Shown: piece by piece, positions 1 through 42,383 of the stretch
Layout: the number at the start of each line of letters is the position of its first letter
How positions within the stretch are numbered: the first letter of the stretch is position 1
NCBI RefSeq assembly: GCF_003605405.2
Contig: NZ_QYTW02000038.1
Coordinates: 1 to 42,383 of the forward strand
From: Siminovitchia terrae
GTDB taxonomy: Bacteria > Bacillota > Bacilli > Bacillales > Bacillaceae_C
Direction: 5' to 3'
DNA length: 42,383 nt
The notes under the pieces: model-generated
What the model was told of the DNA's origin: nothing
Database searches by the model: none
Seen by the model: only the letters and a program-made list of their open reading frames with translations
Made by a program: the position numbers and the translations under genes

Positions 1-117
1 TGTTTTTCGCACAATAAAAAGTAAATTCGCACGATAATCTTGTTTTTCGCACAATAAAAGTAAATTCGCACGATGATCCTGTTTTTCGCACAGTAAAAAA
101 TAAAACTCTCATGATAA
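1..117. repeat. Degenerate ~20-bp tandem array, core TTCGCACRATAA
   Basis: The core TTCGCAC starts at about positions 6, 26, 46, 65 and 85, with a decayed sixth unit (CTCTCATGATAA) near 105, so the period is 19-20 bp. Units alternate between a T-rich form (TTTTTCGCACAATAAAA) and a form beginning TAAATTCGCACGAT, giving a ~40-bp double unit. The array runs off the left edge. It lies just upstream of the HesB-like gene. No gene is visible in it, and its function is unknown. Confidence 0.8.
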
Positions 118-147
118 CAGTCAAACTCAAACGAAGGAGAGATCAAA

Positions 148-462
148 ATGCTTATTACGTTGACGGAGTCAGCTTTAAAGAAGCTGAAATTTTTGGATAT
201 AAAAGAAGGAAAAATTCCCCGGATTGATGCTGATGTTACCGGTGGCTGCGGAATGTCGGTGTCTTTCAAATTCGTCGTAGATGAACCGAGGAAAAACGAC
301 CATATAGTTGAATATAACGGTATTCAAATTGGTATGGACCGATTTACTCTTCGCAATTTGGGGAATATGACTGAAGTAGATTATACGGAAGAAAAGGGGT
401 TTATTGTCGGAGACAGTTTATCCTCAGGCACCTGTGCAATCGAGTTCAATCATAAATATTGA
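148..462 (+). CDS. HesB/IscA-like Fe-S cluster biosynthesis family protein
   Basis: A 104-residue protein of the HesB-like fold. The A-type signature region is visible at residues 31-35 (TGGCG, Cys34), with one more cysteine at Cys96. The classical C-terminal Cys-x-Cys pair of true A-type scaffold proteins is absent, so a direct cluster-scaffold role is uncertain; it is closer to the shortened HesB-like proteins common in Bacillus. A clear ribosome binding site (GAAGGAGA, about 134-141) precedes the ATG. Its stop is about 20 bases before the lipoamide dehydrogenase start, so the two are probably co-transcribed. The family call is good; the role is inferred. Confidence 0.75.
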   Translation: MLITLTESALKKLKFLDIKEGKIPRIDADVTGGCGMSVSFKFVVDEPRKNDHIVEYNGIQIGMDRFTLRNLGNMTEVDYTEEKGFIVGDSLSSGTCAIEFNHKY

Positions 463-482
463 ATAAGAGGGGAAGATGGGAA

Positions 483-1880
483 ATGAGAAAAATATATGAT
501 GTAGTCATTATCGGCGGAGGGCCAGGGGGATATGTAGCAGCCATTCGGGCTTCCAAGTTAGGGCTGCAGGCAGCTCTTGTGGAAAAAGCGAAATTAGGGG
601 GAACTTGTTTACATGCCGGCTGCATTCCGAGCAAGGCATTGTTAAGAAGTGCTGAAATTTACGCCAACATGAAAAATGCAGAACAATTCGGGGTTGTTGT
701 TCCGGAAGTGGATTTCGATTTTTCGAAAGCTCAATCAAGGAAAGAACAAATTACGGAGCAGCTTTATAAAGGTGTTCAACATTTAATGAAAAAAGGAAAG
801 ATTGATGTTTACGAGGGATTTGGAAGAATTGCCGGACCGCGAAGTGTCCTTGTAGAGAAGTCGGGGGATGGGATACTCACTTTGGGAGCTGAAAACATTT
901 TAGTGGCAACGGGGTCACGGCCAAGGAGCCTGCCGGGCCTTGAACCTGATGGGAAATATGTGATGACTTCAGATGAAGCGTTGCAAATGACAGATTTGCC
1001 GAAATCGATTATCATTGTGGGCGGCGGTGTAATTGGTATCGAGTGGGCATCGATGTTCTCAGATTTTGGATTGGATGTAACGATTATTGAATATGAAGAT
1101 CGTATCCTGCCATTGGAAGACCGGGATATCTCAAGAGAAATGCAGCGCCTTTTGAAGAAGAAAAAAGTGAAGATGATCACGAATGCCAAGGTTCTTCTCG
1201 AAACCTTGGAAAAAGGTAACGGAATTTTCATTAAGGCTGAACATAAGGGGGAGGAAAAATCTTTTACAGCCGAAAAAATCCTCGTATCGATCGGTAGAAA
1301 CCCAAATACGGAAAATATCGGTTTGGATATTTTGGATGTTGAAATGGATCAGGCATTTATTAAAACGAATGAATATTATCAGACAAATGTGCCGAACATT
1401 TATGCGATCGGCGATGTTATTGGCGGGCTTCAATTGGCTCATGTGGCTTCTCATGAAGGGATGATTGCTATTGAGCATATGGCGGGGAACTGTCTGGCCA
1501 GACTTGACCCCATTCTTGTTCCAAAATGTATATATAGTAATCCGGAAGTTGCGAGTGTGGGATTAACGGAAGAACAGGCTAAAAAAGAAGGATTTTTTAT
1601 AAAAACAAGCAAATTCTCTTTCCGGGCTATAGGAAAAGCCCTTGTGTTCGGAAATTCGGATGGATTTGTCAAGTTTGTGGTGGAAGAAGGATCCAGCCAG
1701 GTGCTGGGGGTACATATGGTTGGCCCAAATGTAACGGAAATGATCTCCGGAGCAGGGCTAGCACAGGTGTTTAATTTAACAGCAATGGATATTGCTGAGA
1801 CTATACATCCGCATCCGACTTTGTCCGAAGCCATTGGTGAGGCTGCTTTAGCAGTTACCGGCATGGAGATTCATATGTAG
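483..1880 (+). CDS. lpd: Dihydrolipoyl dehydrogenase (E3)
   Basis: A flavoprotein that reoxidises dihydrolipoamide to lipoamide with NAD+ in 2-oxoacid dehydrogenase or glycine-cleavage complexes. The sequence shows an N-terminal FAD-binding GGGPGG motif (residues 11-16), the redox disulfide Cys42-x4-Cys47, an internal NAD-binding GGGVIG motif and the C-terminal HPHPT dimer-interface motif near residues 442-446. I start it at ATG 483, which has AGAGGGGA about 9 bases upstream, rather than at the TTG at 459 that overlaps the preceding stop. The length of 465 aa is normal. No E1 or E2 genes lie nearby, so the partner complex cannot be told from here. Confidence 0.9.
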   Translation: MRKIYDVVIIGGGPGGYVAAIRASKLGLQAALVEKAKLGGTCLHAGCIPSKALLRSAEIYANMKNAEQFGVVVPEVDFDFSKAQSRKEQITEQLYKGVQHLMKKGKIDVYEGFGRIAGPRSVLVEKSGDGILTLGAENILVATGSRPRSLPGLEPDGKYVMTSDEALQMTDLPKSIIIVGGGVIGIEWASMFSDFGLDVTIIEYEDRILPLEDRDISREMQRLLKKKKVKMITNAKVLLETLEKGNGIFIKAEHKGEEKSFTAEKILVSIGRNPNTENIGLDILDVEMDQAFIKTNEYYQTNVPNIYAIGDVIGGLQLAHVASHEGMIAIEHMAGNCLARLDPILVPKCIYSNPEVASVGLTEEQAKKEGFFIKTSKFSFRAIGKALVFGNSDGFVKFVVEEGSSQVLGVHMVGPNVTEMISGAGLAQVFNLTAMDIAETIHPHPTLSEAIGEAALAVTGMEIHM

Positions 1881-1913
1881 TCGGCTTAATTAACAATAAA
1901 CGGAGGAATAGAT

Positions 1914-2783
1914 ATGCAGTCAGAACAAAATAAAAACAGGGCGACCTTACTGATTTCCTGTCCGGAAAAACCAGGGATTATTTCGACAGTGTCCAATTTT
2001 TTACTGGAGCACCAGGCGAATATTGTCCAATTTGATCAGCATACAACAGACCCCAAAGCAGGAATGGTCTTTATGCGAATTGAATTTGAATTGAACGATT
2101 TTGAGGCCTCTCATGACAAACTGCATGAAGACTTGCAGACTCTCGGAAATGAATACAAGATGAAATGGCAGATAAACAACAAGAGGGATAGAAAACGTAT
2201 GGCCATATTTGTAACCAAGCAGGATTCCTGCCTGATGGAATTGATATGGAGAGTCAAGTCAGGTGAAATAGACGCGGACATCCCAATGGTCATCAGCAAT
2301 CACAATGAATTGAGAGAAATCGTTGAGAGAGAAGGAATTCCTTACTATCATATTCCAGTAAGCGCAGAAACAAAGGATGAGGCCGAAAAGCGGACTTTGG
2401 AACTCCTGGAAGGAAAGGTCGATTTTATCGTTCTTGCGAGATATATGCAAATCCTTTCTCCTGAATTCATCTCAAAGTTCCCGAATCGAATCATCAATAT
2501 CCATCATTCCTTTTTACCGGCATTTGTGGGCGCGAACCCTTATGTGCGCGCTTTTAACCGCGGAGTGAAATTAATCGGTGCCACCGCCCATTATGTGACA
2601 AACGATCTTGATGAAGGTCCGATTATTGAGCAAGATGTAATTAGGGTTACGCATCGTTACACAGCGGACGACTTGAAGGTTGCCGGCCGCCATGTGGAAA
2701 AACATGTCCTAGCCCATGCTGTTGCGTGGCATGTGGATAACAAAGTGATTGTACATGGGAATAAAACAATCATTTTTACTTAA
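1914..2783 (+). CDS. purU: Formyltetrahydrofolate deformylase
   Basis: Hydrolyses 10-formyltetrahydrofolate to tetrahydrofolate and formate, balancing one-carbon pools and supplying formate for purine synthesis. It has an N-terminal ACT domain (about residues 8-80, beginning TLLISCPEKPGI) followed by a formyltransferase-fold domain with the NIHHSFLPAF motif and the DEGPIIEQD segment that carries the catalytic Asp. Length 289 aa is typical. GGAGG lies 8 bases before the ATG. It follows lpd by 33 bases on the same strand. B. subtilis purU is elsewhere (ykkE), so this linkage is not conserved there. Confidence 0.93.
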   Translation: MQSEQNKNRATLLISCPEKPGIISTVSNFLLEHQANIVQFDQHTTDPKAGMVFMRIEFELNDFEASHDKLHEDLQTLGNEYKMKWQINNKRDRKRMAIFVTKQDSCLMELIWRVKSGEIDADIPMVISNHNELREIVEREGIPYYHIPVSAETKDEAEKRTLELLEGKVDFIVLARYMQILSPEFISKFPNRIINIHHSFLPAFVGANPYVRAFNRGVKLIGATAHYVTNDLDEGPIIEQDVIRVTHRYTADDLKVAGRHVEKHVLAHAVAWHVDNKVIVHGNKTIIFT

Positions 2784-2931
2784 ACGGCCTATCAATGGAG
2801 TGCCATTTTTGACTTAGCCGACCTGAGCATTCTCCATATTGAAGGAAGAATAGATAAAGGTGATATCCAAAATCATTTTGGGCAAACTAGCTCTATATCG
2901 AAGATTGTAGTGATTTTGGGAGGCTATCAAG

Positions 2932-3705
2932 TTGTTTAAACACTCATTACTTAAAAGTGTATGTGCATTCATCATATTGTTTTTAACAGGGATGGTTCAG
3001 TTAAAGATCGCATCGGCTGTTGAGACAGGGGCCTCACCGTCAAAAGATGGATATCATGTTCCCATATTAATGTACCATGCGATTGATGAATACAAAGGAA
3101 ATGGCATGAAAGAATTGTATGTGACACCGGAAAATTTTGAGAGTCAGATGCTTTATTTAAAATCCGCCGGATTTACACCGATCACATTCGAAGACCTGTC
3201 GCATATTGGAAACATTAAAAAGCCAATCATCATTACATTGGATGATGGATATAAAAATAACATGAATGCTTATTACATCTTAAAGAAAATAAGTGATGCT
3301 TCATTTAAACCGAAAGCCGTCATCTTTATGATCGGAAAAAAAATAGGCAGCCAATCAGGGCTTTCTGTTAACCAATTAAGAGAAATCAGTGATTCCGGCA
3401 TTATAAGCGTCCAACCCCATACGGAGACACATCCAAGACTAACAGAAACCGTAAATTACACAAAAGAATTGCAGGATATAAAAGCAAAGTTGGAAAAAAT
3501 AACAGGACGAAAGGTTTCAACACTTGCTTATCCGTATGGAGATTATAATGATAAAGTGATTGAGGAAACAAAAAAGTACTATCAATATGCCGTTACGACA
3601 AATCCAGGTATAGCGAATACGACTGATTCTCCGTATGAACTGAAGCGTATACGTGTAAATTACAGCACATCATTGACTACCTTTAAAAATATGGTCAATC
3701 CATAA
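2932..3705 (+). CDS. Secreted polysaccharide deacetylase (NodB fold)
   Basis: A 257-aa exported enzyme expected to remove N-acetyl or O-acetyl groups from cell-wall or capsular polysaccharide. Residues 1-29 form a signal peptide (basic start, hydrophobic stretch CAFIILFLTGMV, then ASA). The NodB motifs are present: TLDDGY with Asp104-Asp105, the zinc-binding His163-x3-His167, and AYPYGDYN as motif 3. It starts with TTG, supported by GGGAGG at 2918-2923, about 8 bases upstream. It stands alone between purU and the purine riboswitch. The exact substrate cannot be predicted. Confidence 0.88.
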   Translation: MFKHSLLKSVCAFIILFLTGMVQLKIASAVETGASPSKDGYHVPILMYHAIDEYKGNGMKELYVTPENFESQMLYLKSAGFTPITFEDLSHIGNIKKPIIITLDDGYKNNMNAYYILKKISDASFKPKAVIFMIGKKIGSQSGLSVNQLREISDSGIISVQPHTETHPRLTETVNYTKELQDIKAKLEKITGRKVSTLAYPYGDYNDKVIEETKKYYQYAVTTNPGIANTTDSPYELKRIRVNYSTSLTTFKNMVNP

Positions 3706-3869
3706 CATCTTGCCAACAGAAACCTCCTTTTCACGAAGGGAATCAAATTTTCCTTCATGTAAAAATGTGGATGGGAATAAAACAACCATCTTTACCTGAG
3801 CAGCCGGCAGATACACGAAAAATGAAAAAGCATTTAGAGGAAACTCATACTTGAAAAAAAGTGAACAGA

Positions 3870-3875
3870 TATGAT
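3870..3875 (+). promoter_or_regulatory. Candidate -10 box before the purine riboswitch
   Basis: TATGAT at 3870-3875 lies about 37 bases before the aptamer. A poor -35 candidate, TACTTG, ends 16 bases upstream. This is the best sigma-A-like candidate I can see, but it is weak. Confidence 0.35.
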
Positions 3876-3911
3876 AAAGTATAGAAGGAAAAATTCTTAT
3901 AATCGCAAGCA

Positions 3912-3971
3912 TGTATAACCTCAATAATCTGGTTTGAGGGTCTCTACCAGGAACCATAACTCCTGACTACA
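3912..3971 (+). promoter_or_regulatory. Purine riboswitch aptamer, C74 (guanine-type) variant
   Basis: The conserved three-way junction is visible: short P1 (TGTA 3912-3915 with TACA 3968-3971), J1/2 TAA, P2 (CCTCAA with TTGAGG) closed by a loop containing CTGG, J2/3 GTCTCTACC, and P3 (CAGGA with TCCTG) with loop CCATAA. The L2 GG and L3 CC needed for loop kissing are present. The specificity base between P3 and P1 is C (3967), which in characterised purine riboswitches selects guanine over adenine. P1 is unusually short by eye and P3 carries a bulge. The aptamer precedes a PbuE-like efflux gene. Confidence 0.85.
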
Positions 3972-4007
3972 AAAATGGCAATTTTATTTTTGTAGTCAGG
4001 TTTTTTT
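3962..4007 (+). terminator. Riboswitch-controlled terminator before pbuE
   Basis: A 15-bp arm starting CCTGACTAC (3962-3976) pairs perfectly with ATTTTTGTAGTCAGG (3986-4000), followed by seven Ts. The left arm consumes the 3' strand of P3, the specificity base and P1, so aptamer folding and terminator folding exclude each other. Ligand binding should therefore allow read-through (an ON switch). Confidence 0.9.
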
Positions 4008-4069
4008 ATTTCTATAAAAAAGAATAAGAGGTTCATAAATGCAGTGTAACAGTATAAGGGGGAGCTTTA

Positions 4070-5248
4070 ATGAATGTAAGAGTATTTATACTTGCTGCAT
4101 CGACGATTGCAGTGGGGCTGGTTGAATTAATAATTGGTGGAATTTTACCAGTTATTGCTGATGATTTGCATGTTTCTCTTGGCACAGCCGGGCAGCTTAT
4201 TACAGTGTTTGCTCTTGTTTATGCCATTTCCGGTCCTGTCCTTTTATCATTAACGGCAAAAGTTGAACGGAAAAAGTTATACCTTGTGGCTTTATTTATA
4301 TTTTTTCTTGGGAATTTAATGACTTACTTCAGCCCTAATTTTTCTATAGTTATGGTTGCGAGAATCATAACAGCTATGAGTACAGCCCTAGTCGTTGTCC
4401 TTTCATTAACAATTGCTGCAAAAGTCGTTGAACCAGCACATAGAGCGAAAGCTTTGGGTTTTATTTATATGGGAATCAGCTCATCGCTTGTCTTAGGTGT
4501 ACCAATAGGCATCTTGATTACGGATCATTTTGGATGGCGAACTGTGTTTTTGGGAATTGCTCTTCTTTCGATCATATCTATTCTTTTAATCTATGTATTT
4601 TTAGAGAGTATTCCTACTGAAAAAGTCCAGCCTCTATCCGTACAATTAAAATCTCTTGGCAGCATTAAAATGGCGAGTGCTCATCTAACAACTATGTTTA
4701 TGCTGGCTGGGCATTATACGCTTTATGCCTATTTTACTCCTTTTTTGGAAACCACCTTAAACTTAGGTCAATATTGGATAAGTATTTGCTATTTCTTGTT
4801 CGGTCTCTCAGCCGTATTCGGTGGCGCCCTTGGTGGGACATTAGGTGATCGAATTGGGTCTCAAAAAAGTATTTTATTGGTCATCAGTTCCTTTGCCATT
4901 GTATTATTTTTACTTCCATATTCCACGTTTTCTTTTCCAATATTCCTAGTAGCGATGCTGCTATGGGGAGCACTAAGCTGGAGTCTTGCTCCTCCTCAGC
5001 AGAACTACATTATACAAATTGATCCTGATGCTTCTGATATCCAACAAAGCATTAACAATTCAGCTTTGCAAATTGGAATATCGTTGGGCTCAGCGATTGG
5101 CGGAGTGGTATTGGAGTATACACATTCAGTCATTAGCACAGCACATGTTGGTGCTGGAGTTGTTGTGATCGCTTTGATATGCGGGATTATTTCTTTAACG
5201 AGGCCCTACACGGTCAATCAAGCGGAAACATTAAAGCAAGAAGGTTGA
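4070..5248 (+). CDS. pbuE: MFS purine base/nucleoside efflux pump, PbuE-like
   Basis: A 12-transmembrane major facilitator of 392 aa that I recognise as close to B. subtilis PbuE (YdhL), which exports hypoxanthine, adenine and some nucleosides. The start (residues 8-28, [21 protein letters not shown]), the LSLTIA stretch and the [10 protein letters not shown] segment mid-protein match my memory of that protein. GGGGGAG lies 7 bases before the ATG. It is a single gene directly behind the purine riboswitch and terminator, so expression should follow intracellular purine level. B. subtilis pbuE has an adenine-type aptamer; the base here suggests guanine instead. Confidence 0.9.
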
Positions 5249-5375
5249 TTAATCCTTTATTTTTTTAATTTTAACGGAGAAGATGGGGGACACTATGTTC
5301 CGGTCTTGTGGGGTATGACAGCAGATCAATCAGGTCTCAGAGTATATTTATTCGGCAATTGACGAAAGGTATTAC

Positions 5376-5382
5376 CATTATA
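5376..5382 (+). promoter_or_regulatory. Candidate forespore sigma (F/G-type) -10 element
   Basis: CATTATA fits the CATnnTA -10 pattern of sigma-F/sigma-G promoters, 20 bases before the SspH start codon region. The upstream element (GCAAT near 5355) is only a partial -35 match. Confidence 0.4.
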
Positions 5383-5401
5383 CTTAAAAGGTGGTAATGT
5401 G

Positions 5402-5584
5402 ATGAACGCTATGCGTGCACAGGAAATTGCCAATTCTCCAGTAATGGCCATTGTAATGTTGAATGGAGAAAGGGTGTATATCCAACACGTAGATGGAGAC
5501 AACGAAACAGCAAGAGTCTACCCGCTTGACGATCCTTCTAACGAACAGAATGTTCATCTATCTGATTTAGTGGAGCATGAATAA
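5402..5584 (+). CDS. sspH: Small acid-soluble spore protein, H type
   Basis: A 60-residue protein matching the SspH family: an N-terminal RAQEIANSPV segment, a central YIQHVDGD segment, an ARVYPLDDP segment, and an acidic tail. SspH proteins accumulate in the forespore core and are thought to be DNA-associated or protective. I use the ATG at 5402, with AAAGGTGG 7 bases upstream; a GTG lies immediately before it at 5399 but is too close to the ribosome binding site. It is monocistronic between pbuE and pbuO, with its own terminator. Confidence 0.9.
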   Translation: MNAMRAQEIANSPVMAIVMLNGERVYIQHVDGDNETARVYPLDDPSNEQNVHLSDLVEHE

Positions 5585-5676
5585 CGTATTGTAGGAGGAT
5601 CAGTGTCGGTGACATTTTCCTGAGACATCATCGACTATTTTCTGCTGGAATGCAGCTATCAAATATACGATGCTCT

Positions 5677-5728
5677 AAAAAAAGACTGCCAGAAAGTCAT
5701 TATCATTGACTTTCTGGCAGTCTTTTTT
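5677..5728. terminator. Long symmetrical terminator after sspH
   Basis: An inverted repeat with arms AAAGACTGCCAGAAAGTCA and TGACTTTCTGGCAGTCTTT around a 7-base loop, flanked by A and T runs. It could work in both directions. Confidence 0.92.
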
Positions 5729-5788
5729 ATCGTGGGAAAAAGTGCCAAAAAATAAGTAGGGGAATATTGGATGAAATAACCTTTCTAA

Positions 5789-5830
5789 AAGACGAACATT
5801 AATAATTAAATAAAGTTTAATGTTCATAAA
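5789..5830. promoter_or_regulatory. Pair of inverted PurR-box-like sites
   Basis: GACGAACATTA at 5791-5801 and the inverted TTTAATGTTCATAA near 5816-5829 form the divergent CGAAC-type box pair known for the Bacillus PurR repressor. The perfect core is GAACATTA and TAATGTTC. The second box has TGAAC instead of CGAAC. It is placed about 50-90 bases upstream of an extended -10 and about 180 bases before the purine permease start, so PurR control of that gene is likely. Confidence 0.65.
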
Positions 5831-5876
5831 TAAGCTAAAAAATATGCAGTTTTAACCGCTTTTTTCCTTTTTGCTA

Positions 5877-5885
5877 TGTTATAAT
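5877..5885 (+). promoter_or_regulatory. Extended -10 promoter for the purine permease
   Basis: TGTTATAAT gives a TGn extended -10 with a consensus TATAAT at 5880-5885. No good -35 is seen, which fits an extended -10 promoter. The transcript would have a leader of about 110 bases. Confidence 0.55.
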
Positions 5886-6004
5886 TAATTGCTTTTTGAT
5901 ATTGGATGTTTTCATACACTCAAAATAGTGGAGATTTTCCAATTTAATCCAAGGTTTTTAACCAAAGAAGTTAGAAACCTTCTCAATTCCTGGAGGTGTA
6001 TTGA

Positions 6005-7291
6005 ATGGCTCTTTTTAGTCTGAAGGAAAACAATACGAACGCCCGTACAGAGCTAACAGCTGGAGTAACTACGTTTTTCACAATGGCTTATATTATTGTG
6101 GTGAACCCGGCTGTTCATGCTGCGGCAGGAGTTCCATTTGAACAAGTATTCATGGCTACGATCATATCAAGCATTATAGGAACTTTGATTATGGCATTCT
6201 TCGCCAATTATCCAATCGCTGTTGCCCCAGGGATGGGTTTAAATGCCTACTTTGCCAGTGTTGTTGCTTCTCAGGGAATTTCGTACCAAGTTGTGTTTGG
6301 TGCAGTTTTTCTAGCAGGAGCAATATTTGCCCTGTTGAGCTTTACAAAATTTAGGGAGATATTAATCAGTGCCATTCCTGAATCTTTAAAGTACGCAATT
6401 ACTGCAGGCATCGGCTTATTTATCGCCTTTTTAGGGTTTACAATGTCCGGTCTTATTGTTCCAGGTGAGGCAAATATCATCGAATTGGGTGATATACGTG
6501 AACCTATGACCGCTTTAACTATTGTAGGTCTTTTTATTACATTAATTTTAATGGCAAGGAATATTAAAGGAGCTTTATTTCTAGGCATGGCTGTAACGGG
6601 GATTATTGCCTACTTTTCCGGACAGCTCGAGTTCACAGGCTGGGTATCCGCACCGCCGACGCCTGTTTTCTTTGATTTGGATATTAGCGGAGTCTTTAAG
6701 CAAGGACTATATTCTATACTGTTCGCCTTTTTATTGGTAACCATATTTGAAACAACCGGAACAATCATAGGGGTGGCGGAACAGGGCGGTTTTATGAAAA
6801 ACGGACAGTTGCCAAGGGCAAAATCGGCGTTATTTGCTGATGCAAGTGCAACAATGGTGGGCTCTATGTTCGGAACAAGCCCTTCAAGTGCCTATATTGA
6901 GTCTTCAGCGGGTGTGGCTGCGGGCGGAAAAACAGGAATGACTACTCTTGTTGTAGCAGCGTTATTTGCTGTTTCTGTCTTCTTTACCCCTATCATCGGG
7001 GCAATCGCTAATGTAGCGGCAATTACAGCACCGGTTCTGATTATCGTCGGCTGTTTTATGATGGATGGGCTGGCACATATCAAATGGAGAAAGTTCGATG
7101 AAGCCTTCCCGGCTTTTGCAGTCATCATGGCAATGCCCTTGACATCAAGCATAGCTACCGGTATTGCTGTAGGGTTTATTACTTATCCTTTATTAAAATT
7201 GGTGACAGGAAAAGGAAAGGAAATCCATTGGATTATCTATTTATTTGCTGTTATTTTTGTTTTGCAAATGTTATACTTCCCGGCGAATTAA
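6005..7291 (+). CDS. pbuO: NCS2-family purine (guanine/hypoxanthine) permease, PbuO/PbuG-like
   Basis: A 428-aa integral membrane protein with about 12 hydrophobic segments, of the AzgA-type branch of NCS2 transporters. Diagnostic stretches include TAGVTTFFTMAYIIVVNP near the N-terminus, APGMGLNAYF around residues 75-85, and FGTSPSSAYIESSAG in the substrate-binding region. It takes up hypoxanthine or guanine by proton symport in characterised relatives. I prefer PbuO over PbuG because of the surrounding yt-type gene set; the substrate is inferred. GGAGGTG precedes the ATG by 7 bases. The PurR-box pair upstream supports purine repression. Confidence 0.85.
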   Translation: MALFSLKENNTNARTELTAGVTTFFTMAYIIVVNPAVHAAAGVPFEQVFMATIISSIIGTLIMAFFANYPIAVAPGMGLNAYFASVVASQGISYQVVFGAVFLAGAIFALLSFTKFREILISAIPESLKYAITAGIGLFIAFLGFTMSGLIVPGEANIIELGDIREPMTALTIVGLFITLILMARNIKGALFLGMAVTGIIAYFSGQLEFTGWVSAPPTPVFFDLDISGVFKQGLYSILFAFLLVTIFETTGTIIGVAEQGGFMKNGQLPRAKSALFADASATMVGSMFGTSPSSAYIESSAGVAAGGKTGMTTLVVAALFAVSVFFTPIIGAIANVAAITAPVLIIVGCFMMDGLAHIKWRKFDEAFPAFAVIMAMPLTSSIATGIAVGFITYPLLKLVTGKGKEIHWIIYLFAVIFVLQMLYFPAN

Positions 7292-7298
7292 TTAAAAC

Positions 7299-7348
7299 AA
7301 AAGACTGCCATGAAAGTCAGCGGTAACTGCTTTCATGGCAGTCTTTTT
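7299..7348. terminator. Bidirectional terminator between pbuO and the Rieske gene
   Basis: Arms AAAAGACTGCCATGAAAG (7299-7316) and CTTTCATGGCAGTCTTTTT (7330-7348) form a long stem with A and T tracts on either side, so it can end both convergent transcripts. Its core GACTGCC resembles the sspH terminator. Confidence 0.92.
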
Positions 7349-7358
7349 CATACAAAAC

Positions 7359-8360
7359 TTATTCCGTACCTAATTTGACACCGAGCTTTTTCAAATATTG
7401 ACGATAGGCAATACTCATGCGATCGCACACTAACGACAATTCAACCTGCAAATCAAGTGGCAGCTCTTCCGGCTTTTGGTTCTCGATGATTGGCTTGTCC
7501 TCTTCAAAGATTTCGTCTTGGAAGAAAACAATCTGTTCATCCGTCAATCCCGTATCATAATTAAATGATTCGATAGCGTATGCGACGGATGTCTCCTCAT
7601 CGACCGGTCTGATGGTAAATGTAATAGACATGATTGAATCATCTTCAGGATCTCTTTTGGAGAATTTCACCGTGCAAGGGCGTAGGATTTCATACGTATA
7701 ATACATAATCTTCTCTTTACCGGTCCCATCTGCATCAGGCTGGTAGACAGGGATCTCATCTGAATAGATTCGTCCGTCTTCTTCATGTACTTTATAGTCT
7801 TTAATTTCACGGTGTTCTTCAGATCCTAGAGTTCCTTCATGGACAACGGCAAGATGCCCGACATCAAGGAAGTTTTCCGCAACCCGCGGCGGTTTCGCTT
7901 TTGCTTCTTGCGGTCCCCAGATGACATGGTGGAAAGAGTCATCCTCCGATTCGGTATGGCGGAACATCTCCGGCTCATTTCCTGCAAAATTGACCCAAAT
8001 CAGCCCATATTTCTCTGTACAGCTATATTTGAATGCTTTTGCCTGTTTAGGAATTTTTCGTCCTTCCGGTAATTGAGGGATACGGACACACGCTCCGCTG
8101 TCATCGTATTCCCAACCGTGGTAAGGGCAAACTAAACAATCGTTTTTAACTTCTCCCAAAGATAATGCCGCTCCTCGATGGCAGCACAAATCTTTAAAAG
8201 CATGAACACCTTTGCTATTTCTGAAAATGACTAATCTTTCACCCATTAATTTAATCTGGATGGGTTCTTCTTTCACATCTGCAGATCGGCAAGCAACTAG
8301 CCAGTCTTCTTGCAGTACTTGATCATCCAATAAGTTGCTCCGTTTTAAATTGGTTGCCAT
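7359..8360 (-). CDS. Rieske [2Fe-2S] aromatic ring-hydroxylating / O- or N-demethylating oxygenase, alpha subunit
   Basis: A 333-aa Rieske non-heme iron oxygenase. The Rieske cluster ligands are Cys59-x-His61 and Cys78-x2-His81 (CCHRGA and CPYHGW). The catalytic mononuclear iron motif is visible as ENFLDVGHLAVVH (Asn, Asp, two His). The length resembles vanillate demethylase-type oxygenases rather than two-subunit dioxygenases. It would add oxygen to or demethylate an aromatic or heterocyclic substrate in the cytoplasm. No reductase or ferredoxin gene is adjacent, so electrons must come from elsewhere. GGAGGGAC precedes the ATG. It is convergent with the purine permease. Substrate unknown. 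Confidence 0.85.
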   Translation of the reverse strand: MATNLKRSNLLDDQVLQEDWLVACRSADVKEEPIQIKLMGERLVIFRNSKGVHAFKDLCCHRGAALSLGEVKNDCLVCPYHGWEYDDSGACVRIPQLPEGRKIPKQAKAFKYSCTEKYGLIWVNFAGNEPEMFRHTESEDDSFHHVIWGPQEAKAKPPRVAENFLDVGHLAVVHEGTLGSEEHREIKDYKVHEEDGRIYSDEIPVYQPDADGTGKEKIMYYTYEILRPCTVKFSKRDPEDDSIMSITFTIRPVDEETSVAYAIESFNYDTGLTDEQIVFFQDEIFEEDKPIIENQKPEELPLDLQVELSLVCDRMSIAYRQYLKKLGVKLGTE

Positions 8361-8456
8361 ACATGTCCCTCCATAAGTAATAATAGTATTCCCTTTTTAA
8401 CTATATCTTTTCTTTGGCTGTTGTAATGCCTGTTCTGTTTTCGGTTTGGGCTATCC

Positions 8457-8502
8457 ATAAAAAACAGCACCTTTTATTGTAATGGATAACAATAGAAGGT
8501 GC
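8457..8502 (-). terminator. pckA terminator
   Basis: Read on the minus strand, arms GCACCTTCTATTGT and ACAATAAAAGGTGC around TATCCATT are followed after TG by TTTTTT. It lies 40 bases past the pckA stop. Confidence 0.9.
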
Positions 8503-8541
8503 AGGTGATTAATATAATTGAAACTCCATCGGAGGGGAGTA

Positions 8542-10131
8542 TTATTTAACAGTCGGTCCACCCAATTCAGCAATGGAGTTATCGACATGGTCAAATTTTT
8601 TGAAGTTGTTATTAAACTTATCTGCAAGTTCTTTAGCCTTAGCCTTATAGTCTTCTTCGTTGTCCCAAGTTTTGATTGGTTGTAAAACTTCGTCAGGTAC
8701 TCCTGGAACGTGAAGTGGAATAGAGAGGCCAAACACTTCATCTTTTGTTGTTTCCGCATTATCAAGCTCACCGTTTAAAGCTGCTTGGACCATGGCACGA
8801 GTATAGCCTAGGTTCATTCTTTTACCTACGCCGTATGAGCCGCCAGTCCATCCAGTGTTGACAAGGAAGACTTGAACGCCATGCTCATCGATTTTCTTTC
8901 CGAGCATTTCTGCATAGCGTGCTGCAGGAAGAGGCAGGAATGGTGCACCGAAGCATGTAGAGAATGTCGCTTCAGGTGAAGTGACCCCACGTTCTGTTCC
9001 AGCAAGCTTGGATGTAAAGCCGCTTAGGAAGTGATACATAGCCTGCTCTTTAGTCAGCTTGCTGATTGGAGGCAATACTCCAAATGCATCGGCTGTCAAA
9101 AATACGATAACAGATGGATGTCCTGCAATGCTTGGTTCGACAATATTATCGATGGCTTGAATCGGATATGCAGCTCTTGTATTTTCTGTCAAGGATGTGT
9201 CATCATAGAGAGGTTCACGTGATACTGGGTCTACAATCACATTCTCCAAAACAGAGCCAAAAGTAATAGCATTATAAATTTGTGGTTCTTTTTCATATGA
9301 CAGACCTGCTGTTTTCGCGTAGCATCCACCTTCAACATTAAAGACGCCGTTTGGAGACCAGCCGTGCTCGTCATCACCAATCAAGCGGCGGTTCGGGTCG
9401 GCAGAAAGGGTTGTTTTACCTGTTCCGGATAATCCGAAGAAGAGGGCAACGTCGCCTTCAGTTCCTACGTTTGCGGAGCAGTGCATGGATAAGATATCTG
9501 CTTCTGGAAGTTCATAGTTCATGACAGAGAAAATGGATTTTTTCATTTCTCCTGCATATTCTGTACCGCCGATTAGCACGATGCGGCGTTCAAATGAGAC
9601 AATGATGAATGTTTCGGATTTTGTACCGTCAACATTTGGATCTGCTTTGAAGCCAGGTGCAGAAATAACAGTGAATTTTGCGTCGTGTTCGGTTAGTTCC
9701 TCGCCAGTTGGGCGGATGAACAGTTGGTGGGCAAACAGGTTATGCCAGGCATATTCGTTGATTACCTGAATAGGCAGGCGGTATTTTTCATCGGCACCTG
9801 CAAATCCTTTAAATACAAAAATTTCTTCTTTTTCCTGTAGGTATGAAACAACTTTTGAATATAAATTTTCAAATGACTCGGATGAAATCGGCTGGTTCAC
9901 AGAACCCCAATCGATCTTGTCTGTGACAGACGGTTCATCAACGATAAATTTGTCTTCAGGAGAGCGGCCTGTATATTTCCCAGTTTCGGCACGAACAGCA
10001 CCAGAAGTTGTCAGAACCCCTTCTTCACGGCTTAGGACCTTCTCGACAAGTTGTGGTACTGATAATTGAGTATGAACATTCTGTCCATTCAATAATTGCA
10101 CTAATTCGCTTTTGATGCCTACTGAACTCAT
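8542..10131 (-). CDS. pckA: Phosphoenolpyruvate carboxykinase (ATP)
   Basis: Converts oxaloacetate and ATP to phosphoenolpyruvate, the entry step of gluconeogenesis. At 529 aa it is full length for the ATP-dependent family. Visible signatures are the kinase-1a P-loop [11 protein letters not shown], the metal-binding GDDEHGW segment, and the substrate-binding RSPEDKF segment near the N-terminus. AAAGGAAGGG lies 8 bases before the ATG. It is a single gene with its own promoter and terminator. An 11-base match to the CcpN operator consensus overlaps the promoter, predicting repression on glucose as in B. subtilis. Confidence 0.97.
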
Positions 10132-10184
10132 ATGTTTACCCTTCCTTTGTTATATATTTAAGCTATAAAGTTTACTTGAGAAAT

Positions 10185-10212
10185 AGTATAACACATTTAA
10201 TTCATTAGTCTA
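10185..10212 (-). promoter_or_regulatory. pckA promoter overlapped by a CcpN-like box
   Basis: On the minus strand TAGACT (complement of 10207-10212) and TATACT (complement of 10185-10190) are 16 bases apart. TGTGTTATACT (complement of 10185-10195) fits the published CcpN consensus TRTGHYATAYW at all 11 positions and covers the -10. A perfect palindrome, ATTAGT-CTAT-ACTAAT (10204-10219), covers the -35 and may be a second operator half. Confidence 0.65.
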
Positions 10213-10311
10213 TACTAATTTTGAATTATTTCTTGAACAGGATTTGACGAAATGAAATTTGTTTAGAAGGAATCAAATAAAATGGTGAAAATTAAGTCGA
10301 GATGGCTGTAT

Positions 10312-10506
10312 TTTAACTTCATTCAGCAGAAGTCTCCCACTTCAGTAAGTGGTGAGACGAATGCCTATTGGTATTCCATTCAGCGGGGGTTCAAACCCGG
10401 ACTGAATAAAGTTAAAGCCTCCGACGGATGCCACAGATTTTTAGAGGAAATTTATCGAGCGGAGATCGATAAATTCTGGGCGCAAATACGCCAAGGCGCA
10501 TTTGAT
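10312..10506 (+). repeat. Structured ~195-bp repeat, copy 1 (HEARO / IS200-IS605-like RNA element)
   Basis: The same sequence recurs at 35742-35934 with clear homology from TTTAAC to CATTTGAT and none outside, so the ends are well defined. It folds as RNA: outer stem TTTAACTTCATTCAG with CTGAATAAAGTTAAA, an inner hairpin GTCTCCCACTT/AAGTGGTGAGAC, a second hairpin closed by GGGTT/AACCC, then AATTTATCGA/TCGATAAATT. The GGCG/CGCC hairpin closes the 3' end. The first inner hairpin resembles the left end of the tnpB element at 40.65 kb. It contains no credible ORF. I tentatively place it with HEARO/IscB-type guide RNAs; the name is uncertain. Confidence 0.7.
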
Positions 10507-10561
10507 CTCTTAAAGCTGTAAAGAAAAAAGTGGATGTCTTCATTAATATTACTTTTCCCGG

Positions 10562-10591
10562 TTGACATTGATTTATTATTTGAGTTATGAT
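10562..10591 (+). promoter_or_regulatory. metK: metK leader promoter
   Basis: A consensus TTGACA at 10562-10567 and TATGAT at 10586-10591 are separated by 18 bases, and the SAM riboswitch begins 17 bases later. Confidence 0.75.
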
Positions 10592-10607
10592 TTTGAGTTG
10601 AACGGAT

Positions 10608-10726
10608 ACTCTTATCCTGAGATGGTGGAGGAAACAGGTCCTTTGAAGCCCGGCAACCTGCTGTCTGCTTTACAGACAGAAAGGTGCTTACCTGTAGCAA
10701 GGCTATTAGCCTTGGGCGATAAGAGT
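10608..10726 (+). promoter_or_regulatory. SAM-I (S-box) riboswitch
   Basis: The aptamer has P1 arms ACTCTTATC (10608-10616) and GATAAGAGT (10718-10726), the conserved GGTGGAGGAAACAGGTCC and GAAGCCCGGCAACC blocks, and the AAGGTGCTTACC block with the GCAAGG turn. It senses S-adenosylmethionine. When SAM is bound, the downstream terminator should form and metK is switched off. Confidence 0.97.
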
Positions 10727-10750
10727 GAAAGGCTCGGAACACATCGACTA

Positions 10751-10787
10751 AACCTTTCCTCAACTTAATGTCAAGGAAAGGTTTTTT
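10751..10787 (+). terminator. S-box expression-platform terminator
   Basis: AACCTTTCCT and AAGGAAAGGTT surround a 12-base loop, followed by TTTTTT. It lies between the SAM aptamer and metK. Confidence 0.93.
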
Positions 10788-10871
10788 ATTTTAATCAGTC
10801 CCATTTCCAAGGTGTGCTTCTATAATAAAGGACAGAGTACCGTTGTTTGGATAAATATTTCATTTTAAGAA

Positions 10872-11014
10872 GTTCAAAAAGTCACCAAATAATAAGCGGC
10901 AAATCCCTTCGTTGGCTTGTTTCTGTACTGCTCATGTATCTAAAAGCATGCATTCCGCTGCGTATAACAAGCCGCTTTGACCTTTTTGCATCTAAAATTG
11001 GTACCTTTTTGAAC
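10872..11014. repeat. 143-bp dispersed element bounded by GTTCAAAAAG/CTTTTTGAAC, copy A
   Basis: Perfect terminal inverted repeats GTTCAAAAAG and CTTTTTGAAC enclose a unit that resembles 36518-36691 near its left end (the TTGTTTCTGTA block). It sits between the metK riboswitch terminator and the metK ribosome binding site, 27 bases before the start codon. No ORF in it is convincing; the frame that joins it to metK is simply an upstream extension. It resembles a miniature, non-coding mobile repeat. Confidence 0.65.
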
Positions 11015-11041
11015 ACGCATTTAACAAAAGGAGGAGCTTTG

Positions 11042-12241
11042 ATGTCCCATAATCGGCATTTGTTTACATCGGAGTCTGTTACGGAAGGACATCCGGACAA
11101 AATTTGTGATCAAATATCAGATGCGATATTGGATGCGATTCTTTCGGAAGATCCTAATGCACGTGTTGCTTGTGAAACTTCCGTGACTACAGGGCTGGTG
11201 CTCGTTGCCGGAGAAATTACAACAACTACTTACGTGGATATTCCAAAAATTGTCCGTAACACGATTAAAGAAATCGGGTATACTCGTGCGAAATATGGAT
11301 TTGATGCTGAAACGTGTGCGGTGCTCACATCCATTGATGAGCAGTCTCCAGATATTGCAGCAGGGGTGAATACAGCACTAGAAGCGAGAGAGGGCAATAT
11401 GAGCGAAGAGGAGATCGAGGCAATTGGCGCGGGGGATCAGGGTCTTATGTTTGGTTTCGCGTGCAATGAGACAGAAGAACTCATGCCGCTTCCAATCTCA
11501 CTTTCTCACAAGCTTTCCAGAAGGCTGGCACAAGTGCGTAAAGAGTCCATTTTGCCTTATTTGAGACCAGATGGTAAAACTCAGGTCACGGTGGAATACG
11601 ACGAAAATAATCAGCCAGTAAGAATCGATACGATTGTTTTGTCTACCCAGCATCATCCTGAAATCGAACTTGAGCAGATCAAAGCGGATATTAGAGAACA
11701 TGTGATCAAACCTGTAGTACCTGCTGAATTATTGGATGATGAAACGAAATATTTCATTAATCCGACAGGGCGCTTTGTGATTGGCGGTCCTCAAAGTGAT
11801 GCGGGATTGACAGGAAGGAAAATCATTGTTGACACTTATGGAGGATATGCACGCCACGGCGGAGGAGCTTTCTCAGGGAAGGATGCTACTAAAGTTGACC
11901 GTTCAGCCGCTTATGCTGCTAGGTACGTTGCCAAAAATATTGTAGCAGCAGGGCTTGCCGATAAATGTGAAGTGCAGCTTGCCTATGCAATTGGTGTGGC
12001 GCAGCCAGTATCCATCTCAGTCGATACATTTGGAACAGGAAAAGTTTCGGAAGAAAAGCTTGTGAAGGCCATCAGGGAAAACTTCGATCTTCGTCCGGCA
12101 GGTATCATACTCATGCTTGACCTGCGCAAACCTATTTACCGTCAGACAGCGGCATACGGGCATTTTGGACGTACCGATATCGACTTGCCTTGGGAAAGAA
12201 CAGACAAAGCGGAGGCGCTTATTCGTTCTACTTCACTTTAA
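11042..12241 (+). CDS. metK: S-adenosylmethionine synthetase
   Basis: Makes S-adenosylmethionine from methionine and ATP in the cytoplasm. Beginning at ATG 11042 gives 399 aa, the family size, with the N-terminal [10 protein letters not shown] motif (residues 11-20), the GAGDQG ATP-binding motif and the [10 protein letters not shown]-loop-like motif near residues 275-285. AAAGGAGG precedes this ATG by 9 bases, whereas the upstream in-frame TTG at 10847 lies before a repeat element and has no homology. Transcription is controlled by the S-box leader. Confidence 0.97.
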
Positions 12242-12258
12242 TTTCATTATGGAAATGT

Positions 12259-12295
12259 AAAAGGGCGGGGGTGCGGAAGGCATCTCCGCTCTTTT
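12259..12295 (+). terminator. metK terminator
   Basis: AAAAGGGCGG and CCGCTCTTTT form a stem with one G-U pair 18 bases after the metK stop. Confidence 0.8.
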
Positions 12296-12424
12296 AGAGG
12301 ATTGTACTTTTATGTAGAAACTTAAGTAATAAACCTGCCAAACGATGTGAAATAATGATAATATAAAAAAGGTGTGCAGAATTCACTAAGAGCACTTGAA
12401 TCTTATTAGAGTAGGTGACACTAA

Positions 12425-14317
12425 ATGTGCGGTTTTATCGGGTGTATGCATAATCATGCAAGGGAAGAAGCAACGACTGACCAAAAGTTTCAGCAAATGA
12501 ACAATATAATTACTCACCGCGGGCCTGATGATGAAGGATATTTTCAGGATGAATATGTCCAGTTTGGCTTCCGTAGGCTAAGCATCATCGATATTGAAAG
12601 CGGGAGCCAACCGCTTTCTTATGAAAATGAGCATTATTGGATCATTTTTAATGGAGAAGTATACAACTTTGTCGAACTTCGTGAAGAATTGACTGAAAAA
12701 GGTTTCACATTTGAAACTGATTCCGATACAGAAGTGATTATTGCTTTGTTTAGTGATTTAAAAGAAAAAGCGGTTGAGAAACTTCGAGGAATGTTTGCCT
12801 TTTTGATATGGGATAAAGAAAAGCAGGAACTATTTGGAGCAAGAGATCCATTTGGAATCAAGCCTTTCTTTTATATAGAGGAAGGAGACCGTTCATTCTT
12901 TGCTTCAGAGAAGAAAAGCATATTGCTGGCCATGGATAAAAAAGAATTGAATACTGAAGCCCTTCAGCAATATATGACATATCAGTTCGTTCCGGAGCCG
13001 GAAACGATGACACGTCACATCAAGAAGCTTGAACCTGGGCATTATTTTACAAAAAAGCCTGGCCAATCGATGAACATTAAACGTTACTGGAGAGCGAACT
13101 TTAAGCCAGTCCAGCATAAGTCCGAAGAAGATTTCATCAATGAAATCAGGGATGTTTTATTCGACTCGGTCAATATCCATATGCGCAGTGACGTGCCGGT
13201 CGGTTCATTCCTTTCTGGAGGAATCGATTCTTCTATCATCGTTTCAATTGCGAAGCAGTTCCATCCAAATATTAAAACCTTCTCAGTCGGGTTTGAACGG
13301 GATGGTTTCAGTGAAATTGATGTGGCTAGAGAGACAGCCGACAGACTTGGAGTTGAAAATATCAGCTATGTGATCAGCCCGGAAGAATACATGAAAGAAT
13401 TGCCTAAAATTATGTGGCATGCGGATGATCCGTTAGCTGATCCTGCTTGTGTACCGCTTTATTTTGTTGCAAGGGAAGCAAGGAAACATGTAACAGTTGT
13501 TCTTTCAGGTGAAGGAGCAGATGAACTTTTTGGCGGGTACAATATATACAGGGAACCTCAATCTCTCGAAATGTTCGATAAGATTCCAGAAGTGGGAAAA
13601 TCCCTTTTACGGGCACTTGCTAAAACTCTGCCAGAAGGCGTTAAAGGCAAGAGCTTTATTGAGCGCGGTGTAACACCGATGGAAGAGCGTTATATTGGAA
13701 ACGCAAAAATGTTTTTAGAGAATGAGAAAAAGGAACTGTTAAATCATTATCATCCGGATATCAATTATCTTGATGTTACAAAACCGCTCTATGCAGAATC
13801 GGCAGGATATGCTCCTGTTGAGCAAATGCAGTTCATCGATATCCATACTTGGATGAGAGGCGATATTTTACTGAAAGCGGATCGGATGACGATGGCCCAT
13901 TCACTTGAACTCAGGGTGCCATTCCTTGATACGAAGGTATTCGATTTGGCTTCCACAATTCCGACAAGCCTCAAAACAGCAAACGGAACTACAAAATATG
14001 TTCTGAGAAAAGCAGCTGAGGGAATTGTCCCGGATCATGTATTAAACCGTAAAAAACTGGGCTTTCCGGTGCCAATCCGTCATTGGCTGAAGGATGAAAT
14101 GCATGATTGGGCCAAAGATGTCATAAAAAACAGCCAAACAGATCATTTGATCAATAAGCAGTATGTTTTGAAACTGTTGGAAGATCATTGCCAGGGGAAA
14201 ATGGATTACAGCCGTAAAATTTGGACTGTGCTTGTATTCATGGTTTGGCATGCAGTCTTTGTTGAAGAACGATATAATTTTGAAAAAGAAATGGCAGCCG
14301 CTCACTCAACCTTATAG
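12425..14317 (+). CDS. asnB: Asparagine synthase (glutamine-hydrolysing)
   Basis: Amidates aspartate to asparagine with glutamine and ATP. The initiator Met is followed by Cys2, the nucleophile of the class II glutaminase domain (MCGFIGC), and THRGPDDEG is the next conserved block. The C-terminal synthetase domain has the pyrophosphatase loop SFLSGGIDSS around residues 262-271 and SGEGADELFGGY. Length 630 aa is normal. The ribosome binding site is weak (TAGGTG). The last 16 bases overlap the tail of the convergent peptidase gene, and the C-terminal AAAHSTL is encoded by DNA duplicated at 15241. Confidence 0.96.
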   Translation: MCGFIGCMHNHAREEATTDQKFQQMNNIITHRGPDDEGYFQDEYVQFGFRRLSIIDIESGSQPLSYENEHYWIIFNGEVYNFVELREELTEKGFTFETDSDTEVIIALFSDLKEKAVEKLRGMFAFLIWDKEKQELFGARDPFGIKPFFYIEEGDRSFFASEKKSILLAMDKKELNTEALQQYMTYQFVPEPETMTRHIKKLEPGHYFTKKPGQSMNIKRYWRANFKPVQHKSEEDFINEIRDVLFDSVNIHMRSDVPVGSFLSGGIDSSIIVSIAKQFHPNIKTFSVGFERDGFSEIDVARETADRLGVENISYVISPEEYMKELPKIMWHADDPLADPACVPLYFVAREARKHVTVVLSGEGADELFGGYNIYREPQSLEMFDKIPEVGKSLLRALAKTLPEGVKGKSFIERGVTPMEERYIGNAKMFLENEKKELLNHYHPDINYLDVTKPLYAESAGYAPVEQMQFIDIHTWMRGDILLKADRMTMAHSLELRVPFLDTKVFDLASTIPTSLKTANGTTKYVLRKAAEGIVPDHVLNRKKLGFPVPIRHWLKDEMHDWAKDVIKNSQTDHLINKQYVLKLLEDHCQGKMDYSRKIWTVLVFMVWHAVFVEERYNFEKEMAAAHSTL

Positions 14318-14334
14318 GTGAGCGCTTGGCTGCC
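14293..14334. repeat. Hairpin at the asnB / peptidase tail-to-tail overlap
   Basis: GGCAGCCGCTCAC and GTGAGCGcttGGCTGCC make a strong stem spanning both stop codons. No T run follows on either strand here, unlike the matching copy at 15240. Confidence 0.75.
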
Positions 14335-14414
14335 CATTTGCACCCATGATTTCTCGAAATCTCCAATGGGTGCTTTTTTATTTTTCTTTCCAGTAAGGGG
14401 ATCATTGAAGTATA
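14294..14414. repeat. 121-bp near-identical duplicate, copy 1
   Basis: Matches 15241-15361 at 120 of 121 bases by direct reading (one C/T change), then similarity drops abruptly. It covers the last seven asnB codons and the 3' end of peptidase A. Confidence 0.9.
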
Positions 14415-15129
14415 CATATTTATCATCATAGCCAGTGACTAAAACTGAATGTTCTTCCATTGTGATTTTGATCGGTCCAGAACCTGTTTCCCACGTTTGA
14501 AAGTAAGAGTCGGGTAGTTCGCGGTATTCGGCGTTAATGATGACCCACACTGGCCTTTCGTCAGACAATGGAATTTTCAATTCTTGAAATGGTTTGCCGG
14601 ATAAATCAACCATTTTCCCCGGCATATATTCTTCTCCAAGCTCCTGGATCGGTTCGTGATAAACACCGAGTCCCGGTTTGCTGAATGAGTACATATCGCC
14701 AACAAAGCCGTTATGCGGATTCCCAAAATGAACCTTCCCGTTCTTTATGACCCGGTGGGCGGGGTCTTTTTTTAATTCTTCGGCCAACTTCATCTTATCT
14801 GTCTCAATTCCTGCATGTTCAAGAAGCATTGCTAAGGAAGTCACTTCGCAGCCGCGTGGCAGTTCAGGGAGCTGATTGATAACAGGAGCATCAATTGAGA
14901 CTTTATCCTTTATTTTGATTTCAGGCGGCTTTTCTTGTTTCACTTGGATAGGACGAAAGTCGGTTTGTGTTTCCACAGGTGGGGGAGCCGCTTGATCTCT
15001 GGAGCAGGCAACAAGAGTGGTGGTAAAAATTATCGGAAAAATACAGACGAAATTACGCCTGGCATATTTTAACGGGAGAAGAAATTTACAAATGGCAGTA
15101 ATGTTGAACATCATGCCCTTCATTTTCAC
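14302..15129 (-). CDS. C39-like cysteine peptidase, probable lipoprotein (paralogue A)
   Basis: A 275-aa peptidase_C39_2-like protein (YvpB relatives). The catalytic set is recognisable: Cys94 in PRGCEVTSLAML, His227 in EEHSVLVTGY and Asp243 in YFNDPL. The hydrophobic segment before Cys42 ends in LVAC, a lipobox, so it is probably tethered to the outer face of the membrane. GTG at 15129 is used with AAAGGAGA 7 bases upstream; ATG six bases in is an alternative. The last ~40 codons are nearly identical at DNA level to paralogue B. Substrate unknown; a wall- or peptide-processing role is inference. Confidence 0.75.
   Translation of the reverse strand: MKMKGMMFNITAICKFLLPLKYARRNFVCIFPIIFTTTLVACSRDQAAPPPVETQTDFRPIQVKQEKPPEIKIKDKVSIDAPVINQLPELPRGCEVTSLAMLLEHAGIETDKMKLAEELKKDPAHRVIKNGKVHFGNPHNGFVGDMYSFSKPGLGVYHEPIQELGEEYMPGKMVDLSGKPFQELKIPLSDERPVWVIINAEYRELPDSYFQTWETGSGPIKITMEEHSVLVTGYDDKYVYFNDPLTGKKNKKAPIGDFEKSWVQMGSQALTYKVE
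14340..14380 (+). terminator. asnB terminator inside the opposing peptidase gene
   Basis: GCACCCAT and ATGGGTGC enclose GATTTctcGAAATC and are followed by TTTTTTATTTTT on the plus strand. The DNA also encodes residues near the peptidase C-terminus on the minus strand. Confidence 0.85.
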
Positions 15130-15232
15130 ATATCTCTCCTTTGAACAGTACTTTAATCATATTGTCGGTATTTGACTGTCCAAGATACGGAACATTAAAT
15201 GGAAGTCATGCAGGGACCCTTTTCCTTTTAAT

Positions 15233-15281
15233 AAAAAAAAGCAGCCGCTCACTCAACCTTATAGGTGAGCGCCTGGCTGCC
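15233..15281 (-). terminator. Terminator of peptidase B overlapping its own stop codon
   Basis: On the minus strand GCAGCCaggCGCTCAC and GTGAGCGGCTGC flank TATAAGGTTGA and are followed by TTTTTTTT. The first arm lies in the coding sequence, so the last codons are part of the stem. Confidence 0.85.
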
Positions 15282-15361
15282 CATTTGCACCCATGATTTC
15301 TCGAAATCTCCAATGGGTGCTTTTTTATTTTTCTTTCCAGTAAGGGGATCATTGAAGTATA
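15241..15361. repeat. 121-bp near-identical duplicate, copy 2
   Basis: Second copy of 14294-14414. Here it covers the 3' end of peptidase B and its terminator stem. Confidence 0.9.
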
Positions 15362-16073
15362 TGTATTTTTGGTCGAATCCTGTTATCAGGACAGAATGTT
15401 CTTTCTTCGTGATTTTTACAGGTCCAGAATCTGTTTCCCATGTTTCAAAGTAAGAATCTGGAAGTTCACGATATTCGGCATTGATGATGACCCAAACAGG
15501 TCTGCCGTCAGACAGCGGGATTTTTAATTCCTCGAAAGATTCTCCTGTCAAATTCACTATTCTTCCAGGCAGATACTTTTCTCCTAGTTCCATGATGGGT
15601 TCATGGTAAACCCCAAGCCCGGGTTTACTGAAGTCATACATATCTCCCACAAATCCCTTATGGGGATTTCCAAAATAGACTTTTCCGTTTTTGATTACAT
15701 AAGAGGAGGGATCCCTTTTTATTTCTTTAGCAAGTGTCATTTTATCTGCGCTTGTTCCCGCGCTTTCAATTAGCATGGCAAGCGAAGTGACTTCACAACC
15801 GCGCGGAAGCTCCGGCAATTGCTCGATAACAGGAAAGTCCAATAAAACCTTGTCTTTTATTTTAATTAACTGAATATCATCGTTTTGCTGCATTTCCTGG
15901 GATGCCGTAGCTGTTTGCTGTTCCGTATCATTCATTGTGTTAAAAAGGACAATAGTGAATGTGCACGCTGCTATAAAAAAGGAAAAAATTGCCTTGTGTG
16001 AGCTGCGATTTCCCAAAAGAAGAATGAGCATAAAACCGATAATAAGAACTAAGAAAATAGGCCATGCATTCAT
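15249..16073 (-). CDS. C39-like cysteine peptidase, membrane-anchored (paralogue B)
   Basis: A tandem paralogue of the gene at 14302-15129, with the same catalytic blocks: Cys93 in PRGCEVTSLAML, the KEHSVLITGF histidine and the YFNDPL aspartate. Instead of a lipobox it begins with two hydrophobic segments (about residues 4-20 and 28-45), so it is anchored by a membrane hairpin. I start at ATG 16073, which has AAAAGGAG 8 bases upstream, rather than at the in-frame codon 42 bases earlier. The different N-termini with near-identical C-terminal DNA suggest duplication followed by conversion. Confidence 0.75.
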   Translation of the reverse strand: MNAWPIFLVLIIGFMLILLLGNRSSHKAIFSFFIAACTFTIVLFNTMNDTEQQTATASQEMQQNDDIQLIKIKDKVLLDFPVIEQLPELPRGCEVTSLAMLIESAGTSADKMTLAKEIKRDPSSYVIKNGKVYFGNPHKGFVGDMYDFSKPGLGVYHEPIMELGEKYLPGRIVNLTGESFEELKIPLSDGRPVWVIINAEYRELPDSYFETWETDSGPVKITKKEHSVLITGFDQKYIYFNDPLTGKKNKKAPIGDFEKSWVQMGSQALTYKVE

Positions 16074-16138
16074 ATTGGATCTCCTTTTTAAAGAGTAAGA
16101 AAATGTAAAATCCAACGAAATACTTACATATGTCTACA

Positions 16139-16290
16139 AGTGCAATCGAAGCGACAGGATGCCGCGTCCCGAGCCTGCCGAAGCCACAGGATGTGGCGGT
16201 CTGAGGCGGTCAGGCGCCATCGGCGCACGGATCAAGTCAAATGGTTGGCAGAGGGACTAGCTCCTCGCAATCGCCTCGAGCTTTTCTTAG
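16139..16290. repeat. GC-rich dispersed repeat fragment
   Basis: The segment beginning AGTGCAATCGAAGCGACAGG matches 42183-42222 (AGTGCAAGCGAAGCGACAGG) through GAGCCTGCC. It lies between two minus-strand genes, and its composition is much more GC-rich than its flanks. An 83-codon reading frame across it has no credible features and I treat it as chance. Confidence 0.7.
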
Positions 16291-16366
16291 AAAAATACTC
16301 CGTTATGAATTACATCGACATAATTGTACAAAGTTCCACTGTTTCATGTGAAAAGTATTTGAACTC

Positions 16367-16888
16367 TTATTTATTTTTTTGCATAGCTTGATAATATTGG
16401 CCTTTTTCAACATACTCTCTTGAGATGCGGATCATTTCTGCACGGTCTTTTTCATTCACTTCCCGGATCACTTTGGCAGGGCGTCCGAAAGCGACGGTGT
16501 TTGGAGGGATAATCTTACCTTGTGGCACAAGACTTCCTGCTCCAATGAACGCTCCTTCTCCGATTTCCGCATTGTCCAAAATGATGGACCCCATGCCAAT
16601 CAAAGCTTTTTTCCTTATGACACAGCTATGCAAAATTACCTGGTGTCCAACCGTGACCTCATCTTCAATGATGAGTGGGTTTCCCGGACTTTGATGGAGT
16701 ACAGAATTATCTTGGATATTGACTTTTTCTCCAATGATGGTTGGAGCTACATCACCTCTGATCGAACAGTTGAACCAAATACTTGAATTTTCGCCAATGA
16801 TGACATCTCCTGTAATGGTGGAATAATCGGCGATAAGTACTGACGAAGGGATCTGCGGAGACTTCCCTTTATATGGATAGACAGCCAT
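16367..16888 (-). CDS. ytoA: Gamma-carbonic-anhydrase-like hexapeptide-repeat protein
   Basis: A 173-aa left-handed beta-helix protein of the gamma-CA/PaaY group, recognisable as YtoA. Imperfect hexapeptide repeats run from about residue 18 to 130 (SVLIADYSTITGDVIIG, LIIEDEVTVGHQVILHSC, ALIGMGSIILDNAEIG). The histidines expected as metal ligands (VLHQS, VGHQ, LHSC) are present, so metal binding is plausible. Actual carbonic anhydrase activity is not assured in this family. ATG 16888 has AAAGGATG 8 bases upstream; the longer frame to 16924 lacks a site. It is a single gene on the minus strand. Confidence 0.9.
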   Translation of the reverse strand: MAVYPYKGKSPQIPSSVLIADYSTITGDVIIGENSSIWFNCSIRGDVAPTIIGEKVNIQDNSVLHQSPGNPLIIEDEVTVGHQVILHSCVIRKKALIGMGSIILDNAEIGEGAFIGAGSLVPQGKIIPPNTVAFGRPAKVIREVNEKDRAEMIRISREYVEKGQYYQAMQKNK

Positions 16889-17017
16889 AACTAACATCCT
16901 TTCAATACTTTTTAACACTATCATAACGAAAAAATGTCCAGTGCTCTATAGGAAAAGAGATTCTTGAGTGGAAAAGGGGTAGAATACTTTTAGATACAAT
17001 TGGGAGGAGTCTGGAAA

Positions 17018-17821
17018 ATGCGGAAATGGGAAGCAGAAGGAAAAGCCAAGGGAGTTATGGTCATTGTTCATGGAGCCATGGAGCATCACGGGCGGTATAG
17101 CTGGCTACGAAACATGTGGGTGCTGAATGGGTTTCATGTTGTGATGGGCGATCTTCCAGGACAAGGACTGACGACAAGAGCATACAGAGGTCATATTGAT
17201 TCATTTAATGAGTACGTGGTAGAGGTGAAGAAATGGATGCAGGAAGCGGCAGAATACCGCCTGCCCGTTTTTCTTCTTGGCCACAGTATGGGCGGATTGA
17301 CTGTGATCAGGATGCTTCAAGAAGGGGAACAAGAGGTGGCAGGAGCTATTCTTTCATCGCCGTGTCTTGGCTTAGCTCACTACCCACCAATGTCGCTCAA
17401 TGCCTTGTCAGTCGGTTTGAATTGGATTGCCCCAGAGTTAAAAGTAGACAGTCATTTAGACGTCGACCTTGCTACTCGAAGCTTGGATGCAAAAGATCGT
17501 GCGTTGAATGACAGTCTATTTGTGACAAAGGTTTCGGTCCGCTGGTACAGGGAGTTATTAAAAGCGATGAAAGAAGCCTTCGCGAATATTTCGGATTTTC
17601 CTGATGTTCCTATTTTGGTGATGCAGGGCGGAGATGATAAAATTGTGAATAAAATCGATGTGCAAAATTGGTTTAACGAGCTGGGCATAACCGAAAAGCT
17701 TTATAAAGAATGGCCAAAGTGTTATCATGAAATATTCAACGAGCCTGAAAGGGAAATGATTTTTGACTATGCAAAAAGCTTTGCCGAGCTTCGGCTGCGG
17801 CTTCTACAATATCAAATTTAG
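17018..17821 (+). CDS. ytpA: Alpha/beta hydrolase, lysophospholipase-type
   Basis: A 267-aa serine hydrolase closely resembling B. subtilis YtpA, which is linked to the phospholipid antibiotic bacilysocin. The nucleophile elbow GHSMGG places Ser90; the oxyanion region VHGAMEHHGRYSWL and the C-terminal His in YHEIFNEPER are clear. Presumably it cleaves an acyl group from phosphatidylglycerol-type lipids. ATG 17018 follows GGGAGGAG by 9 bases; the earlier TTG at 17000 overlaps that site. It is followed 22 bases later by ytpB, as in B. subtilis. Confidence 0.9.
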   Translation: MRKWEAEGKAKGVMVIVHGAMEHHGRYSWLRNMWVLNGFHVVMGDLPGQGLTTRAYRGHIDSFNEYVVEVKKWMQEAAEYRLPVFLLGHSMGGLTVIRMLQEGEQEVAGAILSSPCLGLAHYPPMSLNALSVGLNWIAPELKVDSHLDVDLATRSLDAKDRALNDSLFVTKVSVRWYRELLKAMKEAFANISDFPDVPILVMQGGDDKIVNKIDVQNWFNELGITEKLYKEWPKCYHEIFNEPEREMIFDYAKSFAELRLRLLQYQI

Positions 17822-17843
17822 AGTAAGCTAGGTGATATCATTT

Positions 17844-18944
17844 ATGCTGCCAACCCATCCTATTACACTTATGAATAAAGTTTACCGGGAGATAATGCCG
17901 ACAGTTCATATGGAGTTATCCTACTGGAAGGACCGGGCGGGCGCGATTCCAAACGAAGAGCTGAGACGGCAGGCTCTGGCAAGTATACAATATAAAACTT
18001 TTCACTGCGAAGGCGGGGCAATTATGGCCCTTGCTGCTTTGGAGCATAAAAAAGACGCCATCAAATTTATCGTGGCCTATCAAACAATCAGTGATTATTT
18101 GGATAATCTATGCGATAGGAGCACTTCCATGGATCCAAAGGATTTTGCGGCTTTACATGAATCTATGGAGGATGCATTGACGGTAGGCGCAACAGAGCGG
18201 GATTATTATCGCTTTCGTGAGGACAAAGATGATGGAGGATATTTGGCAGACTTGATGAAGACGTGCCAATCCGTTCTTAAAAGCGAGCCTCATTATGAGA
18301 TGATCAAGCCCTACCTGCTTGAGCTTTGTAAGTATTATTGCGATTTGCAAATACATAAACATGTTTGCAAAGAAGAGAGGGAAGAACGCCTTAAAAAATG
18401 GTTTGCTGAACATGAGCGCCACTTGCCAAAAATGGGCTGGCACGAATTCTCAGCCTGCTCTGGCTCGACGCTTGGCATTTTTTGCCTCGTTTCCTATGCT
18501 TTGAGGGATGATTTCGAAGAAAAGCATGCGAAAATGATTCGAGAAGGCTATTTTCCGTATATTCAAGGGCTCCATATTTTGCTTGATTATTTTATTGATC
18601 AGGATGAGGACAGGGAAGGTGGAGACTTGAACTTCTGTTTTTATTATAAGAATGAAGAGGAGATGCTGGACCGTTTTATCCATTTCCTCGAGGAAGCCGA
18701 CAGACAAACCAAACACTTGCCAGACAGGAAGTTCCATAAGCTGATCAACCGTGGTTTGCTTGGGGTGTATCTTTCCGATCACAAAGTGAATGAGCAGGCC
18801 GATGTCAGGGCGCTCGCCAAAAAAATTATGAAGCGCGGTGGTCTGATTAGCCGTTTTTTCTATTGGAATGGCAGAGCGTACAGAGCATTCCAAAAGAAGT
18901 TTACTGGAACAAGAAAATTTTCATCGACCACAGTAAAGTCATAG
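17844..18944 (+). CDS. ytpB: Tetraprenyl-beta-curcumene synthase
   Basis: Cyclises tetraprenyl diphosphate to the C35 terpene tetraprenyl-beta-curcumene, precursor of sporulenes and related sesquarterpenes in spore formers. The protein is 366 aa from ATG 17844 (TAGGTG upstream). It has the YtpB landmarks RRQALASIQYKTFHCEGG near residues 45-65 and the acid-rich SDYLDNLCDRST motif around residue 90 that likely binds the metal-diphosphate, plus DYFIDQDEDREGGDLNFC. It belongs to a class of terpene synthase unlike the canonical DDxxD type. Probably co-transcribed with ytpA. Confidence 0.92.
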   Translation: MLPTHPITLMNKVYREIMPTVHMELSYWKDRAGAIPNEELRRQALASIQYKTFHCEGGAIMALAALEHKKDAIKFIVAYQTISDYLDNLCDRSTSMDPKDFAALHESMEDALTVGATERDYYRFREDKDDGGYLADLMKTCQSVLKSEPHYEMIKPYLLELCKYYCDLQIHKHVCKEEREERLKKWFAEHERHLPKMGWHEFSACSGSTLGIFCLVSYALRDDFEEKHAKMIREGYFPYIQGLHILLDYFIDQDEDREGGDLNFCFYYKNEEEMLDRFIHFLEEADRQTKHLPDRKFHKLINRGLLGVYLSDHKVNEQADVRALAKKIMKRGGLISRFFYWNGRAYRAFQKKFTGTRKFSSTTVKS

Positions 18945-18954
18945 ATCATTCACA

Positions 18955-18985
18955 AAACGCTCTTCCCTAGTGGAGGGGCGTTTCT
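18955..18985 (+). terminator. ytpAB terminator
   Basis: AAACGC and GCGTTT bracket a stem with a CTAGT loop, followed by CTTGTT. It lies just after the ytpB stop. Confidence 0.7.
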
Positions 18986-19031
18986 TGTTGAAAAGGATCA
19001 AAGTTTTTAGCATTCCTGGAAAGAGAAAGAG

Positions 19032-19152
19032 GTTGTACTGGTTGTAGGAGGAAAGAGGGGAGAAACGATTATCTTGGAACCAGGGTGAAATTGAAATTAG
19101 AATTGAAGTGATCGAGGATGACGGCGTGCTGCTGTATTGTGGAGAAATGTGA
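19032..19152 (+). pseudogene. CsrA-like remnant, frameshifted
   Basis: Codons from 19032 give VVLVVGGKRGETIILEPG then a stop at 19086. Shifting one frame continues EIEIRIEVIEDDGVLLYCGEM to a stop at 19150-19152. Joined, this resembles the start of the CsrA fold (LVLxRKxGETIxI, then EIxIxVxEV.GD.V). There is no start codon in frame after the upstream stop at 19008-19010, and no good ribosome binding site. I read it as a decayed CsrA-type gene with one lost base around 19083. The match is short, so confidence is low. Confidence 0.35.
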
Positions 19153-19339
19153 ATAATAGCGAGCTCAATTAAACGTCCTCTTTCCTCACAAAGTCTAAAC
19201 AATTCCGAGCTAAAAGAAAAGGCCCTGCAGAGACTTTTTGAAACTTCCCTAATAAAGGTTCGAGGAACTTCAGGAGCAGCAGGTACTATCTCCACTTTAC
19301 AAGGATAATGAGGCATGTATATAGAGATATACTACATAC

Positions 19340-19464
19340 TATAGTCAATGGGACACCAGAGGCAACTGGTATCCCGACATACGGCTGCACTGCATGAAGT
19401 GCAGCGACCCGACAGAAGAAACGACTCTCCTTACTGGTCAAAGCAAGGGAGAGTTATTTCTTTT
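19340..19464 (+). ncRNA. Candidate structured small RNA with three hairpins
   Basis: Three consecutive stems: GGGacACCAG/CTGGTatCCC (19350-19375), GCTGCACT/AGTGCAGC with a 6-base loop (19384-19405), and ACTCTCCTT/AAGGGAGAGT (19424-19454) ending in TATTTCTTTT, which is a plausible intrinsic terminator. TATACT near 19329 could serve as a -10, with no clear -35. There is no ORF. It could be a free sRNA or a leader that terminates before the cupin gene. I do not recognise the family. Confidence 0.55.
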
Positions 19465-19742
19465 ACTCTGTAAAATTAAAGACAAGTGAATGTATTATCT
19501 AGTTGTAATAACATGATACTATCTTTAATGTCATACATTATATTTAATAATTAGTACATCATTTTAAAAAGTGGTGTACTTTTTTTGTTTAAAAGACCCT
19601 TTAAAAGACCTTATTTACTACTACAACATCCAAGTGATGAAGGTTTGCTGTTAAACAAACGAGCAGGTAAAAAACGAAAATTTATTTTTTACAAAATAAT
19701 GTAAAATGAGAAATGAAAGGGTTCTAAGGGGAGGTAATATCT

Positions 19743-20087
19743 ATGGAATTTTATACATTTAATAAAGAAGAAAGTAATGAAGTTAGAAATTATAATTCAA
19801 TTTCAGCTTTTTATTCAAAAATATTAAAAACAGAAGAAGCAACTAATATAGGCTTTATCCATATTGAACCTAATGGTATTGTTGGTTATCACGAGGCACC
19901 TGTTCCACAGTTATTCATAGTAGTACAAGGGGAAGGTTGGGTAGAAGGAGAAGATGGACAGAGAGTTACTCTAAAAAGTGGAGAAGGTGTATTCTGGAAA
20001 AAGGGTGATGGACATTTATCAGGGAGTGTAAAAGGAATGACAGCCTTAGTCATTCAATCAGAAAGACTACCAAATCCATACATATAA
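19743..20087 (+). CDS. Small single-domain cupin protein
   Basis: A 114-aa cupin. The beta-barrel signature is visible as GIVGYHEAPVPQLFIVVQGEGWVEG in outline (motif 1, His near residue 56) and a second block around GEGVFWKKGDGH (motif 2). Function is not predictable from the fold; many such proteins bind a metal or sugar or act as small isomerases. GGGGAGG is 9 bases before the ATG. It lies in an AT-rich accessory patch between ytpB and mnmM that has no counterpart in the yt gene order I know, suggesting acquisition. Confidence 0.75.
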   Translation: MEFYTFNKEESNEVRNYNSISAFYSKILKTEEATNIGFIHIEPNGIVGYHEAPVPQLFIVVQGEGWVEGEDGQRVTLKSGEGVFWKKGDGHLSGSVKGMTALVIQSERLPNPYI

Positions 20088-20283
20088 GGGGATTGAATCA
20101 GTCACACATTAGTTTTAGAAAAAGTTTGTGAAGGATTGTACTTAAACAAACGGGGCTTCAATTCAAGAAGGATTAAGGAACCTTTTTGTTGAACTCCTTA
20201 TTGAGCTAAAGTTGCAGGTTAGGGTAAGAACGAAGTTAAAATGTAAGAAACAAAAGAGCTGTGGAGGGAGGGAAATAGTTGAG

Positions 20284-20832
20284 GTGAACATACGAAATAA
20301 CTTTAACCCCATATTGAGAGATAAGATTAGAAAATGTATTAACCTTTTAGATGTTGAATACAAGACACTGGACTATACAATTGATTTTTACGTAACAAGG
20401 GAACGCCTGGAGAAAGAGCGAAAAAACAAACCAGATTTAGACGGTAAAGCTTATAATCAGATTCTTAACGGGAAAATCGAAACTTCAGCAATAACGCTTG
20501 GACAGAAGAAACTAATCAAGATTTTCTTATATATGTATGACAACTCAGAAACAAATTTCGAACAATGTATCAAGTTAATAGCAAAAGTTTACCATGAGAT
20601 ACGTCACGCATGGCAAAATGCCAATCGTCGTTATGAAAACGAACCAGAAATACTTAACGTTGACGCAAACTGGGAAGAGTATGTAAGATTACCCTCTGAG
20701 AAAGTCGCATATAAGTTTGAAGAACAACAAATGAACAATCATATGTTGAAAATATGTGAGATATTTGGGTCTGATAAAGGGTTCAATTATACTTTTCACA
20801 AGCCCATAAAAGAAATAGTTTATTCTGAATGA
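20284..20832 (+). CDS. HEIRH-motif putative zinc metallopeptidase-like protein
   Basis: A 182-aa protein of unknown function with a zincin-type motif: His104-Glu-x2-His108 in KVYHEIRHAWQ. A distal Glu such as that in NWEEYVRLPSEKVAYKFEEQQ could be a third ligand. There is no signal peptide, so it is likely cytoplasmic; it recalls the small HEIRH proteins found on Bacillus mobile DNA (DUF3920-like, from memory). I start at GTG 20284 behind GGAGGGAGGG; the longer frame to 20212 has no ribosome binding site. It is AT-rich and adjacent to the cupin and a toxin-like gene, hinting at an accessory cassette. Confidence 0.6.
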   Translation: MNIRNNFNPILRDKIRKCINLLDVEYKTLDYTIDFYVTRERLEKERKNKPDLDGKAYNQILNGKIETSAITLGQKKLIKIFLYMYDNSETNFEQCIKLIAKVYHEIRHAWQNANRRYENEPEILNVDANWEEYVRLPSEKVAYKFEEQQMNNHMLKICEIFGSDKGFNYTFHKPIKEIVYSE

Positions 20833-20927
20833 GCAGTTTGATTAATAACTAATTCTTGTTCAACGAATGGGTGCTTTAGTGCAACAATTGATATTGTTGT
20901 TGTAGTAAATGAGGTCATTTGTAGTAC

Positions 20928-20976
20928 AAAAAAGGATAGTTAGAGCATATTTTGATCTACTCCCTATCCTTTTTTG
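20928..20976 (+). terminator. Terminator after the HEIRH gene
   Basis: AAAAAAGGATAG and CTATCCTTTTTTG form a stem with a 24-base loop; the A and T runs make it usable in both directions, so it may also end the toxin mRNA on the minus strand. Confidence 0.8.
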
Positions 20977-21014
20977 TTTTAGTCAATAGAATGTGTGACA
21001 TTACATCGGGAAAC

Positions 21015-21146
21015 TTATAGATAAAAAATTTTTAAATATCCTTTGACTTTAATAAAATTGTGTAGAGAAATAACTACGGCGAACACTGACACGACTAGAC
21101 TTGAAAACATTATCATCAAGACTATTGCTTCGTATAAGCTTACCAT
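21015..21146 (-). CDS. Type I toxin-like small membrane peptide (Hol_Tox/TxpA-like)
   Basis: A 43-codon frame. The protein begins MVSLYEAIVLMIMFSSLVVS and continues VFAVVISLHNFIKVKG, i.e. a short N-terminal SLYEA-type start, a single transmembrane helix (about residues 8-28) and a basic C-terminal end. This is the layout of putative holin-like toxins such as TxpA, which insert in the membrane and are silenced by an antisense RNA. A strong ribosome binding site (GAGGAGAGGTG) ends 7 bases before the ATG and is partly paired by CCTCAATAGAGG. An opposing terminator at 21285 suggests the antisense RNA. Confidence 0.75.
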   Translation of the reverse strand: MVSLYEAIVLMIMFSSLVVSVFAVVISLHNFIKVKGYLKIFYL

Positions 21147-21318
21147 CAGCGTCACCTCTCCTCTATTGAGGAAGTGGCCGCTGCCTAATCTGCTTATGTA
21201 GCTGTAATCCTGTAATATATCATAATCGACAGGAATTTTTTGAAAGCTTTCATTTTGTTGAACGAATCGTTCACTTATTAAATAACCTTTCGCCCATCGG
21301 TGAAAGGTCTCTTTTTTT
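21066..21318 (+). ncRNA. Predicted antisense RNA (type I antitoxin)
   Basis: A plus-strand terminator (ACCTTTCGCC/GGTGAAAGGT then CTCTTTTTTT, 21285-21318) lies just beyond the 5' end of the minus-strand toxin gene. TTGACT at 21043-21048 could be its -35, with a poor -10 near 21064-21071. A transcript from about 21070 would cover most of the toxin gene and its leader. GAACG-AAT-CGTTC (21260-21272) is an additional hairpin. The 5' end is a guess; the terminator is clear. Confidence 0.45.
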
Positions 21319-21392
21319 CCTCATTGCGGTACGAAAAATTTCCGGGAGTGGCAGGCATTACCAGCCCTACCAAAATATTTGACATATATTTA

Positions 21393-21965
21393 TCATTTTT
21401 TCTCAAACGCCAGCAGAAAAGGCGGGTTGTTTTTCTGATTGATAAAACCGTATTGAAGTACGTTTACCTTTGATTGATCCAAATTTTTAGCATACTCCAT
21501 AAGTTGATCCCGTTCATAGGCTCCTTCTTCATGCCCAGGGTAAACGATAAGTCCCAGAATGCCTCCTTTAGCGAGTATTCTGATCACCTGGTCAATGGCA
21601 GCAATCGTTGTATTCGGCTTCGTTACAATCGATTTGTCACCGCCTGGCAAATAGCCAAGGTTAAACATGGCTCCCTGGATTTTCCCTTGATATTTGACAG
21701 GCACAGATTCCTCAAGTTTTTCATGTCCCTTTTGGAATAGCGTTACCCTTTCTGCCACATTATTTTTTGTTAAAAGCTCTTCTGTCTGTATAATGGCCTG
21801 TTGCTGGATGTCAAAACCAAAAACATGGCCCTTTTCACCGACAAGCTCGGCTAGATACAAAGTGTCGTGCCCATTGCCGATAGTCCCGTCGATTGCCATA
21901 CCGCCGGGTCTGACTACTCTTTGCATAAGGGAACGGGAATATGAAAGAATACCCTCAATATTCAT
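21393..21965 (-). CDS. mnmM: tRNA 5-aminomethyl-2-thiouridine methyltransferase MnmM (YtqB)
   Basis: A 190-aa class I SAM-dependent methyltransferase matching B. subtilis YtqB, now assigned as MnmM, which makes the last methylation of mnm5s2U34 in tRNA. Motif I reads DGTIGNGHDTLYLAELVG near residues 27-45, followed by FGFDIQ (acidic end of beta-2) and FNLGYLPGGDKS, the family's diagnostic active-site stretch. ATG 21965 has AGGAGG 9 bases upstream; a longer frame to 22028 has none. It is divergent from ytzC. Confidence 0.9.
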   Translation of the reverse strand: MNIEGILSYSRSLMQRVVRPGGMAIDGTIGNGHDTLYLAELVGEKGHVFGFDIQQQAIIQTEELLTKNNVAERVTLFQKGHEKLEESVPVKYQGKIQGAMFNLGYLPGGDKSIVTKPNTTIAAIDQVIRILAKGGILGLIVYPGHEEGAYERDQLMEYAKNLDQSKVNVLQYGFINQKNNPPFLLAFEKK

Positions 21966-22079
21966 CCCAAAATACCTCCTCATAATCATACGAAAAATTG
22001 TATCATAACTGCCTTGAAATGAGTACAAACTATAATTGCCAGGCTACAAAGCTGAGCCACTGGAGAAGGGGAGGATGAC

Positions 22080-22370
22080 GTGACTACTCGGCAATCCATT
22101 GACAATTTTATTAATCGCTGTGAATCAGTGATTCTTTTGGCAGAGGAACAGTACGAGGAAGGCAGCCGGCAGGAGCATTATCATGATGTGGATTATAGCG
22201 AAGCGATGATGGATCTAGAAACAATGCTTCAGCAGCTCCATAAAATGAATGAAAGTGCGAATGCGCAGCAGCGCGACCAGCTCCACCGGGTACGTCTAAA
22301 GATACAGCAGCTCCAAAATAAAATGATCCTTCTGAATCACGATAGGCCGCTATATAGCACATGGCACTGA
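22080..22370 (+). CDS. ytzC: DUF2524-family protein YtzC
   Basis: A 96-aa, largely helical protein that resembles B. subtilis YtzC: TRQSIDNFINRCE at the start, a central RQEHYHDVDYSEAMMDLE segment and a C-terminal helix QQRDQLHRVRLKIQQLQN. It is charged and soluble, likely coiled-coil. Function is unknown. A GTG start is used with GGGGAGG 6 bases upstream. It sits between mnmM and leuS, as in relatives. Confidence 0.85.
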   Translation: MTTRQSIDNFINRCESVILLAEEQYEEGSRQEHYHDVDYSEAMMDLETMLQQLHKMNESANAQQRDQLHRVRLKIQQLQNKMILLNHDRPLYSTWH

Positions 22371-22458
22371 TATAGAGACAGGGAAAACCTGTCTCTCTTT
22401 TTATTACCTGTGAGCTCTCGATGCTGATAGCTTCGCGGGTCTGCGCTTCAATATAGGC

Positions 22459-22487
22459 TTGAAAATATGTCTAAAATTGTCTACAAT
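22459..22487 (+). promoter_or_regulatory. leuS: leuS leader promoter
   Basis: TTGAAA at 22459-22464 and TACAAT at 22482-22487 are spaced by exactly 17 bases. Confidence 0.8.
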
Positions 22488-22494
22488 GGGGAAT

Positions 22495-22726
22495 AAAGGA
22501 CTTAATATATACAACGGTTAAAAAGGACCAGTAATGGTGCCATCCTGTTTCAGAGAGTCGGCGGGAGGTGGAAGCCGACCAGGACCATCATGAACTCCCC
22601 TTTCATTCTGCAGGTGTGAAGGAACAGATCTGAAAGCAACGATCAATCTTGTAATACTTGCCGTATTCTGCGTTAAAGAATAAAGAAGTGAGTGGCCTAT
22701 GCACTAAATTGGGTGGTACCGCGGGA
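22495..22726 (+). promoter_or_regulatory. T-box leader (leucine), probable CUC specifier
   Basis: The T-box sequence TGGGTGGTACCGCGGG occupies 22710-22725 and pairs with the 3' end of uncharged tRNA. Upstream is a long stem I region containing GTCGGC/GCCGAC. In its 3' side the bulge TGAACTCCCC carries CTC at 22595-22597, the likely leucine specifier codon, which fits the downstream leuS. Uncharged tRNA-Leu should favour the antiterminator. Confidence 0.95.
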
Positions 22727-22732
22727 GAAAGC

Positions 22733-22775
22733 AACCTTCCGTCCCAGGAGTTTTCTCGGGGATGGGAGGTTTTTT
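22733..22775 (+). terminator. T-box regulated terminator
   Basis: AACCTTCCGTCCC pairs with GGGGATGGGAGGTT, followed by TTTTTT. It ends 26 bases before the leuS ATG. Confidence 0.93.
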
Positions 22776-22801
22776 AATTGAAAAAGTCAGGAGGTTTCTT
22801 C

Positions 22802-25216
22802 ATGAGTTATAGCCATAAGGAATTGGAGCAAAAATGGCAACAATATTGGGAAGAAAATAAAACATTCAAAACAAATACGGATGAAGCTAATGAAAAATTT
22901 TATGCGCTTGATATGTTTCCGTATCCTTCGGGAGCCGGACTTCATGTTGGGCATCCAAAAGGATACACAGCGTCTGATATTCTTGCGAGAATGAAACGAA
23001 TGCAGGGATGCAATGTGCTTCATCCTATGGGCTGGGATGCCTTCGGCCTTCCGGCAGAACAATATGCTATCGATACAGGGAATGATCCGGCAGAGTTTAC
23101 TCAGCACAATATCGATACATTCCGCCGCCAGATTAAATCTCTCGGGTTCTCTTATGACTGGGACAGGGAAATTAACACCACAGATCCCGACTATTACAAG
23201 TGGACACAATGGATTTTTGTCAAGCTGTTTGAACATGGTCTCGCCTATGTGGATGAAGTGCCGGTAAACTGGTGTCCGGCTTTAGGAACCGTTCTTGCTA
23301 ATGAAGAAGTCATCGATGGAAAAAGTGAACGCGGCGGACATCCCGTTGAACGCCGTCCGATGAAGCAATGGATTTTAAGGATCACGAAATATGCAGATCG
23401 GCTTCTTGAAGACTTGGAAGATTTAGATTGGCCTGAAAGCATCAAAGACATGCAAAGAAACTGGATTGGCCGTTCCGAAGGCGCAGAAGTCACTTTTGCC
23501 ATTGATGGTCATCCAGAAACTTTTACTGTATTTACAACAAGGCCTGATACGCTATTTGGAGCAACATATGCTGTTCTTGCTCCTGAGCATCCATTCGTGG
23601 CGAAAATCACAACGTCTGAGCAACAGGCTCATGTGAATGCTTATATTGACCAAGTCAAGTCAAAAAGTGATTTAGAAAGAACAGATCTTGCAAAAGATAA
23701 AACAGGTGTATTTACAGGCGCATATGCCATTAACCCGGTTAATGGCGATAAAATTCCGATTTGGATTGCGGATTACGTATTAATGAGTTACGGAACTGGA
23801 GCTATTATGGCAGTGCCGGCACATGATGAACGTGATTATGAATTTGCGAAAAAATTTGGCTTAGATATCAAAGAAGTTGTGTCTGGAGGAAATATCGCGG
23901 AAGAGGCGTATGTTGGCGACGGTCCGCATGTAAACTCAGGATTTTTGGATGGAATGGATAAGGACGAAGCTATTTCAGAGATGATTGACTGGCTTGAAAA
24001 AGAAGGCTGCGGTACGAAAAAGGTTACGTACCGCTTACGAGACTGGTTATTCAGCCGTCAGCGCTATTGGGGAGAGCCGATTCCGATTATTCATTGGGAA
24101 GACGGTACAATGACAGCAGTACCGGAAGACCAATTGCCGCTGATTTTGCCTGAAACGGACGAAGTGAAGCCTTCAGGTACCGGTGAATCACCACTTGCTA
24201 ATATTACAGATTGGCTTCACGTGGAAGATCCCGAAACAGGCAAAAAAGGCCGCCGGGAAACAAATACGATGCCGCAATGGGCTGGAAGTTGTTGGTATTT
24301 CCTAAGATTTATCGATCCTCATAATTCCAAGGAACTTGCAGATAAAGAATTATTGAAAGAATGGCTTCCAGTTGATATTTATATCGGCGGGGCAGAGCAT
24401 GCGGTTCTTCATTTACTTTACGCACGTTTCTGGCATAAGTTTCTATATGATATTGGGGTTGTACCGACAAAAGAGCCATTTCAAAAGCTTTTTAACCAAG
24501 GGATGATCCTCGGAGAAAATCATGAAAAAATGAGTAAATCCAAAGGAAATGTAGTTAATCCGGATGATATCATTGAAAGCCATGGAGCGGATACACTGCG
24601 TCTCTATGAAATGTTCATGGGGCCGCCAGAGGCTTCAGCAGCTTGGTCAACGACCGGATTGGACGGAGCACGCCGCTTTTTGGATCGAATTTGGCGTTTA
24701 TTAGTAACAGATGATGGTAGTTTAAGTGACAAAGTACAGGAGGTCACTGGCGGAGAACTTGAAAGAGTGTATCATCAAACGGTCAAGAAAGTAACGGAAG
24801 ACTGTGAAGCGATGCATTTTAATACAGCTATTTCACAGCTTATGGTCTTTATCAATGAAGCGTATAAAACTGAAGTTCTTCCAAAGCAATATGTTGAGGG
24901 ATTCGTTAAAATGCTTTCTCCGATTGCTCCGCATATCGCCGAAGAGCTTTGGGATAAACTTGGTTATGAGGAAACAGTGGCTTATGAAGCTTGGCCTCAA
25001 TATGACAAAACCAAGCTTGTATCAGAAGAAGTAGAGATCGTAGTTCAGGTCAACGGCAAAGTTCGTACCAAACTTCTGGTTTCTCGAGAAGCAAGCAAAG
25101 AAGAATTGGAAGAAATCGCCTTAAATGATGACAAAATCAAATCAGCTATCGACGGAAAAACAATTCGAAAAGTCATTGCAGTTCCAAGCAAACTTGTGAA
25201 TGTTGTGGCAAATTAA
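22802..25216 (+). CDS. leuS: Leucyl-tRNA synthetase
   Basis: Charges tRNA-Leu. The 804-aa protein has the class I HIGH motif as HVGH (residues 48-51) and the KMSKS motif ([15 protein letters not shown], encoded around 24525-24560), an editing domain with the [12 protein letters not shown] threonine-rich stretch, and a zinc/connective insertion ([13 protein letters not shown]). ATG 22802 has AGGAGG 6 bases upstream, while the in-frame TTG at 22778 falls in the T-box terminator. Controlled by the leucine T-box. Confidence 0.97.
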
Positions 25217-25227
25217 ATAAGTGAGTG

Positions 25228-25263
25228 AAATCAGTCGCCTATCATTGATTTGGCGGCTGATTT
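25228..25263 (+). terminator. leuS terminator-like hairpin
   Basis: AAATCAGTCGCC and GGCGGCTGATTT form a 12-bp stem (one G-U pair) 11 bases after the leuS stop; the T run is short. Confidence 0.6.
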
Positions 25264-25484
25264 GCTGTTTATGAAAGCATGAAGCTGTGTATACTGTTGG
25301 GTGCTCATTCTCTTACATAAACATGAGCAATGCTTTGTTTTCCTGTATGTAGAACCTTTGTTGCCATAAAATTGTAGGCTATTTACACTGCCCTTCAAAA
25401 GCCCACTTTTGAAAGTTTTTTTCTATTGAGCCAGGAGAAGCTTTGTTATAATGGAAATTGAAATTTCAACGAAAGGTGATAGTC

Positions 25485-25802
25485 ATGGAAATTAAAACAA
25501 TAACACCTGATGAGGTCAAATCAAAGCTGGAAAATGACGAAACTTTATACTTGGTAGATGTACGTGAAGATGAAGAAGTAGCCGAAGGTAAAATTCCTGA
25601 AGCGGTCCATATTAGAATGGGCGAAATTCCGAACTACCTGGATTTCTTTGACAAAGAAAATGAATATATTATTATATGCAAAGCTGGTGGCCGCAGCTAT
25701 AAAGTATGCAAATATCTAATGGCTAACGGTTATAACAATGTTGTGAATATGACCGGTGGCATGCTTGCCTGGACAGGTGAAACAAAGCCAAAACATCGAT
25801 GA
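25485..25802 (+). CDS. ytwF: Rhodanese-domain protein YtwF-like
   Basis: A 105-aa single rhodanese domain. The active-site loop CKAGGRS (Cys of IICKAGG) is intact, along with the VDVREDEE and GGMLAW motifs. Such proteins transfer sulfane sulfur, for example to cyanide or thiol acceptors, and can feed tRNA thiolation or Fe-S assembly; the acceptor here is unknown. ATG 25485 has AAAGGTGAT 6 bases upstream. The preceding 240 bases hold only the leuS hairpin and no gene. Confidence 0.88.
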   Translation: MEIKTITPDEVKSKLENDETLYLVDVREDEEVAEGKIPEAVHIRMGEIPNYLDFFDKENEYIIICKAGGRSYKVCKYLMANGYNNVVNMTGGMLAWTGETKPKHR

Positions 25803-25847
25803 ATTTTGTTGAAGATTTTAAATTGTATAAAAATAAAACAGACGGGC

Positions 25848-25856
25848 CATACTAAT
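25848..25856 (+). promoter_or_regulatory. Candidate sigma-E -10 for cse60
   Basis: CATACTAAT resembles the sigma-E -10 consensus CATACAnT and lies 25 bases before the cse60 start. No good -35 is seen. Confidence 0.35.
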
Positions 25857-25880
25857 GGTAAAAACGGAGAGGTGTGGCCC

Positions 25881-26063
25881 ATGGTGCAGGTCAAGTTGTT
25901 CGATTGCGAACATGAACAGGACCTTGAGGAAGAAATCAACCGGTTTTTAAGCGACCTAGAACACAAACAGGTGGTTGACATTAAGTATAACATTGCCGCC
26001 CTGAGGGAAGCGGAAGATGAACAAATATACTGTTTCAGTGCCATGGTTATGTATATTAAATAG
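25881..26063 (+). CDS. cse60: Sporulation protein Cse60 (DUF2758)
   Basis: A 60-aa protein that matches Cse60, a small sigma-E-dependent sporulation protein. The family landmarks are VKLFDCEHEQDLEEEINRFL at the N-terminus and the terminal EQIYCFSAMVMYIK. Function is unknown. ATG 25881 is preceded by GAGAGGTG 8 bases upstream; the frame could extend to 25806 but without family similarity. A terminator (26062-26096) follows directly. Confidence 0.88.
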   Translation: MVQVKLFDCEHEQDLEEEINRFLSDLEHKQVVDIKYNIAALREAEDEQIYCFSAMVMYIK

Positions 26064-26096
26064 AGGACTTCCGATTTTGGAAGCCCCTCTTTATTT
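26062..26096 (+). terminator. cse60 terminator
   Basis: AGAGGacTTCC and GGAAgcCCCTCT form a stem with a GATTTT loop, then TTATTTT. Confidence 0.8.
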
Positions 26097-26180
26097 TGAG
26101 TAAAGCAAGTAATGGAAAATTTTATCCAGATAAGTCTTTTACTATAAAGTTTTTCTGTCAAAACGATACAGCATATAAAA

Positions 26181-26303
26181 ATACTGTCCGAGGTCTGGAG
26201 AATACTATTCAGAATTTTTAAATACTATCCCAACTCCGGTAATATTGTCCAGAATTTCAAGAATACTATCCGTATACGAAGAAATACTGTCCGAAGTTAG
26301 GCA
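26181..26303. repeat. Degenerate 20-21-bp phased array, core AATACTRTCC
   Basis: Six units begin at 26181, 26202, 26222, 26242, 26263 and 26284 (spacing 21, 20, 20, 21, 21). Cores are AATACTGTCC, AATACTATTC, AATACTATCC, AATATTGTCC, AATACTATCC and AATACTGTCC; the intervening 10-11 bases vary. It lies between the convergent ends of cse60 and ytfP. No ORF and no inverted repeat dominate. Confidence 0.85.
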
Positions 26304-26310
26304 TATCCTC

Positions 26311-27576
26311 TTATTGTTTACAGTATTCTGCACTATTACTTCCAGCCAGTCGTCCAGTAACTAGGGCGGCGGTGATATTATACCCGCCAGTGTAGCCATA
26401 AATATCCAGTACTTCTCCACAAAAATAAAGTCCAGGCATCTTTTTGGATGCCATCGTTTTAGGCTCGATTTCTTTAATGGAAACGCCCCCGCCGGTCACA
26501 AATGCTTTATCCAGTGGCAATGTCCCGTTAACGGTGAAGCAGAATTGCTTGCATATTGTTGAAAAACTCCTTAGTTTTTCAGTTGAAACAGTTGAGCAAG
26601 GGGAGGACGGGTCAATGTTACTGCGTTCAAGCAAGAAAAGCAAATAGCGTTCTGGCAGCAGCCCTTTCAGCGAATTTTTGATTGCTTTCTTTGGCTCCTG
26701 TTTCATGTCTCCCTGTATTTTTTGAAAAAGCTCTTCCTGTCCCATTTCCGGCAGGGCATCAAGATGCATTATAACCTCTTTTAAATCCCATTTTTTCATT
26801 GCTTTTACAACAAACTGGCTGCATCGCAAAACCGCGGGTCCCGAAATGCCTAGATGTGTAAAAATCATATCCATCCTGTGTGTGATGATCGGTCTCCCTT
26901 TTGGATTCAGGACGCTGAGTGCGATTTCCCTTAAAGAGAGTCCTTGAAGAGTTTTTTCTTTGATAAAAGATTCATTGGAAGTGAGTGGTACTTCGGTCGG
27001 AAACAGCTCTGTGATTGTATGGCCGGCCTTTTTGGCCCATGGATAGCCGTCACCTGTAGAGCCAGTCTGTGGAACGGACTTTCCTCCAACAGCAATAACG
27101 ACGGTGCGGCCTTCTATTGTTTCGCCATTTTCAAGCAAAACACCTGCTGTTCGGCCTTGATCAAACAGAACGTCTTGAACAGGGCAGCTTGTTCGGACTT
27201 TGACGCCAAGGTCATTCATATATGACAAAAGGGCATCAACAACGGATTGCGCCTGGTTTGAAACAGGAAACATCCGCCCGTGATCTTCTTCCTTGAGCTC
27301 AATTCCGAGATTTTCAAAGAAACGGATAATATCCTCATTATTAAAGACAGAAAACGCTCCATATAAAAAACGTCCATTTCCTGGGATATGGCGGATGATT
27401 TCATCAATCGGAAGCCGGTTGGTTACATTACATCTTCCGCCTCCAGAGATCGCAAGCTTTCTGCCTAATTTATTTCCCTTATCGATCAGCAGGACGCTTC
27501 CTTTTTTCTCAGCCGCAGCAATAGCTGCCATCAACCCAGAGGGCCCCCCGCCGATGACAATGACATCATAAATCAT
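26311..27576 (-). CDS. ytfP: HI0933-family FAD flavoprotein YtfP
   Basis: A 421-aa NAD(P)/FAD-dependent oxidoreductase-like protein of the HI0933/BaiN family. It shows the N-terminal FAD dinucleotide motif [14 protein letters not shown], the diagnostic [16 protein letters not shown] block around residues 36-51, and the C-terminal [17 protein letters not shown] block. Reaction unknown in Bacillus. ATG 27576 has AAGGTG 9 bases upstream; a TTG four codons earlier sits on that site. It is convergent with cse60. Confidence 0.88.
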
Positions 27577-27999
27577 TTCATTCAACACCTTAATTTGCTT
27601 TTAATCACTTCATTTTAAAATGCTGTTTATGTAAAAGCAAATACATACTACGAGAATTTAATAGAAGGAGTGATTATTTAAAAAGATGTTCATTATTCCT
27701 CAATCACTTTATCATCATATTAATTGAAAACGGTGAAAAAATTCGGTGATAGGGGAAGAGAGCCATTTTTCGAACTCTATAATAATCATAGAATGCTCAC
27801 AATTGGACAATTTTACGAAAATAGAGCATAACCGTACATGGGAATTGAGTTGAATGGGAATTGTAGAACAAACCGGTGCATTGTCAAAAGCAGTCGTTAA
27901 CTGTAAACTAGTACAGGGGAGTTTTATCGAGTGTGTTTCCGAATACATACGGAATCGGATATTCCTTTAAAAATAAACATACGGAGAGTCAGAGATTGA
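27577..27999. other. 423-bp gap without a recognised gene
   Basis: Contains the divergent upstream regions of ytfP and ytgP. A small inverted repeat TTCCG/CGGAA is near 27930-27950. A 38-codon frame beginning at 27854 (ATGGGAATTG) has a poor ribosome binding site and no similarity I recognise. I see no RNA element. Confidence 0.5.
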
Positions 28000-29622
28000 A
28001 TGTCATCTAAATTAATTCGAGGAACCTTTATATTAACGCTTGGCACCATCTTATCCAAAGTTTTGGGACTTATATATGTTATCCCATTTTATAAAATCAT
28101 CGGCGGGGCTGAACAAGCTGCTTTGTATCAGTTCGGATATGTGCCGTATACAATTTTTATTAGCATTGCGACAGCAGGAATCCCGCTTGCCGTTTCGAAA
28201 TATATCTCAAAATATAATACGCTTGAAGAGTATGCGGTGGGCCGAAAGTTATTTCGTTCCGGCATCTATGTCATGCTTGCTACGGGGATTGTGTCTTTTT
28301 TGGCAATGTATGGGCTTGCTCCATGGCTGGCAGAGCTTGTATTAAAAGGTGTAGATACAAAACACAGTTATACTGCTGCTGATGTTGCGACTGTCATCAG
28401 GGCTGTCAGCTTTGCATTGCTGATCATTCCTGTCATGAGTTTGATCAGAGGTTTTTTCCAAGGTCATCAATCAATGGGACCGTCAGCCGTGTCAACCGTT
28501 TTAGAGCAGTTGGCCAGGATTATCTTTCTTTTAGCTGGTGCATTTATTGTTCTGTATGTATTGAAAGGAAATATTGTCACGGCCATCAGTGTCGCGACTT
28601 TTGCGGCTTTCATCGGTGGTCTGGCAAGTCTGCTTGTTCTATTATGGTATTGGTATAAGCGGAAGCCGGGGCTTGACGAGCTTCTAAAAAAAGATAAGGG
28701 CACAATGGATGTTTCATTGCCTGAAATGTACAAGGAAATTGTTGTATATGCTTTTCCTTTCGTAATGGTTGGCATCGCCAATCCGCTTTTTCAGTTTATT
28801 GACCAAATTACTTTTACAAGGGCGATGGCGGAAGCAGGGAAGGCTGCAGGAGCATTGGATGCATTGGGGATATTGAATATGACGACACACAAGCTTGTCA
28901 TCATTCCAGTTTCATTGGCAACCGCTTTTGCTCTTACAATCGTACCTCTCGTAACGGAGTCTTATGTGAAAAAAGATAAAACATTGATGTTTCGCCAGTT
29001 GGATCAGACGTTCCAGGTATTGTTATTCATTACGATGCCGGCAGCAATAGGACTTGCCCTTTTAGCGGAACCGATGTACACCATGTTTTATGAATTCGAT
29101 GAATTTGGAGCTCAGGTGCTCCGCATATATGCGCCGGTGGCCATTCTGTTTGCGCTGTACTCTGTAACTGCAGCGATCCTGCAGGGGATTAATGAACAGC
29201 GGTTTACAGTTTTGAGCCTATTGACCGGAATACTTGTCAAATTGACATTTAATATTCCGTTAATCAAGCTTTTTGCCACGGAGGGAGCTATTTATGCAAC
29301 CGCACTCGGGTATGGTGTAGCCATTGTAATCAATATAATCGTCATTAAAAAATTCGCTTATTATCCATTCAAGCTCGTTTATAGAAGAACCTTGCTCATC
29401 GTTATTTTTAACGTGATGATGGCAATCCCTGTATATGTTATCTATAAAGGCTTATTATTGTTCTTGACGCCGGAATCTACTTTTCAATCTATTATCATTA
29501 TTGTGGTTTGTGCCGGGGCTGGTGGAATCATTTACGCTTTTCTCGGTTTAAAATCGGGGCTGGCCGACAGACTGTTTGGTTCGAAGCTTCAAAAGTTCAA
29601 GCAAAAGCTGCGAATCTCGTAA
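28000..29622 (+). CDS. ytgP: Lipid II flippase / polysaccharide export protein, MurJ-like YtgP
   Basis: A 540-aa polytopic membrane protein of the MOP exporter superfamily (MATE/SpoVB-like), with about 14 hydrophobic segments. It begins MSSKLIRGTFILTLGTILSK and carries the family's GxxxAxxxFIxxY-type features, matching B. subtilis YtgP, which serves as a MurJ-type flippase of the peptidoglycan precursor lipid II. GGAGAG lies about 11 bases before the ATG. It is monocistronic, with a terminator right after the stop. Confidence 0.88.
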   Translation: MSSKLIRGTFILTLGTILSKVLGLIYVIPFYKIIGGAEQAALYQFGYVPYTIFISIATAGIPLAVSKYISKYNTLEEYAVGRKLFRSGIYVMLATGIVSFLAMYGLAPWLAELVLKGVDTKHSYTAADVATVIRAVSFALLIIPVMSLIRGFFQGHQSMGPSAVSTVLEQLARIIFLLAGAFIVLYVLKGNIVTAISVATFAAFIGGLASLLVLLWYWYKRKPGLDELLKKDKGTMDVSLPEMYKEIVVYAFPFVMVGIANPLFQFIDQITFTRAMAEAGKAAGALDALGILNMTTHKLVIIPVSLATAFALTIVPLVTESYVKKDKTLMFRQLDQTFQVLLFITMPAAIGLALLAEPMYTMFYEFDEFGAQVLRIYAPVAILFALYSVTAAILQGINEQRFTVLSLLTGILVKLTFNIPLIKLFATEGAIYATALGYGVAIVINIIVIKKFAYYPFKLVYRRTLLIVIFNVMMAIPVYVIYKGLLLFLTPESTFQSIIIIVVCAGAGGIIYAFLGLKSGLADRLFGSKLQKFKQKLRIS

Positions 29623-29632
29623 CGAATAAAAG

Positions 29633-29663
29633 AAAGAGGCTGCGGGGGAGCGCCTCTTTTTTT
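29633..29663 (+). terminator. ytgP terminator
   Basis: GAAAGAGGC and GCCTCTTTTTTTC form a stem around a G-rich loop just behind the ytgP stop. It also stands at the 3' end of the convergent gene at 29670. Confidence 0.85.
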
Positions 29664-29669
29664 CATATT

Positions 29670-29987
29670 TTAACCATAGTATCCGGAGTGATCGGGAAGA
29701 TCGTAATAATCAGGCCGGGTGTATCCTAATTGTCTTTCAATTCTAGAGACACGCCGGTCTAATCTTTCCATTTGCCTTTCAAGCTGGCTAATTCTTCGAT
29801 CTATGCCGCCACCGCCACCGCTGCCTCCTCCGGGAAAGCCTTGATATCCGGGAGGAAATTGCTGAGGTACTCCACCTTGCTGTTCGGCAAGCTGAGGATG
29901 AAACTCCATTGGCTGCTGCAAGCTCCCCATTGGCATAGGCATTTGCTGCATTCCCATCGGAGGCTGCTGCCGGTAATCAATAAACAT
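29670..29987 (-). CDS. Small Met/Pro/Gln/Gly-rich protein with C-terminal coiled coil
   Basis: A 105-aa protein of unknown function. The N-terminal half is low complexity (PMGMQQMPMPMG, QQPMEF, GGSGGGGG), and residues ~65-92 form a short heptad-type helix, DRRISQLERQMERLDRRVSR, ending in tyrosine-rich DYYDLPDHSGYYG. This composition recalls spore-coat-type proteins, but I do not recognise a family. ATG 29987 has GGAG 8 bases upstream. It is convergent with ytgP. Coat association is only a guess. Confidence 0.65.
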   Translation of the reverse strand: MFIDYRQQPPMGMQQMPMPMGSLQQPMEFHPQLAEQQGGVPQQFPPGYQGFPGGGSGGGGGIDRRISQLERQMERLDRRVSRIERQLGYTRPDYYDLPDHSGYYG

Positions 29988-30108
29988 TTTTTTCACTCCA
30001 ATCTTTTCATTCCTGCATCAATAGCCTATGTAATTGTGACAAAAGCGTGTAGACAAACGCCTATTGTATATTCCTTTCAAATATGAATCCTAGGTGGAGG
30101 TAAAAAAA

Positions 30109-30834
30109 ATGAGAATCGATAAATTACTAGCCAATATGGGTTATGGAAGCCGTAAGGACGTAAAGAAATTCCTTAAGAGCGGGAGAGTTACTGTTAACGG
30201 TGAATCTGTAAAAGATGGAAAATTTCATGTAAGTCCTGAAGAGGATACTATTGAGGTTTTAGGGGAAGAGGTACATTATAAGGAATTTATTTATCTTATG
30301 ATGAACAAACCGCCAGGAGTCATTTCTGCCACGGAAGACCTAAGGGATCAGACCGTGATTGATTTGCTGAATGAGGAGGACGCTATTTTCAATCCTTTTC
30401 CAGTGGGACGATTGGACAAGGATACAGAGGGGCTCCTGCTTTTGACAAATAACGGCCAATTGGCTCATCAGTTATTATCGCCTAAAAAAGATGTGCCCAA
30501 AACGTATTTTGCTGTTATTGATTCTGTCGTAACTTCAGAAGATGTGGAAGCTTTCATAAAAGGTGTGACATTGGATGACGGATATAAGACGAAGCCAGGA
30601 AAGCTAGAAATTATCAAATCCGGAACGTATTCGGATATTGAGCTGACGATTACAGAAGGAAAATTTCATCAAGTAAAGAGGATGTTTGAAGCGGTAGGAA
30701 AAAGAGTGATTTATTTAAAGCGTCTGTCTATGGGACCGCTTAAGTTAGACGAAAATCTGGATCTTGGGGAATATCGCGAATTGACGGATAAGGAAGTCCA
30801 AGTAATAAAGAATTACTTGGAAGAACAAAAATGA
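30109..30834 (+). CDS. rsuA: 16S rRNA pseudouridine synthase RsuA
   Basis: Converts a uridine (position 516 in E. coli numbering) of 16S rRNA to pseudouridine. The 241-aa protein has an N-terminal S4 RNA-binding domain (about residues 1-55) and a catalytic domain whose GRLDKDTEG motif puts the nucleophilic Asp at 103, plus the LSPKKDVPKTYFAVI and GKFHQVKRMF motifs. ATG 30109 follows GGAGG by 9 bases; the upstream GTG overlaps this site. A terminator follows the gene. Confidence 0.93.
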   Translation: MRIDKLLANMGYGSRKDVKKFLKSGRVTVNGESVKDGKFHVSPEEDTIEVLGEEVHYKEFIYLMMNKPPGVISATEDLRDQTVIDLLNEEDAIFNPFPVGRLDKDTEGLLLLTNNGQLAHQLLSPKKDVPKTYFAVIDSVVTSEDVEAFIKGVTLDDGYKTKPGKLEIIKSGTYSDIELTITEGKFHQVKRMFEAVGKRVIYLKRLSMGPLKLDENLDLGEYRELTDKEVQVIKNYLEEQK

Positions 30835-30844
30835 TAGATGCAGA

Positions 30845-30886
30845 AAAAGCCGCTTGTTTTCCTAAAAGGATAAACAGGCGGCTTTT
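30845..30886 (+). terminator. rsuA terminator
   Basis: AAAAGCCGC and GCGGCTTTT with inner GTTT/AAAC pairing, just past the stop. Confidence 0.9.
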
Positions 30887-30948
30887 AAAAATGGTTTTAT
30901 AAGACTTGTCTTTTGTCGGGGCTGACCAAGGCGCCTCCGCTTTTCTAT

Positions 30949-31170
30949 TTACGATGTTATTTTGACTTTTTTCTCTGTTGTTGTCCACTTCCCGCGGCGC
31001 GGGCTACTGATCAGGTCATTGTATTCTAACACATTCAAATCTCTTTGAATGGTGCGAGGTGTACTTCCGAATGCATCTGCAAGTTCCTTTGTTGAAACTG
31101 TACCGTTCTCTTTGATGTATAAGTATACATCTTTGATTCTGGTGAGCATTCTGTTCGTCGACGGCTTCAA
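30949..31170 (-). CDS. ytzE: DeoR-family HTH protein YtzE
   Basis: A 73-aa protein consisting almost only of a winged helix-turn-helix of the DeoR type: DVYLYIKENGTVSTKELADAF, then GSTPRTIQRDLNVLEYNDLI. No effector domain follows, so it is a stand-alone DNA-binding domain like B. subtilis YtzE (72 aa). TTG start with GAGGGAG upstream. Divergent from ythP across a 340-bp gap. Targets unknown. Confidence 0.85.
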   Translation of the reverse strand: MKPSTNRMLTRIKDVYLYIKENGTVSTKELADAFGSTPRTIQRDLNVLEYNDLISSPRRGKWTTTEKKVKITS

Positions 31171-31510
31171 AAAACCACTCCCTCATCTTAAAATTCCTTG
31201 GCAGAGGATGCGGACTGCTTTATGCCTTTACGATATTAGGCTGTTGATAGCGCAATTCCAGAGGACAACTCCTTTTCAAAACTAGCTTTTAAATTTTCTG
31301 CATTTCGAGACTGAAATGTCAGACACTTTTATTCTAACTCATTAGTTTGTATTTTTAAAGCATAATATCTAACTTGGAAGAAAAAGGTTAAATCATGTCG
31401 AATGTATAAGTCTAAGGGTCTTTATATTATTCCCTTTCAAATCAAGTTTGAAACTTCTTAGCAGTTAAATCGTATGGAGAAATAGTGAAATAGAAAGGAA
31501 TGAAGCTGTT
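31171..31510. other. 340-bp gap between ytzE and ythP
   Basis: AT-rich in its right half, with several weak -10-like hexamers (for example CATAAT near 31360) but no well-spaced promoter. No ORF or RNA element is recognised. Presumably it holds the divergent promoters of ytzE and ythPQ. Confidence 0.45.
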
Positions 31511-32215
31511 TTGCCAATATTGACAGTGGATATTAATAAAGCTGGGTATAAAGCTCAGGAGCCGGTGATTTCTCAAGTTGGGTTTAAGCTGGAGCGTTCC
31601 TCTCTTACAGGAATGATTGGAGCGAACGGAGCTGGAAAAAGTACGACCATCAAAGCGATTCTTCAGGAGCTGCCTTTCGTTGAAGGCAATGTCGCGAGAA
31701 AAGATGGAACTTCCTATTCATACATACCTGAAAGACCTATTTTTTATGATGAACTGACGCTTTGGGAGCATTTTGAGTTTGTCGCTGCCGTTGAACAATT
31801 GAGTGAAGGACATTTATCATATGCTAAATCTTTATTGGAAAAATTCCGCCTGGCAGACAGAATCCATGAGTTTCCTTCCACTTTTTCAAAAGGGATGCAG
31901 CAAAAGGGAATGATTTCGCTTGCTCTATTTACAAAGCCCGATCTTTTAATTATTGATGAACCATTTATGGGGCTTGATCCAGGTTCAACTAAAATGTTGC
32001 TTGATATGCTTGATGAAGAAAAAAAGAAAGGAACAGGGATACTTATGTGTACTCATATTCTTGATACAGCTCAGCGGATATGCGATTCTTTTATCGTTAT
32101 TGAACAAGGGACAGTCAGGGCTTGCGGTACGCTGGATGAGGTGCTCGCAAAGTGTGGAGCTGAAGACGGAAGTCTGTATTCCTGCATAGACATGGCGGAT
32201 GGGGACAATGAATAG
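31511..32215 (+). CDS. ythP: ABC transporter ATP-binding protein YthP (EcsA-like)
   Basis: A 234-aa ABC ATPase. Walker A is GANGAGKST (residues 37-45), the signature appears as FSKGMQQKG instead of the usual LSGGQ, Walker B is LLIIDEP and the H-loop is CTHIL. The altered signature is typical of the EcsA/YthP subgroup. It pairs with the overlapping permease gene. It starts with TTG, with GGAATGAAG upstream. Substrate unknown; the group is related to EcsAB, which affects secretion and regulation. Confidence 0.88.
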   Translation: MPILTVDINKAGYKAQEPVISQVGFKLERSSLTGMIGANGAGKSTTIKAILQELPFVEGNVARKDGTSYSYIPERPIFYDELTLWEHFEFVAAVEQLSEGHLSYAKSLLEKFRLADRIHEFPSTFSKGMQQKGMISLALFTKPDLLIIDEPFMGLDPGSTKMLLDMLDEEKKKGTGILMCTHILDTAQRICDSFIVIEQGTVRACGTLDEVLAKCGAEDGSLYSCIDMADGDNE

Positions 32216-33386
32216 CAGTCGGCTTCTATTTCATAGAATGAGGGAAAATTGGAATTATAAGTATAAGATTATCAAAACCGTTATCGATTGGACGATTCTC
32301 ATCTATCTTGTCGTTCCAGCAGCTGCCATTACCATTTTTGTGTATCGCTCTTGGTGGATTGACCCACCCGCCTGGATTGCATCCGTGCCATTTCCGCTTT
32401 TATTCGCCATCTATTTCTTTTTGTTATGGGGAAGCTATTTTAAAACTTATATCAGAGAGGCAGACATTATATTTTTAAGAAAAAATGAAATGCTAATGCT
32501 TGGATTGAAACGTGGCGGCATCATTGTTTCATATTTGACTGAGGCTCTTTCAGCAGCTTTCTTAGCCGTACTTATTTCTCCACTTTGGATGATCCATTAT
32601 GGACTAAGTGTGAAACAACTTATTTTATTTTTCGGAATGTGGGTTTCCTTAAGGTGGCTCATTATGGCTGTGAATGGGAAGCTGAATGTGCATTTAAGGG
32701 GATGGCGAAGTCTTGTCAGAAGCATCCCTGTTGTAGTTGGTGCAGGAACCATATGGTGGCTCAGTTATAAGGCTCTTCAATCTAGCAGTCTGCTTTCGGT
32801 TTTCATTATCATTATATTGAATGGAACAGCATCTATGCTGCTTTTGAAAAAGCGTTTCACCTCCATACAAACCTTTGAGCAGGATCTTTCAATTGATGAG
32901 AAAGATAAAAACAAATATACCGAAATGATTTTCGGGCTGTCCATGGATATTGAAAAATTGCCGAAGCCAAAACCAATCCGTAAAAGCCCAAGGCTTTATT
33001 CGAAGTCAAACAGGATATTTAAAACTCGATCCCCAAGAAACGGTTTCTTGGAGTTGTTCATTAAAGCCTCAACTCGCGATACGGAATATGTTCGGGGATA
33101 TTTTCAGGTCCTCGGTATTACTGCAGTAGCAATCTTTTTTTCACCTCCTATATGGTTAAAAATCACGATTGGCGCAGTTGGAGTTTTTTTTCTGATCGTT
33201 TGGATTGGCAGCGTTTGGTATAAATTGATCGGCGGCCATCCGTTCACGAAGAAATATTCTGGAAAAGAGGGTTATATAAAGGGAAAACAGATTGTTACAG
33301 TAGTGCTGTTGATTCCTTTTGTCATCATATGTTTTTTAAATGTATGGATTCTCCCGTGGATTCGCAGTCTCTTTCTCTTTTTCTGA
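32199..33386 (+). CDS. ythQ: ABC transporter permease YthQ (EcsB-like)
   Basis: A 395-aa membrane protein with about 6-8 hydrophobic segments, in the EcsB permease family. It overlaps ythP by 17 bases, a strong sign of translational coupling. The charged middle section (about residues 220-290) between two blocks of membrane helices is family-typical. The start is ATG 32199 or 32208; neither has a strong separate ribosome binding site because they lie in the ythP tail. Function: exporter partner of YthP. Confidence 0.85.
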   Translation: MGTMNSSRLLFHRMRENWNYKYKIIKTVIDWTILIYLVVPAAAITIFVYRSWWIDPPAWIASVPFPLLFAIYFFLLWGSYFKTYIREADIIFLRKNEMLMLGLKRGGIIVSYLTEALSAAFLAVLISPLWMIHYGLSVKQLILFFGMWVSLRWLIMAVNGKLNVHLRGWRSLVRSIPVVVGAGTIWWLSYKALQSSSLLSVFIIIILNGTASMLLLKKRFTSIQTFEQDLSIDEKDKNKYTEMIFGLSMDIEKLPKPKPIRKSPRLYSKSNRIFKTRSPRNGFLELFIKASTRDTEYVRGYFQVLGITAVAIFFSPPIWLKITIGAVGVFFLIVWIGSVWYKLIGGHPFTKKYSGKEGYIKGKQIVTVVLLIPFVIICFLNVWILPWIRSLFLFF

Positions 33387-33442
33387 CCGGACAAAAAGTT
33401 GTACAATGGAAGAAGCGACAATAGACCAAAGGAGTTATGTGC

Positions 33443-34861
33443 ATGGCAAACATTGACTGGAAGGACGAAGTGGATAAACGAAAGAACGAACTGATCCGGG
33501 ATTTGCAAGGGCTGCTCCGGATAAAAAGCGTATTGAATGAACCTAAAAGCACCGAAGATGCCCCTTTAGGCATGGAAGTTAAGCAAGCATTGGAGTATAT
33601 GCTCGAGATTGGAGAAAGAGATGGTTTTACATCGAAGAATGTAGGGAACCTTGCCGGTCACCTGGAAATGGGAGCAGGAGATGGACTTATTGCAGCCTTA
33701 TGCCATGTAGATGTTGTTCCAGAAGGGGATGGCTGGTCTGTAGATCCGTTTGGCGGCGAAGTGAAAGATGGAAAAATCTTTGCCAGAGGTGCCATTGATG
33801 ATAAAGGGCCGACAATGGCAGCGTATTACGGAATGAAAATTGTTAATGAGTTGGGCCTTCCCATTGATAAACGGATTCGACTCATTATTGGAACGGATGA
33901 AGAAAGTAAATGGCGCTGTGTTGATCACTACTTTAAACATGAAGAAATGCCGGAAATGGGATTTGCGCCAGATGCCGACTTTCCAATTATCAATGCCGAA
34001 AAGGGTATTGCAGATTTTGATTTGAAACAAAAACGTGATTCACCAAAAGAGCATGGAGCTAAAATCACGCTCATTTCATTTTTTTCTGGAAGACGTTACA
34101 ATATGGTTCCGGACCATGCCCGGGCTGTTCTTGACATACAGTGTGATCAAACTGAGCTCCTGCAGTTATTTAATGATTTTAAATACAGACAGGATTTGAA
34201 TGGAAGCTATTATGTAGAGAGTGGATACCTCGTCTTAGAGCTGGAAGGCATTTCTGCTCACGGAATGGAGCCTGATAACGGGAAAAATGCCGGACTGCAT
34301 TTAGCCAATTTTCTTTCCACAATCAAGCTAGATAGAAAAGGGATGGACTTTGTCAATGTGGCTGTTCAATTCTTCTTTGAGGATTCCCGCGGCAGGGCGC
34401 TTGGGGTACGGCATAACGATGAAATGATTGGAGATTTAACGATTAATGTGGGCAAAATGACCTTCAATGATGAGGATGGCGGACGCTTCGGCTTGAATAT
34501 GCGGTACCCTGCTTCCTTCTTAATGGAAGAGGGAATGCAGAAAATCATGAAAAAGGCAGAAGAAGCCAATTTTGAAGTAACTAATGTATCCAATCTGCAG
34601 CCACATTATGTTCCAACAGATGATATTTTAATCCAAAAGCTCATAAAAGTTTATGAGGAGCAAACAAATGAGAAGGCAGAAATGCTTTCCATCAGTGGTG
34701 GGACGTATGCACGTTCATTGAAAACCGGGGTTGCCTTTGGCGCTTTGTTTCCGGGAAGACCTGATGTTGCACACCAGAAGGATGAATATATGGAAATCGA
34801 AGATCTTTTGAGAGCGACGGCCTTATATGCTCAGGCATTTTATGAGCTTGCACAAGATTAA
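33443..34861 (+). CDS. pepV: Dipeptidase PepV (M20 metallopeptidase)
   Basis: A 472-aa cytoplasmic dinuclear-zinc dipeptidase. The metal ligands are visible: His88-x-Asp90 in LCHVDVVPEGDGW, the bridging Asp in GAIDDKGP, Glu-Glu in TDEESKWRC, and the downstream Asp in FAPDADFP. The GRRYNMVPDHA stretch is PepV-typical. It cleaves a range of dipeptides. The ATG at 33443 gives an 8-base gap to AAAGGAG, better than the ATG six bases before it. Followed by dat 21 bases on, a linkage seen in other bacilli. Confidence 0.93.
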   Translation: MANIDWKDEVDKRKNELIRDLQGLLRIKSVLNEPKSTEDAPLGMEVKQALEYMLEIGERDGFTSKNVGNLAGHLEMGAGDGLIAALCHVDVVPEGDGWSVDPFGGEVKDGKIFARGAIDDKGPTMAAYYGMKIVNELGLPIDKRIRLIIGTDEESKWRCVDHYFKHEEMPEMGFAPDADFPIINAEKGIADFDLKQKRDSPKEHGAKITLISFFSGRRYNMVPDHARAVLDIQCDQTELLQLFNDFKYRQDLNGSYYVESGYLVLELEGISAHGMEPDNGKNAGLHLANFLSTIKLDRKGMDFVNVAVQFFFEDSRGRALGVRHNDEMIGDLTINVGKMTFNDEDGGRFGLNMRYPASFLMEEGMQKIMKKAEEANFEVTNVSNLQPHYVPTDDILIQKLIKVYEEQTNEKAEMLSISGGTYARSLKTGVAFGALFPGRPDVAHQKDEYMEIEDLLRATALYAQAFYELAQD

Positions 34862-34882
34862 GGAAGATGGGAGGAAGAAGTA

Positions 34883-35746
34883 ATGGGGAAAATTATTCTT
34901 GGTGATCAAATTCTTGAACGGTCGGATGTAAATATCGATTTAGAGGACCGCGGTTACCAATTTGGCGATGGAGTTTATGAGGTTATCCGTGTTTATGGTG
35001 GAGAACTTTTCACAATAAAGGAGCATATCGAACGACTTTTTCAAAGCGCAAAAAAAATCAAATTGGATGTTTCCATGAGTTCTGAACAAATTCGGGGGCT
35101 GACTGAGGAGCTTGTGAAAGAAAATGGAGTGGACTTTGGCTCCGTTTATATGCAAGTGACGAGGGGAGCAGCACCGAGAGCCCATATGTTTCCTAAGCCT
35201 GAAAGCAGCACAAAGGCTGTTTTTACGGCATATACGAATGAAGTGCCAAGACCTGCCAGCCTGCTTGAAAAAGGGGTGGAAGCCATTACGACCGAGGATA
35301 TCAGGTGGCTCCGCTGTGATATTAAAAGCCTGAACTTGCTTCCAAATGTCCTCGCGAAACAGGAGGCAGCGGATTCCGATTGTTTTGAGGCGATTCTGCA
35401 CCGCAACGGCATCGTGACTGAAGGGTCATCCTCGAACGCCTACATCGTAAAAAATGGCGAAGTGATTACTCATCCAGCTAATAATTTAATACTTAATGGT
35501 ATTACGAGGCAGGTGCTTGCAGAATTATGCAAAGAAAATGGCATTCCGTTCATTGAAAAGGAATTTGAATTGATAGACCTTCAGAATGCGGATGAGGTAT
35601 TTATTACAAGTACGGTTTCAGAGGTCATGCCGGTGATTAAGGTGAACGGAGAAACAGTAGCTAACGGTAAACCTGGAAATATCACATGCAAATTGCAGGG
35701 GCTGTTTGAAGCGAGAATCAATCAGGATACAAAAGTGGAAATTTAA
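34883..35746 (+). CDS. dat: D-amino-acid (D-alanine) transaminase
   Basis: A 287-aa fold-type IV PLP aminotransferase. The PLP lysine is Lys148 in CDIKSLNLLPNV, preceded by the conserved LEDRGYQFGDGVYE near residues 20-33, and TSTVSEVMPV near the end. It interconverts D-alanine and D-glutamate for the cell wall. GGGAGG precedes the ATG. Co-transcribed with pepV (21-base gap). The stop codon TAA and the end of the last codon are supplied by the start of a repeat element (35742), so the original C-terminus may have been different. Confidence 0.93.
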   Translation: MGKIILGDQILERSDVNIDLEDRGYQFGDGVYEVIRVYGGELFTIKEHIERLFQSAKKIKLDVSMSSEQIRGLTEELVKENGVDFGSVYMQVTRGAAPRAHMFPKPESSTKAVFTAYTNEVPRPASLLEKGVEAITTEDIRWLRCDIKSLNLLPNVLAKQEAADSDCFEAILHRNGIVTEGSSSNAYIVKNGEVITHPANNLILNGITRQVLAELCKENGIPFIEKEFELIDLQNADEVFITSTVSEVMPVIKVNGETVANGKPGNITCKLQGLFEARINQDTKVEI

Positions 35747-35934
35747 CTTCATTCAGCAGAAGTCTCCCACTTCTGTAAGTGGTGAGATGAAAGCATATTG
35801 GTATTCCATTCAGTGGGGGTTCAAACCACTGAATAAAGTTAAAGCCTCTGGCGGATTCCACAGATTTTCAGAGGAAATTTATCGAGTGGAGCTCGATAAA
35901 ATCTGGGCGCAAATACGCCAAGGCCCATTTGATA
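35742..35934 (+). repeat. Structured ~193-bp repeat, copy 2 (HEARO / IS200-IS605-like RNA element)
   Basis: Homologous along its whole length to 10312-10506. In this copy the stems are clean: ATTCAGTGG/CCACTGAAT (9 bp), CCTCTG/CAGAGG, and TTTATCGA/TCGATAAA. CAGATTTT in the CCTCTG loop can also pair with AAAATCTG downstream, a pseudoknot arrangement. It begins within the last dat codon and its end at 35934 is immediately followed by AGAGGAG, the ribosome binding site of the next gene. A long in-frame ORF that crosses it from dat is a chance read. Confidence 0.7.
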
Positions 35935-35950
35935 AGAGGAGCAAAAAAAC

Positions 35951-36514
35951 ATGCATTCAACCCACTATTTCTTTGCATTGACATTGCCCGATGAAGTAAA
36001 AGTTCATTTATCTAAAATCAGCGAACAGTTGAAACCGAACTTCCCTTTTAAAAACTGGGTACATCGCGCGGATTACCATATTACTCTGGCTTTCCTTGGA
36101 AATGCCGATCAACGCCGGCTTGCTGAAAGTGTTTTAAGTGTAAAGGAAGCATTGAAAGATGTTCATTCATTTCAGGTGGATTTGAATCAGGCAGGGACGT
36201 TTGGGCGTCCAGATCTTCCAAGAATATTGTGGGTCAATACGACTGAAAGCTCGTCTTTAGCAGAGGTGAGGGATAAAGTCTATGCATCATGCATTGAAGC
36301 GGGCTTCGAGCTTGAGACAAGGCCCTTCAAGCCTCATATTACTCTTGCTAGAAAGTGGATGGGACAGGGGAAATTTCAAATGACAGCGGCTGAAAAAAGC
36401 TTGGCATCCTTACTTCCTGGTCCAGTTTTTACAATGGAAGAAGCAGTGTTGTATCGCACCCATCTCGATAGAACACCGAAATATGAAATGGTGGAGTCTT
36501 TTAAGCTTATATAG
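35951..36514 (+). CDS. thpR: RNA 2',3'-cyclic phosphodiesterase (ThpR/LigT family, YtlP)
   Basis: A 187-aa two-histidine phosphoesterase. Both catalytic motifs are seen: His43-Ile-Thr45 in HITLAFLG and His129-Ile-Thr131 in HITLARKW. It hydrolyses 2',3'-cyclic phosphate ends of RNA or joins 2'-5' linkages weakly. Corresponds to YtlP in the yt gene order. The ATG is preceded by AGAGGAG, 10 bases upstream, right behind the structured repeat. The gene may be read with pepV-dat if the repeat is transcribed through. Confidence 0.9.
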   Translation: MHSTHYFFALTLPDEVKVHLSKISEQLKPNFPFKNWVHRADYHITLAFLGNADQRRLAESVLSVKEALKDVHSFQVDLNQAGTFGRPDLPRILWVNTTESSSLAEVRDKVYASCIEAGFELETRPFKPHITLARKWMGQGKFQMTAAEKSLASLLPGPVFTMEEAVLYRTHLDRTPKYEMVESFKLI

Positions 36515-36517
36515 GAT

Positions 36518-36691
36518 GTTCAAAAAGGTACTAAATGACCAGAGGCGAATCTTTTCATTGGATTGTTTCTGTATCAAGGGAACTTCCGTTGAGACCACTC
36601 ATGTCCTGCGAGTAACATGGAGGTCATCATATCCTGTGAAATCCAGCGTCTCAAACCGGCCTTCCGGATTCAATTTGGAGACTTTTTGAAC
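36518..36691. repeat. 174-bp dispersed element bounded by GTTCAAAAAG/CTTTTTGAAC, copy B
   Basis: Has the same terminal inverted repeats as 10872-11014, followed by the same ACACG-type base pattern, and shares the TTGTTTCTGTA block in the left part. The middle differs, with an internal GAGACC/GGAGGTC region. It stops 36 bases before the next start codon. Confidence 0.65.
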
Positions 36692-36726
36692 ACGTTTTAT
36701 GTAGAAGAGGGGAAGCATGAAGTTAA

Positions 36727-37533
36727 ATGGCTCAGCTTATAAAATTACACGATTGTATATCTCGTTATGAATCTGATTTATCCAGGTATACTTCCTTGTT
36801 TGTCCGGCTAAAAATGAGAAGATGGAAGGCAAATCTTGAGGAGGAAACCAATAGACTTGGCGTTACACACTTGGAGAGGGACAAAGTAGAGAAACTGAAG
36901 CAGGCATACCTTGATCAGCTCTTTTTTTCACAAATTAAATGGGCCAGTTCCACAATCAAGGAAAAGTCGAACCCCCTTGCATCATTATTTACTGATTCTC
37001 GGTTGCGCAGCCTTGTTCAGCGTTTTCCTGATACATTTTTTTTGATGTACAATCCCGTATTTCAGTTAAAAAAGGCGAAGATGCAGATGGAAGTATTAAT
37101 GGTCACTCCATCTAAATTAATGTGCATGTCTTTTTTGGATGGAGAAGAAGACGCACTTTATATCGGCTCGAACGGACATTTTTGGCAGAAAAAAAATAAA
37201 GACAGGGAAATGAAAATTTTGAGTCCGGTTCTATCTGTCAGACGGATGAATCATGTGGCGAGACAAATATTTCAGTCATCTGAAACAGACCTGCCGATTG
37301 AAAAAGTGGTTGTTGCTGAAAAGGGATATATTACTCATCAAAATCCTCCTGAGGATGTTCTGTTCATCGATAAGCAGGACTATGAAGCTTGGTTAAATGA
37401 ACTGAAATCCTTTATTTCACCTATGAAAATGATGCAATTTCGCGCGACCAAGGCATTGCTTGACAGGTGTGCAAAAACAAAAGTAAGGCGGGCTAACGGG
37501 GGAGCTCTATCAGGGGCTGAAAAGCAGGTTTGA
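36727..37533 (+). CDS. NERD-domain-like protein (YtlQ-like)
   Basis: A 268-aa protein that starts MAQLIKLHDCISRYESDLSRY, the way I remember Bacillus YtlQ / nuclease-related-domain proteins beginning. A central hydrophobic segment (DTFFLMYNPVFQLKK) and a mixed alpha/beta region follow. I cannot point to a catalytic NERD residue set with certainty. The protein is basic at its C-terminus (CAKTKVRRANGG). The ribosome binding site AGAGGGGAAG lies about 14 bases upstream of this ATG, somewhat far. Position next to thpR fits the yt gene order. Confidence 0.6.
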   Translation: MAQLIKLHDCISRYESDLSRYTSLFVRLKMRRWKANLEEETNRLGVTHLERDKVEKLKQAYLDQLFFSQIKWASSTIKEKSNPLASLFTDSRLRSLVQRFPDTFFLMYNPVFQLKKAKMQMEVLMVTPSKLMCMSFLDGEEDALYIGSNGHFWQKKNKDREMKILSPVLSVRRMNHVARQIFQSSETDLPIEKVVVAEKGYITHQNPPEDVLFIDKQDYEAWLNELKSFISPMKMMQFRATKALLDRCAKTKVRRANGGALSGAEKQV

Positions 37534-37656
37534 TAAACATTGCCAAATCAGACAGCATTGCAGGATTGAACTGTAAAAAAACTTTGCGAAAATAATGAAT
37601 CCCATTGATTGGGTCTTGACGAAAAAAGTCGGTTCGCGTTAAACTTTAAGGAAGGG

Positions 37657-37700
37657 ATGGCTATTGTTGTATTTTCAAAAATCCAATAGCTGTCTTTTTT
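37657..37700 (+). terminator. Terminator after the NERD-like gene
   Basis: GGCTATTG and CAATAGCTGTC with TTTTTT. The gap 37534-37752 holds nothing else recognised. Confidence 0.8.
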
Positions 37701-37752
37701 CTTTCTGATGAGATGAACGGAGTGTCGCCTCCGGTATTTTAATTGAAGGTGA

Positions 37753-38532
37753 ATGACGGTGAAACACTTATTAGAGCATGACTGGGAAATCATTCCTGCC
37801 GGCGGTGCGACAGGAAAGGCTTTTTTTGCGTCTAAAAATAATGAAAAGCTTTTTTTGAAACGTAATTCCTCACCTTTTTTGGCCGTATTATCAGCAGAGG
37901 GAATCGTCCCTAAACTAATATGGACAAAAAGGATGGAGAATGGTGATGTGATTACTGCGCAGGAATGTTTGAACGGCCGGGAATTCAAGCCGGAAGAAAT
38001 GGCCCAGGATGGCGTGGCAAAGCTTTTAAAGAAAATACATGAGTCCAGCCCGCTTTTATCCATGCTTGGACGTCTCGGAAAGACACCTTACAAACCGGAG
38101 ATGATGCTGGAAGAAGTGATTTCAGCGCTGGATGAAGAACTGTTGTTGGATCCTGCGGTCCATAAATCGCTTCAGTTCCTGCAAACTGAACTTCCTCATG
38201 TAAGCAGTGAGAAATTTACAGTCTGTCATGGGGACATAAATCATAATAATTGGCTTCTTTCAGACAACAATGAAATTTTTCTTATTGACTGGGACGGTGC
38301 CACCATTGCAGATCCTGCCTTGGATATCGGGCCGCTTTTATATTGGTATATTCCAAGGGATGACTGGAAGCATTGGCTTGGCCTGTATGGTCTGAAACAT
38401 ACAGAACATCTTCAACTGCGAATGAAATGGTATGTTATCGCACAAACGATGCTTTCCATCGGATGGCATAAGAGTCAGCAACGCTACCAGGAGATGAATT
38501 TTTGGGGGAACTATCTGGAAACAGTTTTTTAG
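37753..38532 (+). CDS. ytmP: Phosphotransferase-fold protein YtmP
   Basis: A 259-aa member of the APH/choline-kinase-like family. It carries the catalytic loop VCHGDINHNNW (His159, Asp161, Asn166) and the metal-binding Asp179 in LIDWDGATIADP, so it is likely an active small-molecule kinase; the phosphate acceptor is unknown. AAGGTG lies 4-5 bases before the ATG. It matches B. subtilis YtmP by family and neighbours. No trmB gene follows, in contrast with the arrangement I recall in B. subtilis. Confidence 0.85.
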   Translation: MTVKHLLEHDWEIIPAGGATGKAFFASKNNEKLFLKRNSSPFLAVLSAEGIVPKLIWTKRMENGDVITAQECLNGREFKPEEMAQDGVAKLLKKIHESSPLLSMLGRLGKTPYKPEMMLEEVISALDEELLLDPAVHKSLQFLQTELPHVSSEKFTVCHGDINHNNWLLSDNNEIFLIDWDGATIADPALDIGPLLYWYIPRDDWKHWLGLYGLKHTEHLQLRMKWYVIAQTMLSIGWHKSQQRYQEMNFWGNYLETVF

Positions 38533-38573
38533 AGAATGTCCCAAAAATCATCATAAGTACTGAATTCTTAGGG

Positions 38574-38621
38574 GGAAACTTCCGTTTGTCCACCTCCCGC
38601 GGGCAAAATGGAAGTTTTCAT
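38574..38621. repeat. Hairpin in the ytmP-ytzH gap
   Basis: GAAACTTCCGTTTGTCC and GGGCAAAATGGAAGTTTTC are near-perfect inverted arms around CACCTCCCGC. The rest of the gap (38533-38696) ends CCTTTTGAACA, weakly resembling the ends of the GTTCAAAAAG elements. Confidence 0.5.
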
Positions 38622-38696
38622 CTCCAGTATAAGCAGTTGCTCGAAATTTCGCCTCCTCGAACTTCTTACTTCTAGTTTGCACCTTTTGAACATTTT

Positions 38697-38975
38697 TTAG
38701 GAATATTGATCGATATGACCAATCCATTGTGATAGATGTCCCTGATGGTCACCAATGTGCCTTTCCAAATCATTAGTTTGGAAGCTCTTTTGGCAGTACA
38801 AATATATTTCCTCAAGCACGGGGGCTAATTGATAATCTATTTGGTGATTGGCAAGCAGTGATTTGACAAGCCTTCCGATTTGACTATACTCTGAAGCGGA
38901 ACCTTGGGAATCTTCCAAATGGTTCACCATGATATCTTTTAAAAGCCCAATTTGATGTTGATAAGACAGAGACAA
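38697..38975 (-). CDS. ytzH: YtzH-like small protein
   Basis: A 92-aa soluble helical protein resembling B. subtilis YtzH (YtzH-like family). It starts with TTG, with AAAGGATGA about 9 bases upstream. The stretch LLKDIMVNHLEDSQGSASEY is the best family signature. Function unknown. It is opposed to ytmP and divergent from ytnP. Confidence 0.8.
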   Translation of the reverse strand: MSLSYQHQIGLLKDIMVNHLEDSQGSASEYSQIGRLVKSLLANHQIDYQLAPVLEEIYLYCQKSFQTNDLERHIGDHQGHLSQWIGHIDQYS

Positions 38976-39088
38976 TAGAAATCATCCTTTCGCCAAGTAG
39001 TATTTTATTGTATGGAAAAATATTTTTCCTATCCTTTATAATCAAAAATGTATGATACAATGATTCGAAAAGCTGGGAGATGAGAATA

Positions 39089-39928
39089 TTGGAGACGATG
39101 CAGGTTGGAAATTTGAAGTTGACTTGGTTGAATGGGGGAGTGACCAATCTTGATGGAGGGGCTATGTTTGGTGTTGTTCCAAAAGCACTTTGGTCAAAGA
39201 AATACCCTGTTAATGAGAAGAACCTTATTGAATTGCGATCAGATCCCATTTTTTTGCGAAAAAACGGTAAGAATATTTTAATAGAAGCTGGGCTCGGAAG
39301 TGGGAAGTTATCGGAGAAACAAGTCCGAAACTTCGGTGTAACGGAAGAATCCAGAATCGAAGAATCACTGGCTGAACTGGGATTATCGCCTGCAGACATC
39401 GATATAATCTGCATGACCCATATGCATTTCGATCATGCAGGGGGGCTTACCAAGCGTGATGGAGATGGCCACACATCCTTTTTTCCGAATGCTGTCATTT
39501 ACACTTCTCAAATTGAGTGGGATGAAATGAGGCATCCGAATATTCGGTCAAGAAATACATATTGGAAGGAAAATTGGGAGTCGATTGCTCATCAAGTGGA
39601 AACGTTTACAGATGAATTGATTATTGAAGACGGTATTAAAATGTTCCATACTGGCGGACATAGTGCGGGGCACAGTATCATTACCATTGAAAGTGACGGC
39701 CAAAAGGCTGTTCACATGGCAGATATTATGCCGACACACGCCCACTCGAACGTTTTATGGGTATTGGCGTATGATGACTATCCGATGGACTCCATCCATG
39801 CTAAACAAAAATGGATTCCTGCGGAAATTGAGTCGGGAAGTTGGTTTATCTTCTATCATGATGCTATCTATAGAGCGTTAAAGTGGGACGAAGAAGGAAA
39901 TATCACTGATGCTGTTAAGAGAAAATAG
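39089..39928 (+). CDS. ytnP: Metallo-beta-lactamase-fold lactonase YtnP
   Basis: A 279-aa MBL-fold enzyme closely matching YtnP, which opens homoserine-lactone-type signals (quorum quenching). The zinc motif is HMHFDHAGG (His111, His113, Asp115, His116), followed by GGHSAGHS and the [10 protein letters not shown] aspartate. I prefer TTG 39089 because it gives METMQVGN, in line with the relative's METLQIGN, and sits 9 bases from GGGAG; the ATG at 39080 overlaps that site. A strong terminator follows the gene. Confidence 0.9.
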
Positions 39929-39930
39929 TA

Positions 39931-39966
39931 AAAAAACAGGTGAAATTCAATTTCCACCTGTTTTTT
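39931..39966 (+). terminator. ytnP terminator
   Basis: AAAAAACAGGTGaAA and TTtCCACCTGTTTTTT right after the stop codon. Confidence 0.9.
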
Positions 39967-39972
39967 CGTTGC

Positions 39973-40133
39973 ATAGGAAATTATAAAATTCTATGCTTGT
40001 GTATAACTTGTTTATCAGATTGTGCTACGTCCAGCTCCAGCGCCTATCGACTAGCAGACTTCGCGCCTCCTCCTACGATAAGTCAACATCGGCTCCTTCG
40101 TCGCCGTGTTTCCTTTATCTCGTTGGAGTCACT
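39973..40133. repeat. GC-rich mosaic repeat, left copy
   Basis: Bases 39973-40096 match 42042-42165 at 121 of 124 positions. After a break, CGTGTTTCCTTTATCTCG to CACT (40105-40133) matches 42355-42383. The left part carries GCATAG...CTATGC, a near-palindrome. Reading frames through it are not gene-like. Confidence 0.88.
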
Positions 40134-40217
40134 CCAGTCTGTACGTCGATGAACAGGCGCTTGCGCTTTTGTTCTATGTAGCCGCATGATCAGTTCAGGA
40201 GCAGCTCACTATAACAT

Positions 40218-40538
40218 TTACGCGTAAGTCACTGGATATACATCAACGACTGTACCAGTGTTGGCATCGGCAAGGAATTCATATTGTTTTGTTTCGCCAT
40301 CTTCTTTTGTAGTAATGCCGCCTCGGTACACTTTTGTTTTTACTGCGTATTTTTCATATTCTTCAGGTCTGAATTTAATCCAGGATCCTTCAATGCTGCC
40401 GGAATCTTTAAATGCTTCTTTTACAGTTTGAAGAACTTTTTCACCAGATGCCAAAGAGTTTTTCTTTAATGCTTCATTTGCAAAATAGCCGGCAATCACA
40501 CCAGCGCCAGCGCCGAGAATAAAGTTTTTCCAATTCAC
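40218..40538 (-). CDS. Small PepSY-type predicted secreted/membrane protein
   Basis: A 106-aa protein with one N-terminal hydrophobic segment (NFILGAGAGVIAGYFA) and a soluble domain ending YEFLADANTGTVVDVYPV, typical of PepSY-like small secreted proteins of bacilli (COG5584-type). GTG start at 40538 with GGAGGTG 6 bases upstream. Likely exposed at the outer membrane face. Function unknown. Confidence 0.7.
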   Translation of the reverse strand: MNWKNFILGAGAGVIAGYFANEALKKNSLASGEKVLQTVKEAFKDSGSIEGSWIKFRPEEYEKYAVKTKVYRGGITTKEDGETKQYEFLADANTGTVVDVYPVTYA

Positions 40539-40645
40539 AACGAACACCTCCATAGTCAAATCATCTCTTCTAGTATATCGTAATTTCAGGGGCAGTTCGA
40601 ATATTAAATGCTACTAAATTATGAAAGATTAACGATCTTCTAAAA

Positions 40646-40692
40646 AGAAGCCCCCTACTTCAATCGGTGATAGTCGATAAGTGGGGGATGAA
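40646..40692 (+). mobile_element. IS200/IS605-like left-end hairpin
   Basis: CCCCCTACTT (40651-40660) and AAGTGGGGG (40679-40687) form an imperfect palindrome 110 bases before tnpB, the form used by TnpA to recognise single-stranded element ends. Confidence 0.65.
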
Positions 40693-40798
40693 TTTTAGTT
40701 TGGCGAAGCCAAAAGGTTTTTGGGTAAGAACGCTTGTTTTCTATCGAACCAAAAGAGTAAAATAAATATAATCTAAATATTTAGAAAGGTGGATCGTT

Positions 40799-41968
40799 GT
40801 GTTCAGAACACTAAAAGTCGGATTCAAAGCAAACAAGCAAATCATTGACCGATTGTTTGATATCCGTCGTACTTGCGGGCAGGTCTGGAATGACTGTGTG
40901 AGCCTTGCTAGATATTATCACCGTCTCAGCGGTAAATGGATCTCTAAAACTCAACTACAAAAAGAATTGAAAGGTCTATACCCCATCCATAGTCAAACGA
41001 TACAAGCAGTGGCTCACAAGTATTTGAATGCCTGTGAAGGAACGTTAGAAGCCAGGAAAAAGGGCCTGAATACCCGTTACCCTTGGAAGTTCAAAAACCA
41101 GTTCAACCCTAAATGGGTGGACGAATCTTTTTCCATCAAAGGCAAGAAACTAGCGCTTAGCCTCGGTAATTGGAACGGCAAACGTCAGAAAGCTTTAGTG
41201 CTGACGCTGGCAAAGAGCATTCCGTTCGAGGTGAAAGAAGTCGAATTGGTATTTGACCAAAATCTTTACATTTGCCTCTCTTACGACGATGGAAAAGAAA
41301 CAGAAGAAAACACCAACACTCAAACAGCAGCGGTGGATTCAGGGGAAATCCACACCATTGCATCTGTTCACGAAAATGGAACCAGCATTATTATTACTGG
41401 AAGGAAACTGAGAAGCATTCACAGACTGCGAAACAAAAAACTAAGGGAACTACAAAAATTAATGTCTCGATGTAAGAAGCACAGCCGACAGTGGAAAAAA
41501 TATAACAGAGCGAAGCAATATATCCTTTCAAAGAGCGAAAAGCAGCTAAAATATCACCTGCACAAAACAACGAAGCAATTTGTAGAGTGGTGCGTAGAAA
41601 ATAATACAAAAACTATTTTGATAGGGGACACCGAAGGTGTCCAAAAGAACACCAAAAAGAAAAGAAAAACAAACAAAAACTCGCGCCAAAAGCTATCCAA
41701 CTGGAGTTTCGGAAAAATCAATCATTACATCAAATATAAAGCTGAAACTTACGGCATAAAAATCATCAAACGAAAAGAACTTTATACGTCGCAAGAATGT
41801 CCTTCTTGCGGGAACCGCAAAAAAACAAAAGGCCGAGTTTATACATGCCGCTGCGGTTATGAATGTCACCGCGATCTCCATGGTGCAGGGAACATCCTAA
41901 CGGAGTACCTTTACGGAAACTTCCGGGTAATCAAACACAAAGATCACATATATCTACGGGCCTCCTAG
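40799..41968 (+). CDS. tnpB: TnpB (IS200/IS605-family RNA-guided nuclease)
   Basis: A 389-aa TnpB. The RuvC-type acidic residues appear as Asp180 (AAVDSGEIH), Glu279 (IGDTEGV) and Asp359 (HRDLHGAGN), and the zinc-ribbon cysteines as Cys334, Cys337, Cys350 and Cys352. All look intact, so the protein may be active. TnpB cuts DNA guided by an RNA made from the element's right end. The start is GTG, with AAAGGTGG 5 bases upstream. No TnpA gene is present, so the element is not self-mobile. Right-end stems follow at 41968-42016. Confidence 0.9.
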   Translation: MFRTLKVGFKANKQIIDRLFDIRRTCGQVWNDCVSLARYYHRLSGKWISKTQLQKELKGLYPIHSQTIQAVAHKYLNACEGTLEARKKGLNTRYPWKFKNQFNPKWVDESFSIKGKKLALSLGNWNGKRQKALVLTLAKSIPFEVKEVELVFDQNLYICLSYDDGKETEENTNTQTAAVDSGEIHTIASVHENGTSIIITGRKLRSIHRLRNKKLRELQKLMSRCKKHSRQWKKYNRAKQYILSKSEKQLKYHLHKTTKQFVEWCVENNTKTILIGDTEGVQKNTKKKRKTNKNSRQKLSNWSFGKINHYIKYKAETYGIKIIKRKELYTSQECPSCGNRKKTKGRVYTCRCGYECHRDLHGAGNILTEYLYGNFRVIKHKDHIYLRAS

Positions 41969-42040
41969 AAAATCGCTGATTTTCCGGGAAGAAGTAGTAG
42001 ACGGGCAGAACCGCCCCAGAAGGAGAAGCTTTCATCGTGG
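41968..42040 (+). ncRNA. Putative guide-RNA (reRNA/omega-RNA) region and right end of the tnpB element
   Basis: Two short stems, GAAAATC/GATTTTC (41968-41984) and GGGC/GCCC (42003-42016), follow tnpB directly, then GAGAAGCTTTCATCGTGG to about 42040. In this family the guide RNA spans the tnpB 3' end and the right end, with the guide in the flanking DNA. Here the flank would start with the TATAGGAAAT repeat. Confidence 0.45.
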
Positions 42041-42041
42041 T

Positions 42042-42383
42042 ATAGGAAATTATAAAATTCTATGCTTGTGTATAACTTGTTTATCAGATTGTGCTGCGTC
42101 CAGCTCCAGCGCCTATCGACTAGCAGACTTTGCGCCTCCTCCTACGATAAGTCAACATCGACTCCGACGGACAGGACGTCCTAGTGCAAGCGAAGCGACA
42201 GGATGTCGCGTTTTGAGCCTGCCTTCCTCGCCGTGTTGTCTGGCTGCGAGTGCCATCGGCTCGAGGTCATAAGCCAATCGCTGCTGAAGGCAAACAACAC
42301 CTTCTTCAGCGCTCGTCTTATGCTTGTCGCCGATAAGCAGGCACTCTCGCACTTCGTGTTTCCTTTATCTCGTTGGAGTCACT
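42042..42383. repeat. GC-rich mosaic repeat, right copy (runs to the window end)
   Basis: Shares its first 124 bases with 39973-40096 and its last ~29 with 40105-40133, but has about 190 extra bases between. That insert contains AGTGCAAGCGAAGCGACAGG, also at 16139. No gene is seen. Confidence 0.85.

Follow-up and report, generated by a model that had tools for sequence, protein, structure and literature searches.

The locus lies in a window of 42,383 nucleotides (the whole stretch of Siminovitchia terrae DNA that was analysed) and comprises a purine aptamer, an intrinsic terminator and the gene of a PbuE-like exporter, all on the forward strand. A first-pass annotation had described positions 3912-4007 as a guanine-type purine aptamer driving a PbuE efflux pump as an ON switch; this span corresponds to the aptamer plus the terminator, and its coordinates fit. 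The features are:

3898..3903, + strand: candidate -10 box TATAAT, just 5' of P1 (read from the sequence)
3912..3915, + strand: P1 5' strand UGUA, pairing with 3968-3971
3916..3918, + strand: J1/2 UAA (Rfam alignment)
3919..3939, + strand: P2 hairpin with loop L2
3940..3947, + strand: J2/3 GUCUCUAC, 8 nt without insertion (Rfam alignment)
3948..3965, + strand: P3 hairpin with loop L3, 5 bp CAGGA/UCCUG
3962..4000, + strand: intrinsic terminator stem-loop, 17 bp
3967, + strand: ligand-identity base C, guanine type
3968..3971, + strand: P1 3' strand UACA
4001..4007, + strand: terminator U-run TTTTTTT
4056-4064, + strand: likely ribosome site, outside the terminator (read from the sequence)
4070..5248, + strand: PbuE-like MFS exporter, 392 aa, Pfam MFS_1

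The downstream gene is, as first proposed, that of a PbuE-like exporter, 65% identical over 388 aa to a B. subtilis PbuE reference sequence and 95% identical to a Bacillus norwichensis protein, its other close relatives being from Siminovitchia species. The protein passed no cut-off among the 25 NCBIfam models listed of 51, and a plasmid search with it returned no informative gene name among the matches. A search for the substrates of PbuE in passages of PMC7062661 and PMC10976475 turned up nothing beyond the genotype of a strain and the title of a cited work. Downstream of the exporter, past a small spore protein gene (5402-5581), lies a gene for a Xan_ur_permease family transporter (6005-7291); the whole window contains a single Purine match, so this gene has no purine aptamer above the cut-off. 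Other Rfam matches above their gathering scores are a SAM riboswitch (10609-10725), a T-box leader (22509-22749) and, on the minus strand, a Bacillaceae-1 RNA (42168-42233).

Aptamer class and ligand-identity base

Covariance-model scoring, suggested at the outset as a check, matched the full Rfam model RF00167 (Purine) to positions 3891-3989 (+) with 60.0 bits against a gathering score of 37 (cmscan; E 4.6e-8; best of its clan). The Rfam alignment bears out C, a guanine-type base, at 3967, between the P3 3' strand (3961-3965) with A3966 and the P1 3' strand, and the observation made in the first-pass annotation is confirmed. We take U3916, U3941, U3945 and C3967 to be U22, U47, U51 and C74 in xpt numbering, with U47 and U51 both kept; position 48, in the same numbering, is C here and C, U or A among the relatives aligned. 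With C74, U22 and U51 in place and an 8-nt J2/3 without insertion, the aptamer agrees with the guanine-I riboswitches of xpt, purE, yxjA and others. An adenine-type reading was dropped on account of C rather than U at position 74 (C3967), and a guanine-II or xanthine-II reading on account of the uninterrupted J2-3 and J3-1 and the retained U51. As regards 2'-deoxyguanosine riboswitches, which are marked by an altered binding pocket, the Rfam scan gave Purine as the best model of the clan, U51 is kept and position 48 is C. The pocket contacts of guanine-I aptamers are those named in PMC9295807, which also defines guanine-II and xanthine-II by insertions in J2-3 and J3-1, and xanthine-II additionally by U51G.

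P1 consists, as first noted, of 4 contiguous bp (UGUA/UACA), but this length is not odd: contiguous P1 helices span 3-6 bp in the 79 leaders measured (see below), the commonest length being 4 bp for the C-type (12 of 22) and 5 bp for the U-type (40 of 57), and PMC9756952 gives 3 bp as the minimum for B. subtilis pbuE. If the TATAAT at 3898..3903 is a -10 box, transcription would start at about 3908-3911; no -35 box was identified upstream of it, and TATAAC or TATAAT occurs at about the same place in the aligned leaders of the genus (L139-L144). In this genus (window 3925-3960; L001-L004 and L017) L2 reads AAUCUGG, versus AAUAUGG, AAUACGG or similar in most relatives aligned, and L3 is shorter in most of them; a matched change in the loop-loop contact is possible.

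Terminator overlap and predicted ON logic

The 5' arm of the terminator (3962-3978) begins 5 nt 5' of the identity base and is made up of the P3 3' strand, A3966, C3967, the P1 3' strand and the nucleotides that follow, and C3967 faces G3995 in the terminator stem. The overlap claimed in the first-pass annotation therefore holds, and from this arrangement, in which P1, J3/1 and P3 all contribute to the terminator as on a pbuE-type platform, ligand binding is predicted to turn expression on. Judged from the shared nucleotides, the terminator is shown to be unable to coexist with P3 and P1. It is the only terminator-like site found on the + strand within 3700-4100. An OFF layout of the guanine-I kind, with the terminator apart from the ligand-binding junction, was not found, and OFF logic was dropped because terminator and bound aptamer exclude one another.

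For the region 3891-4008 the predicted folding energy is -30.4 kcal/mol, with a z of -4.1, and none of 200 shuffles reached so low a value. Nearest-neighbour energies, which leave out loop-loop contacts and ligand, are -13.2 kcal/mol for P1+P2+P3, -13.6 for P2+P3 and -28.4 for P2 plus terminator; P1 thus brings no gain in predicted stability, and the ON state would have to be held kinetically and by ligand. In stepwise lowest-energy folds of the growing RNA, P2 and P3 persist until the 3' end reaches about 3984, a small downstream hairpin is added at 3987-3990, a longer hairpin captures the P1 3' strand by 3993, and P3 is invaded by 3999. Since the lowest-energy fold never contains P1 and the terminator invades late, ligand would have to act during transcription, holding P1 and P3.

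These properties place the RNA beside the B. subtilis pbuE (ydhL) adenine riboswitch, with which it shares the type of gene, the aptamer fold, a terminator that uses P1, J3/1 and P3 and, by prediction, the ON logic, and from which it differs in the identity base, U in B. subtilis and C here. The strand-exchange scheme and ON logic of pbuE are described in PMC7707468 and PMC9756952, and ON control by burying pieces of a terminator is reported for certain glycine, adenine and lysine switches (PMC2258182). The first-pass annotation had seen in a guanine-activated exporter a different wiring; the layout instead matches B. subtilis pbuE in all but the ligand base. Its interpretation is supported in part. 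The guanine-I riboswitches that the pocket resembles are OFF switches, in contrast to the ON logic predicted here, and the terminator of yxjA leaves the ligand-binding junction unshared (PMC9756952), whereas here the junction is shared. The statement that guanine switches usually turn genes off stands for guanine-I, which commonly lowers expression and is OFF in Paenibacillus, but meets a predicted exception in guanine-II (PMC9295807). Guanine ON switches have accordingly been predicted before: guanine-II, found before PRT genes in Paenibacillus, is guanine-sensing and predicted ON like the RNA described here, but has junction insertions that are absent here and controls different genes, while xanthine-II, consistent with ON control, and the 2'-dG/guanosine variants share the three-way junction and the predicted ON logic, xanthine-II differing by U51G and junction insertions (same source). 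Five guanine riboswitches of B. anthracis are mentioned as tested with a reverse reporter (PMC5552694). Searches of open-access papers found no description of a C-type pbuE leader, though one may have been published elsewhere.

To control for the wiring, one script was run over 34 purine-aptamer loci, 5 from the own genome and 29 from the family, the family loci being among the highest scorers and leaning to classical guanine-I types; 29 of the 34 were scored and 5 had no recognised core (L082, L104, L111, L123 and L124). The identity base lies inside the terminator in two of the 29, the leader in the window and a second locus of the same genome (L085), and not in the other 27, among which the arm of L098 starts 6 nt after the identity base and the reading of L114 looks unreliable. 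All five Purine matches of the own genome (L081-L085) carry C, so none is adenine-type.

The second of these loci, L085 (C21:42201-42298), is a variant purine aptamer (52.9 bits) upstream of a gene whose protein comes nearest to the iron-sulphur subunits of xanthine dehydrogenases without reaching their cut-offs. At the border of J2/3 and P3, L085 and L145-L149 (the own genome and four genus relatives) have CUACAGGG in place of CUACCAGG, the base preceding GCUACG being variable. Matches of this type were found in five of six genus genomes, with one weak family hit among 34 genomes, and the sequences of L145-L148 were inspected. The L085 terminator includes the identity base, which suggests an ON switch that serves purine oxidation, its ligand perhaps being xanthine, hypoxanthine or guanine.

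The leader and its identity base among relatives

Among the best 80 of 135 PbuE relatives found, a sample that leans towards the protein in the window, an aptamer lies upstream in 78 and is absent at L043 and L068. Of these 78 leaders, 57 carry U as identity base and 21 carry C (C in 22 of 79 with the window included), and in all 79 the terminator pairs 8-10 of 10 aptamer bases, the overlap being predicted by folding the RNA from the P3 3' strand to the U-run on its own. A pattern for the leader, so strict that genomes it fails to match could nevertheless carry one, was found in 20 of 34 genomes of the own family (16 C, 4 U; all 20 directly before PbuE), in 44 of 249 in an order sample (6 with C) and in 41 of 398, at 43 sites, in a class sample (6 with C), the last two samples overlapping in genomes. 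All six genus genomes searched have C. Pooling gave 153 loci (80 named and 73 others) and, after removal of 2 without a leader and 26 exact repeats, 125 distinct leaders, in all of which terminator and aptamer are predicted by folding to overlap.

Opposite the identity base, the terminator usually carries the base that matches: the 125 leaders comprise 31 C-G, 88 U-A and 3 U-G combinations and 3 with an unpaired C. For the initial 79 leaders (19, 3, 2, 55), Fisher's test, which ignores kinship, gives p 3e-13. A kinship-aware test on 7 independent pairs on supported branches gives p 0.0625, above 0.05; of the 7 pairs, on average 4.6 have a facing base that follows the letter, 0 have one that runs counter to it and 2.3 show no difference, and a smaller set of 5 independent pairs also gave no significance. 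The direction of covariation is clear, while the test corrected for kinship does not reach significance. Three C-type leaders (L025, L058 and L072) keep in the terminator the A that suits U, without a matching base, and the U-type L131 carries the G that suits C; all four give the impression of a recent change in the identity base. Terminators of C-type leaders are weaker on average than those of U-type leaders (-19.2 vs -25.6 kcal/mol; 79 leaders).

The C/U label requires 7 changes, 5 of them forced by branches with at least 95% support, on a tree of 80 PbuE proteins, which are the 81 that include the protein in the window less L046 with its broken reading frame; on a tree of 112 proteins at least 10 changes are needed, 7 forced by well-supported branches. 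Both are quick trees with some long branches, and the direction of change is not given by them. Within one genus of the own family (g150), nine matching genomes are C-type and one is U-type (L131), and the aptamer of L131 is identical to that of L134, over the stretch compared, except for the identity base.

PbuE is the gene behind 112 of the 125 leaders (34 C, 78 U), and other genes stand behind 13, all of these U-type, so that C-type leaders, 34 in number, occur before PbuE alone (Fisher p 0.019 with kinship ignored); the C-type genomes G436, G467, G445 and G478 do not enter this check of downstream genes. The 13 other genes (L157, L158, L161-L163, L171-L175, L181, L182 and L184) are deaminase-like. 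Curated models were applied to four of the proteins: adenosine deaminase cut-offs were passed at L157 and L184 and that of adenine deaminase at L181, while the L171 protein, an amidohydrolase, is closest to MTA/SAH deaminase but below the cut-off; the remaining nine were judged by their sequence start alone, which resembles one of these four. U-type leaders before deaminase-like genes suggest an adenine ON regulon that is wider than pbuE alone. A leader that is adenine-type before deaminase-like genes and variable solely before the exporter fits a pump for several bases. We think it likely that in natural evolution a one-base change has converted the PbuE leader from adenine to guanine sensing, or back, at least 7 to 10 times, with ON logic kept and the facing terminator base mostly readjusted, the same leader type before deaminases of adenine compounds being U-type in the 13 cases seen.

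Competing readings and meaning

We regard it as quite probable that the locus carries, before pbuE, a ligand-ON purine riboswitch like that of B. subtilis pbuE but with a pocket of guanine type; as far as sequence and predicted folds can tell, it is a guanine-I pocket on a pbuE expression platform. Plentiful guanine (or hypoxanthine) would bind the nascent aptamer before the 3' arm of the terminator emerges, and the bound ligand would hold P1 and P3 and block strand invasion, allowing RNA polymerase to read into pbuE and the excess base to be exported; without ligand, the terminator would invade P1 and then P3, and transcription would stop. In the relatives, a single-base change seems to have shifted the readout of this switch several times, from adenine (U) to guanine (C) or the reverse, mostly together with a matching base in the 3' arm of the terminator.

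The same ON switch might answer in the cell to hypoxanthine, or to both bases, rather than to guanine alone. A mixed signal would suit a multi-base pump, and the guanine-I pocket discriminates only about 10-fold against hypoxanthine and xanthine (PMC9295807); guanine is, however, the named ligand of the pocket class and nothing in the sequence favours hypoxanthine, and we hold this reading to be possible but rather doubtful. That the RNA still senses adenine in the cell, with C3967 a neutral or recent change, is very unlikely: U predominates among the named pbuE leaders (57 of 78), and the facing base suits the other letter in three C-type and three U-type leaders, but C is found in all six genus genomes, G faces it in 31 of 34 C-type leaders, and C at this position is the accepted guanine determinant (PMC11477304).

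Little probability attaches to an OFF switch, as in most guanine-I riboswitches, or to one acting on translation. Guanine-I riboswitches commonly lower expression (PMC9295807), and the four other purine aptamers of the own genome also carry C, L081 and L083 having separate terminators; against this, the one terminator-like site within 3700-4100 uses P3, J3/1 and P1 nucleotides, and the likely ribosome site (4056-4064) lies outside the terminator. Equally improbable is a decayed riboswitch retained as a terminator alone, to which the short P1 and the weaker average C-type terminator would lend themselves, since core and overlap are conserved in the genus and a P1 of 3 bp is enough for B. subtilis pbuE (PMC9756952).

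If the preferred reading of a ligand-ON guanine-type switch is true, a guanine-activated switch would have been built from an ordinary guanine pocket and the well-studied pbuE platform, and ON or OFF logic would be a property of the platform and not of the ligand. The near-identical C-type and U-type leaders form a natural series for studying how a riboswitch alters its ligand while its terminator, in which the identity base takes part, stays adjusted, and to which purine excess the exporter of each lineage responds.
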